64,000 bases of DNA from Crocinitomicaceae bacterium TMED114 (lineage in GTDB: Bacteria > Bacteroidota > Bacteroidia > Flavobacteriales_D > Sanyastnellaceae): positions 189,081 to 253,080 of the forward strand of contig NHFP02000005.1 in assembly GCA_002172485.2 (NCBI GenBank), given 5' to 3'. Shown piece by piece: positions 1 through 64,000 of this stretch. Below the pieces are notes generated by a model that searched no databases, was not told where the DNA came from, and worked only from the letters and a program-made list of their open reading frames with translations. Each line of letters begins with the position of its first letter. Position 1 is the stretch's first letter. Position numbers and translations under genes: made by a program.

Positions 1-782
1 TCGGAGTCGTCACCGTCGAGCTCACCGCCGCGATCGCCCACTGCATTCGGGGCATCTTGGATGGCGAGCCAGTTGCTGTTGTTCTGGCCACGGTAACCTT
101 GGTCCCAGTCGAAGCTGTCGTCACCACAGAAGGCCACGAGGGCGTTGGTCACGGAGACAGTGCCTCCGAAGAACTCGATTCCGTCGTCCAGGTTGGAGAC
201 AACCTCCACGTGGTCGATGGTCGTACCGGAGCCGACACCACCGAGGGTGATGCCGTTGATCTCGTTGGCCGCTCCCAGCTCGGTACCGCCATGGCGGACG
301 GAGACATAGGAGAGGACACCGGAGTTGTCGGCATCGTTGCTACCACCGTAGATGGCTTGGTCATTGTCTGCGGGAATGCCCTCGATTTGGGCGGGGCCTC
401 CAAAGTTGGTGGAGGCGTCACCGAGGATGATGAGGCCACCCCACTGACCGCGGGTGTCGTAGGAGACGGAACCGTCGAGCGGATCGGCCTCATAGGTCAT
501 GATGATGGGCGCGGCTGCCGTTCCATTGGCGAGGATCTGACCGCCTTTGGCTACAATCAGGGCTGCAGCGTCCGCACCACTGCCGGCAGCACCCTTGATC
601 ACGGTGCCGGCTTCAATGGTGAGAGTTTGTCCCGCACTCACAAAGACGTAGCCGTCCAGGATGTAGGTGTTATTGGATGTCCAGGTGGTGGTTCCGGTAT
701 TCCCGGTGACCTGAACCGTGCCTTGTGCCATGGCTCCAATTGTGGAGGCGAGCATGACCAGCAGGGAGAAAATGGTTCTCAT
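1..782 (-). CDS. Secreted beta-helix-type surface protein, C-terminus cut by window edge
   Basis: The frame opens with ATG at 782 and stays open to the left edge, giving 260 residues without a stop, so the C-terminal part lies outside. Residues 1-19 form a signal peptide (MRTIF, a hydrophobic core, then AMA before Q20). The mature part is rich in Gly, Asp, Asn and Thr, with short hydrophobic strands such as GGLIILGD and DDGIEFFGG and a DDSFDWDQGYRGQN stretch. This is typical of Bacteroidota right-handed beta-helix proteins, often exported by the type IX system. No enzyme motif is visible. A T9SS C-terminal sorting domain would be expected beyond the edge but cannot be checked. The 214-base stretch at 783-996 in front of it should carry its promoter, but I see no clear element or small gene there. 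Confidence 0.75.
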   Translation of the reverse strand, partial: MRTIFSLLVMLASTIGAMAQGTVQVTGNTGTTTWTSNNTYILDGYVFVSAGQTLTIEAGTVIKGAAGSGADAAALIVAKGGQILANGTAAAPIIMTYEADPLDGSVSYDTRGQWGGLIILGDASTNFGGPAQIEGIPADNDQAIYGGSNDADNSGVLSYVSVRHGGTELGAANEINGITLGGVGSGTTIDHVEVVSNLDDGIEFFGGTVSVTNALVAFCGDDSFDWDQGYRGQNNSNWLAIQDAPNAVGDRGGELDGDDS

Positions 783-996
783 GGTTTGGTTAAAATGTTG
801 GCGAAATGGAATAATCCGCTTCAAAGCTGTCCATTAGGTTTCGCCTCACCGTTGAAGACACTTTATCCGTTTGTGAAACACGTCGCCCCCTTTTCGGGCT
901 TTGTGTTAAGCCAACCCGTACCGAGGTGGGTGATAATGCACCTCAAGGTTAACGCAATGTGAACCTAACGTCACGACTCGGGCGGGTCACCGGCCC

Positions 997-1929
997 TCAG
1001 ACCGGAATCCACAGGCATTGTAAGCCACCTGTCATCAAGATCAGCAGCATGGACCTTGACAAGGTGGACCATTTTATACGGGGGAGGGACAACACCACAA
1101 AGGCGTGGATGCAAAAAGGCAGGGGGGCCATCCACAGCACCGCTTCATGCAGCGGATTGGACCAGACCAGCACGCCAGCAGCATAGCCCACTGCAATGGT
1201 GAGGAGCAACCGAATGCACCATGACCGGATCACGGATTCTCCCCGGCGCACGGCCAGCGTGTGTTTGCCGGCCAGCCGGTCGCCCTCGATGTCCATGGCA
1301 TCCTTGGCCAATTCGCGGACCAGACCCACGCCCATGGCCAGTGCGCCATACCCACCCATGTATCCCCAGAGGCGCGGACGGATGAGATCGGACGCCATGG
1401 GGGCCTCCAGGGCTGCCAGCCACAAGGGCACCATGCCGAGAAGGGCGGCCACCGCCACATTGCCAAACAGGGGGGTGGATTTCCACCTGGCGCTGTATTG
1501 CCAGAGGATGTACGAAATGCCGCCCGCCATCCACAGCGGTGTCCAGACTTGAAGGGTCCAGCTCAAGTGGGCGGCGATCAACAATCCGGCGCCATTGACC
1601 ACTTGGTGTGCGACGATCAAGACCCGACGTTTTACGCTGCGACCAACGAGTGCACGGTCAGGCCGGTTGATTCGGTCTTCATGTACGTCGAAGTAGGCGT
1701 TGATCCAATTGCCAGACATCATCAGGAGGGCAACCACGAGCATGCCCTCGACCAGAGGCCAACCGGTCAGATTGCCGACCAAGTTGCCGTCGTCCCACCG
1801 CGCCAACCACCCGAATTTGAGCAAGAGAAACGTGGCAGCGGCGATGGCGACATTGACCGGGCGGGCCAAAGTCCACAAGCCGGCGAGGTTGCCGCGTTTG
1901 CTCGATAGGGAGGAGGGCTGGGTTGCCAT
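997..1929 (-). CDS. UbiA-family prenyltransferase
   Basis: This 310-residue multi-pass inner-membrane protein should transfer a prenyl chain from a polyprenyl diphosphate to an acceptor. Both Mg-diphosphate-binding motifs of the UbiA superfamily are present: NxxxDxxxD at residues 77-85 (N77, D81, D85) and a second Asp-rich motif at about 210-217 (DAMDIEGD). About eight hydrophobic segments follow the family pattern. Bacteroidota homologues are often annotated as geranylgeranylglycerol-phosphate geranylgeranyltransferase-like, but the acceptor cannot be read from sequence; MenA, heme O synthase or another branch is possible. The start is ATG at 1929, two bases after the stop of the asparaginase gene, so it is probably the last gene of the RND–asparaginase–UbiA run. 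Confidence 0.85.
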   Translation of the reverse strand: MATQPSSLSSKRGNLAGLWTLARPVNVAIAAATFLLLKFGWLARWDDGNLVGNLTGWPLVEGMLVVALLMMSGNWINAYFDVHEDRINRPDRALVGRSVKRRVLIVAHQVVNGAGLLIAAHLSWTLQVWTPLWMAGGISYILWQYSARWKSTPLFGNVAVAALLGMVPLWLAALEAPMASDLIRPRLWGYMGGYGALAMGVGLVRELAKDAMDIEGDRLAGKHTLAVRRGESVIRSWCIRLLLTIAVGYAAGVLVWSNPLHEAVLWMAPLPFCIHAFVVLSLPRIKWSTLSRSMLLILMTGGLQCLWIPV

Positions 1930-1931
1930 GG

Positions 1932-2924
1932 TCAGCGCAGGGAAGGAGCGTCGATGAGTTCAGTTTGGTCGCCCACGCTGCGGGCGTAGTTGAAGCCGCC
2001 GTGGATGGACTGGGCACCCGCGTTGCCCTGGGTGTCCATGGCGAGGTAGCCGACTTGAAGGTCGTCGACGGGCATCTTGCGCGAAATGCGTTCCACGGCC
2101 TCCAGGCAAGCTTCGGCCGGAGAGGCCCCTTGCCGCATGAGTTCCACCACGAGGAAGGAGCCAAGCGTTTTCATCACGGCTTCGCCCAATCCGGTTGCGG
2201 TGCAGGCGCCGACCTCGTCGTCCACAAACAAGCCCGCCCCGATGATGGGGCTGTCGCCCACACGGCCGCGAAGCTTGTATGCCAGGCCGCTGGTGGTGCA
2301 CGCGCCGGCCAACCGGCCGTCGAGGTCCTGTGCGATCATGCCGATGGTGTCGTGGTTCTCCACGTTGATGATCGGGTGGTACTGGGCGCTTTGGCGCCAT
2401 TCCTCCCATGCTTTTCGGCTGTCTTCCGTCAACAAGTTGCACGCCTCGAACCCTTTGGCGAGGGCGAAATCCCGGGCGCCATCGCCGGCGAGCAGTACGT
2501 GGGGTGTGTCTTCCATGACGGCCCGCGCCACACGCACGGGGTGTTCGATGTCTTCGAGAAAGCACACGCCGCCGGCATGGCCTTCGGCATTCATGACGCA
2601 GGCGTCGAGGGTGACCCTTCCTGAGCGGTCGGGTCGTCCGCCCAGGCCCACGCTGGTTCCGGTGGGATCACTTTCCACCACTGCCGTGCCTTCCACAACG
2701 GCATCGAGGGCAGAACCGCCTTGCTGCATTTGACGCCACCCTTCGGCGTTGGACACGAGGCCGTGGTTCCATGTCGCGAGCATGTGCCCGCCCTTGAACC
2801 GCTCGCCTTTCATCGGAGCGGCCGACAGTGGGGCTGTCTTGGCACGGAGCAGGCGGGTGGGGTCGACGCCAAGGATGGCCGCCATGGCAGCGGCCCGACG
2901 GAGGAAGGTGCGGCGAGGGAGCAT
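1932..2924 (-). CDS. N4-(beta-N-acetylglucosaminyl)-L-asparaginase, Tat-exported
   Basis: This is a 330-residue Ntn-hydrolase of the glycosylasparaginase/isoaspartyl peptidase family, which cleaves the GlcNAc-Asn bond of glycopeptides or related beta-aspartyl bonds. The HDTIG motif at residues 191-195 marks the autoproteolysis site, and T193 becomes the N-terminal nucleophile of the beta subunit. Downstream glycine-rich segments (GRVGDSPIIGAG, TATGLGE) fit the substrate-binding part of the family. The N-terminus has a twin-arginine signal (R4-R5-T-F-L followed by an Ala-rich core), so export of the folded enzyme through Tat is likely. The start is ATG at 2924, nine bases after the RND gene ends. 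A TAACTTGG sequence 12 bases before the ATG overlaps the RND stop codon and may be an internal promoter. Confidence 0.88.
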   Translation of the reverse strand: MLPRRTFLRRAAAMAAILGVDPTRLLRAKTAPLSAAPMKGERFKGGHMLATWNHGLVSNAEGWRQMQQGGSALDAVVEGTAVVESDPTGTSVGLGGRPDRSGRVTLDACVMNAEGHAGGVCFLEDIEHPVRVARAVMEDTPHVLLAGDGARDFALAKGFEACNLLTEDSRKAWEEWRQSAQYHPIINVENHDTIGMIAQDLDGRLAGACTTSGLAYKLRGRVGDSPIIGAGLFVDDEVGACTATGLGEAVMKTLGSFLVVELMRQGASPAEACLEAVERISRKMPVDDLQVGYLAMDTQGNAGAQSIHGGFNYARSVGDQTELIDAPSLR

Positions 2925-2933
2925 GGCTCCAAG

Positions 2934-5300
2934 TTAAGCGCGTCGCGGCAGGAGGAGGAGGGGAAGTACCGCCAAATCCACCACCACGGCAAAGCACAGG
3001 GTCAGCGAGACCAGCAGGCCGATGTGGAAGGTGCCCTCGAAACTGCTGAGCATCAGCGTGGCGAACCCGCCACAGAGGATGATGGAGGTGATGATGATCG
3101 CTTTGCCCGTGGCGAGGAAGGTTCGCCGGAGCGCCCAAATCGGCTGTCGGCCTTGTTGGAGCAGAATGCGGTATTTGGCCAGGAAGTGCAGGGTGTCGTC
3201 CACGGCGATACCGAAGGCGATGGTGAAGATGATGGAGGTCGAGACCTTCAAGTCGATGTCGAGCGCGCCCATGAACCCGGCGATGAACAACAACGGGAGC
3301 ACGTTGGGCACCAACGAGATCAACATCATGCGCAGGCTGCGGAACAGCACGCCGACAATCAGGGCAACCATGCCGAAGGCGATGAGGAGGCCAAGCACCA
3401 TGTCGGACGCCAGGAACCGATTGTTGAGGTCGATCAGGTTGGCGGTGCCGGTGACTTCGACCGAGAAGGGCGGGGTGTCGAAGGTATTGTCCAGGTAGGC
3501 GTCCACCCGTTCCAGGAAACGCGTGTTTCGCTCGGCGAGGACGTTGGCGCCCAGGTCGGCCGTCTTGGCGGTGATTCTCGCTAGCCCAAGGTCGTCGCGC
3601 ACCGCGGCGCTCCATCCAGCTCCACTGTTGTCCGAAGTCCGGCGGTCCAATTTGTAGAGGCGGTCGAGCAGCCTAGAGAGTGCCGGGCCTTTGGGGATTC
3701 GGTCGGCCGAAGGACGGTCTCCGTTGAACAGCCGGTGTGCGGTGCGGGCCACCGAGGCGGGGCCGAGGACGCTGCCGGCGCCGACCTCTTCGGCCAGCCA
3801 CGTTTCGACGCTGTCCACCGCGGCCAGCACCCCGGGCAAAGCCATCGTCTCTTGGCCGGGTTCAAAGCGGAGGGCCAGTTCATAGGGCCGCACTCCGGAG
3901 AAATCGCGTTCGAAGAAGTTGAACTCCTGGCGCAGCGGATCGTCCGCGCGCAGGTCCTCGAGGAGGTAGTTGTTGACCACAATGCCGCTGAGCAGCCACA
4001 GACTGAGTCCGGTGAGGACCACCGTGGCGCCGAGGATGGCTTTTCGGTAACGGACGATGCGGATGAACCAACGGGACAGCCAGGGGGTCCACGGTGAAGC
4101 GCTGCTGTCCTCGGGGCCCGCGGCATGTCGGATGGGCGCGTCGGTGCGCATCAGCACGGCGGGCAGCAGGCTGAAGGCCAATCCGAATGCGATGAACACC
4201 CCGGCCGCGGTGTACAGGCCGAACTCCTGAATCGGCCCGATGGCCGAGGAAAGCAGCGTGAGGAAGCCAATGGCGGTGGTCAGCGATGTCAGGAAGGTGG
4301 CGAGGCCCACTTCGCGGAAGGCCTTGCGAAGGGCGGGGAAAGGGGGGAGTCCCGCCCGAAGTTCGTCGAGATAGCGGGTGATGATGTGCACCACATCGCT
4401 CATGCCCACCACGAAAATGATGGTCGGCAGTACGACCGTCATGATGTCGATGCCCTTGCCCGTGAGTTCCATGAAGGCGAGGGTGCCCAGTCCGCTAAGC
4501 AGGATGACGGTGAGGGGAATGACAATGCCCCACCACGTCCGGAATGCGAAAAAGAGGAAGGTGATGAGCAGAATCAGGCCCAATCCCACGAACAGCGCCA
4601 CTTCCCGCTCCATGACGCTGACGTAGTGCACTTGGGCATGTGCACGCCCGGCGCGGTGGCATTCCACGGTCATGCCTTGCGCTTCCTGTGCGGCTTGCCA
4701 CTGCGTCAAAACGGCGTCGGTATCGGCGGCAATGCGATCGCAGCCCTCCTTGGACAGCATCGGCGTTTGCAGCACGGTCAGGGCCAAGCTCTGGCCATCC
4801 TCGCTGAACACCGTGCCGACCCACTGTGGGTTCCGCCAGATCGCGGCGCTGTCGGTGGCGTAATGCTCGGGCTGGTCCCAACGGAGCAGCGGCCGCTGGA
4901 ATATCATGCCCAAGACGGGATCTCGGACGGGCAAAGTGAGGTCGGTGGGGTCCAACACGCCGGTGACGCCCTGCACGGTGTCGAGTGCGCTAGCCAGGTC
5001 GCGGGTGGCCCTCAGAAAGGCCGGGTCAAACACGCCTTGATCTCCTTTCAGTCCGACGAGGATGAAGTCGTTGTCCGTACTGAATGCCTCTCGGAATTGG
5101 AGGTAGAACGCCGTCTCGGGTTGCCCCTCGGGGAAGAACGCTTCGAAGTCGTAGTTGAATCCGATGTGGGCAGCGCGCCATCCGGCGAGGGCCGTCATCA
5201 ACCCAATGGCCACCAGAATCCATCCGGAACGGCGTCTCCAGCGTTCCTCGGGGTCGGCGGCTGGCATGGTAGAGTGGGTTGCGGTGTCTTCCGGCATCAT
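2934..5300 (-). CDS. RND/MMPL-family exporter
   Basis: From ATG 5300 the protein has 788 residues, a normal length for MMPL/HAE3-type RND transporters. There is a cytoplasmic N-terminus, one membrane span, a large periplasmic domain, a five-span bundle, then the same arrangement repeated. The paired membrane motifs GMSDVVHIITRYLDEL and GIAVDDTLHFLAKYR have the charged residues expected for proton coupling in both halves. Substrate is unknown; hopanoid, lipid or fatty-acid-like export is common for this class. The open frame continues upstream into dnaK to 5537, but the extra residues look non-coding, and a terminator lies at 5355-5388. ATG 5297 is an alternative start. It heads a likely operon with the asparaginase and UbiA genes. 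Confidence 0.85.
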   Translation of the reverse strand: MMPEDTATHSTMPAADPEERWRRRSGWILVAIGLMTALAGWRAAHIGFNYDFEAFFPEGQPETAFYLQFREAFSTDNDFILVGLKGDQGVFDPAFLRATRDLASALDTVQGVTGVLDPTDLTLPVRDPVLGMIFQRPLLRWDQPEHYATDSAAIWRNPQWVGTVFSEDGQSLALTVLQTPMLSKEGCDRIAADTDAVLTQWQAAQEAQGMTVECHRAGRAHAQVHYVSVMEREVALFVGLGLILLITFLFFAFRTWWGIVIPLTVILLSGLGTLAFMELTGKGIDIMTVVLPTIIFVVGMSDVVHIITRYLDELRAGLPPFPALRKAFREVGLATFLTSLTTAIGFLTLLSSAIGPIQEFGLYTAAGVFIAFGLAFSLLPAVLMRTDAPIRHAAGPEDSSASPWTPWLSRWFIRIVRYRKAILGATVVLTGLSLWLLSGIVVNNYLLEDLRADDPLRQEFNFFERDFSGVRPYELALRFEPGQETMALPGVLAAVDSVETWLAEEVGAGSVLGPASVARTAHRLFNGDRPSADRIPKGPALSRLLDRLYKLDRRTSDNSGAGWSAAVRDDLGLARITAKTADLGANVLAERNTRFLERVDAYLDNTFDTPPFSVEVTGTANLIDLNNRFLASDMVLGLLIAFGMVALIVGVLFRSLRMMLISLVPNVLPLLFIAGFMGALDIDLKVSTSIIFTIAFGIAVDDTLHFLAKYRILLQQGRQPIWALRRTFLATGKAIIITSIILCGGFATLMLSSFEGTFHIGLLVSLTLCFAVVVDLAVLPLLLLPRRA

Positions 5301-5354
5301 CGGGGCTCGGGAAGAGGAACAGTGGACAATCGTCCCGGTTCTCCGGCATCCAAC

Positions 5355-5388
5355 AAAAAAGGCGACCCGTTGGGGGCCGCCTTTTTTT
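5355..5388 (-). terminator. Rho-independent terminator of dnaK (bidirectional)
   Basis: A GC-rich stem (GGCG, one mismatch, CCC pairing with GGG, CGCC) is flanked by six A's on one side and seven T's on the other. Read on the minus strand it lies 19 bases after the dnaK stop and ends in a T run. The symmetry would let it stop transcription from either direction. It separates dnaK from the RND gene. Confidence 0.85.
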
Positions 5389-5406
5389 AGTGGGTTGGGA
5401 AACGAA

Positions 5407-7317
5407 TCACTTCTCTTCGTTGACCTCTTCGAAGTCGACGTCGGTGACCTCCTCGTCGCCGGCACTTCCGCCGTCTTGGCCGGCCTCAGGGCCTGCACCG
5501 GCACCGGCTTCCTGACTGGCCTTGTACATCTCCTCACTGGCGGCGGAGAAGGCTTGGTTCAGCGCTTCGATGCCGGCCTTGCACGCGACCACATCCTGGG
5601 CGGCGTGGGCCTCTTTGAGGGAGGCGATGGCCGATTCGATCGGGCCCTTCTTGTCGGCGGGCAGTTTGTCGCCGAACTCGCCGAGCTGCTTCTCGGTCTG
5701 GAAGACGAGGCTGTCCGCCTGGTTGAGGACCTCCACTTTCTCCTTGGCCGCCTGGTCGGCGTCCGCGTTGGCGGCGGCTTCATCCTTCATGCGCTGGATT
5801 TCGTCGTCGCTCAGACCGCTCGAGGCTTCGATGCGGATGTTCTGCTCCTTGCCGGTGGCCTTGTCCTTGGCGCTCACGTTGATGATGCCGTTGGCGTCGA
5901 TGTCAAAGGACACTTCGATCTGCGGCACACCGCGCGGTGCGGGCGGGATGTCGGAGAGTTGGAAGCGGCCGATGGACCGATTGTCCGCCGCCATGGAACG
6001 CTCGCCCTGAAGGACGTTGATGTCCACGCTCGGCTGGTTGTCCGCTGCGGTCGAGAACGTTTCGCTCTTCTTGGTGGGAATGGTCGTGTTGGCGTCGATG
6101 AGCTTGGTCATGACACCGCCCATCGTCTCGATGCCGAGGGAGAGGGGGGTCACATCCAGCAGCAACACGTCCTTGACGTCGCCACTGAGAACGCCGCCTT
6201 GGATGGCAGCACCGACGGCCACCACTTCATCCGGGTTCACCCCTTTGGAGGGCTCTTTGCTGAAGAAGGACGTCACCGCCTCCTGCACGGCCGGGATGCG
6301 GGTGGATCCACCGACGAGGATGACCTCGTCGATGTCGCTGGTGTCGAGTCCAGCAGCCTTGAGGGCCGTTTGGCAGGGCTCGATGGTACGCTTGACCAGG
6401 CTATCGGTCAGTTGCTCGAACTTGGAACGGCTCAGCGAGCGCACGAGGTGCTTGGGCACGCCGTCCACCGGCATGATGTAAGGGAGGTTGATCTCCGTGC
6501 TGTTGGTGCTGCTCAGCTCGATCTTGGCTTTCTCAGCGGCTTCCTTGAGGCGCTGGAGGGCCATGGGATCTTTGCTGAGATCGAGGCCACCGTTCTCGGA
6601 CTTGAACTCTTCGACGAGCCAGTCGATGATGCCTTGGTCGAAGTCGTCACCGCCGAGGTGGGTATCGCCATCCGTGGAGAGCACTTCGAAGACGCCGTCT
6701 CCGAGTTCGAGGATGCTCACGTCATGCGTTCCACCACCGAGGTCGAACACTACGATTTTCTGGTCCGTAGACTTCTTATCGAGTCCATATGCGAGGGCAG
6801 CCGCGGTGGGCTCGTTGATGATGCGCTTCACCTCGAGGCCGGCGACTTCACCGGCTTCCTTGGTGGCTTGGCGTTGGCTGTCGTTGAAGTAGGCCGGGAC
6901 TGTGATGACCGCGCCAGTGACCTCTGTTCCGAGGTAGTCTTCTGCGGTCTTCTTCATCTTTTGCAGGACCATCGCGCTGATCTCCTGCGGGCTGTAGTTC
7001 CTGTCGTCGATCTTGATTCGGGCGGTTCCGCCGTCGGCCTCGACGACCTCGTAGGGAACGCGGCCGGCTTCATTGCCGACTTCCTTGAACATCTGGCCCA
7101 TGAACCGCTTCACGGAGAAGATGGTCTTGGTAGGGTTGGTGATGGCCTGACGCTTGGCGGGGTCGCCAACTTTGCGCTCTCCATCCTGGACAAAGGCCAC
7201 AATGGACGGAGTGGTCCGCTTGCCTTCGCTGTTGTTGATGACCACGGGCTCATTGCCCTCCATCACGGCCACACAGGAATTGGTGGTGCCGAGGTCGATG
7301 CCGATGATTTTGCTCAT
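5407..7317 (-). CDS. dnaK: Molecular chaperone DnaK (Hsp70)
   Basis: This 636-residue cytoplasmic ATP-dependent chaperone contains the Hsp70 signatures: N-terminal [14 protein letters not shown] with [13 protein letters not shown]-like context, the phosphate loop [28 protein letters not shown], the interdomain linker ([13 protein letters not shown]) and the C-terminal acidic [11 protein letters not shown] tail. The beginning is set by ATG 7317 (MSKIIGID); the longer open frame to 7533 adds 72 residues unlike any Hsp70. Neither dnaJ nor grpE is adjacent. The 188 bases upstream to 7505 contain no CIRCE element and no convincing TAnnTTTG element near the start, so unlike most leaders here this gene probably has a leader. 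It ends in a strong terminator. Confidence 0.98.
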
Positions 7318-7505
7318 GATATGTGGGGTTGTTGTTTGCTGTTTCAATGTCACGGGGACGCACCGCCATGGACAAAAGCAGTGCCAACAGAAAACGGAGC
7401 CTGCGCGACTGACAGGATGTCGCATCTGTTCGCCAAGGCTGACAAAAGCGGCGGAAATCGCACCGGAATTGGCAGATGTTCCGTCCGCCGTGCCACCTTG
7501 CTCCC

Positions 7506-8276
7506 ATGACGGTGGACGACCGCGGCTTTCCATTGGACCTCGCTGGTCCGCCCCAGCGCATCATCAGCTTGGTGCCTTCTTTGACGGAGACCCTTGTGGA
7601 CCTCGGGGTGGAGGACCGCATCGTGGGGTTGACCAAATTCTGCATCCATCCCGATCACCTGCGCCGGGAGCGCACCCGGGTCGGGGGCACGAAGGGCGTT
7701 CGAGTGGATGTCATTCTGGACCTGCAGCCCGATTTGGTCATCGCCAACATCGAGGAGAACGATGCCCAGGACATCATGGCATTGGAAATCGCGGGCGTTC
7801 CCTGTTGGGTGTGCAATGTGCGCACTGTGGAGCGCGCGTTCCGGTTGTTGGCCGATCTCGGCGAGTTGGTCGGGGCCGCTGAACGGGGACGCGAAATGGA
7901 AGCCGAGGCGAGACGCATTTGGGAATCGGGGCGCGAGACAGCACCCAGTCTGGACCTGCGCATCGCTTATGCCGTCTGGCGCAATCCCTGGATGTGGGCC
8001 GGAAGTGATGCGTATATCCAGTCTGTGTTGCGTTGGTGGGGGTGGTCGCCTTGGCCTGAAGACACCCGGTACCCCGAGTTGGATTTGGATGCGGTGCGTC
8101 AGGCAGGGGTCGATGAGGTGTTCTTACCCTCGGAGCCTTTTCCCTTCAAAGCGGCGCACAAAGCAGAATGCGAGGGGCTTGATGCCCGCCTCGTAGACGG
8201 CGAGATGTTCAGTTGGTATGGGAGTCGCATGCTCCATGTGCCCCGATACATCGCGTCTGAATGGAGTGCCGACTGA
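7506..8276 (+). CDS. Helical-backbone metal receptor (BtuF-like), no signal peptide
   Basis: From ATG 7506 the 256-residue protein has the fold of periplasmic cobalamin/iron-siderophore-binding proteins: [17 protein letters not shown] at the N-terminus, a [14 protein letters not shown] segment at the first-lobe edge, a long backbone helix around residues 115-145, and a second lobe with [25 protein letters not shown]. No signal peptide or lipobox precedes the domain, so it is predicted to be cytoplasmic, as is known for a Bacteroidota subgroup annotated helical backbone metal receptor. No ABC permease or ATPase is adjacent. Ligand unknown. A longer reading from 7476 has no ATG and adds no sensible signal. 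Confidence 0.8.
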
Positions 8277-8283
8277 ATTCGCG

Positions 8284-8319
8284 ACTTTTGCCCTCCGCCT
8301 GAGGCGGTTCGAACTTTTG
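8284..8319 (+). promoter_or_regulatory. Candidate promoter and dyad upstream of the Gfo/Idh/MocA gene
   Basis: A TTTG at 8287-8290 is followed after 21 bases by AACTTTTG at 8312-8319, close to the Bacteroidota pattern TTTG-N17-23-TAnnTTTG (one mismatch in the -7 element). Between them lies a perfect dyad CCGCCT-G-AGGCGG at 8295-8307. The -7-like element ends five bases before the ATG, predicting a very short or absent leader. Confidence 0.4.
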
Positions 8320-8324
8320 GACAC

Positions 8325-9374
8325 ATGAAGACAGCCCCCCTTCGTTTTGCCGTGGTCGGCCTGGGCCACATCGGCAAACGCCACGCGGAAATGATCCGGC
8401 GCCATCCCGGCTGTGAGCTCGTTGCGGGTTGTGACATCCGGTCGAGAGAAGAGTTGGGTGTGCAGGAGGACTTGGTCTTCCACCAGGACATGGCCGAGAT
8501 GCTGGCGGCCCACGTGGACATCGGTGTGGTGTGCATTTGCACGCCCAATGGCCTGCACGCCGAGCAGGCATTGCTGGCGCTGGAGTACGGACACCATGTC
8601 ATTGTGGAGAAGCCCATGGCGTTGAATCGCCGTGACGGAGAGGCCGTGTTGCACAAAGCCCTGGAGGTGGGCAAGCAGGTGTTCTGCGTGATGCAGAACC
8701 GCTACAGTCCGCCGAGCGCTTGGCTCAAGGAGCTGGTCGACTCTGGTCGCTTGGGAAGGATTCACATGGTCCAGGTCAATTGCTTCTGGAACCGGGACGA
8801 CCGCTACTATGGGAAAATCCCATGGAAGGGCACCCTCGACTTGGACGGGGGTACCCTCTTCACCCAATTCAGCCACTTTGTCGACATCTTGTACTGGCTC
8901 TTTGGGGACATCCACGGCATCCATGCCCGGTTTGCGGATTTCACCCACGGACACAATACCGATTTCGAGGATTCCGGATTGGTGACATTCGACTTCGTCC
9001 AAGGCGGTCTTGGCACGCTTCAATTCTCCACGGCTGTGTCCGAGACCAACTTTGAAAGTTCGCTGACCATCGTAGCCGAGAAGGGCACGGTCAAAGTCGG
9101 CGGGCAATACATGAATGAAGTGGAATACTGCCGTGTGGAGGGGTACGAGATGCCGGAATTGCCGCCCTCAAACCCCGCCAATGACTACGGCGCTTACAAA
9201 GGCAGTGCGGCCAACCACGGCTACATTTTTGAGAATGTCTTCGAAACATTGCGGGGCTCGGGTCGGATCACCACCAATGCCTTGGAAGGCTTGAAAGTGG
9301 TGGACATCATCGAACGCATCTACGCGGCTGCAGACCGGGGATTGAAGCCCGGCACGGTCGGTCAGCCTTCCTGA
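8325..9374 (+). CDS. Gfo/Idh/MocA oxidoreductase, WlbA/WbpB-like
   Basis: This 349-residue NAD-dependent sugar dehydrogenase has an N-terminal Rossmann fold (VVGLGHIGKRHAEMI, residues about 8-22), the family Glu-Lys-Pro motif (EKPMALN) and a C-terminal beta-sheet domain. The segment DGGTLFTQFSHFVDILYWLFGD and the large region around NRDDRYYGKIPWKGTLDLDGG resemble UDP-N-acetyl-2-amino-2-deoxyglucuronate dehydrogenase (WlbA/WbpB), which makes 3-keto sugar nucleotides for di-N-acetylated mannuronic acids in surface polysaccharides. The partner aminotransferase and acetyltransferase are not adjacent, so the exact substrate is inferred. Its 3' end overlaps the convergent phosphatase gene by 13 bases. 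Confidence 0.85.
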   Translation: MKTAPLRFAVVGLGHIGKRHAEMIRRHPGCELVAGCDIRSREELGVQEDLVFHQDMAEMLAAHVDIGVVCICTPNGLHAEQALLALEYGHHVIVEKPMALNRRDGEAVLHKALEVGKQVFCVMQNRYSPPSAWLKELVDSGRLGRIHMVQVNCFWNRDDRYYGKIPWKGTLDLDGGTLFTQFSHFVDILYWLFGDIHGIHARFADFTHGHNTDFEDSGLVTFDFVQGGLGTLQFSTAVSETNFESSLTIVAEKGTVKVGGQYMNEVEYCRVEGYEMPELPPSNPANDYGAYKGSAANHGYIFENVFETLRGSGRITTNALEGLKVVDIIERIYAAADRGLKPGTVGQPS

Positions 9375-11176
9375 AAGTCCGTCAGGTCGATTCCGACCAA
9401 CGTGGCATCGTCGACCTTGGCGTTGCCGCCTTTCCAGCGCAGCAACTCCTGAAGCAGGGCTGACTCTCGGTCAGAGATGGAGCGGTGGGCATGCTGCTCC
9501 AGCATGTCGGCCAGGCGCTTTCGGCCCAGCTTGCGGCCGTGGATGCCGCCAAATTGGTCCCGAATGCCATCCGTGGCGAGGTACACTTGATCTCCGGGTT
9601 GGATGTCGATGACGTGCGGCTCGAATGGGACGTTGGGCGTGGTTTTGCCGTGCGCCTTGCTGATGAGGTCGATGCTCTCTCGTGTCCCCCGAATCACTTC
9701 GGCTTGGCCGTCCCGGATGAGGAAGAGGTCGCCACGCGCACCTGAGAAATGGAGTTGTCGGGCGTCCGGGTCGAGCGTGATGACTGCACCGTCAAATCCG
9801 AACATCTGCGGCGCATCGGAATGCCGGTTCATCTGCTGGTCGAAGGCCATGCGGAAATCGCGCAGGATGTCACTGGGTGTCGGGTCCTTCAACTCGGCGC
9901 AGGCCCGGTTGATCAGCATGGATCCCAACAGGGCGACCATGGACCCGGGGACGCCGTGGCCCGTACTGTCGATCAAGGCGAGGGTCCGTTTTCCGTTTTT
10001 CTCCGCCATGAAGAGAAAGTCGCCACCCAGGATGTCCCGCGGGCGCTCGATGAAGAGGGAGTTGGTGAAAAGCTGCCGCAATTCCTCTTTGCCGGGGAGG
10101 GCGACGCCCAGGATGGCCTTCGCGCTGATCACGCCTTGGGTGATGTGGACCAGGTTTTGTCGAACCTGGTCGGCCAAGCGCTGACGTTGATGGCCTTCGG
10201 TTTCGAGTTTGGCCTTGGCCTGGCGGATTTGCAACGTGCGCTGCTCGACCCGTTCCTCGAGGTGGTTGACGTGGTCCCGCAAGGTGGCTTCCAATTCCAC
10301 TCGGTGGGAGATGTCGAGCAGGGTGAGCAACAAGGTGTCGGTGGCGTTTTCCGGAAGGCTCAACTCCAGGCTGAGATACATCGGCTGCCCTAAATCGTTG
10401 CGGACGACCACATCGCCGACCGAGCAACGGCTCTCTTTTCCCAGTTTGAGGAAATCGGCCAGCAAGGCTTGGGGTTGAATGGGGGTCATGCGGCGAACGA
10501 ATCCACAATCCAAGGCGATGGGGGTACTCAATCCGAGCAGTTCCTTGGCTTTGGGGTTGTTCAGTTCCCAGGTGACCGAAGCGAGGATTTGGTGAATGCG
10601 GCCAATGGCTTCATCGCGGGTGCGCATGGGACCCAGCTTGCCAACCTGATCCCGTGCCGCGAGGAATTGGGTGGAGCGTCCGGTAATCAAACCGGCCCCG
10701 GCCATGTTGAATGTGGACTCCCAGAACTCGGTTTCCGCTTGGATCAGGCCGCCGGGTGTGGGTAGCCGGTCTGCGTTGCGGGCAGGTTCGGGCAGAAGCG
10801 CCTCCAATCGTTGGGCCAGCAGCTCGGCGGAGCTTCCCGTTTCGTGGTAGCCTTCTGCTCGAAAGGCGAGCCAATCGGATGCGTCATCCAAGGCAGCGAG
10901 CAGGATGAGCACTGGGGTGGGGGATGCGGAGGAGGTCAAACACCGTGCGGTGTCCATGCGCTTCTCTCGATCGCCTTGTGTGCCCACGACCCAGATGTCC
11001 ACCAGGTTGGAACCTGCATCGCTCGCCTCCATGGTCCGCCATTCCAGAGGCCGTCCGCCCGGGGTGGTCAACGGCCATTTGGACCGCGCGGCCAGGTGCC
11101 CGTGCACGAGCCCCACTCGAATTGGGATGCTGGTCGCATGGGAGGAGGTCGGGGTCACGTTGCTGGTCGGCTGCAT
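9362..11176 (-). CDS. Pseudo-receiver/PAS/SpoIIE-type PP2C phosphatase
   Basis: This 604-residue cytoplasmic signalling protein has four parts. Residues about 18-128 look like a response-regulator receiver whose phospho-acceptor Asp is missing (the beta-3 end reads WVVGTQGD). A PAS-like segment lies at about 195-290, a coiled coil at about 290-340, and a SpoIIE/PP2C serine phosphatase at about 360-600. Metal-binding residues are visible in ILGGDFLFM (D386), IDSTGHGVPGSM (D403), ATDGIRDQFG and VDDATLVGIDL. It lies after the histidine kinase and NarL-type regulator genes in the same direction and is probably their output or partner. A TACTTTCA element ends four bases before the ATG. Target unknown; partner-switching anti-sigma control is one possibility. 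Confidence 0.82.
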   Translation of the reverse strand: MQPTSNVTPTSSHATSIPIRVGLVHGHLAARSKWPLTTPGGRPLEWRTMEASDAGSNLVDIWVVGTQGDREKRMDTARCLTSSASPTPVLILLAALDDASDWLAFRAEGYHETGSSAELLAQRLEALLPEPARNADRLPTPGGLIQAETEFWESTFNMAGAGLITGRSTQFLAARDQVGKLGPMRTRDEAIGRIHQILASVTWELNNPKAKELLGLSTPIALDCGFVRRMTPIQPQALLADFLKLGKESRCSVGDVVVRNDLGQPMYLSLELSLPENATDTLLLTLLDISHRVELEATLRDHVNHLEERVEQRTLQIRQAKAKLETEGHQRQRLADQVRQNLVHITQGVISAKAILGVALPGKEELRQLFTNSLFIERPRDILGGDFLFMAEKNGKRTLALIDSTGHGVPGSMVALLGSMLINRACAELKDPTPSDILRDFRMAFDQQMNRHSDAPQMFGFDGAVITLDPDARQLHFSGARGDLFLIRDGQAEVIRGTRESIDLISKAHGKTTPNVPFEPHVIDIQPGDQVYLATDGIRDQFGGIHGRKLGRKRLADMLEQHAHRSISDRESALLQELLRWKGGNAKVDDATLVGIDLTDFQEG

Positions 11177-11180
11177 AAAG

Positions 11181-11215
11181 TGAAAGTAGCCTCGGGGGGC
11201 GTCAGAAGACGTCAG
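11181..11215 (-). promoter_or_regulatory. Candidate promoter with phased repeats before the PP2C gene
   Basis: On the minus strand, TACTTTCA (11188-11181) resembles the -7 element and lies four bases before the ATG. Upstream are two copies of CTGACG (11215-11210 and 11205-11200) exactly ten bases apart, on the same helix face. That layout fits binding of an activator such as the neighbouring NarL-type regulator, but this is inference. Confidence 0.35.
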
Positions 11216-11254
11216 GGGCTGCGTTGTCTTGTGGTCAGAAAATTCCGAGGCCGG

Positions 11255-11923
11255 TCAACCCGCGGTGTGCGTCGGGTCGGCACCTCCGGGAGCGAGGTCG
11301 TGCAACAGGATGTATTTGACGAGGTCGGAGTTGCTTTTGAGGCGCATCTTCTCCAGGATGCGGCTTCGGTAGGTGCTGACCGTTTTGATGCTGAGGCTCA
11401 GCTGATTGGCAATTTCCGTCATCGTCTTGCCTTCCCCGATGTAGAGCAACACTTCGTACTCGCGGTCAGACAGGCTCTTGTGCGGAAGGTCATTGTCGTC
11501 CTTCGCCATCTCCTCGATCATCAGGCGCGTCAATTCAGCACTGATGAATTGTTTGCCTTCCGCGATGGTCCGCATCGCGTCCTCCAACACTTGTGGAGCG
11601 CTGTCCTTGTGCAAATAGCCCCTCGCTCCAGCCTTGATCATTCGGATGGCGAATTGGTCTTCTGGATACATGCTCAGCGCCAGAACGGCAATGCTGGGGT
11701 ACATGGCCTGAATTTGCTTGAGGACTTCTAGACCACTGCGTCCCGGGAGGCTGATGTCCAGTAGGAGGAGGTCCGGTGTTTGCTTCTTGAAGAGCGGAAA
11801 CAGGGCCTCGCCGCTTTCCACATCGGCCAGCACTTCGAAATCCCCGAAGGATTCGACAATCTGGCGGAGTCCCGCCCGAACGATGTTGTGGTCGTCGCAC
11901 AGGACAACGGTCTTCTTTTCCAT
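11255..11923 (-). CDS. NarL/LuxR-family response regulator
   Basis: The 222-residue protein has an N-terminal receiver domain with the acidic pair D10-D11, phospho-acceptor D56 (LLLLDISLPG), the Ser/Thr switch position (LALSMYP) and the conserved Lys of GYLHKDSA. A LuxR-type helix-turn-helix follows at about 150-205 (LSDREYEVLLYIGEGKTMTE and IANQLSLSIKTVSTYRSRI). It should be phosphorylated by the histidine kinase encoded immediately upstream (nine-base gap). TAAATTGA lies 12 bases before ATG 11923, inside the end of the kinase gene, so an extra internal promoter is possible. It may regulate the downstream phosphatase gene. Confidence 0.95.
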   Translation of the reverse strand: MEKKTVVLCDDHNIVRAGLRQIVESFGDFEVLADVESGEALFPLFKKQTPDLLLLDISLPGRSGLEVLKQIQAMYPSIAVLALSMYPEDQFAIRMIKAGARGYLHKDSAPQVLEDAMRTIAEGKQFISAELTRLMIEEMAKDDNDLPHKSLSDREYEVLLYIGEGKTMTEIANQLSLSIKTVSTYRSRILEKMRLKSNSDLVKYILLHDLAPGGADPTHTAG

Positions 11924-11932
11924 GGACTCAAT

Positions 11933-13075
11933 TTACTCTGCTTCTCCCAGAGGCATGGTGACTTCAATGGCCGTACCGGAACCCGGGGTGGATTGGATGC
12001 GGATTTCTCCGCCGTGGTTTCGAACCCGCTCGCGCATGCCGATCACCCCGATGCCCATCGGTGCTGGCTCGGCTTCGTTTTGGAGGGGAATGCCCTGTCC
12101 GTCATCTCCGATCTCGAGGCGCAACGCTTGGTCGTCTGCAAACAGGCGGATATAAGCCAGGTTGGCCTCGGCGTGACGTTGAACATTCGTCAGGGCTTCC
12201 TGCACGATGCGGAACAAGTCCGTTCGCATGGCCTCGTTCAACTCTGGAAGCGGATCCATGTGCAGGCCGCAAAAGGTGCCACCTTTGTGGTTGAAGTCCC
12301 GTACGAGCGTTTCGATGCCGGCAGACAAGCCGACTTGATCGAGGACGACCGGACGCAAGGACCGCGCGATGTTGCGAACCTGCTGGATGACGTTGGTGTT
12401 CAGGGCAATCAGATCGTCCAACTTGTTCGACAGGGCGGTCGGGTCGGGTCCGCCCTCCGCGTTCAGGCCACGTTGTACCATGTACATGCCCAGTTTCAGG
12501 GCGGTCAACTCTTGGCCCAGCTGGTCGTGGATGTCGCGCGACAGCGCGCGTTTCTCTTCGTCGCGCTCCTCTTCTGTGTGGCGAATCAAAGCCATCAACT
12601 CGGCATTGAGCCTTTGGCTTTCGGATTCAGCGGCATGGCGCAAGGCGCGGTTGCGGTAGCCCCGGAGCAAGACATCTAGGACCAATCCGAATTCTTTGAG
12701 TCGGCGCTTGGACAAATAGTCCGACGCCCCGAGTCTCATGTAATCGACGGCCACGTCCTCTTCGCCAGCACCGGTGATGACGAGGAACGGAATGTCGCGC
12801 TCCACTTGATTCCGGACTTGAAGGGCCTGGGTGGCAATCCCATCTGGGAGGAGGTGGTCTGCACAGATGATGTCGGGGAGGCGCTCTCCAAGGGCGGTCT
12901 CGAATTCTTTCAAAGTCGAGGTCCAGCGGACATGAATGGGCTGGGAATACCGCCGCGCGGTGCCTTCGAACACGAGAGCATCCACTTCATTGTCCTCCAG
13001 CAGAAGGATGTCAAGCGGGCGGTCGGACTGGGGGTCCAGCAGCGGGTGATCGCGATCGTGAGGAAAGCGGGACAT
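11933..13075 (-). CDS. Sensor histidine kinase with N-terminal receiver domain
   Basis: From ATG 13075 (MSRFPHDRDH) it has 380 residues. Residues about 20-140 are a receiver domain (E27-D28, D73, T101, K123 in the expected places). A short coiled coil leads to a HisKA_3 dimerisation helix with H183 in SRDIHDQLGQELTALKL, then a HATPase_c domain (N box EALTNVQRHAEA, G boxes DDGQGI and GIGVIGMRERV). No membrane span or signal peptide is present, so it is cytoplasmic and its input probably comes through the receiver. This is a NarX/DesK-type kinase with a front receiver, a less usual order than the classic hybrid kinase. A TTG codon at 13102 would extend it nine residues into the preceding gene; the ATG is preferred. 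Confidence 0.92.
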   Translation of the reverse strand: MSRFPHDRDHPLLDPQSDRPLDILLLEDNEVDALVFEGTARRYSQPIHVRWTSTLKEFETALGERLPDIICADHLLPDGIATQALQVRNQVERDIPFLVITGAGEEDVAVDYMRLGASDYLSKRRLKEFGLVLDVLLRGYRNRALRHAAESESQRLNAELMALIRHTEEERDEEKRALSRDIHDQLGQELTALKLGMYMVQRGLNAEGGPDPTALSNKLDDLIALNTNVIQQVRNIARSLRPVVLDQVGLSAGIETLVRDFNHKGGTFCGLHMDPLPELNEAMRTDLFRIVQEALTNVQRHAEANLAYIRLFADDQALRLEIGDDGQGIPLQNEAEPAPMGIGVIGMRERVRNHGGEIRIQSTPGSGTAIEVTMPLGEAE

Positions 13076-13091
13076 CCCAGCCGGGGACAAC

Positions 13092-13880
13092 TCAGCCGAC
13101 AATGGAGCCGTACGTCACCATGTAGCTGCGGTCGCCTTCAAACAGCGGAAGGCCGCTCTCGAGCAGTTCGATGGCTTGGGTCCGCTGTCCATCCGCGTCG
13201 AGTTGTTCGGAGGCCTGGATGATACCGGTTTTGAGCAGATTCGTCATGGACTCGGTGAGGGGCTCGTCCCGGTAATACTCAATCTCCTCAGAAGCGGGGA
13301 TGCGTCCGGTCATGCTGCCCATGATCTGGATGGCAGCTTCCCAGTTGGCGGAGGCGTCCCGCGTGGCGCGGCCATAGTAGTTGGCCAACCCGAGCATGAG
13401 ATAGGCGGCCGGGTCGCTCTTGTCCAATTTCTTCAGGTAGTTGTAAAGGCTCTTGGCGCGGGTGTACTTTTCCGCATCCATTTCGGTGTCGGCCTGAGCG
13501 ATTGCTTCGGCACGGAGCTCTTCGATGAAGTCGAGCTGGTCGGGTACGTACTCCATTTCCTTGTCCTTCTTGATGAACTTGGTGCAGTACTTCAAGCTCT
13601 CTTTCAGCGCCTTGGGGTAATTCTCCTTGAGCTCCGGATCATCGCTCTGGTGAATCTTGAGGTAGGCGCGGGCCATGTAGCTGTATGGCTCGGGGGGCTT
13701 CTTCGTTTTTTCTTTTTCGGTGAAGCCGATGGCGCGGAAGAGCACGCGCTCGTATTTCTCGTCGACCAGATCTTCGAGCATCCGGCTGTATTTCGGATCC
13801 TGGGCTTCGGCTTCAGAGACGTTGGAGAACAGGGCGCAAATCAGCGCCAACATGGAAAAGAGGTGCAGGTTTCCTTTCAT
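13092..13880 (-). CDS. Exported TPR-like protein of unknown function
   Basis: From ATG 13880 the product has 262 residues with a signal peptide (MKGNLHLFSM..., cut near SEAEAQ, residue about 26). The mature part is all-helical and charged, with TPR-like repeats (YSYMARAYLKIHQSDDPE, KSLYNYLKKLDKSDP, AAYLMLGLANYYGRA). It is probably periplasmic. The frame extends upstream to 14243 but that part is antisense to the helicase gene and lacks a signal. Its stop is 16 bases before the histidine kinase start, so it may head the signalling operon. TACCTTCC lies 14 bases before the ATG. No enzymatic motif is seen; a sensory or scaffolding role in this operon is only a guess. Confidence 0.78.
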   Translation of the reverse strand: MKGNLHLFSMLALICALFSNVSEAEAQDPKYSRMLEDLVDEKYERVLFRAIGFTEKEKTKKPPEPYSYMARAYLKIHQSDDPELKENYPKALKESLKYCTKFIKKDKEMEYVPDQLDFIEELRAEAIAQADTEMDAEKYTRAKSLYNYLKKLDKSDPAAYLMLGLANYYGRATRDASANWEAAIQIMGSMTGRIPASEEIEYYRDEPLTESMTNLLKTGIIQASEQLDADGQRTQAIELLESGLPLFEGDRSYMVTYGSIVG

Positions 13881-13928
13881 GACAGGGGAAGGTAGGAACA
13901 CAAAGGCGATTCGGGAGATTATTGCAAG

Positions 13929-16394
13929 GTGGAATCCACGCCAAATCCTGCGAATTTCAACGAAGCCCAGTCGGGTGAATCCACGCTGGTCGAGGGCGGT
14001 ACGGCCTTCTTTTCCGACCGTGGATGGTGTCCCTTTGCCTTTCAATTGGAGGCGTGGCAGCATTTCGAACAAGGAGGGGATGCGCTGGTGAATGCGCCCA
14101 CCGGGAGCGGAAAGACCTACAGTGCGCTGGTGCCTTCCGTTTTGGGCGGCGGCAAGCCCGGAGGATTGCGGGTGCTGTGGATCACCCCGATTCGGGCATT
14201 GGCCAAGGAAATCCACGGCTCCGCGTCCCGGCTGCTCGCCCACGCCGACAACGGCTGGACGGTGGAGGTCCGCACCGGCGACACGCCTTCAGCCCAGAAA
14301 CAGCGGCAGGACCGCCGGTTGCCCGAGGTGCTTATCACGACACCGGAAAGCCTGCATGTCCTCCTTGCCAAAAAGGGCAACGAGAAGCGGTTCGGTGGCC
14401 TGACCGCCATCGTGGTGGACGAATGGCACGACCTGCTGGGCAACAAGCGGGGGGTGCAGGTCGAGTTGGCCATCGCACAACTCAAAGCCTTGTCACCCGC
14501 CATGCGGGTCTGGGGGATTTCGGCCACCATTGGCAACTTGACGGAAGCCATGGAGACCCTGGTCGGCATGGACCGTTTGGCTGATGCACGCATCATCCGC
14601 TCGGACATCCAGAAGCGGATTTCGGTGGACAGCCTCATGCCCGAGGCGTTCGAAAGGCTGGCTTGGGCAGGACACCTCGGCGTGCAACTGTTGGACCAGG
14701 TCGTGGACATCATTCGCCAGAATTCGAGCACGTTGGTCTTCACCAATACCCGCTCTCAATCGGAGATCTGGTATCAGAAAATCCTGCAGGCCAATCCCGA
14801 CTTGGCCGGGGCCATCGCGTTGCACCACGGCAGCATCAGCAAAGAGCTCCGCTTTTGGGTGGAAGACGCGCTGTATGAGGGAAAGTTGAAGGCCGTGGTC
14901 TGTACGAGTTCGCTCGATCTAGGCGTCGATTTTCGGCCTGTCGAGGCCATTGTGCAGATTGGAGGCCCCAAAGGCGTGGCCCGTTTTGTGCAGCGGGCAG
15001 GACGGAGTGGCCACCAACCGGGAGCGGAAAGCAAAATCCACTTCTTGCCCACGTTTGGTCTGGAGCTGCTCGAGGCCGCCGCGCTCAGAAAAGCCGTGGA
15101 GACCGGCGAAATCGAGCCGCGTCGGCCGATGGTCCGGTCCTTCGATGTGCTCGTGCAATTCCTGTGCACCCTCGCCGTAGGGGATGGATTCAAGGCAATG
15201 GACCTGCGCGACCGGGTGCGCACCACCCATGCGTTCTCCACCATGGATGAGGCGGAATGGCAGGATGTGCTGGCCATGGTGACCCATGGGGGACGCGCTT
15301 TTGCAGCGTACGACGAATTCAACCGCGTCGAAAAGGGCGAGGACGGACTTCATCGCATCACCGACCGCCGCGCAGCCCGGCGCCATCGGATGTCCATCGG
15401 GACCATTGTGGGGGACACGATGATTGCGGTCAAGTGGCGCAGCGGCGGATTGGTGGGCCACGTCGAAGAGTATTTCGTGAGCAGTTTGAATCCCGGAGAC
15501 GTCTTCTGGTTTGGGGGGCGCTGCCTAGAATTGATCCGATTTCGCAACCTCGAGGCCAAGGTCAAACCGGCCAAGTCTCCGAAAGGGCGCATTCCGACTT
15601 GGCAGGGCGGACGGCTGCCGTGGACCTCGATGGTCAGCCGCATTCTGCGCGAGACCCTCGACGATTATGCCCATGGCCGCAATGTGAGTCCCGAGCTGGA
15701 GCGCATTCGGCCCATGCTCGATCTGCAGACCGAGCGCAGCCATTTGCCGGTATCGGGCCAAGTCCTGATGGAGCTCATGGAGAGTCGGGAAGGGCACCAT
15801 TTGTTCGTGTTTCCCATGGAGGGGCGCATGGTGCACGAAGGGGTAGCTGCGCTCATGGCCTACCGAATGAGCCTGCTCAGGCCCATGACGTTTTCTATGG
15901 CCTACAACGACTATGGTTTTGAGCTGCTCAGCGACCAGCCCATCCCCATCGCGGAGGCCTTTGACAGCGACCTGTTCAGCACCGCCCACCTGATGGATGA
16001 CTTGGAAGCCACCGTCAATGGCGCAGAGCTGGCCCGCCGCCAGTTCCGGGACATCGCCGTCATTGCGGGACTGGTGTTCCGCGGCTATCCCGGACAACCC
16101 GTCAAGGACCGCCACCTTCAAGGGTCGAGCTCGTTGCTGTTCGACGTCCTGGCGGACCACGATCCGATCAACCTGCTGTATCGGCAGGCTTTTGATGAGA
16201 TGACCCACCACCAAATCGAGTTGGACCGACTCCGTGAAGTGTTGGAACGGTTGAATGCAGGAAAGTGGATCATCACCCATCCGGACCACCCCACGCCGTT
16301 TTCGTTTCCCATCTTGGTGGACCGGTTGCGGGAGAAGCTTTCCAGCGAGCAGCTCGAGGCGCGGATTCGCAAGATGTCCCGCGCCGGTGCTTAG
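13929..16394 (+). CDS. Lhr-type DEXH-box helicase (ligase-associated DNA damage response type)
   Basis: This 821-residue superfamily 2 helicase has Walker A NAPTGSGKT (residues 55-63), motif Ia TPIRAL, motif II DEWH (164-167), motif III SATIGNL and the C-terminal helicase motifs CTSSLDLGVDF and VQRAGRSGHQ. A long C-terminal Lhr-core region (winged helix and DUF4910-like folds) completes the usual length. In many bacteria this type sits with an ATP-dependent DNA ligase, a beta-CASP nuclease and a phosphoesterase; none is present here, so it appears as an orphan. The start is taken as GTG 13929, since no upstream in-frame ATG exists and the next ATG would lose Walker A. The role is presumably repair-related unwinding. 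Confidence 0.88.
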   Translation: MESTPNPANFNEAQSGESTLVEGGTAFFSDRGWCPFAFQLEAWQHFEQGGDALVNAPTGSGKTYSALVPSVLGGGKPGGLRVLWITPIRALAKEIHGSASRLLAHADNGWTVEVRTGDTPSAQKQRQDRRLPEVLITTPESLHVLLAKKGNEKRFGGLTAIVVDEWHDLLGNKRGVQVELAIAQLKALSPAMRVWGISATIGNLTEAMETLVGMDRLADARIIRSDIQKRISVDSLMPEAFERLAWAGHLGVQLLDQVVDIIRQNSSTLVFTNTRSQSEIWYQKILQANPDLAGAIALHHGSISKELRFWVEDALYEGKLKAVVCTSSLDLGVDFRPVEAIVQIGGPKGVARFVQRAGRSGHQPGAESKIHFLPTFGLELLEAAALRKAVETGEIEPRRPMVRSFDVLVQFLCTLAVGDGFKAMDLRDRVRTTHAFSTMDEAEWQDVLAMVTHGGRAFAAYDEFNRVEKGEDGLHRITDRRAARRHRMSIGTIVGDTMIAVKWRSGGLVGHVEEYFVSSLNPGDVFWFGGRCLELIRFRNLEAKVKPAKSPKGRIPTWQGGRLPWTSMVSRILRETLDDYAHGRNVSPELERIRPMLDLQTERSHLPVSGQVLMELMESREGHHLFVFPMEGRMVHEGVAALMAYRMSLLRPMTFSMAYNDYGFELLSDQPIPIAEAFDSDLFSTAHLMDDLEATVNGAELARRQFRDIAVIAGLVFRGYPGQPVKDRHLQGSSSLLFDVLADHDPINLLYRQAFDEMTHHQIELDRLREVLERLNAGKWIITHPDHPTPFSFPILVDRLREKLSSEQLEARIRKMSRAGA

Positions 16395-16407
16395 GCGCGC
16401 CGCACCC

Positions 16408-16415
16408 TACCTTCG
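16408..16415 (+). promoter_or_regulatory. Candidate -7 element of the TonB receptor gene
   Basis: TACCTTCG, one base off TAnnTTTG, ends four bases before ATG 16420 and starts at -12. No clear -33 TTTG is seen at the right distance. If functional, the mRNA would start at or very near the start codon. Confidence 0.4.
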
Positions 16416-16419
16416 CGCC

Positions 16420-18765
16420 ATGCAAGGATGGAAGATCGGCCGCTTGGACGCGGTGCGGTATTGGGCCGTTGTGGCCCTGTTGCTGACTGGATTCAGCAGC
16501 GCTGTGGTGGCTCAGGGAACGGTCAAAGGCTTCGTGCGCGCAGCGGAGGACGGGGCCCCCGTTTTGTTTTCTGCGGTGGTGCTGGAAGGAACCACGTTTG
16601 GCGTGTCCACCGACATCCAGGGCTATTACAGCTTGTCCAAGGTTCCTGCGGGGACCTACACCTTGGTGGTGTCGAGTGTGGAATTCAAACCCTACCGCAC
16701 GGAGGTGGTGGTGTTGGATGACCGGGTGGTCACGCGCAATGTGACGCTCGAAGCGGGCCTGATCGAATTGGAAAGTGCCGTCATCTCCACGGAGCGGGGA
16801 GAGCAGTTGAACACCGTCCGGATGTCCGTGGAATCCATCCAACCTGCGGACATCAAGCGCATTCCCAGTTTGGGCGGCACGCCCGACCTCGTTCAAGTCT
16901 TGCAAACCTTGCCTGGCTTCGTGTCGACGGGTGACCAAGGCGGTCAGTTGTACATCCGCGGTGGTTCACCGGTCCAGAACAAGGTGCTCCTGGACGGGAT
17001 GATCATCTACAATGCCTTCCACAGCATTGGCCTCTTCAGCGTCTTCGACACGGACATCATTTCCAATGCCGACATCTACACGGGAGGCTTCAGTGGCCGC
17101 TACGGTGGACGGATCAGTTCCATCATGGACATCTCCACCCGCGATGGCAGCCTGGCCGGCCTGTCGGGCCGCATTGGCGCCAGCCCGTTCGGCAGCAAGC
17201 TCCTGCTCGAGGGACCGCTTGGCAAGCGCAACGAGCGCGGCGGCGGCACGTCCTTCATCCTGAGCGGCAAGCGCAGTTACCTCGAGCAAAGCTCCAAGCT
17301 CCTCTACAGCTACATCGATGAGGACGGGTTGCCCTTCAACTTCACCGACCTCTACGGCAAGGTCACGTTTGCCGGGGGCGCGGGCAGCCGCATGAGCCTC
17401 TTTGGCTTCTCCTTCAACGACGATGTGAGCTATCAAGCCCTCAGCAACCTCGATTGGAGCAATGTGGGGGGTGGCGGCCAATTCATCGTCGTGCCGACAG
17501 GCAGCGCCGTGCTCATCAAAGGCAACTTCGCCAGCTCGCGGTACCGCATCGACCTCCGCGAAGACGGGCTCGCCGACCGCTACAGCCAAGTCAATGGCTT
17601 CAACTTCGGCCTCAATTTCAAGTACGTTCTCGGGGACGACGAGGCACGCTACGGCATCCAAGCGGTGGGATTGCGTACGGATTTCCGGACGTTCAATGCC
17701 CTCGGTGTGGCGGTGGAGCAGGCGGAGAACACCACGGAGCTGGCCGGTTACTTTGACTACAAGCGCCAGCGCGGACCGTGGATTGTGAATCCGTCCCTCC
17801 GGATTCAGTACTACAGTTCCCTGGCCAAGTTCAGCCCCGAGCCACGACTCGGCATCAAATACAAGGCGTCCGAGCGCCTGCGCCTCAAGGCCGCGGGCGG
17901 ACTCTACAGCCAGAACCTGATCTCGGCCAACTCCGACCGCGATGTGGTCAACCTGTTTTACGGCTTCCTCAGCGGTCCGTCCAACCTGCAGGACCAGCTC
18001 ATCGGCCCCGACGGCGATGTGCAGGAAATCACCCACAGCTTGCAAACCGCGGCACACACGGTGGCGGGCTTCGAGTTTGACTTGACCGAGCGCATCAACG
18101 TCAACGTGGAGGGCTACACCAAGTGGTTCACCCAGTTGACCAACCAGAACCGGAACAAGCTGTTTCCGGACACTTATGAATTCGCCGGCGTGCCGGAGAG
18201 CCAGCGCAAGGACTTCATTATTGAGACGGGCCGCGCCGAAGGGGTGGACCTCGTCGTCAAGTACGAGGACAAGTTCAATTACCTGTGGATCGTCTATTCC
18301 TTGGGCAACGTCGACCGTTGGGACGGTTTCCGCTGGTATGACCCGGTCTTCGACCGCCGCCACAACATCAACTTGCTCGCCTCCCGCAAGATGGGCAAGC
18401 AGCACAAGACTGAGGTTTCGGCCCGCTGGAACCTGGGCTCTGGATTGCCCTTCACCCAGACGCAGGGCTACTATCAGCCCATCGGCATTTCTGAGGGCAT
18501 CGACGAGAACTACGTCAACAGCAACCCCATCGAGTTGGGCATCGTCTACGCCGACCTCAACGCGGGCCGGTTGCCGGTGTATCACCGCTTGGACCTCAGC
18601 GTTCGCCGCACGTTCAAGCTGGGCGAGCGCATCGAGTTGGACGCCAATGCGAGCGTGACCAATGTCTACTCCCGGGCCAACATCTTCTACATCAACCGCG
18701 TGACGGGTGAGCGGGTGGACCAGCTGCCGTTCCTGCCGTCCATCGGCCTCGACATGAAGTTCTGA
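16420..18765 (+). CDS. TonB-dependent receptor with carboxypeptidase-regulatory-like domain
   Basis: From ATG 16420 the protein has 781 residues: a signal peptide to about A31, a carboxypeptidase-regulatory-like beta-sandwich (32-115, TVKGFVRAAEDGAPV onward), a plug domain (around LVQVLQTLPGFVSTGDQGGQ, YIRGGSP) and a 22-strand barrel ending in an aromatic residue (LDMKF). It acts in the outer membrane, importing a ligand with TonB-ExbBD energy. No SusD-like gene or specific transport gene is adjacent, so the ligand is unknown. Upstream frame to 16255 is inside the helicase gene and rejected as coding for this product. It is 25 bases downstream of the helicase gene. Confidence 0.93.
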   Translation: MQGWKIGRLDAVRYWAVVALLLTGFSSAVVAQGTVKGFVRAAEDGAPVLFSAVVLEGTTFGVSTDIQGYYSLSKVPAGTYTLVVSSVEFKPYRTEVVVLDDRVVTRNVTLEAGLIELESAVISTERGEQLNTVRMSVESIQPADIKRIPSLGGTPDLVQVLQTLPGFVSTGDQGGQLYIRGGSPVQNKVLLDGMIIYNAFHSIGLFSVFDTDIISNADIYTGGFSGRYGGRISSIMDISTRDGSLAGLSGRIGASPFGSKLLLEGPLGKRNERGGGTSFILSGKRSYLEQSSKLLYSYIDEDGLPFNFTDLYGKVTFAGGAGSRMSLFGFSFNDDVSYQALSNLDWSNVGGGGQFIVVPTGSAVLIKGNFASSRYRIDLREDGLADRYSQVNGFNFGLNFKYVLGDDEARYGIQAVGLRTDFRTFNALGVAVEQAENTTELAGYFDYKRQRGPWIVNPSLRIQYYSSLAKFSPEPRLGIKYKASERLRLKAAGGLYSQNLISANSDRDVVNLFYGFLSGPSNLQDQLIGPDGDVQEITHSLQTAAHTVAGFEFDLTERINVNVEGYTKWFTQLTNQNRNKLFPDTYEFAGVPESQRKDFIIETGRAEGVDLVVKYEDKFNYLWIVYSLGNVDRWDGFRWYDPVFDRRHNINLLASRKMGKQHKTEVSARWNLGSGLPFTQTQGYYQPIGISEGIDENYVNSNPIELGIVYADLNAGRLPVYHRLDLSVRRTFKLGERIELDANASVTNVYSRANIFYINRVTGERVDQLPFLPSIGLDMKF

Positions 18766-18777
18766 CGGCCGCTCCGG

Positions 18778-20415
18778 TCAGCCCATGAGGCTGCGGGCCT
18801 GGGCGCGCGCCGCGTCCCCGATTTCGCTGCCGCTGAGCATGGCAGCCAACTCTTCCACCCGGCCTTCCGCATCGAGGGACTGAAGCTGTGTGGTGGTGAG
18901 CCCGTCTTCTTCGGTTTTGCTGACTTTGAAGTGGTGGTCGGCCCGGCCTGCGACTTGCGGGAGGTGGGAGATGGTGATGACTTGAGCGCGCCTTGCAATG
19001 CCCGCCATCAAGTCGGCCATCCGCGCGGCCACATCACCACTGACCCCGGCGTCGATCTCGTCGAGAATGAGGGTGGGCACTTCGAGGTGTTCGCTCAAGG
19101 CGGCCTTGAGGGCGAGCATGACCCGACTGCGCTCACCACCGGAGGCCACCTTGGTCATGGGCTGGGGCGCCAATCCGGCATTGGCCGTGAAGAGCAGGGT
19201 GGGGCGGCATGGGCCTGCGGCTTCGGGGCTGGGCGTGGGGCTCCATTCGAAGTGAAGGCGCGCCGCTGGCATTTTGAGGTGGGCGAGATGCTCTTGCAAA
19301 GCGGCGCAGAGGGCTTCGGCGGAGGTACTCCGGTGTTGGCTCACCCGGTCGCCCGCTGCATCGAGTTCGATCCGCAGGGCATCGATGCGGGCGTTCCACT
19401 CGGCCAGCTTCCGGTCCCGATTTTCTGCGGAAGACAGCTGCTCCTGCATTTCGGTCATCCGCTCATGCAGGGCATCCAAGCTGTCTGCACGGTGCTTGTC
19501 AAACAGGCGCTGCAATCGGTCTCGGTCCGCCTCAGCGCGGGCCAAAGCAGCCGGGTCGAGGTCGACGCTGTCGCCTTCCTGCTCGGCTTCTCGGGCGGCG
19601 TCGTCCAGTTCAATCCGGCAGCTGCGGACCCGTTCCAACAATGCTGCAGCTCCGGGGTGCACGGATGCCACGCCTTCCAGCGCCCGCTCGGCATCGTGCA
19701 GCCGATCCAGTGCCCCTGCCTCATTCTGCAAGACAGCGTGCACATGTTGGAGGGCCTCCTTGATCTCGCGGGCGTGGGACAGGGCGTCGAGGCGCTGGTC
19801 GATGTTGCTCAGTCCCTCGTCTTCAAAGTCGATGTGGCCCAACTCCTCCAACTGATAGCGGAGGTAGTCCGCATCGGCATCCGGCAAGTGGCCTGCGGCC
19901 TCCAAGGCATCGCGTTCGCGAACGGCTTCAGCCCACCGGGCTTGGGCTTCACGCCATGTTGCAGCCGCTTCTTGGGCTTCGGTAGACAGGGCGTCCACGG
20001 CGTGCAGCAAACCAGCTGCGCTCTGCAACCGTTGCCCATCCTGCTGTCCGTGCAGGTCGACGAGCAGGGGCGCCAAGGATTTCAGGAATTGCAGCTTGAC
20101 GGGCTCGTCGTTGACATATGCCCTCGACCGGCCCGACGTGGTGATGCTCCGGCGCAGGATGCACGGACCGCCTTCGTCCAGGGTGCCCAGCCGTTGGCGA
20201 GCACCAGGGGTGAGTTTGAATTCGGCTTCGACGATGCACTTGCCGCCTCGGACTTCAACCGCTTCGGCGCGGGCGCCCAGGACCAAACCCAGCGCTCCGA
20301 GCAGGATGGATTTGCCGCTTCCGGTTTCTCCGGTCAGCACAGTCCATCCGCCGTCCACAGTCCATTCGATGTGGTCGATGAGGGCGTAGTTCCGAATGGA
20401 CAGCCGGCACAGCAT
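18778..20415 (-). CDS. recN: DNA repair protein RecN
   Basis: This 545-residue SMC-like ATPase has the N-terminal Walker A GETGSGKS (29-36), a family motif LVDLHGQQDGQRL, long coiled-coil arms (about 150-360), and C-terminal signature (ASGGERSRVMLALK), Walker B (LILDEIDAGVSG) and H-loop region (VITISHLPQVAGRADHHFKV). It acts in recombinational double-strand break repair. Its ATG shares one base with the stop of the PorD-like gene, showing translational coupling. The order bamD–rpoZ–coaBC–porD–recN is a conserved Bacteroidota arrangement. Confidence 0.97.
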   Translation of the reverse strand: MLCRLSIRNYALIDHIEWTVDGGWTVLTGETGSGKSILLGALGLVLGARAEAVEVRGGKCIVEAEFKLTPGARQRLGTLDEGGPCILRRSITTSGRSRAYVNDEPVKLQFLKSLAPLLVDLHGQQDGQRLQSAAGLLHAVDALSTEAQEAAATWREAQARWAEAVRERDALEAAGHLPDADADYLRYQLEELGHIDFEDEGLSNIDQRLDALSHAREIKEALQHVHAVLQNEAGALDRLHDAERALEGVASVHPGAAALLERVRSCRIELDDAAREAEQEGDSVDLDPAALARAEADRDRLQRLFDKHRADSLDALHERMTEMQEQLSSAENRDRKLAEWNARIDALRIELDAAGDRVSQHRSTSAEALCAALQEHLAHLKMPAARLHFEWSPTPSPEAAGPCRPTLLFTANAGLAPQPMTKVASGGERSRVMLALKAALSEHLEVPTLILDEIDAGVSGDVAARMADLMAGIARRAQVITISHLPQVAGRADHHFKVSKTEEDGLTTTQLQSLDAEGRVEELAAMLSGSEIGDAARAQARSLMG

Positions 20416-21341
20416 CAGCCGAGGCCTTGGTCGTAAACGGGGATGTTGCCCGGATCGATGAGCTTGAGCACGGGCAACAAGCGGGCCCGCTCTCCCTCTG
20501 CAGCCGGTCCGAACATCTTGACGATCTCGTCCTTCTTGGCTTGGAAAAAGGTCTGCAGGTTGTAATTGGCCGGACGAATCCGGTGCACGTTGCGCAGGCT
20601 GATGAGGGCATCGGCCATGGATTGCCGGGCGGCAGCCGGATCGTCAAAAGCGACATCCATTCCCAGGCGGTGGTACTCGTAGTAGCACCGGCGCAACGGG
20701 CGGAACGTTTGGCTGAGGATGTTGTCGATGAGGCTGTACCGGCTTTGCTTGCCATCGGCCGCGCTCCATCCGGCGGGTGGCGAAGACAGGCCCTGCGCAT
20801 TGGTCACCACCGTTTGGGCCTGCGTGTAGAAGTTGGTGCCACCCTCCAACGAGAAGGAGTCGTAATCCATCGCCAGAATCAGGTAGGCGTAGAAGGCGAG
20901 GACACTGGTCAAGTTGTCGCGGAACTGGTCCTGGCTGTATTGGAGGAGGTTGCCCGGAGCGTAGGAGAAGTCGAAGTCATTGTCGTTGACGAGCAGCAAC
21001 GGGGCATTGTAATCGCTGTTGTAGATGGGACGGCTGCTTTGCACTTGAATGGTGCCCTCGAAATTGGTCTGCGAGTTCGCCTTGTTGATGGTGATCTGCA
21101 TGGTGCAGGTCACGCGCTCAGCCAGGGTGAATTCGTCAGTGGTCCAGCGCCGGCCGTTCATGAATTCGGTAATGGCGGTCTCCAGCTGCTCGAAAACAGA
21201 GGCCTCCACATTGTTGATGGTGGGGGCGATGACGCTGACCTGGCAGTCCAGCTCCTGCGCTTGACCGAGCGACGCGGCGCCCAGAAGCAGACAAAGGACG
21301 AAGGCCCGGAGCGAAGGAAGAATGGAGAATGTCGGGGTCAT
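20415..21341 (-). CDS. porD: DUF4835 / PorD-like exported protein
   Basis: From ATG 21341 the product has 308 residues with a signal peptide (MTPTFSILPSL..., cut near SLGQAQ, residue about 27). The mature part begins ELDCQVSVIAPTI and includes FMNGRRWTTDEFTLAERV, LAFYAYLILAMDYDSFSLEG and a late FFQAKKDEIVKMF, all characteristic of the DUF4835 family. The family is found next to coaBC and recN in Bacteroidota and is named PorD, a type IX secretion-associated protein, in some annotation resources; I rely on memory for that name. It is probably periplasmic or outer-membrane associated. A TTG six bases upstream is less likely as start. Confidence 0.85.
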   Translation of the reverse strand: MTPTFSILPSLRAFVLCLLLGAASLGQAQELDCQVSVIAPTINNVEASVFEQLETAITEFMNGRRWTTDEFTLAERVTCTMQITINKANSQTNFEGTIQVQSSRPIYNSDYNAPLLLVNDNDFDFSYAPGNLLQYSQDQFRDNLTSVLAFYAYLILAMDYDSFSLEGGTNFYTQAQTVVTNAQGLSSPPAGWSAADGKQSRYSLIDNILSQTFRPLRRCYYEYHRLGMDVAFDDPAAARQSMADALISLRNVHRIRPANYNLQTFFQAKKDEIVKMFGPAAEGERARLLPVLKLIDPGNIPVYDQGLG

Positions 21342-21356
21342 GGGCAATGTAGGGCT

Positions 21357-22592
21357 TCAGGATGGGCCGTTCGATTGGAGCAGGCGAGACTGGATCACGT
21401 CGGCGAGGTCGGTGGCCACGGCTTCCTTGGACTTCAAGTCAAAACTATCGATCCTGTCCGGACCATGAACGAACCGAACCTGGTTCGTCTTGTGTCCGAA
21501 GCCCGCGCCTTTGTCAGCGAGTGAATTCAGCACGATCAGGTCGCATTGTTTCGCAGTAAGTTTCCGGAGGGCGGCCTCGGTGCCATCGTCGTGGGCGAGG
21601 GCGAATCCGATTTTGAGGCAGCTTTCGGGCGCCGCGGCATTCAATCCAGCGAGGATGTCGGGGTTGGCCACAAGGTCCACTGCATGCGGCAGGTCCGACT
21701 TGGCGGCCTTGCCTTCGATGGGATGCGCAGGACGGACGTCCGCCACGGCGGCCGTGCCGATGATGACGTCGGGGGCGTTCTGTGCGAGGGCCTGTTGGGC
21801 GGCCGTGTCCATCTCCAACGCGGTCTGCACGTCCACGCGGTGGATGCCCGGGTGGTCTTCCACTTCGATGGAGAGGGGGCCGGCGATCAGATCGACGACC
21901 ATGCCGCGTCGGGCGAGTTCTTCTGCGATGGCGACGCCTTGGCGACCTGTGGACCGGTTGCCCAAAAACCGCACGGCGTCGAGCGGCTCGTGGGGCGGAC
22001 CGGCCGTGACCAGGGCCCTGCGTCCGAGCAGGGGCGATTGGGTGCGGAACCAAGCCGTGAGTTCTACCCGGATGCGTTCCGGTTCGGCGAGTCGGCCCTT
22101 TCCCTCCAGTCCACTCGCCAATTCGCCTTCGTCGGGATCGATGACGTGGACACCGCGCTGGCGCAGGGTGTCGAGGTTGGCGGTGGTGGCAGGGTGGGTG
22201 AACATGTCCCGGTCCATGGCCGGCGCCACTACGACAGGACATTTGGCGCTGAGCAGGACCGTCAGGAGCAGGCTGTCTCCACGACCCTCCACCATGCCGG
22301 CCAAAGTGTGGGCTGTGGCCGGGGCCACCAGGACAACGTCGCCCCACAGACCCAGTTCAACATGGTCTGTCCACATTCCGGCCTTGCGGTCGTCGGTCAG
22401 TTCGCTGTGAACGGGGTGGCCGCTAAGGGTACCCAGAGTCAGCGGGGTGATGAATTCTCGGGCGCCGGGCGTCATGACGACGCGCACATCCGCACCAGCC
22501 TTGACCAGTTCACGGACGATGAGGGCGGATTTGTAGGCGGCGATGCTTCCGGTAACACCCAGGACGACCCGGCGGCCCTTCAACATCGCCAT
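21357..22592 (-). CDS. coaBC: Bifunctional phosphopantothenoylcysteine decarboxylase/phosphopantothenate-cysteine ligase
   Basis: This 411-residue coenzyme A biosynthesis enzyme has an N-terminal flavin-dependent CoaC domain (VVLGVTGSIAAYKSA; the catalytic His in WTDHVELGLWGD; APAMDRDMFTHPAT) and a C-terminal CoaB ligase domain from about residue 195 (ALVTAGPPHEPLDAVRFLGN, STGRQG, then EGKAAKSD). It condenses 4'-phosphopantothenate with cysteine and decarboxylates the product. The substrate-lid segment reads GELASGLEGKGRLAEP where E. coli has a Cys; this Ser form is usual in Bacteroidota. It lies six bases after rpoZ and 15 bases before the porD start. Confidence 0.97.
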   Translation of the reverse strand: MAMLKGRRVVLGVTGSIAAYKSALIVRELVKAGADVRVVMTPGAREFITPLTLGTLSGHPVHSELTDDRKAGMWTDHVELGLWGDVVLVAPATAHTLAGMVEGRGDSLLLTVLLSAKCPVVVAPAMDRDMFTHPATTANLDTLRQRGVHVIDPDEGELASGLEGKGRLAEPERIRVELTAWFRTQSPLLGRRALVTAGPPHEPLDAVRFLGNRSTGRQGVAIAEELARRGMVVDLIAGPLSIEVEDHPGIHRVDVQTALEMDTAAQQALAQNAPDVIIGTAAVADVRPAHPIEGKAAKSDLPHAVDLVANPDILAGLNAAAPESCLKIGFALAHDDGTEAALRKLTAKQCDLIVLNSLADKGAGFGHKTNQVRFVHGPDRIDSFDLKSKEAVATDLADVIQSRLLQSNGPS

Positions 22593-22598
22593 GGGCGA

Positions 22599-23006
22599 TC
22601 AGTCGCGGTTGAACCGGCGGTTGCGGCGCTCTTCGCGCTCCCGGCGGATTTCCTCCTGACGGGCGGCTTCGGCGGCCAACTCCTCTTCGGTCGGCATGCG
22701 GAAGTAGACCTTCTCCTCTTCGAGCTCCTTGATGGCGATGCTGTGCGGCTTCGGCTGGCGCTCGTAGTGCTTGGATATCTCAATCTGCTCGCGGTTCTCG
22801 AACACCTCTTCGAGGCTTTCCGTCACCGTCGTAAACTCCTCCAACTTGCTGTTGAGCTCCTCCTTGATTTCTTGGCCCAGCTGGTTGCTGCGCTTGGCGA
22901 TGACGACGATGGCCTCAAAGAGGTTGCCGTTGACCTGCTGGTCAATGGCGTGGGTGTCGCGGGTGACCGTATTGCGGGCGGCCTGGAGGTTTTTGTTGGC
23001 GTTCAT
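22599..23006 (-). CDS. rpoZ: RNA polymerase omega/Rpb6-like subunit
   Basis: The 135-residue protein carries the omega core (TRDTHAIDQQVNGNLFEAIV, VIAKRSNQLGQEIKEEL) and an extended, highly charged tail ending in Arg/Asn repeats. This longer form is annotated in Bacteroidota as an RNA polymerase omega-family protein. It stabilises the beta' subunit and polymerase assembly. ATG 23006 is preferred over a GTG two codons earlier. Sits between bamD (28-base gap) and coaBC. Confidence 0.9.
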   Translation of the reverse strand: MNANKNLQAARNTVTRDTHAIDQQVNGNLFEAIVVIAKRSNQLGQEIKEELNSKLEEFTTVTESLEEVFENREQIEISKHYERQPKPHSIAIKELEEEKVYFRMPTEEELAAEAARQEEIRREREERRNRRFNRD

Positions 23007-23034
23007 GGGCACTGTGCTCGACGTGTTTTGTCCG

Positions 23035-23862
23035 TCAGTCCTTGGAGACCCGCTCGAGACCTTGGCGGCTCTGGCGGTGGAACCGTTCCGCCTCGCGGAT
23101 CAGTTCACTTTCAGGGAAACGGGCCGCAAAGGTAAAGTAGGATTCAATGGCATCCGCATACCGTTCTGCTTGACGCCGTTCCGTACTCTGTTCGGCGTAA
23201 AGGAATTGCGACTTGAGGATGAGGAATTGGGCCTCTTCGCTGTACTGGCTCACCGGCCATTCCTCCATGAAGTTGGCCAGCGCGGTCGATGCACTCTGGA
23301 ATTTGCCTGTGGTGAAATAAAGTTTGGCGCCGTTCCACGCTTTGGTCTCCAGTTTGTCACGGAGGGCGGAGATCATGGCATTGCACGTGTCACGCTTCTC
23401 GGATTCGGGGTGGCGGTCGAGGAACAGCTGCAGTTCATCCATCGCTGTGCGCGTGTCGCTTTGGTCGAGGTTGGCGCCTGGGGACAAGCGGTAGCTGCAG
23501 AGCGCGGCTTGGTATTCGGCTTCCTCCGAACGGTCGGACGTCGGAAACGTTTTGGAGAAGTTCCGCATGGTGTAGCGGGCCATGTACCAATCTTCAATGC
23601 AGAGGTTGGCTTCGGCATACATGTAGTATACGTCTTCCATGCGCTCGGTTCCGCGGAACAGGCCGATGAGCTCTTGGAGCAGGGGAAGGGCTTGGATGCA
23701 GCGGTCGTCCGCGAAGTACTCTTGGGCGCGCGTCCACTTGAGCTCGGGATCCGTGCTCTTCAGCACCTTCTGGTAGTCCCCGCAACCGGCGAGCCAACCG
23801 GTGCCGAGGAGGGTCAGAACCACGGCAAGTAGGCCGCAGGTGCGGAGGGGGGAGCAGTGCAT
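23035..23862 (-). CDS. bamD: Outer-membrane assembly lipoprotein BamD
   Basis: From ATG 23862 the 275-residue protein has a lipoprotein signal with lipobox LAGC (Cys at about residue 27) followed by GDYQKVLKSTDPELKW, the standard Bacteroidota BamD beginning. TPR-type helices fill the rest (YYMYAEANLCIEDWYMARY, EEAEYQAALCSYRLSP, DAIESYFTFAARFPES). It is part of the BAM complex that inserts beta-barrel proteins. A TATTTTCG element ends five bases before the ATG. It is the first gene of the bamD–recN run and divergent from the alpha-oxoamine synthase gene. Confidence 0.94.
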   Translation of the reverse strand: MHCSPLRTCGLLAVVLTLLGTGWLAGCGDYQKVLKSTDPELKWTRAQEYFADDRCIQALPLLQELIGLFRGTERMEDVYYMYAEANLCIEDWYMARYTMRNFSKTFPTSDRSEEAEYQAALCSYRLSPGANLDQSDTRTAMDELQLFLDRHPESEKRDTCNAMISALRDKLETKAWNGAKLYFTTGKFQSASTALANFMEEWPVSQYSEEAQFLILKSQFLYAEQSTERRQAERYADAIESYFTFAARFPESELIREAERFHRQSRQGLERVSKD

Positions 23863-23867
23863 GGGGG

Positions 23868-23875
23868 CGAAAATA
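23868..23875 (-). promoter_or_regulatory. Candidate -7 element of bamD
   Basis: Minus-strand TATTTTCG matches TAnnTTTG except for one C and ends five bases before ATG 23862. It lies in the 139-base divergent region between bamD and the alpha-oxoamine synthase gene. Confidence 0.4.
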
Positions 23876-24001
23876 GCGGTCCCTGTGCCCTCCGTAGGCC
23901 CATTGGACCCCATGAACTGCCAACACATGTTGCACATTGGGAGGGGGGCACGCTGAGGTTCAATACCTTCGCCGTTCGATTTTCAACGGAACACCATCGT
24001 T

Positions 24002-25246
24002 TTGGACATTTTTGATCGCATTCGCGGCAACCGCGGCCCCCTTGGACAGCACGCCAAGGACACCCATGGCTACTTCACCTTCCCCAAGTTGGAGGGCGAA
24101 ATCTCCAACAAGATGACCTTCCGGGGCAAGGAGGTGCTCGTGTGGAGCATCAACAACTACCTCGGACTCGCCAATCACCCGGAGGTCCGCGCTGTGGACG
24201 CTGAGGCCGCCAAGGAGTGGGGCATGGGCTACCCGATGGGCGCCCGCATTATGAGCGGCCAGACCAAGTTCCACGAGGAGCTGGAAAATAAGTTGGCGGA
24301 GTTCATGCAGAAGGAGGACGCCTTCCTCCTTAACTACGGATATCAGGGTTGCCAGAGCGCCATCGAGGCCCTCGTCAGCCGTCACGACGTCATCGTCTAT
24401 GACAGCGAGAGCCACGCCTGTATGATCGACGGCGTCCGCCTCCACCAAGGCAAGCGCTTCGTGTTCAACCACAACGACATGGAGAGCTTCGTCAAGCAGC
24501 TCGACCGCGCCCGTGCGCTCACCGCCCAGACCGGCGGGGGCATCCTCGTGGTGACTGAGGGCGTGTTTGGCATGGCCGGAGACCAGGGCAAGCTCGCTGA
24601 GATTGTCAAGTACAAGAAGGAATACGGCTTCCGCCTGTTCGTGGACGACGCCCACGGTTTCGGTACCGTTGGAGAAAACGGCCGAGGCGCTGGAGATGAG
24701 CAAGGTGTGCACGAGGATATCGACGTTTACTTCGGCACCTTCGCCAAGGCCATGGCCACCATCGGTGCGTTCGTGGCCGGTCCGGAGGACGTGATCGATT
24801 ACCTGCGCTACAACATGCGCTCCCAGACGTTCGCCAAGTCCCTCCCAATGCCGCTCGTCATTGGCGCGCTGAAGCGCCTCGAGATGATGGCGACCCAGCC
24901 GGAGCACAAGGAGAATCTGTGGAAGGTGGCCAGCGCCCTGCAGAAGGGACTGCGCGAAGCCGGCTTCGACATTGGAGACACCAACAGCTGTGTCACGCCG
25001 GTCTTCCTGAAAGGTGGCCTCGGCGAGGCGACCAACCTCACGTTCGACCTCCGCGAGAACTACGGCATCTTCTGTTCCATTGTGGTCTACCCGGTGGTGC
25101 CCAAGGACGTCATCATGCTCCGCCTCATCCCGACGGCGGTGCACACCCTCGAGGACGTCGAGTACACCATTGAGACCTTCAAAACGGTTCAGGAGAAGCT
25201 CCAAGCCGGCGAGTACGTCGGGGAGGGCATTGCCGACTGGGCCTGA
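24002..25246 (+). CDS. Alpha-oxoamine synthase, serine palmitoyltransferase-like
   Basis: This 414-residue PLP enzyme condenses an amino acid with an acyl-CoA. The PLP-stacking region, DDAHGFG at 215-221 and the Schiff-base lysine K249 in TFAKAMATIGAF are all present. The N-terminus (DIFDRIRGNRGPLG) and FPKLEGEISNKM match flavobacterial homologues. Candidate reactions are 3-ketosphinganine synthesis from serine, for sphingolipids, or the cysteate analogue for sulfonolipids (capnine); sequence alone does not decide. No in-frame ATG lies before residue 38, so TTG 24002 is taken as start; homologues begin at about this point. Divergent from bamD, followed by truA with an 11-base gap. Confidence 0.85.
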   Translation: MDIFDRIRGNRGPLGQHAKDTHGYFTFPKLEGEISNKMTFRGKEVLVWSINNYLGLANHPEVRAVDAEAAKEWGMGYPMGARIMSGQTKFHEELENKLAEFMQKEDAFLLNYGYQGCQSAIEALVSRHDVIVYDSESHACMIDGVRLHQGKRFVFNHNDMESFVKQLDRARALTAQTGGGILVVTEGVFGMAGDQGKLAEIVKYKKEYGFRLFVDDAHGFGTVGENGRGAGDEQGVHEDIDVYFGTFAKAMATIGAFVAGPEDVIDYLRYNMRSQTFAKSLPMPLVIGALKRLEMMATQPEHKENLWKVASALQKGLREAGFDIGDTNSCVTPVFLKGGLGEATNLTFDLRENYGIFCSIVVYPVVPKDVIMLRLIPTAVHTLEDVEYTIETFKTVQEKLQAGEYVGEGIADWA

Positions 25247-25257
25247 TTCAGTCGGGC

Positions 25258-26019
25258 GTGGCCGTGCGTTGCTTCATCGACCTGAGCTACGACGGTACCG
25301 CCTACCACGGGTGGCAACGCCAGCCCGCTTCCATTTCTGTTCAGCAGGTGCTGGAGGAGAAGCTGTCCGATTTGCTCGGCCGCGAGACGGCCGTACTGGG
25401 GTGTGGCCGGACCGACACCGGGGTGCACGCCACAGCATTTTACGCGCATTTCGAGTGGCCGGGTGAATTCGGTGCCCGCTTCGCCGATTGGCAACAGGCC
25501 GCCTGGAAGCTCAACGGCATGTTGCCTCCGGACATCGGGGTGCGGCGCATTTTCGAGGTGGGCGAGGAGGACCACGCCCGCTTCAGTGCGGCCGAGCGCG
25601 CCTACACCTACTGGGTGCACACCACCAAGGACCCGTTCCTCGAAGGACGGAGCGCCCGCGTTTACCAGGACCTCGACATCGAGGCCATGAATGCCGCGGC
25701 GGCTCAACTCGTCTTCCACGGTGAATTCGACGCTTTCCAGAAGACCGGCGGTGGACAGAAGACCACGATTTGCGACGTGCGCCATGCGGCTTGGACCCGC
25801 ACCGAACCCCACCGCATGCGGTTCGACATCACCGCAGATCGCTTCCTCCGCAACATGGTCCGCGCCATCGTGGGGACCCTGCTTGAGGTGGGAAAGGGGC
25901 GCCGCTCCCCAGACGACATGGCCGCCCTCATCGCCTCCAAGGACCGCAAACAAGCGGGGACCTCTGCGCCGGCTTGTGGCCTGTACCTTTCGCGGGTGGA
26001 CTACCCCTTCCTGCAGTGA
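25258..26019 (+). CDS. truA: tRNA pseudouridine(38-40) synthase TruA
   Basis: The 253-residue enzyme isomerises uridines 38-40 in the tRNA anticodon arm. It has the TruA beginning (FIDLSYDGTAYHGWQRQP), the catalytic aspartate D53 in GCGRTDTGVHA, and C-terminal motifs (FLRNMVRAIVGTLLEVG). The start is GTG 25258; a second GTG two codons later is possible. Its stop codon overlaps the GTG start of the following ABC transporter gene (GTGA), implying coupled translation. Confidence 0.95.
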   Translation: MAVRCFIDLSYDGTAYHGWQRQPASISVQQVLEEKLSDLLGRETAVLGCGRTDTGVHATAFYAHFEWPGEFGARFADWQQAAWKLNGMLPPDIGVRRIFEVGEEDHARFSAAERAYTYWVHTTKDPFLEGRSARVYQDLDIEAMNAAAAQLVFHGEFDAFQKTGGGQKTTICDVRHAAWTRTEPHRMRFDITADRFLRNMVRAIVGTLLEVGKGRRSPDDMAALIASKDRKQAGTSAPACGLYLSRVDYPFLQ

Positions 26020-27782
26020 GCGCCCCTGAAACCACCGGCAAGATCTTCGACGCGAGGGTGCTCCGCCGCATCCTGGCCCAAGTGGCGCCCTACCGCCGTC
26101 GGTTCCTGCTCACCGGGGTGATGGTGGTCCTGCTCGCCGGCCTCGCGTGGGTGCGGCCGTACCTCATCCGGGTCGCCCTTGACGACCACATTGCGGTCGG
26201 CGACGGCCCCGGTTTGCTGCGCGTCTTCCTGTGGGTGGTGGGCTTGATCATCATCGAGGCCCTGCTCCAATTCTGGCAGACCTATTGGGCGAACTGGGTC
26301 GCCCAGAGCGTGACGCTCGACCTGCGCTCCACGCTGTTTCGCCATGTGTCCCGGTTCCGGCTGAAGTATTTCGACCAAACGCCGGTCGGCCAGCTGGTCA
26401 CCCGCCACATCAGCGATGTGGACGGCATCGCAGACGTCTTCTCTAACGGATTGCTCAACGCCATCGGTGACATCCTCAAGCTCGTCGTGGTGATCGGCGC
26501 CATGCTGTGGATCGACATCAAGCTGACGGTCTTCGTCCTGTTGCCCATCCCGGTGCTGCTCGTGGCCACCCGCATTTTCCAGAAGGCCATCAAAAAGGCA
26601 TTTGTGAGCGTGCGCAACGAGGTGTCCCGCATCAACGTCTTCGTGCAGGAGCACGTCACGGGGATGAACATCATCCAGGCTTTCGGGCGCGAGGCCGCGG
26701 AACGCGCCAAGTTCGATGTCCACAACCAGGCCCACCGTGCGGCCAACATCCGCTCCATCTGGGCATTTTCCATCTTCTTCCCCATCGTGGAAATGCTGTC
26801 GGCCACCAGCGTCGCCTTGCTGCTTTGGCTGGGGGTGGAAGGCGTCGCAGCCGGTGAGATGACGTTGGGCGTGGTCCTGCAATTCATCTTGTACGTCTTC
26901 ATGTTGTATCGCCCGATTCGCCAGCTCGCGGACCGCTTCAATGTGTTGCAAATGGGCATTGTCAATGCGAGCCGCGTGTTCCATTTGCTGGACAGCGACC
27001 AGCGCATGGCGGAGCCCTCGCCGCCGTCCGATATCGCCGACCAGCCACCGCTCAAGGGGCACATCGTTTTTGAGGACGTCTGGTTCGCTTACTCCGATGA
27101 GGATTGGGTGCTCAAGGGGGTCAGCTTCGAAGTCAAGGCTGGAGAACGCATTGCCTTTGTCGGTGCCACGGGCGCAGGCAAGTCGAGCATCATCAACCTG
27201 CTCAGCCGCCTCTATGAATTCCAGAAGGGCCGCATCACCATTGATGGTGAGGACATCCGCACCATTCCCCTCGACAGGCTGCGGTCGTCCATCGGGGTGG
27301 TGCTCCAGGATGTCTTCCTCTTCACCGGTTCCTTGGAGGACAACATCACGCTCTACGACGCGGCCATCTCTCGGGACAGGGTGGAGGAGGCGGTCCGCGC
27401 TGTGGGGGTGCAATCCCTTGTGGACCAGTTGCCTGGCGGCTTGGCATACGATGTCAAGGAGCGTGGGGTGATGCTCAGCACGGGCCAGCGTCAGCTGATC
27501 GCTTTTGTCCGCGCCTACGCCCAGCAGCCCGGCATCCTCGTGCTCGACGAAGCCACGAGCAGCATCGATCCGGAGAGCGAACAGCTCATCCAAGCCGCCA
27601 CCGAAGAGCTGACGAAGGGGCGCACCAGCGTCCTCGTCGCCCACCGGCTGTCGACCATCCGCGATGCCGACCGCATCCTGTGTTTGGATGCCGGCGAAAT
27701 CGTGGAGCAGGGCAGCCACGACGAATTACTCGCCGCCAAAGGCGCTTACCACAGATTGTTCGAGCTGCAGTTCGACGACTGA
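26016..27782 (+). CDS. MsbA-like ABC exporter (fused permease and ATPase)
   Basis: Read from GTG 26016, the product has 588 residues: an N-terminal six-span ABC exporter membrane domain (about 25-320) and an ATPase domain (about 345-588) with Walker A GATGAGKS (383-390), Q-loop VVLQDVFLF, Walker B ILVLDEATSSID and switch His in VAHRLST. The signature motif reads LSTGQRQ rather than LSGGQ. It is probably a homodimeric or heterodimeric lipid or drug exporter; substrate unknown. The GTGA overlap with truA sets the start; the longer frame from 25974 is inside truA. The 124 bases after the gene hold no recognisable feature. Confidence 0.9.
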   Translation: MSAPETTGKIFDARVLRRILAQVAPYRRRFLLTGVMVVLLAGLAWVRPYLIRVALDDHIAVGDGPGLLRVFLWVVGLIIIEALLQFWQTYWANWVAQSVTLDLRSTLFRHVSRFRLKYFDQTPVGQLVTRHISDVDGIADVFSNGLLNAIGDILKLVVVIGAMLWIDIKLTVFVLLPIPVLLVATRIFQKAIKKAFVSVRNEVSRINVFVQEHVTGMNIIQAFGREAAERAKFDVHNQAHRAANIRSIWAFSIFFPIVEMLSATSVALLLWLGVEGVAAGEMTLGVVLQFILYVFMLYRPIRQLADRFNVLQMGIVNASRVFHLLDSDQRMAEPSPPSDIADQPPLKGHIVFEDVWFAYSDEDWVLKGVSFEVKAGERIAFVGATGAGKSSIINLLSRLYEFQKGRITIDGEDIRTIPLDRLRSSIGVVLQDVFLFTGSLEDNITLYDAAISRDRVEEAVRAVGVQSLVDQLPGGLAYDVKERGVMLSTGQRQLIAFVRAYAQQPGILVLDEATSSIDPESEQLIQAATEELTKGRTSVLVAHRLSTIRDADRILCLDAGEIVEQGSHDELLAAKGAYHRLFELQFDD

Positions 27783-27906
27783 ATTGACCATGTCTGGGAC
27801 CCCGAGTTCAATGGGGAGAGAAGCGGAGGTGTAGGGCACAGGATGGCTCACCCTCGAGATTCGGTCCGCCGACGGCCGCATGGCCCGCTGGCCCGGCATC
27901 CGTTGA

Positions 27907-28401
27907 TCAGATGCACTTGAAGTGGTCGAAGGGCTCGGCGCAGGCCGTGCACCGGTAGTGTGCCTTGCAGGCCGTCGACCCAAACAAGCTCACGAGTTCG
28001 GTTTCCGTGCTCTGGCACTTGGGACAGCGTACCGCGGGGGCCTCGCCATTCAGGGCGCGCTTGTCGGATGTCTTGCCGGGAGGGGCAATGCCGTAAGCTT
28101 CTAGTTTGGCTTGCGCCGCTTCGGTCAGCCAATCGGTGGTCCAGGCTGGCGCGTAGACCAGCTCCACCTCGGTGGTGAGGCCTTCTTCGGAGGCCGGCTC
28201 GGCCAAGCGCTCGCGAATGTCGTCTGCGATGGCGTCCATGGCCGGGCACCCCATGTAGGTTGGGGTGATGCGGACGAGCAACCGCTTGGGCTCCTGGAGG
28301 ACCTCCCGGACGATGCCCATTTCCACCACGTTGAGCACGGGGATTTCAGGGTCGGGCACGGCTTGCAGTAGTTCCCACCAGTCGTCTGCAGTGCGCTTCA
28401 C
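27907..28401 (-). CDS. paaD: 1,2-phenylacetyl-CoA epoxidase assembly subunit PaaD
   Basis: The 164-residue protein has a MIP18/SufT-like domain (PDPEIPVLNVVEMGIVREV, ITPTYMGCPAMDAI) and a C-terminal four-cysteine zinc-binding motif (CPKC...CTAC) typical of PaaD/PaaJ. It is thought to help mature the epoxidase metal centre. GTG 28401 overlaps the paaC stop as GTGA and is preferred over the GTG one codon upstream. It is the last gene of paaABCD and faces the ABC exporter gene tail to tail. Confidence 0.93.
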   Translation of the reverse strand: MKRTADDWWELLQAVPDPEIPVLNVVEMGIVREVLQEPKRLLVRITPTYMGCPAMDAIADDIRERLAEPASEEGLTTEVELVYAPAWTTDWLTEAAQAKLEAYGIAPPGKTSDKRALNGEAPAVRCPKCQSTETELVSLFGSTACKAHYRCTACAEPFDHFKCI

Positions 28402-29147
28402 CACTGGGCGTCAGGGTAGGTGCGGGGCAGGACCTGCATCTCGGCGAGCAGGTAGGACAGCTTCTCGGTGTGGATGCCACGTCGGCCACCGATTTGCTCC
28501 GGAACGGCTTCTGGGCGGTGCAATCCGCTTTCAGCCAGCATGTCGTCGAGCTCGGATTCCCAGGCGTCGCGAAGGGTGGCCGGATTCACGCCCCAGCCCT
28601 CCCGGGCGGCGGCTTCTGCCACGTCGTCGCCGACAAACAAGTCGCCCACGTAGGGAAGAAGTCGATCCAAGCTCTCTTGGACCTTGGCGTGGCTTTCCTC
28701 GGTGCCGTCACCAAGGCGCACCATCCAGACCCGGCTGTGACGCAGGTGGTAGGCGCTCTCTTTGGCGCTCTTGCGGGCGATGGCGGCGATTTCGTCGTCG
28801 CTGGATTTCGTTAAGGCGGCGTGCAGGGGCACGGCGTACGCGTCGAAGAGGAACTGGCGTGCTATGGTATCGCCGAAATGGCCATTGGCTTGCTGGCAAA
28901 GCTGGGCACAACGGAATTCCTCCGGATTGCGGTGAAAGGCGAGGGCGTCTTCGTCGCGACCGGCATGTTCAGCACGGCCCGCCATGGTCAGCCAGGCTCG
29001 GGCTTGTCCAATTTGGTCGAGCCCGATGTTGGTCAGGGCAATGTCCTCCTCGAGGACCGGGCCGTGACCGGTCCACAACCCCAGTTGCTGACCGAGGATC
29101 AGCGCATCGTCACCGAGGCGCAGCAGGTATTCGAAACGCGCGTTCAT
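28398..29147 (-). CDS. paaC: 1,2-phenylacetyl-CoA epoxidase structural subunit PaaC
   Basis: The 249-residue ferritin-like subunit starts MNARFEYLLRLGDDALILGQ, which aligns with E. coli PaaC at its first residues, so ATG 29147 is chosen over a GTG at 29159 that overlaps the paaB stop. Characteristic stretches are DIALTNIGLDQIGQARAWL and AKESAYHLRHSRVWMVRLGDG. In the family PaaC pairs with catalytic PaaA and lacks a functional di-iron site. It is eight bases downstream of paaB and overlaps paaD. Confidence 0.96.
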   Translation of the reverse strand: MNARFEYLLRLGDDALILGQQLGLWTGHGPVLEEDIALTNIGLDQIGQARAWLTMAGRAEHAGRDEDALAFHRNPEEFRCAQLCQQANGHFGDTIARQFLFDAYAVPLHAALTKSSDDEIAAIARKSAKESAYHLRHSRVWMVRLGDGTEESHAKVQESLDRLLPYVGDLFVGDDVAEAAAREGWGVNPATLRDAWESELDDMLAESGLHRPEAVPEQIGGRRGIHTEKLSYLLAEMQVLPRTYPDAQW

Positions 29148-29155
29148 GGGCGGCG

Positions 29156-29443
29156 TCACATGTGCTTGACCTCGTCGGGGAGGTCGTAGAAGGTCGGATG
29201 GCGGTAGACCTTGTCGTTGGCCGGGTCGAAGAGCAGGTCGCGCTCATCGGGTGACGAAGCTGTGATGCTGTCGGCTGGCACCACCCAAATGCTGGCACCT
29301 TCCTGACGGCGGGTGTACACGTCGCGGGCGTTTTCGACCGCCATTTCCGCATCGGCGGCGTGCAGGCTGCCCACATGGCGGTGGGAGAGGCCTTGCCGAC
29401 TGCGGATGAAGATTTCCCAGAGGGGCCAGTGTTTCTTGTCCAC
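29156..29443 (-). CDS. paaB: 1,2-phenylacetyl-CoA epoxidase subunit PaaB
   Basis: The subunit is 95 residues from GTG 29443, the same length as E. coli PaaB, and begins with DKKHWPLWEIFIRSRQGLSH. The core HVGSLHAADAEMAVENARDV and the ending DLPDEVKHM are diagnostic. An ATG at 29482 would overlap paaA by 29 bases and add an unmatched leader, so it is rejected. PaaB bridges PaaAC heterodimers in the complex. Ten bases downstream of the paaA stop. Confidence 0.95.
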   Translation of the reverse strand: MDKKHWPLWEIFIRSRQGLSHRHVGSLHAADAEMAVENARDVYTRRQEGASIWVVPADSITASSPDERDLLFDPANDKVYRHPTFYDLPDEVKHM

Positions 29444-29453
29444 GACAGAAAAG

Positions 29454-30410
29454 TTAAGCGGCAGCGGTTTCGCCGGCGGCATCGCGGCGGGCGGCCCGCT
29501 TTTCGGCGTGGGCCTGAGCAGCTTCGCGCACCCAAGCCCCGTTGTCCCATGCGTTGCGGCGGGTCTCTAGACGCTCCTTGTTGCAGGGGCCGTGGCCGGA
29601 AATCACCCGTTGAAATTCACTCCAATCGATCTCTCCGAAATCGTAGTGGCCCGTTTCCTCGTTCCATGTCAGGTCCGGATCGGGCAGGGTCAATCCGAGC
29701 AGCTCGGCTTGCGGAACGGTGAGGTCCACAAACTTCTGGCGCAACTCATCGTTGGAGAACCGCTTGATGTTCCATGCCATGGACTGGGCGCTGTTGGGAC
29801 TGTTGTCGTCCGGCGGGCCGAACATCATCAAAGATGGCCACCACCAGCGGTTGAGTGCGTCCTGCGCCATGGCCTTCTGCTCCTCCGTGCCATTGGCGAG
29901 GGTGAGCATGATCTGGAATCCTTGGCGTTGGTGGAAGCTTTCCTCCTTGCAGACGCGAACCATGGCCCGGGCGTAGGGCCCGTAGCTGCATTTGCACAGT
30001 GGAACTTGGTTCATGATGGCCGCGCCATCCACGAGCCATCCAATGGCCCCCATGTCGGCCCACGTCAGGGTGGGGTAGTTGAAGATGCTGCTGTACTTGG
30101 CCTTGCCGCTGTGCAGGTCGGCGATCAAATCGTCGCGCTCCACGCCCAGTGTCTCACATGCGCTGTAGAGGTAGAGGCCGTGTCCAGCTTCATCCTGCAC
30201 CTTGGCCATCAGGATGGCTTTGCGTTTCAGGCTTGGAGCCCGGCTGATCCAGTTGCCCTCGGGCAGCATTCCGACAATCTCGGAGTGCGCGTGCTGGCTG
30301 ATTTGTCGGACCAGCGTTTTCCGGTACGCATCCGGCATCCAGTCCTTGGGCTCAATCTTTTTCTCCGCCGCCACATAGGCGTCGAAGTGTTGCAACAGGT
30401 CCATTTCCAT
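29454..30410 (-). CDS. paaA: 1,2-phenylacetyl-CoA epoxidase catalytic subunit PaaA
   Basis: The 318-residue di-iron monooxygenase subunit epoxidises the phenyl ring of phenylacetyl-CoA. Metal-binding helices are visible in [33 protein letters not shown] and [14 protein letters not shown], giving the E-x2-H type ligand set. The start is ATG 30410 (MEMDLLQHF); a GTG at 30437 would add nine residues. TATTTTTG, a perfect match to the Bacteroidota -7 element, ends six bases before this ATG. It is transcribed divergently from paaE across a 94-base control region containing a perfect inverted repeat. The C-terminal tail is rich in Ala and Arg. Confidence 0.97.
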
Positions 30411-30416
30411 GCTTTG

Positions 30417-30424
30417 CAAAAATA
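30417..30424 (-). promoter_or_regulatory. Candidate -7 promoter element of paaABCD
   Basis: Minus-strand TATTTTTG fits TAnnTTTG exactly, six bases before the paaA ATG. The nearest upstream TTTG is 34 bases away, too far for a normal -33 element, so activation by a regulator is plausible. Confidence 0.5.
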
Positions 30425-30441
30425 CAATGTGCGACACGGGA

Positions 30442-30469
30442 AGAACCCATCGGGGTCACAAAGGGTTCT
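30442..30469. promoter_or_regulatory. Inverted repeat, candidate paa operator
   Basis: AGAACCC (30442-30448) and GGGTTCT (30463-30469) form a perfect seven-base inverted repeat with a 14-base spacer; arm centres are 21 bases apart, two helical turns. It lies midway between the divergent paaA and paaE starts, where a dimeric regulator could control both units. No paa regulator gene is in the window. Confidence 0.45.
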
Positions 30470-30504
30470 CCACCCAACAGATTCATTCCGAGATTCGCAA
30501 TTCC

Positions 30505-31587
30505 ATGTCTGACCGCTTCCATGATTTGACCGTGGCCGAAGTGCGCCGCGAAACTGCCGATTGTGTCTCCATCACCTTGGATATTCCAGCGGATTTGTCT
30601 GAAACCTTTACTTTCAAGCAAGGTCAGTACTTGACTTTCGATCAAAAGATTGCAGGTGATTCTGTACGCCGAAGCTACAGCATCTGTGCAGGTGTGGGTG
30701 AGCCGCTGCGGGTGGCCATCAAGCAAGTCCCTGAAGGCCGGTTCAGCACCTGGGCCAATACGACCCTCAAAGCGGGGGACCGCCTTCGCACCATGCCACC
30801 CAACGGCCGTTTCTTTACGGAATTGGACCCCGATCAACGCAAGCATTATGTCGCTTTCGCCGCCGGTTCTGGCATCACGCCCATTCTGTCCCACATCAAA
30901 ACGGTGTTGGACGTGGAACCCGGCAGCACCTTCACCTTGTTTGACACCAACAAGGACCAATCGAGCATCATTTTCAAGAGCGAACTCGATGACCTGAAAG
31001 ACCGGTTCCTCGATCGCCTGCGCGTCTTCCACTTCTTCACGCGGGAGCCGGTGGATGTTCCGTTGTACGGCGGGCGCATGAATGACGCCAAAGTGGATGC
31101 AGTCTGCAACAGCCTGCTGGACGTGGCGGCGGTGGACGAGGTGTTCGTTTGCGGACCGGAAGCCATGATCCAAGCTGTGAAGGATCGAATGGCGGTTGCA
31201 GGTGTACCCGCAGAACGGATTCACTTCGAGCTCTTCACCTCACCAACGGCCAAACCCGCTACTGCTGCGGCGGACGTGGCTCCAGCTGCGGCTGCAGGCG
31301 CTGGAGGGCAGGAGGTGTTCGTCATCATCGATGGCTCCACCCACAAATTGGACTACGATGGATCCAAAAGCATTCTCGATGCCGGCCTCGATCAAGGCAT
31401 TGACCTGCCCTACAGCTGCTGCGGGGGTGTCTGCTGCACATGCCGTGCCCTGGTGACCGAGGGCGCAGGAGAAATGGAGGTCAACTACGCATTGGAGCCC
31501 GGCGAAGTGGAGCAGGGGTTTGTCCTGACGTGTCAGACCAAGCCGAAGCCGGGAGAGCGGTTTGTGGTCGATTTCGACCAACAGTAA
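30505..31587 (+). CDS. paaE: 1,2-phenylacetyl-CoA epoxidase reductase PaaE
   Basis: The 360-residue electron-transfer subunit has an FAD-binding domain (RSYS at 56-59), an NAD-binding domain (AAGSGITPILSHI; VFVCGPEAMI) and a C-terminal plant-type 2Fe-2S ferredoxin domain with Cys ligands in YSCCGGVCCTCRA and the distal Cys of VLTCQTKPKP. An Ala/Pro-rich linker of about 20 residues joins the last two. It passes electrons from NADPH to PaaA. The start is ATG 30505. Unlike the common paaABCDE order it is divergent from paaABCD. The stop is three bases from the convergent ABC-F gene end. Confidence 0.96.
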   Translation: MSDRFHDLTVAEVRRETADCVSITLDIPADLSETFTFKQGQYLTFDQKIAGDSVRRSYSICAGVGEPLRVAIKQVPEGRFSTWANTTLKAGDRLRTMPPNGRFFTELDPDQRKHYVAFAAGSGITPILSHIKTVLDVEPGSTFTLFDTNKDQSSIIFKSELDDLKDRFLDRLRVFHFFTREPVDVPLYGGRMNDAKVDAVCNSLLDVAAVDEVFVCGPEAMIQAVKDRMAVAGVPAERIHFELFTSPTAKPATAAADVAPAAAAGAGGQEVFVIIDGSTHKLDYDGSKSILDAGLDQGIDLPYSCCGGVCCTCRALVTEGAGEMEVNYALEPGEVEQGFVLTCQTKPKPGERFVVDFDQQ

Positions 31588-31590
31588 AGT

Positions 31591-33486
31591 TCACGCGCGC
31601 TCGTCGAGCTCGATCCAGCGCTCGGTTTTGGCTTCGATGTCCGCTGTGACTTCGCCAAGGCGTGTGGCCAACCGTCCCATTTCCTCATGGTCCAAATCCG
31701 GGGCGGACATGGCCGTTTCGAGCGACTCCTTTTCCGACTCCAGTCCGGCGATGACGTCCTCCAACCCTTCGTATTCGCGCTTCTCGTTGTAGCTCAGGCG
31801 CTGCGAATAGTCGCCTTTGGGGGCAGCCGGACCGTCTTGGGCCTTGCTCGCGGCGGCGGCTTTGGCAGCCGCAGCGCGCTGTGCAGCTTCGGCCTTTTCT
31901 TCGGCGTCGGCCGCCAATCGGTATTGGGTGTAGTTGCCCGGGAAGTCGCGCACGTCGCCTTCTCCGTCGAGGATGAAGACGTGGTCGACCAGCTTGTCCA
32001 TGAAGTAGCGGTCGTGGCTCACGAGCAGCAGGCATCCGGTGAAGTCCAACAGGAATTCTTCGAGGATGCCCAGGGTGAAGACGTCGAGGTCGTTGGTGGG
32101 CTCGTCGAAGACCAGAAAGTTGGGGTTGGCCATCAGGACCCGCAACAGGTGCAGGCGTTTGCGCTCGCCACCGCTGAGCTTGTAGATGAAATCGTGGTGC
32201 CGGTTCCGGGGGAAGAGGAAACGCTCCAGCAACTGCGCGGCGGAGAGCTTCTTGCCTTTTTTGAGCGGCATGAATTCGGCGATCTCGTACAGCGCCTCGA
32301 TGACCTTCATGCCCTCATCGAATTGGGGCGGCTCTTGGCTGAAGTGCCCGAAGACCACGGTGTCGCCGATGACCACCTTGCCGCCATCGGGGGTGTCTTC
32401 ACCGGTCAGCAAACGGATGAGGGTGCTCTTGCCGGCGCCATTTTCTCCTACGAGACCGACCCGTTCGCCAGGCTTGAAGTGGTAGGTCCAGCCTTTGAGG
32501 ATGGCTTTGTCGCCGTACGCCTTTCGCACCTTGTGCAGTTCGAGGATTTTGCCGCCCAGCCGAGCGGGGTCCAATTCGAGGCGCACCTCATCCTCTTCAA
32601 GGCGCACGCTGGCGCGGTCCTTCAGGTCTTTGAAGGCGTCAAGACGGGACTTGCTCTTGCCGGTCCGGGCCTGTGGCGTGGCCCGCACCCATTCCAATTC
32701 CCGCCGCATGATGGAGCGGGCCCGGTCGCGTTGGGCATGCTCGTTGGCGGAGCGCTCGGATTTCATTTCGAGGAAATCGCTCCAGTTGCCCGGGTATTTG
32801 TGCAACCCGAAGCTGTCCAGCTCGAAGATGGTGTCACACACGACCTCGAGGAAGAAGCGGTCGTGCGTGATCATCAGCAGGGTGGTCTTCGACTTGGCCA
32901 GGAAACCTTCGAGCCATTCGATCATGCCGAGGTCGAGGTGGTTTGTGGGTTCGTCCAACAGGAGCAAGTCCGGTTGCTCGATGAGGCATTTGGCCAGGGC
33001 GACGCGGCGTTTTTCGCCCCCGCTCAGCTTATCGACAAAGCGGTCCGTGTCGTGCAGTCCGAGTTTGCCGAGAATCTCCTTGGCCTGCGCTTCATAGTTC
33101 CAAGCATCGGCGCGGTCCATGGCGTCATAGGCGGCTTGCAGGGCTTCCGCATCGTCGCCGCCGGTGGCAACTTCGTATTGCCGAATGGCGCGCATCGCGT
33201 CATTGTCGGCCGTGAACAAATTGGCCAGGATGGTCCGGTCCAAATCGAGTCCGTGTTCCTGGGCAAGGTGTGCCACACGGGCTTTTCCACTGAAGGTCAC
33301 AGTACCGGCATCGGGCCCTTCGATGTCGAGCAGCACCTTCATCAAGGTGCTCTTTCCGGTCCCGTTGCGAGCGACCAGCGCGGCTTTTTGGCCCTGATCC
33401 AGACCGAAGTGCAGGTCTTCAAAAATGAGCCGCTCCCCGAACCGCTTCGTCAATCCCTCCACCGAGAGCACATTGCCACCTGCCAT
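31591..33486 (-). CDS. ABC-F family ATPase (Uup-like)
   Basis: The 631-residue soluble protein has two ABC domains in tandem: Walker A ARNGTGKST and GENGAGKST, signatures LSGGEKRRVALAK and LSGGERKRLHLL, and Walker B segments LLLLDEPTNHLD and LVFDEPTNDLD. A C-terminal Ala/Lys-rich linker and helical hairpin (about 530-631) is typical of Uup. ABC-F proteins act on ribosomes or, for Uup, on branched DNA and ribosome assembly. ATG 33486 is set by the MAGGNVLSVEGLTKRFG beginning. TACTTTTG, a perfect -7 match, ends four bases before the start. Confidence 0.93.
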   Translation of the reverse strand: MAGGNVLSVEGLTKRFGERLIFEDLHFGLDQGQKAALVARNGTGKSTLMKVLLDIEGPDAGTVTFSGKARVAHLAQEHGLDLDRTILANLFTADNDAMRAIRQYEVATGGDDAEALQAAYDAMDRADAWNYEAQAKEILGKLGLHDTDRFVDKLSGGEKRRVALAKCLIEQPDLLLLDEPTNHLDLGMIEWLEGFLAKSKTTLLMITHDRFFLEVVCDTIFELDSFGLHKYPGNWSDFLEMKSERSANEHAQRDRARSIMRRELEWVRATPQARTGKSKSRLDAFKDLKDRASVRLEEDEVRLELDPARLGGKILELHKVRKAYGDKAILKGWTYHFKPGERVGLVGENGAGKSTLIRLLTGEDTPDGGKVVIGDTVVFGHFSQEPPQFDEGMKVIEALYEIAEFMPLKKGKKLSAAQLLERFLFPRNRHHDFIYKLSGGERKRLHLLRVLMANPNFLVFDEPTNDLDVFTLGILEEFLLDFTGCLLLVSHDRYFMDKLVDHVFILDGEGDVRDFPGNYTQYRLAADAEEKAEAAQRAAAAKAAAASKAQDGPAAPKGDYSQRLSYNEKREYEGLEDVIAGLESEKESLETAMSAPDLDHEEMGRLATRLGEVTADIEAKTERWIELDERA

Positions 33487-33490
33487 GGCG

Positions 33491-33498
33491 CAAAAGTA
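33491..33498 (-). promoter_or_regulatory. Candidate -7 element of the ABC-F gene
   Basis: Minus-strand TACTTTTG matches TAnnTTTG exactly, starts at -12 and is separated from ATG 33486 by CGCC. It lies in the 39-base divergent gap with the acetyltransferase gene. It is the clearest leaderless-type arrangement in the window. Confidence 0.5.
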
Positions 33499-33513
33499 GC
33501 GGCGCCTGCGCGC

Positions 33514-33520
33514 TAATTTG
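33514..33520 (+). promoter_or_regulatory. Candidate -7-like element of the acetyltransferase gene
   Basis: TAATTTG starts at -12 before ATG 33526, matching TAnnTTTG with one spacer base missing. It is back to back with the ABC-F promoter candidate, leaving little room for 5' leaders on either mRNA. Confidence 0.35.
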
Positions 33521-33525
33521 CCCGC

Positions 33526-34026
33526 ATGGATTCTCCAGCACCGAATGACATCGTTTGGCACTGTTGTGCGTGGTCAGAACTCGACCGGGAACAGCTATAC
33601 GGCCTGCTTCGGCTGCGGGCGGAGGTCTTCGTGGTGGAGCAGGATTGCCCGTACCAAGATTTGGACGGCAAGGACCGTCAAGGCTTGCACTTGTGGGCGG
33701 AGCGCCAGGACGCGCCTTTGTCGGAAGGAGGAGAAGCGTTGGCCATCACGCGGTTGTTGCCGGCGGGCGTGTCGTACTCCAGTGAGGTCAGCATTGGCCG
33801 TGTGGTGACGGCCGCGTCCGTGCGCCGCACAGGCTTGGGAAAGGAATTGATGACGCGGAGCCTGGAGGCTTTGGCCGACCATTGGCCGGGGGAGCCCATT
33901 CGCCTGTCTGCTCAACAATATCTGGAGCGGTTTTACGCCGACTTTGGCTTCGAGGCTGTGGGAGAATCCTATCTGGAAGACGGCATTCCGCACATCGCCA
34001 TGGTGCGCCCGCCCGGCCGGCCTTGA
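33526..34026 (+). CDS. GNAT acetyltransferase, ElaA-like
   Basis: The 166-residue protein has the ElaA pattern: an N-terminal WSELDREQLYGLLRLRAEVF-type segment, VEQDCPYQDLDGKD, then acetyl-CoA-binding beta-4/alpha-3 (IGRVVTAASVRRTGLGKEL) and the late LERFYADFGFEAVGESYLED-type region with PHIAM. It should be a cytoplasmic N-acetyltransferase of unknown substrate. It starts with ATG 33526, and the next gene begins 16 bases after its stop. Confidence 0.9.
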   Translation: MDSPAPNDIVWHCCAWSELDREQLYGLLRLRAEVFVVEQDCPYQDLDGKDRQGLHLWAERQDAPLSEGGEALAITRLLPAGVSYSSEVSIGRVVTAASVRRTGLGKELMTRSLEALADHWPGEPIRLSAQQYLERFYADFGFEAVGESYLEDGIPHIAMVRPPGRP

Positions 34027-34029
34027 ACC

Positions 34030-34037
34030 TATCTTCG
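34030..34037 (+). promoter_or_regulatory. Candidate -7-like element of the family 2 glycosyltransferase
   Basis: TATCTTCG, one base off TAnnTTTG, begins 13 bases before ATG 34043 and is separated from it by CCGCC, a spacer almost the same as at the TonB receptor gene. Confidence 0.35.
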
Positions 34038-34042
34038 CCGCC

Positions 34043-35092
34043 ATGTCCCACGCTCCCTGCGTATCAGTGGTGATTCCATGCCTCAATGAGGCCGATCACA
34101 TTGGCTCCTGTTTGGACGCCTTGGCGGGCCAAGTGCAATTGCCGGCTCCGTTGGAGGTGTTGGTGGTCGATGGGGGCAGCACCGACGGGACCCGGGACAT
34201 TTTGACAGCCCGGGCAGCGGAGGTCGATTGGCTGCGCGTACTGGACAATCCGCAGCGCATCACGCCGGTCGCCATGAACCTCGGCGTGGCCGAGGCCCGA
34301 TCAGAAGTGGTCGTCATCCTCGGCGCCCACGCGGAAGTGGCGCCTGACTTTGTGCGGCGCAATTTGGACGCATTGGCGGCCCATCCGGAATCCGGCTGCG
34401 TGGGCGGGGTGGTGGACCAAGTGCACGGCGACGAGCGCACACGCCGGATCGGCCTCGCCATGTCCTCGCCGTTCGGGGTAGGGGATGCCCGGTTTCGAAC
34501 CGGAGGAGTGGCTGGCCATGTGGACACCGTGGCCTTCGGCGCGTATCGAAAGTCCGTTCTGGAGGAAATTGGAGGGCTGGACGAGGCCTTGGTCCGCAAC
34601 CAGGACGATGAACTGAATTACCGTTTGACCGAGGCTGGATGGCGCATCTGGTTCGATCCGCGGATCCGCTCGACGTACCATGCCCGGTCGAGCTTCGCCC
34701 AGCTGTTCCGCCAGTACAGGCAATACGGATATTGGAAGGTCTTCGTCAACAAGAAACACCTCACCATCACCACGTGGCGGCAATTGGCGCCGGCTGGCTT
34801 TTTGATGGCGCTCGCCGTGCTGGGCGGATTGTCCGTCTGGTCGCAATTCCGGCCGCCCGTAGGGTGGCCCGCATTGGCCGTACCTGCGTTTTGCACCGTG
34901 CTCGGCCTCTGGTGTGTGGGCGCCATCGGGGCCTTCGCCCTGTCAGGGGGCCGTTGGACGGACGCGCCAGGGGTGCTGCGGTCCTTTCTCACATTGCACC
35001 TCGCCTACGGCTGGGGCTATTGGCAAGGCATCTGGCACTTCCTGTTGCTTTGCCGCTCGCCTTCGGCTGAATTCAAGGCCCTCACGAGATGA
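34043..35092 (+). CDS. Family 2 glycosyltransferase, ExoA-like
   Basis: From ATG 34043 the 349-residue enzyme has a GT-A catalytic domain: VSVVIPCLNEADHIGSCLDAL, the nucleotide-binding VVDGGSTDGT, a metal-binding-type region (ILGAHAEVAP) and the acceptor-side NQDDELNYRLTEAGW. Two or three membrane spans follow after about residue 250. It resembles succinoglycan-type ExoA transferases that act at the inner membrane on lipid-linked saccharides. Its stop overlaps the start of the O-antigen ligase-like gene by ATGA, so the two probably work on the same glycan. Confidence 0.9.
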   Translation: MSHAPCVSVVIPCLNEADHIGSCLDALAGQVQLPAPLEVLVVDGGSTDGTRDILTARAAEVDWLRVLDNPQRITPVAMNLGVAEARSEVVVILGAHAEVAPDFVRRNLDALAAHPESGCVGGVVDQVHGDERTRRIGLAMSSPFGVGDARFRTGGVAGHVDTVAFGAYRKSVLEEIGGLDEALVRNQDDELNYRLTEAGWRIWFDPRIRSTYHARSSFAQLFRQYRQYGYWKVFVNKKHLTITTWRQLAPAGFLMALAVLGGLSVWSQFRPPVGWPALAVPAFCTVLGLWCVGAIGAFALSGGRWTDAPGVLRSFLTLHLAYGWGYWQGIWHFLLLCRSPSAEFKALTR

Positions 35093-36267
35093 CGTGGACC
35101 ACGGTCGAGACGTGGGCGTGGCGCTGTCTGATGCCCGCCTTGCTGGTCGGCGGCACGTGGGCGTCTGTTTGTATTCTGATGGCCGCAGTGGCCCGGTTCG
35201 TCTCGTGGAGAAAGCGCCATCCAGGCGAGGGGTGGTCGTGGTCCATGGGGAGCCTATGGTGTCTGGCTTACTTCGGATTGCAGCTCGTTGGAGGACTGTG
35301 GAGTGACAATGCGGAAGCGTGGCGATTCAGCTTGGAAGTGAAGTCCTCGTTGTGGGCGCTTCCGCTGCTGGCAGCCATGCCCGGACGCCCATTGTCCCGG
35401 GATTTCTGGTGGTCCGTGGGGTGGTCGGTGGTTGCCTATTTGATCTGGCGGCTGCTTCGCGCAGGTTGGTGGCATGCCATCGAAGGCGATGCGAGTCAGT
35501 GGCAATACGCCCGGTTTGCCGGGGATGTGCACCCCACTTATTTGAGTCTGCATGCCGCTGTGGCTTGGGTGGGTTGCGGGGGACAATGGGCCCAGCGGCG
35601 GGGGTTGTCATGGGCAGTGACTGCGTTGGTGGCGGTTTCGCTGGGGTTAATGGGGTCCAAAGCGGGCATTTTCTCTGCGGCCGGTGTGGCCACGTTGGCT
35701 TTGGCCTTCCCCCTGATGTGGGGCCCATCCGAAGGAAAAACCAAGCCTCAGGTGGTGGTCTTCCTCGCCTTGCTGACCCTCAGTGGATGGGGAGCGTCCA
35801 GGCAGCGTTTCGCAGAAATGGGAACGGCTGCGGCTGCCGTTCAATCCGATGCTGCACCCGTGCAGAGCAGCAGCGCAGGGCGGATTGCCGTGTGGCGTGC
35901 CTCTGCTGAAATCATCGCGCGCCATCCTTTGGGAGTGGGAACTGGAGATGTGACCGATGCTTTGATGTCGGTGTATCAGCGGGATGGAATTGCCTACGCC
36001 AGCGAGCGCCGCTTGAATCCGCACAATCAGTGGTTGCAGGCCGGGGTGGCTTTTGGCTGGCCTGGCATGCTGCTGTTGACCCTGCTGTTGGGGTGGTGGT
36101 TCAGGATGGGGTGGCGGCGTCGCAACCAGTGGGTGATGCTCTGTGTGTGCCTCGTTGGCATGCATGCCTTGGTGGAATCCGTGCTGGAGGTACAACGCGG
36201 CGTGGTCTTCATCCTGTGGTTGTTCGTCGCCACGGAATCCGCCGTGCGAGACCCTTCAAAAGCATAA
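35089..36267 (+). CDS. O-antigen ligase/polymerase family membrane protein
   Basis: The 392-residue protein has about ten hydrophobic segments and a large loop between about residues 245 and 320 containing GVGTGDVTDALMSVYQRDGI and the Wzy_C-type motif NPHNQWLQAGVAFGWPG, where the His is the family's key residue. It is a candidate for transferring lipid-linked glycan to lipid A-core or proteins, or for polymerising repeats. The ATGA overlap with the upstream glycosyltransferase supports a shared pathway. It is tail to tail with pyrG with 29 bases between. Confidence 0.85.
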   Translation: MTWTTVETWAWRCLMPALLVGGTWASVCILMAAVARFVSWRKRHPGEGWSWSMGSLWCLAYFGLQLVGGLWSDNAEAWRFSLEVKSSLWALPLLAAMPGRPLSRDFWWSVGWSVVAYLIWRLLRAGWWHAIEGDASQWQYARFAGDVHPTYLSLHAAVAWVGCGGQWAQRRGLSWAVTALVAVSLGLMGSKAGIFSAAGVATLALAFPLMWGPSEGKTKPQVVVFLALLTLSGWGASRQRFAEMGTAAAAVQSDAAPVQSSSAGRIAVWRASAEIIARHPLGVGTGDVTDALMSVYQRDGIAYASERRLNPHNQWLQAGVAFGWPGMLLLTLLLGWWFRMGWRRRNQWVMLCVCLVGMHALVESVLEVQRGVVFILWLFVATESAVRDPSKA

Positions 36268-36296
36268 CGGTTTCCCCAATTCCAACCCCTGGACGG

Positions 36297-38033
<1,737 letters not shown>

Positions 38034-38055
38034 TCAACGCGGCCTGTTCGCAGGC

Positions 38056-39195
38056 TCAGAGTTCGTCGGTCAGCGCTTGGATCACCTTGAATCCGCTGAG
38101 GAATTCTTTGGCCAGTACCCGGATCACCGAGTATGCGGGGATGGCCAGCATCATACCGGTGATGCCAGCAAGGCTCCCCGCAATGCTGATGAGCAGGAAG
38201 ATTTCGAGGGGATGCGCCTTGACGCTGCCGGCAAAAATGACGGGCTGCGTAAAGAAGTTGTCGGCCAATTGGCCTGCCAGGAAGACGAGGGCAGCCTGGC
38301 CCATCAAGCTGCCCAGATCGGGGGCTTGCAGGTGGGTGGTGAGGATGAGGCCCAGCCCCAAGCCTGCACCCAGGAGGGGGCCGACGTAGGGGATGAGATT
38401 GAGCAGTCCTGCGAGGAATCCGATGAGGAACGCATTGGGTACGCCGAGCAACAGAAGGCCGCTGGTGATGATGGTGGTGATGATGGCGACCTGGACGGCG
38501 AGTCCGATGAAATACCGGGTCAGCAGCTGGGTCGAATTCTCCAGAACCCGCTCCAGCCGTGGCACATGGCGGTCGGGCGTCAGCGCCTTCAGGATACCGG
38601 GAAAGAGCTGGCGGTCCTTGAGAAAGAAGAAGGTCATGAAGGAAATGCTGAACACGGCGATGACGAGATTGCCGGCCAGCGAAAAGATGCCGCTGAGGAA
38701 GCCGCCGAGGCCATTGGCACCCAACGTCGAGCTGAGGGCCTGACTGAGGTTGGCCGTGTCGAGCCATGCGAGCGGATCCTCCCCTTGGTCGAGGAACATG
38801 GGGGTGAGGTCATGGACCAATGTGCTGAGATCGCGCGCCGTACCCTCGAAGTCGATCGCACTCAGCACTTGGGCTTCTGCAGTAATGAGTGGGGCAAACA
38901 GACTGACGAGCAAACTGAATCCCAGGAACATCAAGGCGAGCGCCAAGACGGCGCCGACGGTGGAGCCGATGGCGCGTCCTGCGATGCGCGTCCGGTCACA
39001 CCATTGAACCAGAGGGCGTCCAATGAAGCTCAACGCGATCGACAGGATGAGGTAGGCCGTCAGGTCCGAAAACCGGAACAAGGCACCCAACAACAAGGAC
39101 AAGCCGATGATGCCGGCGATGCGGCGCAGCGTCCAGAATTCCGCTTTGAAAGGGCGGAGCGACAGGATGTCCTGGTCCTGCGAGGTGTTCTCCAT
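38056..39195 (-). CDS. AI-2E family transporter (PF01594)
   Basis: The 379-residue polytopic membrane protein has about eight spans and the AI-2E family pattern: early paired spans (LSLLLGALFRFSDLTAYLIL), a middle amphipathic/extracytoplasmic region, and the C-terminal NLIPYVGPLLGAGLGLGLIL and GITGMMLAIPAYSVIRVLAKEF segments. Members transport autoinducer-2 in one case and act as Na+/H+ antiporters in others; no clue here to substrate. TAATTTCC sits 12 bases before the ATG. Starts nine bases after the SixA stop, in the same direction. Confidence 0.9.
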   Translation of the reverse strand: MENTSQDQDILSLRPFKAEFWTLRRIAGIIGLSLLLGALFRFSDLTAYLILSIALSFIGRPLVQWCDRTRIAGRAIGSTVGAVLALALMFLGFSLLVSLFAPLITAEAQVLSAIDFEGTARDLSTLVHDLTPMFLDQGEDPLAWLDTANLSQALSSTLGANGLGGFLSGIFSLAGNLVIAVFSISFMTFFFLKDRQLFPGILKALTPDRHVPRLERVLENSTQLLTRYFIGLAVQVAIITTIITSGLLLLGVPNAFLIGFLAGLLNLIPYVGPLLGAGLGLGLILTTHLQAPDLGSLMGQAALVFLAGQLADNFFTQPVIFAGSVKAHPLEIFLLISIAGSLAGITGMMLAIPAYSVIRVLAKEFLSGFKVIQALTDEL

Positions 39196-39204
39196 GTCGG
39201 GAAA

Positions 39205-39684
39205 TTACGCGTTCCGTCCCGGGTGGTGGCCCTTCAGGTGCCCCGATCCTTTGCCCACCCCGCTCCAGTTGGCCACCTCCAGTTCGATGTGGACCACATC
39301 GGCGGTCGACATGCCAATCCGATCGCCTGTCAACTGCAGGACCAGATCGCTGATGCCGGGGTTGTGCCCCACGACCCACAGCCGCTTGGTGCTTGCATCG
39401 GTCATGCCAATGAGATCTACCCAAGTATCCGCATCAGCGAGGTAACCGGTGGGCGTGATGTGGTGCGGCGGCGCGCTGTCCCAGGCGTCGAGGAGGGATT
39501 GCAGCGTCTGCTGTGTCCGAACAGCATCGCTCACCACGAGGGCGTCTGAGGCCTTGCAGGGAAAAGCCAAGCCTTGGCGATGGGCTTCCATTCGGCCGCG
39601 CTCAGCCAACGGGCGCTCATGGTCACGCTGGCCAATGCGCGCTGGTTCGGCTTTCCCATGGCGGAGGAGGAACAATTCAAGCAT
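39205..39684 (-). CDS. sixA: SixA-type phosphohistidine phosphatase
   Basis: The 159-residue histidine phosphatase has the RHG motif (FLLRHGKAEPA, catalytic His at about residue 9) and the second His in VVGHNPGISDL. Length and sequence fit SixA, which removes phosphate from HPt domains or phosphotransferase components; a general small-molecule phosphatase role is also possible. The start is ATG 39684. It is divergent from mntR, and its promoter region may be covered by the same palindrome. Confidence 0.88.
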   Translation of the reverse strand: MLELFLLRHGKAEPARIGQRDHERPLAERGRMEAHRQGLAFPCKASDALVVSDAVRTQQTLQSLLDAWDSAPPHHITPTGYLADADTWVDLIGMTDASTKRLWVVGHNPGISDLVLQLTGDRIGMSTADVVHIELEVANWSGVGKGSGHLKGHHPGRNA

Positions 39685-39730
39685 CTCAGAATTTATCAGA
39701 CTGCAAACAAATTTCGTGAGCAGATTGAAA

Positions 39731-39756
39731 TGATTTTTAGTTGAGGCTAAAAATCA
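39731..39756. promoter_or_regulatory. Perfect palindrome, candidate MntR operator
   Basis: TGATTTTTAG (39731-39740), a six-base spacer TTGAGG, and CTAAAAATCA (39747-39756) form a perfect ten-base inverted repeat. It lies 29 bases before the mntR ATG and 46 bases before the divergent sixA start. Size and the TTTTAG/CTAAAA halves suit binding of a DtxR/MntR-family dimer, suggesting metal-dependent autoregulation. Confidence 0.6.
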
Positions 39757-39769
39757 ATTTGTTCTCGTC

Positions 39770-39777
39770 TAATTTCG
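39770..39777 (+). promoter_or_regulatory. Candidate -7 element of mntR
   Basis: TAATTTCG, one base off TAnnTTTG, starts 16 bases before ATG 39786. The palindrome at 39731-39756 sits immediately upstream, where a bound repressor would block the -33 region. Confidence 0.4.
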
Positions 39778-39785
39778 CGGCTTCC

Positions 39786-40481
39786 ATGCCCACGGTCAGC
39801 GACGAGAATTACCTCAAAGCCATTCTGCACATCCAAGAAGAAGGGCAAGAGAAGGTCAGCACCACCGATCTCGCGGACCGCGTGTCGGCCACGCCGGCGA
39901 GCACATCGGCCATGCTCAAGAAACTGGGGGCCAAGGGGTGGGTGGTGCACAAGCGTTACCATGGTGTGCAGCTCACCGACAGCGGACAGCGAATTGCCAT
40001 GGACATCGTGCGTCGCCACCGTCTGTGGGAGTCCTTTCTGGTGGACCACCTGGGCTTCGATTGGGACCAGGTTCACGACATCGCCGAAGAGTTGGAGCAC
40101 ATCAACAGTGTGGAGCTGACCAACCGGCTGGATGCCTTCCTCGGGTTTCCGAAGCTGGACCCCCACGGAGATGCCATTCCCGGACCCAATGGCCGCTTCC
40201 GCTCCGTGGCTGCGCGCACGTTGCTGTCCGAGGCCCCACGCCATCTGGAACTCATCGTGGTGGGGGTCGTGGATGGCCGCGATGCGTTCCTCCGCCACCT
40301 CGGTGTCCTGGGCATTTCGCTGGGCACCCGGTTGACCGTGATCCGGCGGTACGCCTTTGACGGCAGCTTGGAGGTCCGCTTTGCTGACAGCGGCGAAGAC
40401 GTTCAAATGTTGTCCCCCTCGGTTTGCGAGCGCCTCTGGGTCGACCAAGACGCCGAGGCGCCGTCCATTCCATTTCCTTGA
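39786..40481 (+). CDS. mntR: DtxR/MntR-family metal-dependent repressor
   Basis: From ATG 39786 the 231-residue protein has an N-terminal winged helix (ENYLKAILHIQEEGQEKVST, ATPASTSAMLKKLGAKGWV), the metal-binding and dimerisation domain (HRLWESFLVDHLGFDWDQVH, AEELEHI with His/Glu ligands) and a C-terminal FeoA/SH3-like domain (GISLGTRLTVIRRYAFDGS). In the family, Mn2+ or Fe2+ binding enables repression of uptake genes. The TTG at 39741 would place the operator inside the coding region, so the ATG is preferred. It is followed after 11 bases by a ZIP transporter gene, presumably co-transcribed and under its control. Confidence 0.92.
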   Translation: MPTVSDENYLKAILHIQEEGQEKVSTTDLADRVSATPASTSAMLKKLGAKGWVVHKRYHGVQLTDSGQRIAMDIVRRHRLWESFLVDHLGFDWDQVHDIAEELEHINSVELTNRLDAFLGFPKLDPHGDAIPGPNGRFRSVAARTLLSEAPRHLELIVVGVVDGRDAFLRHLGVLGISLGTRLTVIRRYAFDGSLEVRFADSGEDVQMLSPSVCERLWVDQDAEAPSIPFP

Positions 40482-40492
40482 AAAACACTCAC

Positions 40493-41314
40493 ATGCAGTT
40501 CATTGAGACCTTCCTTCAAGAGTCCGGGCCCGTGACCGCGGCGCTCCTTGCAACCACCTTTACCTGGCTGATGACCGCCGCGGGTGCGTCGCTGGTGTTC
40601 TTTTTCAAGACGCTGCATCGGCGGTTGCTGGATGGGATGCTGGGATTCACCGGCGGTGTGATGATCGCAGCGAGTTGTTTTGGTCTGCTGATTCCCGCCA
40701 TGGACATGACCGGTGGGGAGGGCTTGGCGTCCGTCACACCTGCGGCGATTGGCTTCATCGTGGGGGCGTTGTTCCTGTTTGCGTTGGACAAACTCACGCC
40801 CCACCTGCACATCAATTTTGACCGCAGCGAAGCGGAGGGCCCCAAGACGGATTGGCACCGCACCACTTTGCTTGTGCTGGCCATCACCTTGCACAACATT
40901 CCGGAGGGATTGGCCGTCGGCGTGCTGTTTGGCGGTGCCGCGGCTGGCATCGAAGGCGCCACCATCGGAGGTGCCTTGGCTTTGGCCATCGGCATTGGCA
41001 TCCAAAATTTCCCGGAAGGCATTGCGGTCAGCATGCCGCTTCGCCGGCAGGGAGTGTCCCGCGGGCGCTCCTTTTGGTTTGGTCAGCTGAGCGCCATCGT
41101 GGAGCCTGTGGCCGGTGTGGTGGGGGCCATCACGGTGTTGACCATCGAGCCGCTCTTGCCTTACGCGCTGGCCTTCGCGGCAGGGGCCATGATTTACGTG
41201 GTGGTGGAGGAAGTGATCCCCGAAACCCAGCGTGACAAATACACCGATGTGGCGACCTTGGGGTTCGTACTCGGTTTTGTCCTGATGATGGTGCTGGACG
41301 TGGTCCTCGGCTGA
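40493..41314 (+). CDS. ZIP-family divalent metal transporter
   Basis: The 273-residue inner-membrane protein has eight hydrophobic spans with the ZIP metal path: LAITLHNIPEGLAVG (span 4 His and Glu) and GIGIQNFPEGIAVSMPLRRQG (span 5). It resembles ZupT/GufA-type importers of Zn, Mn or Fe. Its position after mntR suggests manganese or iron supply, but the cargo is inferred. The start ATG 40493 (MQFIETFLQESGP) fits the first span. Confidence 0.92.
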   Translation: MQFIETFLQESGPVTAALLATTFTWLMTAAGASLVFFFKTLHRRLLDGMLGFTGGVMIAASCFGLLIPAMDMTGGEGLASVTPAAIGFIVGALFLFALDKLTPHLHINFDRSEAEGPKTDWHRTTLLVLAITLHNIPEGLAVGVLFGGAAAGIEGATIGGALALAIGIGIQNFPEGIAVSMPLRRQGVSRGRSFWFGQLSAIVEPVAGVVGAITVLTIEPLLPYALAFAAGAMIYVVVEEVIPETQRDKYTDVATLGFVLGFVLMMVLDVVLG

Positions 41315-41320
41315 TTCGAT

Positions 41321-42697
41321 TCAGTCCAGCGCGGTGCGGATGGCGTCCACAAGGTCGACGCCCTCAAAGCGCCCAGAACTCATGAGCAGGAAGACCGTGT
41401 TGGGCCCTGCAGCGTCACGGACAGCCTCAGCGAGTTCTGCGGGGTCCGGTGTGACGTGGAGGCTCGGATTCTGAAAAGCGGTCTGGACTTTCTCCGCATC
41501 GAGGGGCGGAAGCCGCTTCTGGGCCAGCACATCCGGTGAGTAACAGACCCAAGCTTCGTCTGCCGCATCCAGTGCACCTGCATACGTGGGGATGAAAGCG
41601 GGGTTTAGGCTTGAAAATGTATGGAGCTCAAGGACTGCAACGACCTTTCTGTCAGCGAATTGACTGGCAATGGCGCTGGTGGTTGCGGCCACCTTTGAGG
41701 GGGCATGGGCGAAGTCGCGGAACACGGTGCATGCCCCACCCTCCAGTGTCCGGTCCAAGCGTCGCTCCAGCCGTCCAGCCGCTCCGGAGAAATCGGCCAC
41801 GGCTTGGGTGAATTCCTCGGGTGTCACGCCCCACCGTTCCGCCAAGGCCATGGCACCGGCCAAATTGAGGAAGTTGTGCGATCCGACCAGCTGCAAGGGC
41901 TTCGGGCCGTCTGCCGTCTTCAGGTGCAAGGTGCCGTCCACCAGAGTGTGCTCCGGCATGGCGTAGGGCACCCATTCGATGTCGCTTCGCGCTGGCGCCA
42001 CGGCCTCGACAGCCCGTTTCAATTCCATGTCCTCAGCGCACCACACCACGCATCCTCCGTGTTCGACCCGCCGCAGGTATTCCTCGAATTGGGCGCGGTA
42101 GACGTCCGGGTCTGGGAAAACATTGATGTGGTCCCAGGCCACGCCGGTGATGATAGTGAGGTGGGGGCGATACCAATGGAATTTGGGGGTGAGGTCCAAA
42201 GGAGAACTCAGGTACTCGTCGCCCTCGAGCAGCATGTCCGGTGCGTCCGTGAGGCGCACCATCCGGTCGAAACCGGTCAGTTGGGCACCGACCATGAAAT
42301 CGGGCGTCCGTCCCAGGCGGTGCATCACATGGAGCAGCATGGCGGTAATCGATGTCTTGCCGTGGCTGCCCGCGACCACAATCCGCCGTTTGTCTTGGGC
42401 GGCCTCGAACAGGTACTCGGGATAGCTGACCACCGGGAGGCCGAGCGCTTGCGCCCGGGCGAGTTCGGGGTTGTCCGGCCGGGCGTGCATGCCGAGGATG
42501 ACCTTGTCCAGTCCCGCATGGATGCGGTCGGGCTGCCAGCCCATGGCACCGGGGAGGAGGCCGGCAGCGGCCAGTCGGCTCCGGCTGGGGTCGTGGATGG
42601 CGTCATCGGAACCGGTCACGGTGTGGCCTTGGTGGTGGAGGGCCAGTGCCAGGTTGTGCATGGCTGCGCCGCCGATGGCAATGAAATGGACATTCAT
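41321..42697 (-). CDS. mpl: Mur ligase Mpl-like (UDP-MurNAc:tripeptide ligase)
   Basis: The 458-residue cytoplasmic enzyme has the Mur ligase architecture: N-terminal Rossmann-like domain (VHFIAIGGAAMHNLALAL), ATP-binding GSHGKTSITAMLLHV, the central domain (LEGDEYLSSPLD, AWDHINVFPD) and a C-terminal domain from about 315. The beginning and the GDEYLSS segment match Bacteroidota Mpl rather than MurC. Mpl attaches recycled L-Ala-D-Glu-mDAP to UDP-MurNAc. Its ATG overlaps the stop of the EI24 gene (ATGA) and it ends the seven-gene minus-strand run. It is tail to tail with the ZIP gene. Confidence 0.9.
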   Translation of the reverse strand: MNVHFIAIGGAAMHNLALALHHQGHTVTGSDDAIHDPSRSRLAAAGLLPGAMGWQPDRIHAGLDKVILGMHARPDNPELARAQALGLPVVSYPEYLFEAAQDKRRIVVAGSHGKTSITAMLLHVMHRLGRTPDFMVGAQLTGFDRMVRLTDAPDMLLEGDEYLSSPLDLTPKFHWYRPHLTIITGVAWDHINVFPDPDVYRAQFEEYLRRVEHGGCVVWCAEDMELKRAVEAVAPARSDIEWVPYAMPEHTLVDGTLHLKTADGPKPLQLVGSHNFLNLAGAMALAERWGVTPEEFTQAVADFSGAAGRLERRLDRTLEGGACTVFRDFAHAPSKVAATTSAIASQFADRKVVAVLELHTFSSLNPAFIPTYAGALDAADEAWVCYSPDVLAQKRLPPLDAEKVQTAFQNPSLHVTPDPAELAEAVRDAAGPNTVFLLMSSGRFEGVDLVDAIRTALD

Positions 42698-43563
42698 GGA
42701 TCAGGGGTGAAGGTCAATCGGGCCGCTGCGGCAGTGCAGGGAATGGGGCCTAGGAAGGTGGCGAGGAACACGCCGAGCAAGGGCACGGCGAGCAGCAAGG
42801 AGAACACGCTGCCAATGCCGAGCAGGCGACCGCGCTCGGCCCAGCCCCGACTCAACGAGGCGCGCCAGTCGAGTTCGGACTGTTCGTAGACCGCATCGAA
42901 CACAGCGGCTCCATAGAAGTACGCGCCGATGGCCCAGCCGGTCACGAGGAGCACAGGGGACAGCAAAACCGCCACTGGCGCAGCAAACACGGTCAGGAGC
43001 AGGCCGATCACCGCCAACCCGAGGGACAGCCCCAATTCGGCAGCCAACAGGGCCACAGACATGCGGACGCCCCGGTAGAGGTCCCGCAACAATTGCCGCA
43101 CCGTGAAGGGGGTGGACGTCCCGGTTTCGCGCTGTCGAATGGCCCCGGCCAGTGCGCTCATGACGGGGGCCATCAGGGTCAAAAGCAGGTACTTGGTGAG
43201 TTTGAGTTTGAGCCAGAAGACCAACAGGCTCAGGCCCCATTCGAGCATCCAGTCCAGTTTGGACGCCCCCCAGAGCAACGCGTCGGAGTACCAGGCATCC
43301 GGGGAGCTGGCCAGGTTGTTAAGGTCGAGTCCTGCGGACGACAAGCCAGAGGTCAACGCATCGCGCAACGCATCGGCGAGGGATTGGGTCAATCCCGCAC
43401 CCGCCATGGTGATGCACAGCAGAACAGCGGGTCCTGCAATGTGGTAGGTTTGTAGTCGGTATTTCCTCAGGATGCCGAATGCCTCGAACCATCCGCGTGC
43501 GGCGCGAAGGAACTCCCGGAGGTGGGCCGGGGGAGTGGGGGCGATGGGAAGGCGGGTTGGCAT
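42694..43563 (-). CDS. EI24/CysZ-like membrane protein
   Basis: From ATG 43563 the 289-residue protein has an EI24/CysZ-like hydrophobic pattern: an amphipathic N-terminus, long hydrophobic segments (around 40-60, 105-135, 185-225, 250-275) and the Trp/Tyr-rich SPVLLVTGWAIGAYFYGAAVF. CysZ is a sulfate permease in E. coli, but Bacteroidota EI24 proteins are not functionally assigned. No sulfate genes are adjacent. The upstream frame to 43749 is inside aroA and rejected. Gap to aroA is 28 bases; overlap with mpl is ATGA. Confidence 0.8.
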   Translation of the reverse strand: MPTRLPIAPTPPAHLREFLRAARGWFEAFGILRKYRLQTYHIAGPAVLLCITMAGAGLTQSLADALRDALTSGLSSAGLDLNNLASSPDAWYSDALLWGASKLDWMLEWGLSLLVFWLKLKLTKYLLLTLMAPVMSALAGAIRQRETGTSTPFTVRQLLRDLYRGVRMSVALLAAELGLSLGLAVIGLLLTVFAAPVAVLLSPVLLVTGWAIGAYFYGAAVFDAVYEQSELDWRASLSRGWAERGRLLGIGSVFSLLLAVPLLGVFLATFLGPIPCTAAAARLTFTPDP

Positions 43564-43591
43564 CTCCGGTCCCAAGATCGGAGAGACCGAA

Positions 43592-44854
43592 TCAGGCTCG
43601 ACCGAAGTCGGCGCCAACTTCCGACAAGTCGTCGAAGAAAGCGGGGTAGCTCTTCTCCACAGCCTCGATGCCCACGATTTCCATGGGGGCGCCAGCGAGT
43701 CCGAGAACGGTGCCGGCCATGACCATCCGATGGTCTCCATGGCCATCAAAAGTGGCGGGTTGCACCGTGCCCGGGTGGATCACCATGGCATCCTCCTCCG
43801 GCAAGAGGTCGACGCGAATGCCGGCTTTGGCGAATTCGGTGGCGATGGCTTCGCCGCGGTTGCTCTCCTTGTGTTGGAGGCGGTGCAGGCCGGTGAGCGT
43901 GGTTTTGCCCGTGCAGAATGCGGCGTAGGCTGCCAAAGGGGGGAAGAGGTCCGGGCAATGGGTGGCGTCAAATCGGAATCCTTTGCGCCGCCCGCGGTCC
44001 ACCCGGATGCCGGATTCGGTGCGCATCATTTTGGCGCCGCTATACAGCAAGGCGCCTGTGACGGCTTGGTCTGCCTGGGTTGGGGTGTTGCCGAGCCCGT
44101 CGACTTCGAGGAACGGGTCGCCAGCCAAGGCGGCGATGGTGAGCAGGAAAGCCCCGGCACTCCAATCCCCGGCCACCGTGTGGTCGAAGGGCGAGAAGGA
44201 TTGTCCTCCGGGAATCTCAAAGCGCGTGTGGTTGTCGTGTTGCAGGGCGATGCCCACGGCTTGGAGCACATCCATGGTCATGTCGACGTAGGGACGGCTC
44301 TTCAGGTTGTCGACGTGAACAACGCTGTCCTCAGGTGCCGCGGGCAGTGCCATGAGCATGCCGGTCAGGAATTGGCTGGACAAGCTGCCATCGAGCCGGA
44401 ATTCGCCGCCCTTCAGCGGGCCTTGGATTTGAATCGGTGCGTGGCCATCCGTGAGCACCACGTTCACGCCAGCTGGGCTCAGGGCCTCGGCCATGGCGTC
44501 CATGGGGCGGTGTTGCAAGGTTCCTTGGGCTTCCAGGGTCAATGACCCGTCGTGCAAGGCGGCAATGGGGGAGAACATCCGCATCCCCAAGCCGCTTTCA
44601 CCGAGGTCCAACGTTTTGGAACGGGGCTGGAGCCCTCCGACCACCCGGATGGCGTTCGAGCCCACTTCGATGTCAGCACCCAGCCCGGCGGCCACGGACA
44701 GTGCCGCCCAGCAGTCGGCTGCATCGGAGGGATTGCGGATCCAGCATTCTCCGTCCGCCAGCAGGGCCGCTGCGATGAGCCGTTGCATGTGGCTCTTGGA
44801 CGCCGGCGCAACCAGCCTTCCAGACAGTGCGGAGGGGCGGACGATCAAATTCAT
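43592..44854 (-). CDS. aroA: 5-enolpyruvylshikimate-3-phosphate synthase
   Basis: The 420-residue shikimate pathway enzyme joins shikimate-3-phosphate with phosphoenolpyruvate. Motifs include ASKSHMQRLIAAALLADG, the PEP-binding loop DLGESGLGMRMFSPIAAL, LDGSLSSQFLTGMLMALP, TVAGDWSAGAFLL and the C-terminal FDGHGDHRMVMAG. The PEP loop differs from the E. coli form at the Thr97 equivalent (Leu here), a feature seen across Bacteroidota. The start is ATG 44854, which overlaps the ubiE stop as ATGA. Confidence 0.96.
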   Translation of the reverse strand: MNLIVRPSALSGRLVAPASKSHMQRLIAAALLADGECWIRNPSDAADCWAALSVAAGLGADIEVGSNAIRVVGGLQPRSKTLDLGESGLGMRMFSPIAALHDGSLTLEAQGTLQHRPMDAMAEALSPAGVNVVLTDGHAPIQIQGPLKGGEFRLDGSLSSQFLTGMLMALPAAPEDSVVHVDNLKSRPYVDMTMDVLQAVGIALQHDNHTRFEIPGGQSFSPFDHTVAGDWSAGAFLLTIAALAGDPFLEVDGLGNTPTQADQAVTGALLYSGAKMMRTESGIRVDRGRRKGFRFDATHCPDLFPPLAAYAAFCTGKTTLTGLHRLQHKESNRGEAIATEFAKAGIRVDLLPEEDAMVIHPGTVQPATFDGHGDHRMVMAGTVLGLAGAPMEIVGIEAVEKSYPAFFDDLSEVGADFGRA

Positions 44855-45582
44855 GCCTTGTCCACTACATACAGCGTGGCGATGCCTCCAGTCAAGGGAT
44901 GCAAAGCGCAAGCGTTGAATCCGCAGTCGAGAAGGATGCGCTTCAGGTCCTCTCCCTCAGGGAAGACCTTCACCGATTCAGGGAGGTAGGTGTAGGCCGA
45001 TGCGTCCTTGGAAAACCACTTGCCAAGGGTGGGCATGATGTACCGGAAATACAGCCAGAACAGCTGTTTCATGGGGAACATCCGGGGTTTGGAGAACTCC
45101 AGGATGTAGCCTGTTCCGCCGGATTTGAGGGTGCGCTGCATTTCACGCAGGCCCGCCTCGAGGTGTTCGAAGTTGCGGACGCCAAAGGCCACGGTGAACG
45201 CGTCGAAACGACCGTCGTCAAACGGGAGGGACTCTCCATCGCCCAAGACCAATTCGACCCGACTGTCCTGCCCGGCGCGGGACACTTTGGTGCGTCCGAT
45301 GTCGAGCATGCCGGCGGAGATGTCCACGCCCACCACTTTCAATTCCGGGGCTTTCCGCGCAGCTTCAATGGCGAAGTCCGCTGTGCCGGTGGCCACGTCG
45401 AGCACCTCCTGCGGCCCTTTGGAGAGCAGCATGCGGACGGCCTTTTTCCGCCAGAGCTTGTCGATGCCCAGACTGAAGAAGTGGTTCAGGAAATCGTAGC
45501 GGTGCGCGATGTTGTCGAACATCTGCGCGACTTGCGCCTTCTTGGCGTCGCCGCTGTTATACGGGGTGATCGGAGTTCCCAT
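44851..45582 (-). CDS. ubiE: Demethylmenaquinone methyltransferase (UbiE/MenG)
   Basis: The 243-residue SAM-dependent enzyme performs the last methylation of menaquinone biosynthesis. Motifs are VAQMFDNIAHRYDFLNHFFS, LDVATGTADFAI (SAM motif I), VVGVDISAGMLDIGR and the signature FDAFTVAFGVRNFEHLEAGL, plus the C-terminal region LEFSKPRMFPMKQLFWLYF. ATG 45582 is 18 bases after the trkH stop; its own stop overlaps aroA. It fits a respiratory quinone role; Bacteroidota use menaquinone. Confidence 0.97.
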   Translation of the reverse strand: MGTPITPYNSGDAKKAQVAQMFDNIAHRYDFLNHFFSLGIDKLWRKKAVRMLLSKGPQEVLDVATGTADFAIEAARKAPELKVVGVDISAGMLDIGRTKVSRAGQDSRVELVLGDGESLPFDDGRFDAFTVAFGVRNFEHLEAGLREMQRTLKSGGTGYILEFSKPRMFPMKQLFWLYFRYIMPTLGKWFSKDASAYTYLPESVKVFPEGEDLKRILLDCGFNACALHPLTGGIATLYVVDKA

Positions 45583-45600
45583 GGATGTGCAAGGTCGGCA

Positions 45601-47427
45601 TCAACCCACCATCGTGTGGCCTTCGGGGTATTTGTAGTTCCTGCTGACGACGGAGCGGGCAAATGCAAAGGCGACTGTGAGGGTGCCCACGCGGCCAATG
45701 ATCATGCTCGCGATCAGGATGCCCCGCCCCACAGGGCTGATGTCGGCTGTGATGCCCGTGCTGAGCCCCACGGTGCCAAGTGCGCTGACCTGTTCGAAGA
45801 GCAGGTTGAGGAACCCCCGGTCTTCCGTGAGCAAATGGGGTTCGCTCAAGATGAGGGCAAAGGTGCCGATGAGGTTGAAGAGCAGGAAGAACATCAGGAT
45901 GCCCCAAGCGCGGCTGCGCAGGGTCTTGCCGATGGTCCGCTTGAAGAGGTGGGGGTGTTGGAGGCCCCGGATGGTGCCGATGAGGTCGGCAAACACCACG
46001 GCGAAGGTGCTCGTCTTGATGCCACCTCCCGTCGAGGAACTCGATGCGCCGATGAACATCAAAATGGTGAGGAGGAACAGCATGGGCGTGCCGATGGCGC
46101 CGATGTCCACGGTGTTGAAGCCGCTGGTGCGCGTGGCACTCTGGAAGAAGGAGGTGGTGATGCGTCCGGTCCAGCCCATGCCATCTAGGGTGCCTCCGCT
46201 CCCGGATTCCAGCGCGAGGTAGGCGATGGCACCGAAGCCAACGAGGGCGAGGCTGTAGTAGAGGGCGATTTTGGTGGGGAATCGAATCTGGCGCCACGGG
46301 TTTTTCATCCGCTCCTGCAGGGATTCCCTAGAGAACAGGTCGAAAATGGCAACCATGCCAAGGGCGCCGAAGAAGACGAGGATGGTGACCGTCCAATGGA
46401 CCAGCCACGCTTCGGACACGCGCGGGTCTGCCAGCCCGCCACTGAAGAGGCTGATGCCGGCGTTGTTGAATGCGCTGATGGAGAGGAAAAGGCTCTGGAA
46501 AATGCGGTCTCCGGTGGAGGCGAATAGGCCGCCCGGCCAGAAGAGGAACAGGCCAAGGGCGCCGATGAGCTCGATTCCCACGCTCCACAGGATGACGCGT
46601 CCAAGCATGCCCCGGCTGCCGAGGATGCTTCCGCGGTTCACGAAATCTTCGATGACGTCGTGCTGTCGGACCCCGACACCGAAGCGGGCCAACAGGGCCA
46701 GCAGCGATCCAAACGCGATGATGTTCAGGCCCCCCAGCTTGATCAGCACCATCAGGACGACGTGTCCTTTGTGGGTGAAGAAGGTTTCGGCATCCTGCAC
46801 CATCAGTCCGGTCACGCACGTCGCGCTGGTCGAAGTGAAGAGCGCGTCGGACAGCGACATGCCCAATCCGTCCACGGTCATCTCCGGCAGCATCAGCAGG
46901 CCAGTGCCCGCGAGAATGAGGGCCAGGAAGCTGAGGATGAAGAGGGTGGCTGGATGGAATCGAAACCGGGGAAGGGTCCGTGCCCGCTCCGACAATTCCA
47001 TGAAGACCACCACGAGGAAATAGGCTTGGACAACCCACACCGTCCAGTCTTCCACGCTGTCCACACCCATGGGGTTCATGGCCCGGCCCAGGAAGACCTG
47101 TCCGGTCAGCAGGTCTCCGAGTCCTTCAAGGAGCAGTACGGCCATGAGGAAGCCCTCGAAACGGTGCTTCCTCAGAAACTGAAGGGGGTGGAAATCCAAG
47201 AACCACCGCACGAGGTAGTGCAGGACGTAATAGGCGAAGCTGCCTTTGATGATGCCGATGAGGTTGTGTGCGGCGTTGGATTCCAGCGGGAACCCGTAGT
47301 ACGCGATGAGGCTGGCGAAGGCCGACAGGCTGACCACGACGTTGACAGCCTTGAAGACGGACAGCACCCGCTCGCGGTGGGGTTGCAGCCCGATGTTGAT
47401 CCGTTCTCTCAGTTCCTGCAGTGTCAT
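45601..47427 (-). CDS. TrkH/KtrB-type potassium uptake protein
   Basis: The 608-residue protein has an N-terminal extra membrane region (about 1-170) and then a four-repeat potassium channel-like core. Selectivity-filter glycine segments are visible as TSTSATCVTGLM, SAFNNAGISLF, TRTSGFNTVDIG and ALGTVGLSTG. It is the pore of a Trk/Ktr transporter; the NAD-binding TrkA/KtrA subunit is not in the window. The N-terminal extension is longer than E. coli TrkH but is usual in Bacteroidota. ATGA overlap with the heptose kinase gene. Confidence 0.93.
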   Translation of the reverse strand: MTLQELRERINIGLQPHRERVLSVFKAVNVVVSLSAFASLIAYYGFPLESNAAHNLIGIIKGSFAYYVLHYLVRWFLDFHPLQFLRKHRFEGFLMAVLLLEGLGDLLTGQVFLGRAMNPMGVDSVEDWTVWVVQAYFLVVVFMELSERARTLPRFRFHPATLFILSFLALILAGTGLLMLPEMTVDGLGMSLSDALFTSTSATCVTGLMVQDAETFFTHKGHVVLMVLIKLGGLNIIAFGSLLALLARFGVGVRQHDVIEDFVNRGSILGSRGMLGRVILWSVGIELIGALGLFLFWPGGLFASTGDRIFQSLFLSISAFNNAGISLFSGGLADPRVSEAWLVHWTVTILVFFGALGMVAIFDLFSRESLQERMKNPWRQIRFPTKIALYYSLALVGFGAIAYLALESGSGGTLDGMGWTGRITTSFFQSATRTSGFNTVDIGAIGTPMLFLLTILMFIGASSSSTGGGIKTSTFAVVFADLIGTIRGLQHPHLFKRTIGKTLRSRAWGILMFFLLFNLIGTFALILSEPHLLTEDRGFLNLLFEQVSALGTVGLSTGITADISPVGRGILIASMIIGRVGTLTVAFAFARSVVSRNYKYPEGHTMVG

Positions 47428-48473
47428 GCGGAAAAGGGAAGGCCTAGGATTTCCTGGCGCAGGGCTTCCAGGTCAATGGGCACGACGCCGGGCGTTTCAC
47501 ACACCAGTCCACCTGCGAGGTTGGCGACCGCGGCGAGGTCGGGATGGGCCACTTGACAGGCCAACATCAGTGTGGCCACGGCAATGACCGTGTCCCCGGC
47601 GCCCGATACATCGAGGATTTCCCGGGGGTGGGCCGGATGGTGGGCGTCTTGGCCGTCGAAGCGGATGCGGACACCCAGTTCGCTAAGCGTCAGCAGGGTG
47701 GCTTTCGGTTGGATGCGCTCGTCGAGCAGGTCCAGCCCGTCTTGGATGCCAGCGTCTCTCGCGGCGGCATCTCCCGGCTCCCATTGCAGTCCGAGGCCTT
47801 CTTTCAGCTCCTTCAGGTTGGGCTTGAACAGGTCCACGCCCCGGTAACGGTCAAAGTGCCGAAACTTCGGGTCGACACTCACGGGGATGTCCAGCTCACG
47901 CGCCAAGCTGAGAATGCCGTCAATGACGTCATTGGACAGGGCGCCCTTGTCATAGTCCTCCAAGAGGATGGCTTGGTGCGGCTGGGCTGAAAGGGCGTCG
48001 CGAATGGCTTGCAGCAGGGCTTTTGCGCCAGCATCGTTCACATCCTGGTCCACCTCTTCGTCCACGCGGAGCATGTGTTGTCCGCCGCTCATGACGCGGG
48101 TCTTCAGGGTGGTGGGGCGGTCATGGGCCACGGTGACGCCGTCGCCGCCGATGCCGGCTTCACCCAATTCCGCGCGGAGGTGTCGCCCATGGTCGTCTTC
48201 CCCCACCAAACCGGCCAGGGTGACGGCGCAGCCCAGTGCGCGGAGATTCAAGGCCACATTGGCGGCCCCGCCGAGGCGCCGCTCGCGTTGGGTTGCGCTC
48301 ACCACAGGGACGGGAGCTTCCGGGCTGATCCTGTCCACCCGGCCAATCAGGTATTGGTCCACCATCAAGTCGCCCACCACCAGCACGCGGATTTGTGCAG
48401 CGCGGTCCAATGCTGCCAGCGCGCTGTCCCGGGAAGTCCGGGTCCATGGATATTTGGCCTGTTTTGGAGTCAT
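47424..48473 (-). CDS. D-glycero-beta-D-manno-heptose-7-phosphate kinase (single-domain RfaE1)
   Basis: The 349-residue PfkB-family sugar kinase has VLVVGDLMVDQYLIGRVDRI, EAPVPVV, RRLGGAANVALNLRALG and the C-terminal catalytic motif DVSGAGDTVIAVATL. It matches the kinase half of HldE, which phosphorylates heptose-7-phosphate at C1 for ADP-heptose and LPS core synthesis. The nucleotidyltransferase half is absent, so a separate RfaE2 is expected elsewhere. Overlaps trkH and the aminotransferase gene by ATGA at its two ends. Confidence 0.9.
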   Translation of the reverse strand: MTPKQAKYPWTRTSRDSALAALDRAAQIRVLVVGDLMVDQYLIGRVDRISPEAPVPVVSATQRERRLGGAANVALNLRALGCAVTLAGLVGEDDHGRHLRAELGEAGIGGDGVTVAHDRPTTLKTRVMSGGQHMLRVDEEVDQDVNDAGAKALLQAIRDALSAQPHQAILLEDYDKGALSNDVIDGILSLARELDIPVSVDPKFRHFDRYRGVDLFKPNLKELKEGLGLQWEPGDAAARDAGIQDGLDLLDERIQPKATLLTLSELGVRIRFDGQDAHHPAHPREILDVSGAGDTVIAVATLMLACQVAHPDLAAVANLAGGLVCETPGVVPIDLEALRQEILGLPFSA

Positions 48474-49669
48474 GCGCGCAGTTCGGCGACGGCACCGGCG
48501 ATCCGTCGGATGGCCTCTTGGAGTTGCGCTTCCGAGGCGGCGTAACTGATGCGGATGCAGTTCGGGGAGCCGAATGCATCGCCGCCCACCGTGGCCACTT
48601 CCGCCTTTTCGAGCAGGTACATGGCCAAGTCCTGGCCGCTGTGGATGGCTCCACCTTCGAGTTGGCGGCCGAAGAGGGCCGACACATCGGGGAAGATGTA
48701 GAATGCACCCTGAGGCACGTTGACTTCAAAACCGTCGATGCCCCGCAGCCCATCGACGACCATGTCACGCCGCTGGAGGAAGGCCGCTTTCATGTCGGCC
48801 GCCAGCGCTGCGCCGCCGTTCATCGCGTGCTCCGTGGCTTTCTGAGAGATGCCGCTGGCACCGCTCGTGAACTGGCCCTGCAGTTTGGTGCAGGCGGCCG
48901 CGATCCATTGTGGTGCGGCGATGTAGCCAATGCGCCATCCGGTCATGGCAAAGCCCTTCGAGACCCCGTTGACGGTGACCGTGCGGTCCATCATGCCGGG
49001 TTGAGTAGCCAGGCTGGCGTGGGCGTCGGTGAAGTTGATGTACTCGTAGATCTCGTCTGAAATGGCGATGGCCCGAGGGTGCTCGCGCAACACTTCTGCA
49101 ATGGCGGCCATTTCCTCTTCGGTGTACACACTGCCGGAAGGATTGTTGGGCGAATTGACCATGACGATGCGCGTCTTGTCCGTCAATGCCGCGCGCAATT
49201 GTTCCGCCGTCATCTTGAAGTCTTGGGCAATGCCCGTCTCCACGGTGACGGCCACACCGCCGGCGAGGTTGGTCATGTCCGCATAGCTCACCCAGTACGG
49301 GGTTGGCAGGATGACTTCATCGCCCGGGTCGACCAGGCTGAGCACCACGTTCATCAAGCTGTGCTTGGCGCCGGTAGAAATGACAATCTGGTCGGCACTG
49401 TAGTCCAATCCATTGTCTCGCTTGAGCTTGTCGCAAATGGCTTGCTTCACCTCACCGTAACCGGGCACTGGGGGGTAGTGGGTAAAATTGTCCTCGATGG
49501 CTTGGATGCCGGCCGCCTTGATGGCGTTGGGGGTGTCGAAATCGGGTTCGCCCAGGGAGAGGCTGATGATGTCCCGCCCGGCGGCTTTGAGTTCGCGGGC
49601 CTTGCGGCTCATGGCGATGGTGGCAGATTCGCTCAGGCGGCCGAGGAGTTGGGACGTGCGGGGTTCCAT
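48470..49669 (-). CDS. Class I PLP aminotransferase, aspartate aminotransferase-like
   Basis: The 399-residue enzyme has the subgroup I-gamma aspartate aminotransferase pattern: SLSLGEPDFDTP, YPPVPGYGEVKQAI, GAKHSLMNVVL, VNSPNNPSGSVYTEEE, AISDEIYEYI and the PLP lysine in VNGVSKGFAMTGWRIGY. It most likely transfers the amino group of aspartate to 2-oxoglutarate. TAATTTTG, a perfect -7 match at 49690-49697 on the minus strand, is about 20 bases upstream and overlaps nothing else, so this gene probably heads the seven-gene run down to mpl. Confidence 0.92.
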   Translation of the reverse strand: MEPRTSQLLGRLSESATIAMSRKARELKAAGRDIISLSLGEPDFDTPNAIKAAGIQAIEDNFTHYPPVPGYGEVKQAICDKLKRDNGLDYSADQIVISTGAKHSLMNVVLSLVDPGDEVILPTPYWVSYADMTNLAGGVAVTVETGIAQDFKMTAEQLRAALTDKTRIVMVNSPNNPSGSVYTEEEMAAIAEVLREHPRAIAISDEIYEYINFTDAHASLATQPGMMDRTVTVNGVSKGFAMTGWRIGYIAAPQWIAAACTKLQGQFTSGASGISQKATEHAMNGGAALAADMKAAFLQRRDMVVDGLRGIDGFEVNVPQGAFYIFPDVSALFGRQLEGGAIHSGQDLAMYLLEKAEVATVGGDAFGSPNCIRISYAASEAQLQEAIRRIAGAVAELRA

Positions 49670-49689
49670 GTTGCTGGATGTGATGACGA

Positions 49690-49697
49690 ATGTTGGG
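49690..49697 (-). promoter_or_regulatory. Candidate -7 element for the aminotransferase–mpl run
   Basis: Minus-strand TAATTTTG matches TAnnTTTG exactly within the 34-base gap before ATG 49669. Here a short leader of about 15 bases is predicted, unlike most leaders in the window. Confidence 0.45.
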
Positions 49698-49703
49698 GCA
49701 AAA

Positions 49704-51197
49704 TTACGCTTTGGCGGTGGTCCGCGCGGACATGGAGGCCGCGAACGTTGCCCCCAGCCAAGTCAGGAAGCCGTTGACTGGAAGCAGGGCGAATCCAAAG
49801 CTGAATCCTTGGCTCGAGGTCCATTGTTCCAGGGCGTAACCGCAGCAAGGGGCGGCCACGGCCACCCACGGAATCCATGGGTCCGTTCCAGCAGCCGGGC
49901 GATCCTTTCTGAAAAGACAGAACGCGAACAGACCGAGCAGGGGACCGTAGGTGTAGCCGGTCACCTTGAACAAGGCTGCGATGACGCTCGTGTCGTTGAC
50001 CGCGTGGAACCCCAAGATGAGCAATCCGACCCCCATGCTGACAAGCAAATGAATGCGTTGCCTGCGGCGAACCGCGTCGGCCTGGCCTGCATCACCTGCT
50101 TTGTCCATCCCGAGGAAATCGACGCAGACGGACGTGGTCAGGGCGGTCAGGGCACTGTCGGCACTGGACAAGGCTGCGGCCACGAGTCCCAGCAAGAACA
50201 AAATGGGCAGGGCCCAGCCCATGCTGGATTTCAATGCGACCGTGGCGAAGAGCAAATCGGCGCGTTCGACAACCGTGCCCGTGGCGTCGGTGTGCATCAG
50301 CAGCAGTGCGCCGAGCGACAGGAAGAGCAGGTTGACAAACACCAGAACCACCGAAAAAGACGTGACGTTCAGTTGGGCGTCCCGCAGGTTCCGACAGCTC
50401 AAGTTCTTCTGCATCATGTCCTGGTCCAACCCCGTCATGCACAAGGAGATGAATGCGCCGGCGATGAACTGCTTCACACCGTGATTGGCGGCACCCCAGT
50501 CTTCGAAGAACCACCATCGGGCGTGTCCGGAGTCTGCGATGGCGCGTGGGAGATCCAAGATGGAAAGGTGGAGTTCGCGCCCGATGAGCACCACGGCCAC
50601 CGCTGCGGCCAACAGCATGCATGCCGTCTGCAGGGTGTCCGTCCACACCACGGTGGCGATGCCGCCACGTCGGGTGTAAGCCCAAATGATGCCCAGGACT
50701 GCGGCAATGAGCACGGTGAGTCGAATCCACTCCGCAGCACCGCTGACTTCGGGCAGCACGGTTTCATTGAGGACCAGGACCACCAAATACAGGCGGAATG
50801 CCGCGCCCATGCTTCTGGAAAGCAAGAAGAAGGCGGCTCCTGTCTTGTAGGCCCGGGTGCCAATGCGCTGGCCCAGATACTCGTAAATGCTGGTCAGTTG
50901 TAGGCGGTAGTAAAGGGGGAGGAGGACCGTGGTGATGACGGCATAGCCCACCACGTAGCCCAACACCATCTGCATGTAGCCAAACTGCTGGGTGCCCACC
51001 CACCCGGGAACCGAGAGGAAGGTGACCCCGCTCAACGAGGTGCCGATCATGCCAAATGCGACGGCCCACCAAGGGCTGCGGCGTCCTCCAAGTGAAAAGT
51101 CGGACATGCTGGCCTTGCGGCCTGTTCGCTGGCCGAGAAAGAGCAGCAATCCGAGGTAGGCGGCCACGGCGATGAGGGCCAGGATGGGCGTGTCCAT
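49704..51197 (-). CDS. Sodium:solute symporter (SSS family)
   Basis: The 497-residue inner-membrane protein has about 13 spans with the SSS fold: DFSLGGRRSPWWAVAFGMIG, TSLSGVTFLSVPGWVG, YYRLQLTSIYEYLGQRIG and the sodium-site SSADSALTALTTSVCVDF. Substrate (sugar, sialic acid, iodide-like or other) cannot be assigned, and no catabolic genes are adjacent. TAGCTTG starts 12 bases before ATG 51197. Divergent from recR with 34 bases between. Confidence 0.9.
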   Translation of the reverse strand: MDTPILALIAVAAYLGLLLFLGQRTGRKASMSDFSLGGRRSPWWAVAFGMIGTSLSGVTFLSVPGWVGTQQFGYMQMVLGYVVGYAVITTVLLPLYYRLQLTSIYEYLGQRIGTRAYKTGAAFFLLSRSMGAAFRLYLVVLVLNETVLPEVSGAAEWIRLTVLIAAVLGIIWAYTRRGGIATVVWTDTLQTACMLLAAAVAVVLIGRELHLSILDLPRAIADSGHARWWFFEDWGAANHGVKQFIAGAFISLCMTGLDQDMMQKNLSCRNLRDAQLNVTSFSVVLVFVNLLFLSLGALLLMHTDATGTVVERADLLFATVALKSSMGWALPILFLLGLVAAALSSADSALTALTTSVCVDFLGMDKAGDAGQADAVRRRQRIHLLVSMGVGLLILGFHAVNDTSVIAALFKVTGYTYGPLLGLFAFCLFRKDRPAAGTDPWIPWVAVAAPCCGYALEQWTSSQGFSFGFALLPVNGFLTWLGATFAASMSARTTAKA

Positions 51198-51219
51198 GCC
51201 GGCAAGCTACATCGCCGCG

Positions 51220-51227
51220 TAACTTCG
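51220..51227 (+). promoter_or_regulatory. Candidate -7 element of recR
   Basis: TAACTTCG is one base off TAnnTTTG and lies four bases before GTG 51232, the same spacing as at the ABC-F and TonB receptor genes. This spacing favours the GTG as recR start. Confidence 0.4.
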
Positions 51228-51231
51228 TGCC

Positions 51232-51864
51232 GTGGACATGCCCTCTCGCCTCATCGACCGCGCTGTGGATCAGATTGCCGGCTTGCCAGGTGTCGGTCGG
51301 AGGACTGCCCTGCGTTTGGCGTTGCATTTGCTGTCGCGCAACGAAGAGGATGTCCGCCGCTTCACGGAGGCGATCCAAGACATGAAAGAAGGGGTGAAGT
51401 CCTGCACCACATGCGGCAACCTCGGTGAGGAAGACCAGTGCAACATTTGCACCGACCCGCGGAGGGAGGAGGCCAAGATTGCTGTGGTGGAGGACCTCCG
51501 GGACTTGCTGGCCATTGAAGGAACCGGACATTTCAAAGGGCGTTACCACGTCCTCGGTGGGGTCATCAGTCCCATGGATGGCATAGGGCCCGCTGATTTG
51601 CGGGTGGAGTCCTTGATCCAACGCGCATCGCAGCCCACCTGTAAGGAGGTCATTTTTGCCCTGCCGACCACCATGGAAGGGGACACCACGGCATTTTACC
51701 TCGACAAGCGACTTCGGGAATCGGATGTCACCATCACCACGCTGGCGCGGGGTGTGGCAGTAGGCGATGAATTGCAGTATGCCGACGAGCTGACCCTCAT
51801 CCGTTCCCTCCAACAGCGCCTGCCCTACGAGCAGGCGAGCCAGGCTCCGAAAAGCGCCCCATGA
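51232..51864 (+). CDS. recR: Recombination mediator RecR
   Basis: The 210-residue protein has the N-terminal helix-hairpin-helix (IAGLPGVGRRTALRLALHLL), the four-Cys zinc finger (CTTCGNLGEEDQCNIC), the Toprim domain (IAVVEDLRDLLAIEGTGHFK, YHVLGGVISPMDGIGP) and the C-terminal Walker-B-like helix. It acts with RecO in loading RecA on gapped DNA. GTG 51232 is preferred from promoter spacing; ATG 51238 is two codons inside. Its stop overlaps the next gene by ATGA. Confidence 0.95.
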   Translation: MDMPSRLIDRAVDQIAGLPGVGRRTALRLALHLLSRNEEDVRRFTEAIQDMKEGVKSCTTCGNLGEEDQCNICTDPRREEAKIAVVEDLRDLLAIEGTGHFKGRYHVLGGVISPMDGIGPADLRVESLIQRASQPTCKEVIFALPTTMEGDTTAFYLDKRLRESDVTITTLARGVAVGDELQYADELTLIRSLQQRLPYEQASQAPKSAP

Positions 51865-53750
51865 AGCTCTCGGTCATCGTGGTCAGCTACAACGTCAAGG
51901 GGTATTTGGGCCTGTGCCTGGACTCTGCCTTGGTGGCCATGGACCGACTGGGTGAAGGGCAGTCTGAGTTGATCGTATTTGACAATGCAAGCTCCGATGG
52001 ATCAGCGGAATGGGTGTCTTTGAATTATCCTCAGGTTCAGGTCATGGAGTCGGAGGAGAATCTGGGATTCAGTGCAGGCAACAATGCCGCAATCCGCGCC
52101 TCCAAGGGGGAGTGGGTTCTCCTGCTGAATCCCGATACCGTCGTACCTGAGGATACGTTTGTCGAGGTGTTGGCGCGGGCAGAATCGGACGGTCGGATTG
52201 GCGCCATCGGTGTGCCCATGTACGATGGGGCCGGGCAATGGCTGCCTGAAAGCAAGCGGGGCATGCCCACGCCGTGGGCCTCGTTTTGCAGGCTGAGCGG
52301 ATTGTGGCGGCTGGCCCCGAAGAGTCCCGCCTTGAATCGGTACTACGCCGGCCATGTGGCGCCGGATGAAACTGCAGAAGTGGAGGTGTTGAGCGGCGCC
52401 TTCATGTGGATGCGGCGAAAGGCGCTGGATCAAGTGGGTTTGCTCGATGAGTCATTCTTCATGTATGGAGAAGACATTGATCTCAGCATCAGAATTTTAA
52501 ATGGAGGTTGGGTCAACCAATACTTCAGCGGTGCTCCCATTGTTCACTTCAAGGGCGAGAGCACCAAAAAGGGCAGCCTTTCCTATGTCCGCATCTTCCA
52601 CGGTGCCATGCGCATTTTCAGCGAGAAGCACTTTGCGGGAGGCCAAGCGTTGGCGATGCGTTGGATGATTCGCGTGGGGATCCAATTGAGGGCCATCGCA
52701 GCCTTCGTTCAGGGCCGCGTCCGTCGCCATGCATTGCAGGTGTTGGATGCTTTGATGGCCATGGTGATGGGGGTTGGCGGGGTCCGTTTGCACGCGGTTT
52801 GGAGTGGATTGGAACATCCTTGGGGTGCCACTTGGCTGGTCGCAGGATTGGCTTCCCTCGCATCCGTCTTGGCAGGTCATTGGTTCGGCATGAGGGACCG
52901 CCCGTTTGTCCCATTGCGGACCTTGGTCGGGGGCGCTGCAAGTGGCGTTGTGTTTGTGTTGCTGTATGCCTTGCTGCCGGAGTCGCTGCGCGTCAGTCGT
53001 TTGTCCGTGGGGGTGGTGGCCGTCTTCATGGGATTGATGCCATGGGGGCTGCGCATGCTGCTGGTGTCTCTGCGTCCCTCACGGTTTCGCTGGCGTTCTG
53101 GCCGACCGCAGGTGGGGGTTTTGTGTCAGGACCATCGGAAGGAAGATATTCGAAAATGGGTTCAGTCAGCTTATGGCAGTGTTCTGGATCTAAACGATTT
53201 GAAAGGGGGTGCTTCTTCTTGGAGTCGAAGCGCAGTTCTTGAGGTGGCGCTGTGTGATGCGGGCCTCGGAGGCACGGCCGTTTTGAACGCCATCATGCAA
53301 TCCAAAAATGTGGGGCTGGACATGCGTGTGATTCCTGAGAAGATGTGGGTGGCCCTTGGCGGTAACCGCAGGGAGAGTGCGCCAGACGCTCTGATGTCAT
53401 GGGGCGCGGACGGCTTGGGCCGGGTGGAGCGGCGGCGCGCCAAGCGGAGGGTCGATGTGGCCTGGAGTTTGTGGATCTTGGTGGTGGGACCCGGTCGTGG
53501 GTTGCACGGCCAAGAGATGAAGCGCCGGGTGGCGTGGCACGTGTTGTTGGGTCGGCGGACCTGGGTTGGGTTTCACGAGGGATGGGAGGGGTCGGACCGC
53601 CTTCCGAAGTTGTCAGATGCCGTTTTTTCGGTGGGCACTGGTCACAGGATGGAGGAGGAATCCGAGGCCAAACGACTGGACCTCAGATATGCGTTTGATT
53701 TTGGTTGGATGCGCGAGGTCGAATTGTTGATGACCTTGCGGACGGATTGA
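51861..53750 (+). CDS. Family 2 glycosyltransferase fused to a degenerate phosphoglycosyltransferase-like region
   Basis: Of 629 residues, about 1-290 are a rhamnosyltransferase-like GT-A domain (LSVIVVSYNVKGYLGLCL, IVFDNASSDGS, LLNPDTVVPEDTF, FFMYGEDIDLSIRIL). Three or so membrane spans lie at about 310-400, then a short Rossmann-like region. Residues about 525-629 resemble the end of bacterial sugar transferases (KRRVDVAWSLWILVVGP, WHVLLGRRTWVGFHEG, LPKLSDAVF, DLRYAFDFGWMREVELL). The catalytic Asp-Glu segment normally before this is missing. It is probably an active glycosyltransferase with a non-catalytic membrane-associated tail, acting on surface glycan. ATGA overlap with recR is probably positional only. 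Confidence 0.82.
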   Translation: MKLSVIVVSYNVKGYLGLCLDSALVAMDRLGEGQSELIVFDNASSDGSAEWVSLNYPQVQVMESEENLGFSAGNNAAIRASKGEWVLLLNPDTVVPEDTFVEVLARAESDGRIGAIGVPMYDGAGQWLPESKRGMPTPWASFCRLSGLWRLAPKSPALNRYYAGHVAPDETAEVEVLSGAFMWMRRKALDQVGLLDESFFMYGEDIDLSIRILNGGWVNQYFSGAPIVHFKGESTKKGSLSYVRIFHGAMRIFSEKHFAGGQALAMRWMIRVGIQLRAIAAFVQGRVRRHALQVLDALMAMVMGVGGVRLHAVWSGLEHPWGATWLVAGLASLASVLAGHWFGMRDRPFVPLRTLVGGAASGVVFVLLYALLPESLRVSRLSVGVVAVFMGLMPWGLRMLLVSLRPSRFRWRSGRPQVGVLCQDHRKEDIRKWVQSAYGSVLDLNDLKGGASSWSRSAVLEVALCDAGLGGTAVLNAIMQSKNVGLDMRVIPEKMWVALGGNRRESAPDALMSWGADGLGRVERRRAKRRVDVAWSLWILVVGPGRGLHGQEMKRRVAWHVLLGRRTWVGFHEGWEGSDRLPKLSDAVFSVGTGHRMEEESEAKRLDLRYAFDFGWMREVELLMTLRTD

Positions 53751-53783
53751 CCGGAGCCTGTTCTTCTGCGTCGGGGTCAGCCG

Positions 53784-53791
53784 TACCTTTG
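53784..53791 (+). promoter_or_regulatory. Candidate -7 element of the E2 gene
   Basis: TACCTTTG matches TAnnTTTG exactly in the 74-base gap before ATG 53825. It predicts a leader of about 28 bases. No matching -33 TTTG was found. Confidence 0.4.
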
Positions 53792-53824
53792 AGACGCAAT
53801 TCAGACCCTCCGGGCAATACATCC

Positions 53825-55183
53825 ATGGAGATACTTCTACCCAAAATGGGCGAGAGCGTGGCCGAAGCGACCATCATCAAGTGGGTCGTGGAAGAAGGCC
53901 AATCCGTCTCGGCCGACGATCCCGTCATCGAAATCGCCACCGACAAGGTGGATTCAGAGGTCCCGGCACCCGAAGACGGTGTGTTGGTGAAACACCTCGT
54001 ATCCGAAGGGGATGTCGTTCAGGTCGGCCAGCCAATTGCCGAATTCTCTGTGGATGGGGAGACGGTGACCGCGACAGCTCCTGCAGCTGAGCCAGAAGCG
54101 CCCAGTCCCGAAGTCATGGAGGCGGTCAGCGCCCCGCTGGAGTCTGCTGTGCAAGAGGCCGAGCCAGCTCCTGCCCCTGCTGCAGTGGCGCCAACCGGCA
54201 AGCCGTCTCGGACCAGCGGTGGTCGATTCTACAGCCCTCTGGTTCGAAGCATTGCTGAGAAAGAAGGCGTCAGTCAAGCGGAGTTGGATGCCCTTCCTGG
54301 TACTGGAAAGGATGGCCGCGTGACCAAAAAAGACATGCTGGCCTATGTCCAGTCTGGTCGAGCCACAGCACCCGTGGCAGCCCAGGCAGTCCAGCCTGTA
54401 CCCGTTCCGATGCCCGCATCTGCGACTGCACCGAAGCCCGTCGCATCCGCGCCTGCCGTGTCCATGCATGGCGAGGATGAAATCGTGGAGATGGACCGGA
54501 TGCGGAAGCTCATTGCGGACCACATGGTGCGCAGTGTACAGACCAGTCCCCACGTGACCTCGTTTGTCGAGGCGGACGTGACGCGAATTGTGGATTGGCG
54601 AAACCGCAACAAGAAGGAATTCCAATCTCAGACCGGGCAGAAGCTCACGTTCACCCCGTTTTTCATTGAAGCGGTGGCCAAGGCATTGCGCGAATTCCCC
54701 GGTGTCAATGCGAGTGTGGACGGGGACCGCATCATTCTGAAGAAGGGCATCCACATCGGCATGGCTGCCGCGACCCCGGAGGGCAACTTGATCGTCCCCG
54801 TCATTCGTCACGCAGACCGATACAATCTCAATGGCCTCGCCACCGTCGTCAATGACCTCGCCAACCGCGCCCGTCAGGGTGCCCTCAAGCCAGACGAGAT
54901 CAGCGGTGGAACGTACACCGTCTCCAATGTGGGGACGTTCGGTAACGTGTTCGGCACCCCCATCATCAACCAACCGCAGGTGGGCATTCTGGCCTTGGGG
55001 GCCATCCGCAAAAAGGCGGCTGTGGTGGAGACGCCAGACGGCGATGTGATTGCCGTGCGGCACATGATGTTCCTGTCGCACAGCTATGACCACAGGGTCG
55101 TCGATGGCCAGTTGGGAGGAAGCTTTGTTCGCCGCGTGGCGGACCACCTCGAGGCTTTCGATCCCCAGCGCCCCGTCGTCTGA
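53825..55183 (+). CDS. 2-oxo acid dehydrogenase E2 (dihydrolipoyl acyltransferase)
   Basis: The 452-residue core subunit has one lipoyl domain (2-76, lipoylated Lys in EIATDKVDSEV), an Ala/Pro/Glu-rich linker, a peripheral-subunit-binding domain (about 135-173, YSPLVRSIAEKEGVS), a second Ala/Pro linker and an acyltransferase domain (about 220-452) with the catalytic SYDHRVVDGQLGG motif. Acceptable substrates are branched-chain or other 2-oxo acids; homologues like this are often the BkdB-type E2 in Bacteroidota. E1 and E3 genes are not in the window. ATG 53825 is required by the lipoyl domain beginning MEILLPKMGESV. Confidence 0.93.
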   Translation: MEILLPKMGESVAEATIIKWVVEEGQSVSADDPVIEIATDKVDSEVPAPEDGVLVKHLVSEGDVVQVGQPIAEFSVDGETVTATAPAAEPEAPSPEVMEAVSAPLESAVQEAEPAPAPAAVAPTGKPSRTSGGRFYSPLVRSIAEKEGVSQAELDALPGTGKDGRVTKKDMLAYVQSGRATAPVAAQAVQPVPVPMPASATAPKPVASAPAVSMHGEDEIVEMDRMRKLIADHMVRSVQTSPHVTSFVEADVTRIVDWRNRNKKEFQSQTGQKLTFTPFFIEAVAKALREFPGVNASVDGDRIILKKGIHIGMAAATPEGNLIVPVIRHADRYNLNGLATVVNDLANRARQGALKPDEISGGTYTVSNVGTFGNVFGTPIINQPQVGILALGAIRKKAAVVETPDGDVIAVRHMMFLSHSYDHRVVDGQLGGSFVRRVADHLEAFDPQRPVV

Positions 55184-55262
55184 CCACTTGGGGGATAGGG
55201 CGTGGACGATTTCCCGCTCACTTGACCGATTCTCGGAATGGGTGCGTGTACTTTTCAACGCC

Positions 55263-57656
55263 ATGTTTCGCTCAACGCTCATTCTCCTCGCCTGGATGGC
55301 GGTGGCCATGACTTCCCCGGCCCAGATGTCAGTTTGGCATCGCGGGCCTGAAGTCTCTGAATGGCTGTCGCCCTTGGCCCACGACCTCATGGAGGAAGAG
55401 GAGGCCAGAAACCGGTACCGCGATGCCAATCGCCTCATCGGGGATGAGCAATGGGATCAGGCCGCCGTGTTGCTTCAAGATTTGTACGATCGAGATTCGG
55501 AGAACCGGAACTTGGCATTCAAATTGGCCCTGTGTCTGCGAAGTGTCAAAGGCAGACTGGACGAGGCAGTTCCGCTCGCTGTGCAGGCAGCCAATGGCGA
55601 TTTCGCCAAGCGCTACAATGCCCTGGATATTGAGGAAACCCTCCCTTCTGAAAAGGCCTTGGACCTCGCTCTGGAAGTGCTTCAGTATGCCGGGTATTAC
55701 GGGGAGGCGTTTGACATGGCCCACCGTATCACGGAGTTTTACCCCGAGCGGGATTTTCGCCACATCCGTGCCAAGCAGGCCATGAAGGACTGTGTCTTCG
55801 CCGCTGATTGCACAGCTTCTCCTCGGGATATGGGCATCCGTCCGGAGACCGGCCTCAACAGTGTGGCGCGAGATTTCTCGCCTGTCGTTTCTCCAGATGG
55901 GGGCTCAGTGTATTTCACCAGCTATCGGGAGCAAACGGCACCGCTCGATAAAAGGAAGGGGCGTTTGTTTCGGGCGTCCAGAACCCAATCGGGATGGGGC
56001 GACCCGGAAGTGTTGGAGTTGGGCGCGTCTTCAGAGGATTTGACCACCATCGGCATTCTGGGTGATGAAGAGGCTTTGCTCGTTCATCGAGGCCGCGGAA
56101 AGGCAGGGGATGTCTGGACCGCCAAATGGGATGCCTCCGGGAAGTTGGTTTGGGGAGAAAAGTTGGAAGCACCCATTGCGTCGAAGCATTGGGAAACGTC
56201 CATGACCGAGCGCTTTGACGGTTTGGAACGCATTTTCGTGTCAGACCGTCCCGGAGGACAGGGAGGGAGAGACCTCTACCGCACAGTGCTTTTGCCGGAC
56301 GGTACTTGGTCGGAGCCCCTCAACCTTGGCGCCCGCATCAACACACCGGGAGAAGAGGAGAGTCCAGTCCTGAGTGCGGATGGCCGAAGCCTGGTGTTTT
56401 CCTCCAACGGTCACCAAGGCATGGGTGGGTTTGATTTGTTCCGCTGTGTGCGTTTGGACAACGGAAGTTGGAGCGAGCCCGAACACATGGGGCATCCTCT
56501 GAATACCCCCGGAGATGAGGTGATGGTCAGTCTGGATGCTTCGGGTCAAAGCGGATACTTGAGCAGCTCCCGCCAAGGCGGCCTCGACTTGGACATCTTC
56601 AGTGTGGAAGTCTATGATCAACCAGAGGAAGCCCTTGCGGTGTTCATCGGCAAGGTGTTGCAGTGGCAGGTTGGGGATGTGCTCGAAGTCAAGTCGACAG
56701 ACGGAGGTGAACCGGTGTTCCGGGTGTTCCGGGCGCGTCCGGGATCTGGAAGTTTCGTGGCCGCTCTTCCGGCGTGCCGGGAATACCGCTTTTCCTGGGT
56801 TCGTGGAGATGAGGTGTTGCAGTCTCGTCTGGAGAAGGTGGCTTGTGATGCCGCCTATGGCAACGAGCGCCGCGTGGGACGGTTGGATGCCTTTGGATGG
56901 GCTGTGGAGTCTCAGTCTGGTGAGGCGACCGCTGGTCTGGGGGCCGAAACTTCTGCAACATCGGAAATGGTGGCCGAAGCTGTCAACCACGAAGTGGCCA
57001 ACACCGAGGAGGTCCAAACTGCAATGTCTGCCGTTGAGGATGCTGAGGCAGAAGTGGCGGTGGAGGTAACAGTAGCGCCCGATGTCAAGACCGCAGAGCC
57101 CGAGTCGAATCTCGTGGATTCGGCCGTCGAAACAGAAGAGCCTGCTCTCAGTTTCGCCGAACCTGTGGCGGAAGCCCCTGCACCCAGCCATTCTTTTGAG
57201 CCAGATGCATTGGACGTTGCGGAACCCACCTCTGTTTCGATGGTGGAGTTCAAGGCGGTCAGTGCGACCGTGGAATTTGGCTATGGCCGATACTTGACCC
57301 GTTCCACGGACGCACAGGTTCAGGACATGGTGAAAGAGCTTCTCGCGCGTCGCGCGGTGGGAGAGGTGCCGGTTTTGGAGATTCAAGGATCGGCATCTTT
57401 TGTCCCGGTCAAAAACAAGCAGGCGTACAAATCCAATGAGCAGTTGGCCAAGATGCGTGCGGAGAAAGCCAGGGATGCCATCATCCGGGCCTTGAGCGCC
57501 GAAGGGTTGCAGGTGGGCGTGGATTTCAGCATCGTCCTCGACTGGGGTGTGGCGGGTCCTGAGTACCAAGGTGATGCGACCGAAAAGCGCGAGGAATACC
57601 GGAACTACCAGTTTGCCAAGTTCTCTTTGGGGCGTCAGTTGATAGAACAGCGCTGA
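55263..57656 (+). CDS. PorE-like TPR/beta-propeller/OmpA-family protein
   Basis: From ATG 55263 the 797-residue protein has a signal peptide (cut near SPAQ, residue about 20), a helical TPR-like part (35-175), a PD40/WD40-type beta-propeller (about 195-440: DFSPVVSPDGGSVYFTSYRE, ESPVLSADGRSLVFSSNG), a small beta domain (450-530), a long acidic Ala/Glu/Val linker (540-650) and a C-terminal OmpA-like domain (NEQLAKMRAEKARDAIIRAL). This order recalls PorE, which anchors the type IX secretion ring to peptidoglycan. There is no lipobox Cys, unlike PorE lipoproteins, and the OmpA domain is divergent. TACTTTTC starts 14 bases before the ATG. Confidence 0.75.
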   Translation: MFRSTLILLAWMAVAMTSPAQMSVWHRGPEVSEWLSPLAHDLMEEEEARNRYRDANRLIGDEQWDQAAVLLQDLYDRDSENRNLAFKLALCLRSVKGRLDEAVPLAVQAANGDFAKRYNALDIEETLPSEKALDLALEVLQYAGYYGEAFDMAHRITEFYPERDFRHIRAKQAMKDCVFAADCTASPRDMGIRPETGLNSVARDFSPVVSPDGGSVYFTSYREQTAPLDKRKGRLFRASRTQSGWGDPEVLELGASSEDLTTIGILGDEEALLVHRGRGKAGDVWTAKWDASGKLVWGEKLEAPIASKHWETSMTERFDGLERIFVSDRPGGQGGRDLYRTVLLPDGTWSEPLNLGARINTPGEEESPVLSADGRSLVFSSNGHQGMGGFDLFRCVRLDNGSWSEPEHMGHPLNTPGDEVMVSLDASGQSGYLSSSRQGGLDLDIFSVEVYDQPEEALAVFIGKVLQWQVGDVLEVKSTDGGEPVFRVFRARPGSGSFVAALPACREYRFSWVRGDEVLQSRLEKVACDAAYGNERRVGRLDAFGWAVESQSGEATAGLGAETSATSEMVAEAVNHEVANTEEVQTAMSAVEDAEAEVAVEVTVAPDVKTAEPESNLVDSAVETEEPALSFAEPVAEAPAPSHSFEPDALDVAEPTSVSMVEFKAVSATVEFGYGRYLTRSTDAQVQDMVKELLARRAVGEVPVLEIQGSASFVPVKNKQAYKSNEQLAKMRAEKARDAIIRALSAEGLQVGVDFSIVLDWGVAGPEYQGDATEKREEYRNYQFAKFSLGRQLIEQR

Positions 57657-57672
57657 GCCGCATCTTCGCAGC

Positions 57673-58521
57673 ATGGATCGACCGGATTTGAACTTGTCAT
57701 TGGAGCGGCCGTTGGTCTTCTTCGATTTGGAGACGACAGGCACGGATGTGGCGAAGGACCGCATCGTCGAGATGGCCTTTGTCAAAATCATGCCGGATGG
57801 GCAATGGCACGTCCGTCCAGACAAAGAGCAAGGGCAAGGCCGCTTGTTGATCCATCCGCAGATGCCGATTCCCGTGGAGTCGACCGCAGTGCACGGTGTG
57901 TCGGACGCCGATGTGGCCGACGCTCCCACCTTTGAAAGCATGGCGGCCAAGCTCTACCGTTGGTTGGACGGGTGCGACCTCGCCGGATTCAACTCCAACC
58001 GATTTGATGTTCCCTTGCTGGCAGAGGAATTCCTCCGATGCAACATCGCGTTCAAGGTGGATGACCGGCACCTTGTGGATGTCCAGAACATCTTTCACAA
58101 AATGGAACAGCGCCCCCTGCGGGCGGCGCTGAAGTTCTACTGCGACGAGGACCTCGATGACGCGCATGAGGCTTTGCCGGATATCCTCGCCACCGTGAAG
58201 GTGTTCGCGAGGCAGGTCCAACTGTACAAGGACCATACGATTCTGGATTCCCGAGGTGAGACGGTCGGGCCGCTTCCACAAGACGTGCCGGGCATTGCTG
58301 AATTTGGTCGCCGTGGCCGGAACGCAGACCTCGCCGGGCGTTTTGTCTACAACGACGACGACGAGGTGGTGTTCAATTTTGGCAAGTACCGTGGGGTGTT
58401 GCTAAAGGATGTGCTGGATCGCGACCCCGGTTATTACGGCTGGATGATGAACGGCGACTTCCCGCGCTACACGAAGTGGGTGCTCCAAGAGACCCGGGAT
58501 GCCCTTCGCGCGGGGAAATGA
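57673..58521 (+). CDS. DnaQ-like 3'-5' exonuclease
   Basis: The 282-residue protein is a DEDDh exonuclease: motif I FFDLETTGTD, motif II GFNSNRFDVPLL, motif III DDAHEALPDILATVKVF with the His and Asp. The C-terminal segment (FNFGKYRGVLLKDVLDRDPG, YYGWMMNGDFP) is the ExoX-like domain often found after such nucleases. It could proofread or trim DNA ends; it is not the PolC-linked epsilon form. CATCTTCG ends four bases before the ATG. ATGA overlap with the following glycosyltransferase gene. Confidence 0.9.
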   Translation: MDRPDLNLSLERPLVFFDLETTGTDVAKDRIVEMAFVKIMPDGQWHVRPDKEQGQGRLLIHPQMPIPVESTAVHGVSDADVADAPTFESMAAKLYRWLDGCDLAGFNSNRFDVPLLAEEFLRCNIAFKVDDRHLVDVQNIFHKMEQRPLRAALKFYCDEDLDDAHEALPDILATVKVFARQVQLYKDHTILDSRGETVGPLPQDVPGIAEFGRRGRNADLAGRFVYNDDDEVVFNFGKYRGVLLKDVLDRDPGYYGWMMNGDFPRYTKWVLQETRDALRAGK

Positions 58522-59657
58522 GCCGCGGCCGGATTCTGGTTCTCGTTTCCAATGACCTGACGTACGATCAGCGCGTCCGGAAGACCTGTGCCACGCTGAT
58601 GGCGGCTGGGTACGAGCCGGTCCTGATTGGGCGGCGGATGAACCAGGATGCGCCCGAGACGATTGACCGCCCGTATCCAACGGAGCGCTTGTGGTTGCCT
58701 GCACTGGATGGACCGAGATTCTACTGGGCCTTTCAACAGGCGTTGTTCGAAGCCCTCTCCAGATGGCAAGCTCAAGGAGGGGTTGCCGCTGTGTGGGCCA
58801 ACGATTTGGACACTTTGTGGCCTGCGGTCCGGGCGGCGCGTCGGTGGGGATGGCAAATCGCCTACGACAGCCATGAATGGTTTACCGAAGCCGAGGGCTT
58901 GAAAGGCAAACCGCTGCGCAAGGCCGCTTGGCGATTGTGGGAATGGCGTTGTTTCCGGCACCTCGATCGGATGATCACCGTCAATGAGGCCATTGCGGAG
59001 GCGTATCGGAAGCAGGGCCTGATGGTCGAGGTCGTGCCCAATGTGCCGGAGCGGGTGGCGGAGGCCGCCGATCCCATGCCGCGCGAAGAGTTGGGGTGGC
59101 CAACGGATAAAAAAGTGATGCTGATGCAGGGGGCCTTCATGGACCGCGACCGCGGCGCTTTGGATGCCGTTCGCGCATTGGTTCACCTGCCTGAGGTTCA
59201 CCTCGCCTTGATCGGTGCCGGTCCCGAGCACGCCGCTGCCATGGGGGTGGCAGAACATTGGGGCGTGGCGGATCGATTGCATGTGCACCACCGAAAGCCT
59301 TTTGACGTCTTGCGGCGCTGCACTGCTGCGGCTGACATCGGGCTGTCGTTGGACCGCCCCACGGTCGACAATTTCCGATTCAGTCTGCCCAACAAGCTGT
59401 TCGATTATCTCCACGCAGGGTTGCCAGTGGTGTGCTCGGACTTGCCAGTGGCCGGGCGGTTTGTCAAGGAAGAAGGATTGGGTCAGGTGGCCGTCTTTTC
59501 AGAAGACGAGACCGCATTGGTGCAAAATGTGGCGAGTGCGGTTTTGGAGACGCTGTCATCTCCGCCCAAGGAGGATCACTTGTCCAAGGTGGCGGCCCGT
59601 CACCATTGGGGCGCCCACGAAACCAAATTGCTCGGTGCGCTTCACTGGGTGCGCTGA
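58518..59657 (+). CDS. GT-B glycosyltransferase (family 1/4-like)
   Basis: The 379-residue enzyme has a two-Rossmann GT-B fold: N-terminal ILVLVSNDLTYDQRVRKTC, a middle ITVNEAIAEAYRKQGLMVEVVPN linking helix and C-terminal VMLMQGAFMDRDRGALDAVR, LALIGAGPE and the nucleotide-sugar motif SLPNKLFDYLHAGLPVVCSDL. It probably adds a sugar to a surface polysaccharide or lipid. The ATGA overlap with the exonuclease gene sets the start. Its 3' end overlaps the convergent family 2 glycosyltransferase gene by 16 bases. Confidence 0.88.
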   Translation: MSRGRILVLVSNDLTYDQRVRKTCATLMAAGYEPVLIGRRMNQDAPETIDRPYPTERLWLPALDGPRFYWAFQQALFEALSRWQAQGGVAAVWANDLDTLWPAVRAARRWGWQIAYDSHEWFTEAEGLKGKPLRKAAWRLWEWRCFRHLDRMITVNEAIAEAYRKQGLMVEVVPNVPERVAEAADPMPREELGWPTDKKVMLMQGAFMDRDRGALDAVRALVHLPEVHLALIGAGPEHAAAMGVAEHWGVADRLHVHHRKPFDVLRRCTAAADIGLSLDRPTVDNFRFSLPNKLFDYLHAGLPVVCSDLPVAGRFVKEEGLGQVAVFSEDETALVQNVASAVLETLSSPPKEDHLSKVAARHHWGAHETKLLGALHWVR

Positions 59658-60415
59658 GCCCAGCGCTTGCCCCACGCTTTGAACCGAATCCAGACCGGCT
59701 GACAGGCCCAGGTCAGTCCAGGCTTCAGCACCGCGCGTTTCAGGCGCAGCTCCTCGGCATACAGTTCCGCATTGAACTGACGGGAGCGACCGCCGGCTTG
59801 GACGGCCATCCAGTCTTCATCGGGATGCCATTGGGCCTTCACACCCTTCTGGAACAATTCAAGGTTGACCGCATAATCGGCCAGCACTTGGAAGGAGGGG
59901 GTGAACCCCCCGTGGTCGCGGAGCAGAGAAGCGGGATAGGCGATGCCTTGGTGGTGGGCTGTGTTTCTCCAGAAGAGGCTTCGGTCCCACCGCGCAGGAT
60001 AATGGCTCGGCACGCCAGCTTCTGCCTTTGGAAGTTGAACGCCTCCCATTTGCAGTGTGCGTCCAGCATCCTCGTGGCCCCAGCGACTGGCGGCTTCGCG
60101 CAGCCCTGGGAGTGGGCAGTCACCCGCACCGAGGAATACGATTCGGGGTGTGCTGCACCGCGCCAGCATGCGGTTCATGGCGTCATAGATGCCCTGGTCG
60201 GGTGCACATTGAAGGTCGAGTTGTATGCCAGCTGGGACGAGGTCGTCCTGAAAATCAGCAGGGCTTCCTTTGGAGGACTGGACCAACACCCGGACTGCGC
60301 TCGGCGCACTTTGCCAGATTTCGGCGATGGCATCGCAGGTGCGACGGAGGGCGCCGATGTCTTGCGGTCCCAATACCGGAATGGCCAAGCTCAATGCTGG
60401 ACTGGCCTCAGTCAT
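59642..60415 (-). CDS. Family 2 glycosyltransferase, WcaE-like
   Basis: The 257-residue enzyme has a compact GT-A fold: LSLAIPVLGPQDIGALRRTC, VRVLVQSSKGSPADFQ, the acidic region APDQGIYDAMNRML typical of colanic-acid WcaE-like transferases, and VFLGAGDCPLP. A conserved RNTAHHQGIAYPASLLRDHGG follows. It lacks membrane spans and is probably peripheral. Its start overlaps the ftsE stop as ATGA; the extension to 60529 is inside ftsE. The acceptor and donor are unknown. Confidence 0.85.
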   Translation of the reverse strand: MTEASPALSLAIPVLGPQDIGALRRTCDAIAEIWQSAPSAVRVLVQSSKGSPADFQDDLVPAGIQLDLQCAPDQGIYDAMNRMLARCSTPRIVFLGAGDCPLPGLREAASRWGHEDAGRTLQMGGVQLPKAEAGVPSHYPARWDRSLFWRNTAHHQGIAYPASLLRDHGGFTPSFQVLADYAVNLELFQKGVKAQWHPDEDWMAVQAGGRSRQFNAELYAEELRLKRAVLKPGLTWACQPVWIRFKAWGKRWAQRTQ

Positions 60416-61113
60416 GCTGTGGGTTGCGGAGGCGCCTCGAGTTCGGTCAGTTGGCCCCGATCGCATTCCAAGATGCGGCCCGGATGCCGTTGCAGGATGC
60501 CGTGGTCGTGTGTGGCCATGAGCACGCAACGGCCATCGCTCGCCAACTGATGGAGGAGATCCAAAATCCCTTCTGCTGTTCTCGGATCCAGGTTGCCGGT
60601 GGGCTCATCGGCGAGGATGAGTTCGGGTGAATTGAGGAGGGCGCGGGCAACGGCCAGCCGTTGGCGCTCTCCGCCGCTCAATTCGTGGGGCCGCTTGTAT
60701 CCTTTGTTGTCGAGGCCGACCAAGGCCAGCACTTCGCCAATGCGCTCCCTGCGTTTCGACGCGTCCTTCCAGTCGGTCACTTTCAGCACGAAGTCAAGGT
60801 TGGCCTCTGCCGTGCGGTCGGTCAGCAATTCGAAATCCTGAAAGACAATGCCCAGCTTGCGGCGCAGCAGGTGAACCTTCTCGGGTTGGAGCGCCGTGAG
60901 GTCCATGCCGCACACTTGCCCTTGTCCGTGTCTCAGCGGCAATTCGCCGTAGAGCGTTTTGAGCAGGCTGCTCTTCCCCGATCCTGTGCGGCCGATCAGG
61001 TAGATGAATTCACCGGCGCGGCCTGTGAGGGTCACGTCGCGCAAAACAACGTGTTCCTCCTGGTGCAGGTCCGCACCGGTGAGTTCGATCAGAATGGGCG
61101 CGCTGTCACTCAC
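60412..61113 (-). CDS. ftsE: Cell-division ABC ATPase FtsE
   Basis: The 233-residue ATPase has Walker A GRTGSGKSSLLKTLYG, Q-loop GIVFQDFELLTDR, signature ELSGGERQRLAVARAL, Walker B LILADEPTGNLD and the switch His in ATHDHGIL. The beginning of the core and YLIGRTGSGKSSLLKTLYGE strongly resemble Bacteroidota FtsE rather than LolD. It would pair with FtsX, which is not adjacent. GTG 61113 overlaps the stop of the M16 gene (GTGA). An FtsE assignment over other related ATPases is likely but not certain. Confidence 0.85.
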   Translation of the reverse strand: MSDSAPILIELTGADLHQEEHVVLRDVTLTGRAGEFIYLIGRTGSGKSSLLKTLYGELPLRHGQGQVCGMDLTALQPEKVHLLRRKLGIVFQDFELLTDRTAEANLDFVLKVTDWKDASKRRERIGEVLALVGLDNKGYKRPHELSGGERQRLAVARALLNSPELILADEPTGNLDPRTAEGILDLLHQLASDGRCVLMATHDHGILQRHPGRILECDRGQLTELEAPPQPTA

Positions 61114-63185
61114 TCGACACTGTAGTCGGCGGCGTCCAGTTTGGGGTTGAGCTTGACCTCCTTGAGGGTCATGGTCATCTCCTGGCCGGCCGTCTTCATG
61201 GTCACGGAAGACTCGAATTTCAGTCCTTTGACCTCCATCATGTCTCCGTAGTCGAGCGTCACGGACATGTCGCCCCGCGGGGTGCTTTCATTCCGCACGG
61301 TACGGGAGCGCATGGCGGTCTCCACATTGAACCAGTGGCTCTCGGTCACTTGGCCCTCCTCCCGGATTTCCACCAGGTAATGCGGCACTTCGAGGATGAG
61401 GTCAATGCCCAGCAGCTCTGCAGACGCACCATAGTCGGCGAGGTGAAGGAATTCGAGCGGATCGTGATTGCGCTTGGCTTCCATGATCCCAGCTTCGTCC
61501 ATGGCTTGGTTCTGACCCATGGCGATTTCCGCGCCTTTCTCACCGTCGAATCGCGTCTCTTGCATCACGTTTCCGCCTGCAGAGATGCGCGTGTAGCCGG
61601 GGCCGCCCACGAGGTAGGCCTGCTCCATGTCGAGGGCCATGGGACCCGCGGCCATTTCACCCATGGTCTTGATGCCTTTGAGCTTCTCTAGCTTGGCGAT
61701 GCCACCCCGGGCTTCATAATGGGCGCGGAACACGCCCTCCGCGGTCATGCCTTCCGGGGCAGGGTCCAGTTCCTTCAGGGGTTCACCGAAGGGGTCGAAG
61801 AATTCCACCTGGCCGGATGCTGCGAACCGGGCCAGACCATCTGCCACATCGCGGTTGCCCGCAATGGTGATGTTCATGTTGTCTGGGCGCAGGTAGGTGC
61901 GGGCGACACGCTGGACGTCCTCCACGGTCACGGCGTCGAGGCGCTCGAGGTAAGTGGCATAGTAATCGTCGGCATATCCGTAGCGCTCTGTGTTGAGTGC
62001 AAAGCGTGCAATGGTCTCGGGGCGCTCGAGGGACAGGGCGAAGCTGCCGTTGAGGTAGTTCTTGACGAACTGCAGCGTGCTGTCGGGGGCCGGCGTCTCG
62101 ACCATTTTGCGGATCTCGGAGAGGAACTCCACGAGGGAGCTGTCGGTCACTTCGTTTCGGACGCTGGCGCGCGCGCTGAATCGGCCGACGAGTTCATCTG
62201 GGCCGATGGAGCTCCGGGCGCCATAGGTGTAACCTTTGTCTTCCCGCAGGTTCTGGTTCAACCGGCTGCCGAAGAAGCCACCGAGCATGGTGTTCATCAC
62301 ACTCACCGCCACCACGTCTGGGTGTCCGGGCTTGAGGTAGACTGGAAAGGTGATGTCGATCACGCTCTGGACGGCGCCTGGGACTGGAGCGAAGCAGACC
62401 CGGTTCGCTTTGGGCGGTACCGGTCGGGCATAGCGTTGCTTGGCCACCTCGTTCGGCCGCCATCTACCGAAGTAGGTCTCAGCTTGGGCCTTGGCGACGT
62501 CCGGGGTGATGTCTCCCACCACGACGAGGTAGGCCACATTGGGCTTCCAGATTTTGGCGTAGTGGTCTAAGAGGTCTTGGCGGGTGATGGCCTTGACCGT
62601 CGTTTCGTTGCTGCTCTCGCCGTAGGGGTGCTTCAGACCATAGGTCATGGCGCGGGACAGCCGCCCGGAAATCTGGTTGGCGTCGGTGGCGCTGCTGGCG
62701 AAACCGCTCAAGGTCTGCTTGCGCTCCTTTTCGAGCTCCTCATCCGGGAAGGTGGGGTTCATCAGGATATCGCTCATCAGTTCGAGCAGGGTCTCGCTGT
62801 GCTGCACGAGGCAACGGCCGTTCATGCCGAACCCGGAGGTACCGAGGCTGGCGCCAATCCGGTCAACCGCCTCGTCAATCTCCGCTTTGGAACGGGTGCT
62901 CGTCCCGGCGCGCATCAAGGAGCCCGCCATGGAGACGTAGCCGGCCTCGGCCCCTTCGAAAATGGGGTCGACGTCGAGTGTCAGGCGGTAGCTGACACGT
63001 GGGAGCTTGTGGTTTTCGACCACGATGAGGGTGAGGCCGTTGTCGAGTTGATCCACGGTGTAGTCGCCCAACACGATTTCAGGTGCCAGTCCCGGCGCCG
63101 GAGCTGCCGAGCGGTCCACCTGTCCGAGGAACGTGGAGGGAACGAGGGCCGCGAGGGCCAGCAGGAGGGAAGAAATGCGGTTCAT
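61110..63185 (-). CDS. Inactive M16 peptidase with LolA-like C-terminal extension
   Basis: The 691-residue exported protein has a signal peptide (cut near FLGQ, residue about 21) and an M16 peptidase region (about 40-470). The zinc-binding HxxEH is replaced by SMAGS at 85-89, so this copy should not hydrolyse peptides and probably serves as the non-catalytic partner. The M16 substrate-side motif GGFFGSRLNQNLREDKGYTY is kept. Residues about 485-691 form a beta-rich region resembling outer-membrane lipoprotein-sorting domains (LolA/LolB-like folds). ATGA overlap with the second M16 gene and GTGA overlap with ftsE. Confidence 0.88.
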   Translation of the reverse strand: MNRISSLLLALAALVPSTFLGQVDRSAAPAPGLAPEIVLGDYTVDQLDNGLTLIVVENHKLPRVSYRLTLDVDPIFEGAEAGYVSMAGSLMRAGTSTRSKAEIDEAVDRIGASLGTSGFGMNGRCLVQHSETLLELMSDILMNPTFPDEELEKERKQTLSGFASSATDANQISGRLSRAMTYGLKHPYGESSNETTVKAITRQDLLDHYAKIWKPNVAYLVVVGDITPDVAKAQAETYFGRWRPNEVAKQRYARPVPPKANRVCFAPVPGAVQSVIDITFPVYLKPGHPDVVAVSVMNTMLGGFFGSRLNQNLREDKGYTYGARSSIGPDELVGRFSARASVRNEVTDSSLVEFLSEIRKMVETPAPDSTLQFVKNYLNGSFALSLERPETIARFALNTERYGYADDYYATYLERLDAVTVEDVQRVARTYLRPDNMNITIAGNRDVADGLARFAASGQVEFFDPFGEPLKELDPAPEGMTAEGVFRAHYEARGGIAKLEKLKGIKTMGEMAAGPMALDMEQAYLVGGPGYTRISAGGNVMQETRFDGEKGAEIAMGQNQAMDEAGIMEAKRNHDPLEFLHLADYGASAELLGIDLILEVPHYLVEIREEGQVTESHWFNVETAMRSRTVRNESTPRGDMSVTLDYGDMMEVKGLKFESSVTMKTAGQEMTMTLKEVKLNPKLDAADYSVE

Positions 63186-64000
63186 TGGGCGTTCTCGTTC
63201 AAGAAGTAGAGGACGACACGGCGGTCGTGGTTGTAGTAGTCGCGGGCGGCGCGCTGGATGTCCTCCGCGGTGACCGCCATGTAGCGGTCGATCTCGTTGT
63301 TGATCAGGTTGGCGTCGCCGTAGTACATGTGGTAGTTGGCGAGGGATTCTGCGATGCCACGCATCGTGCCATTGCTCTGTACAAACCCGCTTTCGGTCTG
63401 GTTTTTGAGCTTGTCCAATTCAGCGTCCGTGATGCCGGATTCCTTGATCCGGTCAATCTCCGCCACCATGGCGGCCTCCACCTCGGAGGGGTCGGTGCCA
63501 ATGTTGGCCACGGCGTAGGCGATGGTTTGTCCGGGGTCTTCGAGGCCGAAGCTGAAGGCGCCACAGAAGACGGCGAGTTCCTGCTCGTCCACCACGGCGC
63601 GGTTCAGGCGGCTGGATTGTCCACCACTCAGGACTGTGTTGAGCAGGTCCACGGCATAGTAGTCTGGCGTGCCCTCCGCCGGAATGGGGTAGGCCATCAA
63701 GACCAGCGGCAATTGGTCATCGCCCCAGATGGTGTCGCGCACTTCCGTCACCTTGTAGGGCTCCTCGATGGTCGGGCGGGGGATGTCATTCGTTCCGCGC
63801 GGAACGGGGCCGAAGTAGGCTTCGATCATCTTCTTGAGGTCCTTGCGGTCAAAGTCCCCTGCGATGGACAGCACCGCGTTGTTCGGGACGTAGAAGGTCT
63901 CGTAGAAGTCAGTGAACTCCTGGTCCTCCGCGGCATTGAGGTGGGCCATGGATCCGATGACGGGCCACCGGTAGGGGTGCTCGGTGTAGGCGCGCTTCAT
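63182..64000 (-). CDS. M16 family peptidase, N-terminus cut by window edge
   Basis: The 272 residues seen are the C-terminal part of an M16 metallopeptidase; the beginning, including HxxEH, lies beyond the right edge, and the ATG at the edge should not be taken as the start. Visible are HPYRWPVIGSMAHL, FYETFYVPNNAVLSIAGDFD, TVLSGGQSSRLNRAV and TDAELDKLKNQTESGFV, all typical of the pitrilysin-like chain. It is expected to be the catalytic partner of the inactive M16 protein encoded next, and the two genes overlap by ATGA. Confidence 0.92.
   Translation of the reverse strand: MKRAYTEHPYRWPVIGSMAHLNAAEDQEFTDFYETFYVPNNAVLSIAGDFDRKDLKKMIEAYFGPVPRGTNDIPRPTIEEPYKVTEVRDTIWGDDQLPLVLMAYPIPAEGTPDYYAVDLLNTVLSGGQSSRLNRAVVDEQELAVFCGAFSFGLEDPGQTIAYAVANIGTDPSEVEAAMVAEIDRIKESGITDAELDKLKNQTESGFVQSNGTMRGIAESLANYHMYYGDANLINNEIDRYMAVTAEDIQRAARDYYNHDRRVVLYFLNENAQ

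Follow-up and report, generated by a model that had tools for sequence, protein, structure and literature searches.

A conserved palindrome before a DtxR/MntR-type repressor gene of a Bacteroidota bacterium as a probable autoregulatory operator

The palindrome and the repressor gene beside it

The locus considered here raises the question of what an exact palindrome does in the short gap between two divergent genes, a DtxR-family repressor gene (mntR-like) and a gene for a sixA-like histidine phosphatase, and to which of them it belongs. In the window, that is, the whole stretch of 64,000 nucleotides that was analyzed, the sixA-like gene starts at 39684 on the minus strand and the mntR-like gene at 39786 on the plus strand, leaving a gap of 101 bp with a G+C content of 36%, compared with 61% for the window. 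The palindrome, TGATTTTTAG-TTGAGG-CTAAAAATCA, lies within this gap at 39731..39756 (no strand assigned) and has exact 10-base arms around a 6-base loop. The exactness claimed for it in the first-pass annotation was borne out, the interval of 39685-39785 given there being the entire gap. No other perfect inverted repeat whose arms have at least 10 bases and whose loop has at most 10 exists in the window. Repeats of that size occurred 0 or 1 times per sequence, and 5 times in total, in eight first-order Markov random sequences of the window's length, which corresponds to about 0.6 per 64 kb, so that the bare palindrome is near the chance level and proves little. What raises it above chance is the conservation of its core across relatives. 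This 16-bp operator core, TTTAGTTGAGGCTAAA (39736..39751, no strand assigned), matches the consensus TTTAGnCnnGnCTAAA at 11 of the 12 fixed positions, position 7 being T where the consensus has C. Within the genus, conservation is higher in this core than at the outermost bases of the 10-bp arms.

The mntR-like gene (39786..40481, plus strand) encodes a DtxR-family repressor of 231 aa with a helix-turn-helix (HTH), a metal-binding/dimerization, and a FeoA domain. The N-terminal DNA-binding domain (Fe_dep_repress, PF01325) scored 51.6 bits against a cut-off of 26 and the metal-binding/dimerization domain (Fe_dep_repr_C, PF02742) 106.6 bits against a cut-off of 27, and the FeoA domain was also above its Pfam cut-off. 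The four NCBIfam equivalog models listed for MntR/DtxR all stayed under their cut-offs, the best being NF047407 (MntR) with 151.6 versus 350 bits. The best solved relative by sequence was 5zr4 (E 3e-47, residues 7-219), which we take to be MntR Rv2788 of Mycobacterium tuberculosis, followed by 8pvt, a putative iron-dependent repressor that is presumably DR2539 of Deinococcus radiodurans, and by SloR and ScaR. In the numbering of the window protein, His78, Glu82, His97, Glu101, Glu104, and His105, presumably the metal-site residues, did not vary among the 14 aligned sequences, and residue 11 was Lys in all 14, where the binuclear site of the Bacillus-type Mn-selective MntR has Glu11. The MntR of Bacillus subtilis is an Mn-responsive repressor of the DtxR fold, from which the window protein thus differs by this Lys and by the added FeoA domain, and its operator sequence differs from the present core. 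An analogy in spacing to the DtxR/IdeR box was dropped, because the half-sites of that box are arranged otherwise than in this core.

The second of the solved relatives offers a closer comparison at residue 11. In the excerpt of the report used here (PMC3327659), DR2539 is described as an Mn/Fe-dependent DtxR-family repressor of mntH, which requires an inverted repeat for binding and responds to Mn(II) and Fe(II), and in which Lys replaces Glu11 of MntR and His98 and an SH3-like domain are present. The window protein resembles it in having Lys11, His97, and the FeoA domain, but it belongs to another phylum, and its operator would serve mntR itself and a ZIP gene, whereas the target shown for DR2539 is mntH; the comparison was one of proteins and targets. 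Because Lys11 and His97 are shared with a repressor that, in the same excerpt, responds to both metals, our best guess for the metal sensed is Mn with possible Fe. The ZIP-family metal transporter gene (40493..41314, plus strand, 273 aa) follows mntR after 11 bases and is probably in the same operon. Its product was above the Pfam cut-off for Zip and had 135 versus 252 bits for ZupT (NF003243), below the cut-off.

Conservation of the core and the predicted mntR promoter

To score the core, matches at the 12 fixed positions were counted within 160 nt upstream of mntR, with a threshold of 10 and the reversed consensus as the control, in loci chosen by protein and not by motif. A search of 60 relatives with the mntR protein gave matches in 53, of which the best 30, including that of the window, were taken as loci. 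As a result, a core of at least 10/12 was found upstream of mntR in all 14 same-genus loci, that of the window among them, in 13 of the 16 further family or order loci, among which G005 is of the same genus as the window, and in 62 of the 80 named Bacteroidota loci, these being the best 80 of at least 590 relatives found with an alignment of mntR proteins; the reversed control reached 10 in none of 110 loci. Each of the 15 genus genomes with an identified mntR had a core in this position that differed from the 12 fixed bases no more than once. The first-pass annotation had made its reading depend on orthologues also carrying the palindrome, and the core is indeed present upstream of them. Furthermore, the best-conserved blocks of the gap in the 14 sixA-bearing genus loci were TTTAGnCnnGnCTAAA with some A+T flank and a TAATTTYG-like block beside the ATG of mntR.

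Eight of the 18 named loci that missed the threshold were noticed after the fact to carry the core in front of a gene that lies upstream of mntR on the same strand. In L088, it precedes the series receptor, thioredoxin, mntR, and ZIP, all on one strand; in L143 and L153, it precedes Nramp with mntR next; and in L090, L109, L116, L130, and L148, it precedes a gene for 332-339 aa that is followed by mntR. In the other 10, no core of at least 10 was found before mntR or a same-strand upstream gene: L152 has a core before Nramp only, L103 has one inside mntR, L100, L111, and L167 have only score-10 matches elsewhere in the locus, and five are without any match of at least 10. As a side observation on the five loci with the 332-339-aa gene, which are from Pontibacter/Rufibacter, this gene resembles by eye that of a FabH-type ketoacyl synthase, and genes resembling those of a metal ABC transporter come next in four of the five, with an Nramp gene in L130.

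In the pooled set, which includes motif-picked loci and is therefore biased upward, 105 of 126 distinct upstream regions had a core of at least 10, compared with 1 of 126 for the control. Scores of at least 11 occurred, with the same upward bias, at 87 of 18,624 upstream positions versus 11 of 631,999 other positions in the 126 loci. T at position 7, as in the window, was present in 26 of the 105 cores. The gene after mntR is a ZIP gene or, in others, an Nramp gene, and the gene diverging across the 105 core-bearing regions is sixA in 28, a TonB-dependent receptor gene in 26, an AI-2E gene in 6, and another gene or none in 45. A second, partly diverged copy of the box was seen upstream of mntR in L012 and L013, with half-sites that are by eye 8 bases apart instead of 6, and near the first copy in L071 and L072 (positions 1501 and 1523).

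The block beside the start codon suggested a promoter. A predicted -7 element of mntR, TAATTTCG (39770..39777, plus strand), matches the Bacteroidota TAnnTTTG at five of six positions and begins 18 nt past the core. In the genus, the spacer from the core to this element was 18 nt in 11 of 14 loci and 19 nt in 3, the match was 5 or 6 of 6, and the core-to-mntR distance was 30-34 nt. The mean best -7 score on the mntR side was 5.64/6 versus 4.12 for shuffled sequences, the maximum of 500 shuffles being 4.57. The numbering T-12, A-11, T-8, T-7, T-6, and G-5 was taken from the part of PMC6847099 consulted. With the G of the element as -5, the transcription start of the window is predicted at 39782 (plus strand), 4 nt before the start codon. 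The end of the -7 box lies 4 nt from the ATG of mntR in 13 of 14 genus loci and 8 nt in the window, so that the predicted +1 would be the A of the start codon itself in those 13 genomes. With an 18-nt spacer, the core is predicted to span -46 to -31, including the -33 position, and because of this coverage, a bound repressor should block a near-leaderless mntR–ZIP transcript. Such a layout is uncommon but known, given that 5.5% of mRNAs are leaderless in a Flavobacterium according to the accessible part of PMC9723704. As no TTTG element is visible at -33, the promoter is only half-predicted. On the mntR side of the 105 cores, -7 matches of at least 5 peaked at spacers of 8 (11 cores), 18 (15), 19 (9), 24 (11), and 25 (7), with fewer at other spacers, and on the receptor side at a spacer of 8 (9 of 26).

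Autoregulation, its alternatives, and sixA

Taken together, these observations make it very probable that the palindrome serves the mntR–ZIP operon as an autoregulatory operator, acting by metal-dependent repression: as would be expected of such an operator, it is a conserved palindrome before a repressor gene and appears to overlap its predicted promoter. The assignment to the DtxR/MntR-family gene and the ZIP gene made in the first-pass annotation is supported in this respect, with the core tracking mntR across Bacteroidota. In cells replete with Mn(II), and possibly with Fe(II), a metal-loaded dimer of the DtxR-family protein would bind TTTAGN6CTAAA and, lying over the part of the mntR promoter that is contacted around -33, would keep RNA polymerase off. 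When the metal is scarce, the repressor would be released from the core, and the repressor and the ZIP protein, presumably an importer, could then be made from one shared transcript that would start no more than a few bases from the start codon of mntR. The functions assigned here to the palindrome and the genes are read from sequence throughout, and that the element is of an ordinary regulatory kind is well supported by comparison. No description of such a box in Bacteroidota was found in the open-licence literature, as judged by titles and the starts of abstracts, and none of a Bacteroidota MntR-type box in the part of PMC12574912 consulted. The analysis thus provides an operator consensus and a promoter layout that can be put to the test for a DtxR/MntR-type repressor of this phylum.

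We give next to no credence to the view that the inverted repeat arose by chance in a gap rich in A+T: 10-bp arms without a mismatch do occur in random sequences, at the rate noted above, but this reading is already contradicted by the retention of the core in every genus genome with mntR found and by the fixed spacing between the core and the promoter in the 14 aligned genus loci. It is also improbable, to a lesser degree, that the core is bound by another regulator controlling mntR, such as a Fur-type or an unlinked DtxR-type protein. Fur-like regulators also use short A+T-rich palindromes as their sites, and MntR is here the presumed binder; however, the core stays with mntR through changes of neighbor, transporter type, and lineage, of which autoregulation is the simplest cause, and eight of the loci without a core directly before mntR have it before a same-strand upstream gene.

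Several observations bear on the proposal of the first-pass annotation that the operator is shared with the divergent sixA, so that the bound repressor would also repress or activate sixA and make the phosphatase metal-responsive. The sixA-like gene (39205..39684, minus strand) was above the cut-off for PF00300 and had 53.7 bits for SixA (TIGR00249), below the cut-off of 74.5. It is divergent from mntR over a gap of 94-113 bp in all 14 genus loci, which would favor a bidirectional operator, as would two genomes (G017 and G034) in which a TonB receptor gene and, after it, sixA lie behind the core in one direction; the two genes are 5 bases apart in G034 and, according to the start codon chosen, about 8 to 26 in G017. 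In four loci of a sister genus (L065, L068, L077, and L078), a -7-like box can also be seen by eye near the sixA start beyond the core. In the genus, however, the sixA side had a mean best -7 score of 4.57/6 versus 4.67 for shuffled sequences, 408 of 500 shuffles being as good or better, and neither this scoring nor the spacing profiles of the 28 sixA-facing loci, in which some sixA starts are tblastn projections, gave a promoter signal: at most 3 of the 28 agreed in spacing, at 24 nt. Conservation is poor in the half of the gap nearer to sixA, and the core-to-sixA distance is 48-67 nt in the genus and -9 to 156 elsewhere in the family. Furthermore, a sixA model run against 10 genomes had no match in five (G005, G097, G107, G113, and G129), all of which retain the core at mntR, and the detached sixA of G021 and G025 had no core of at least 11 nearby. 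Sharing of the operator with sixA is therefore not supported, and we regard metal control of the phosphatase as unlikely, albeit less so than binding by another regulator. The attractive idea that sixA ties histidine phosphorylation to metal status is accordingly weakened.

Regarding gene order, an AI-2E family membrane protein gene (38056..39195, minus strand) lies downstream of sixA as a conserved neighbor, and the order AI-2E, sixA, (receptor), box, mntR, ZIP recurs in the family (38056-41314 in the window; L176-L183). Several such loci have a CTP-synthase-like gene beyond, and the receptor or sixA comes and goes.

Genes behind the box elsewhere

The first-pass annotation had suggested a scan for the motif near metal genes, which gave a divided outcome: no second site was found in this genome, and in relatives, the core also precedes Nramp genes and TonB-dependent receptor genes. 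TTTAGN6CTAAA occurs perfectly at one place in the 1.73-Mb assembly, which is 67.6% complete. Allowing one mismatch added one place, inside an open frame (L033), compared with 58 for the reversed control, and the longer TTTTTAGN6CTAAAAA with up to two mismatches was found at this place alone, compared with 2 for the control. A wider regulon thus found no support in the window's own genome, at that completeness of the assembly. Of the 17 genus genomes, 14 contain the perfect motif, at a total of 18 places versus 55 for the reversed control, and mntR accounts for 13 of the 18; G001 and G005 have a one-mismatch core at mntR, and in G003 and G014, mntR was not found in the protein search. The stricter TTTAGNCNNGNCTAAA occurred at 51 places in 45 of 114 family genomes, versus 36 for the control. 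Of the 51, 29 are at mntR, 10 precede TonB-receptor genes, and 1 precedes a di-haem oxidoreductase gene; the other 11 are at various locations, several of them inside open frames. The window's core is outside these 51 because it has no C at position 7. Motif counts per genome were dropped as evidence, the reversed control often being as frequent or more so (18 vs 55; 51 vs 36), and because the genome-wide totals do not differ tellingly from the control, only position carries the argument.

Among the genes so positioned, the receptors, which are the divergent genes in 26 of the 105 core-bearing regions, form a distinct class. For the 51 places in the family genomes, receptor identity is by Pfam in L049, L055, L056, L066, and L071 (L056 having been tallied with the mntR places) and otherwise by tblastn similarity. 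In 40 receptor rows hand-picked from loci with receptor hits, a CxxC was present in the plug region in 37, with QN, QT, NV, SV, NI, GI, or GV between the cysteines; L056 and L178 are one gene, L063 is a fragment, and L125 and L126 are without CxxC. The control consisted of 30 plug domains read out of 103 matches in six genomes; CxxC was found in four, of which L184, L194, and L197 have a core of at least 11 in the locus and L186 adjoins a second mntR-like gene with no core of at least 10. None of the 26 control plugs without CxxC had a core of at least 11 and four had a core of 10, L212 among the 26 being a partial match that stops short of the CxxC position. A thioredoxin-fold protein follows the receptor of L180 (L180:4440-4901), and relatives of it are directly after the receptor in L088 (L088:2465-2986), L142 (L142:216-683), and L159 (L159:145-648), many loci being too short to include this position. 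Receptors with a CxxC plug that lie beside mntR or behind the box can be seen, for example, in L049, L055, L056, L071, L129, L140, and L180.

A comparable module is known from Stenotrophomonas maltophilia. In the part of the 2026 report available (PMC13217887), MntR boxes are described before importer genes and a receptor with CxxC in the plug, the module consisting of a CQNC-type TonB-dependent receptor and a thioredoxin-fold protein under MntR control; receptor–thioredoxin synteny is given for Lysobacterales, Sphingomonadales, and Opitutales, and the receptors are sparse across diverse taxa. The Bacteroidota relatives show a similar pairing of box and CxxC receptor. The window's genus differs from it: with the L049 receptor, one subtype, as the query, no close orthologue was found in the 17 genus genomes, there being three matches with E up to 1e-20 and 29-30% identity, and no CxxC was found in the plug domains read in two of them (5 of 12 in G000 and 5 of 15 in G001). 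We tentatively propose, with a confidence slightly short of even, an MntR regulon throughout Bacteroidota whose second main target would be TonB receptors with a CxxC plug, sometimes together with the thioredoxin-fold protein. These could form a redox-gated outer-membrane importer of Mn (or Mn/Fe) under TTTAGN6CTAAA that would be wider than the Stenotrophomonas module, and the receptor would appear to have been lost in the window's genus, with sixA left facing the box. No report of a link between the box and receptors in Bacteroidota was found in the portions of the open-licence literature seen. As a marker of this separate class of receptors, the box may offer a handle on the passage of manganese through the outer membrane of these bacteria.

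A further gene behind the same box was observed in the genus mate G005, a di-haem oxidoreductase (DHOR) gene (L047:1501-2744), and in a Flavobacteriales MAG, the box separates mntR from a divergent gene for a DHOR homologue (L127:1676-2950).
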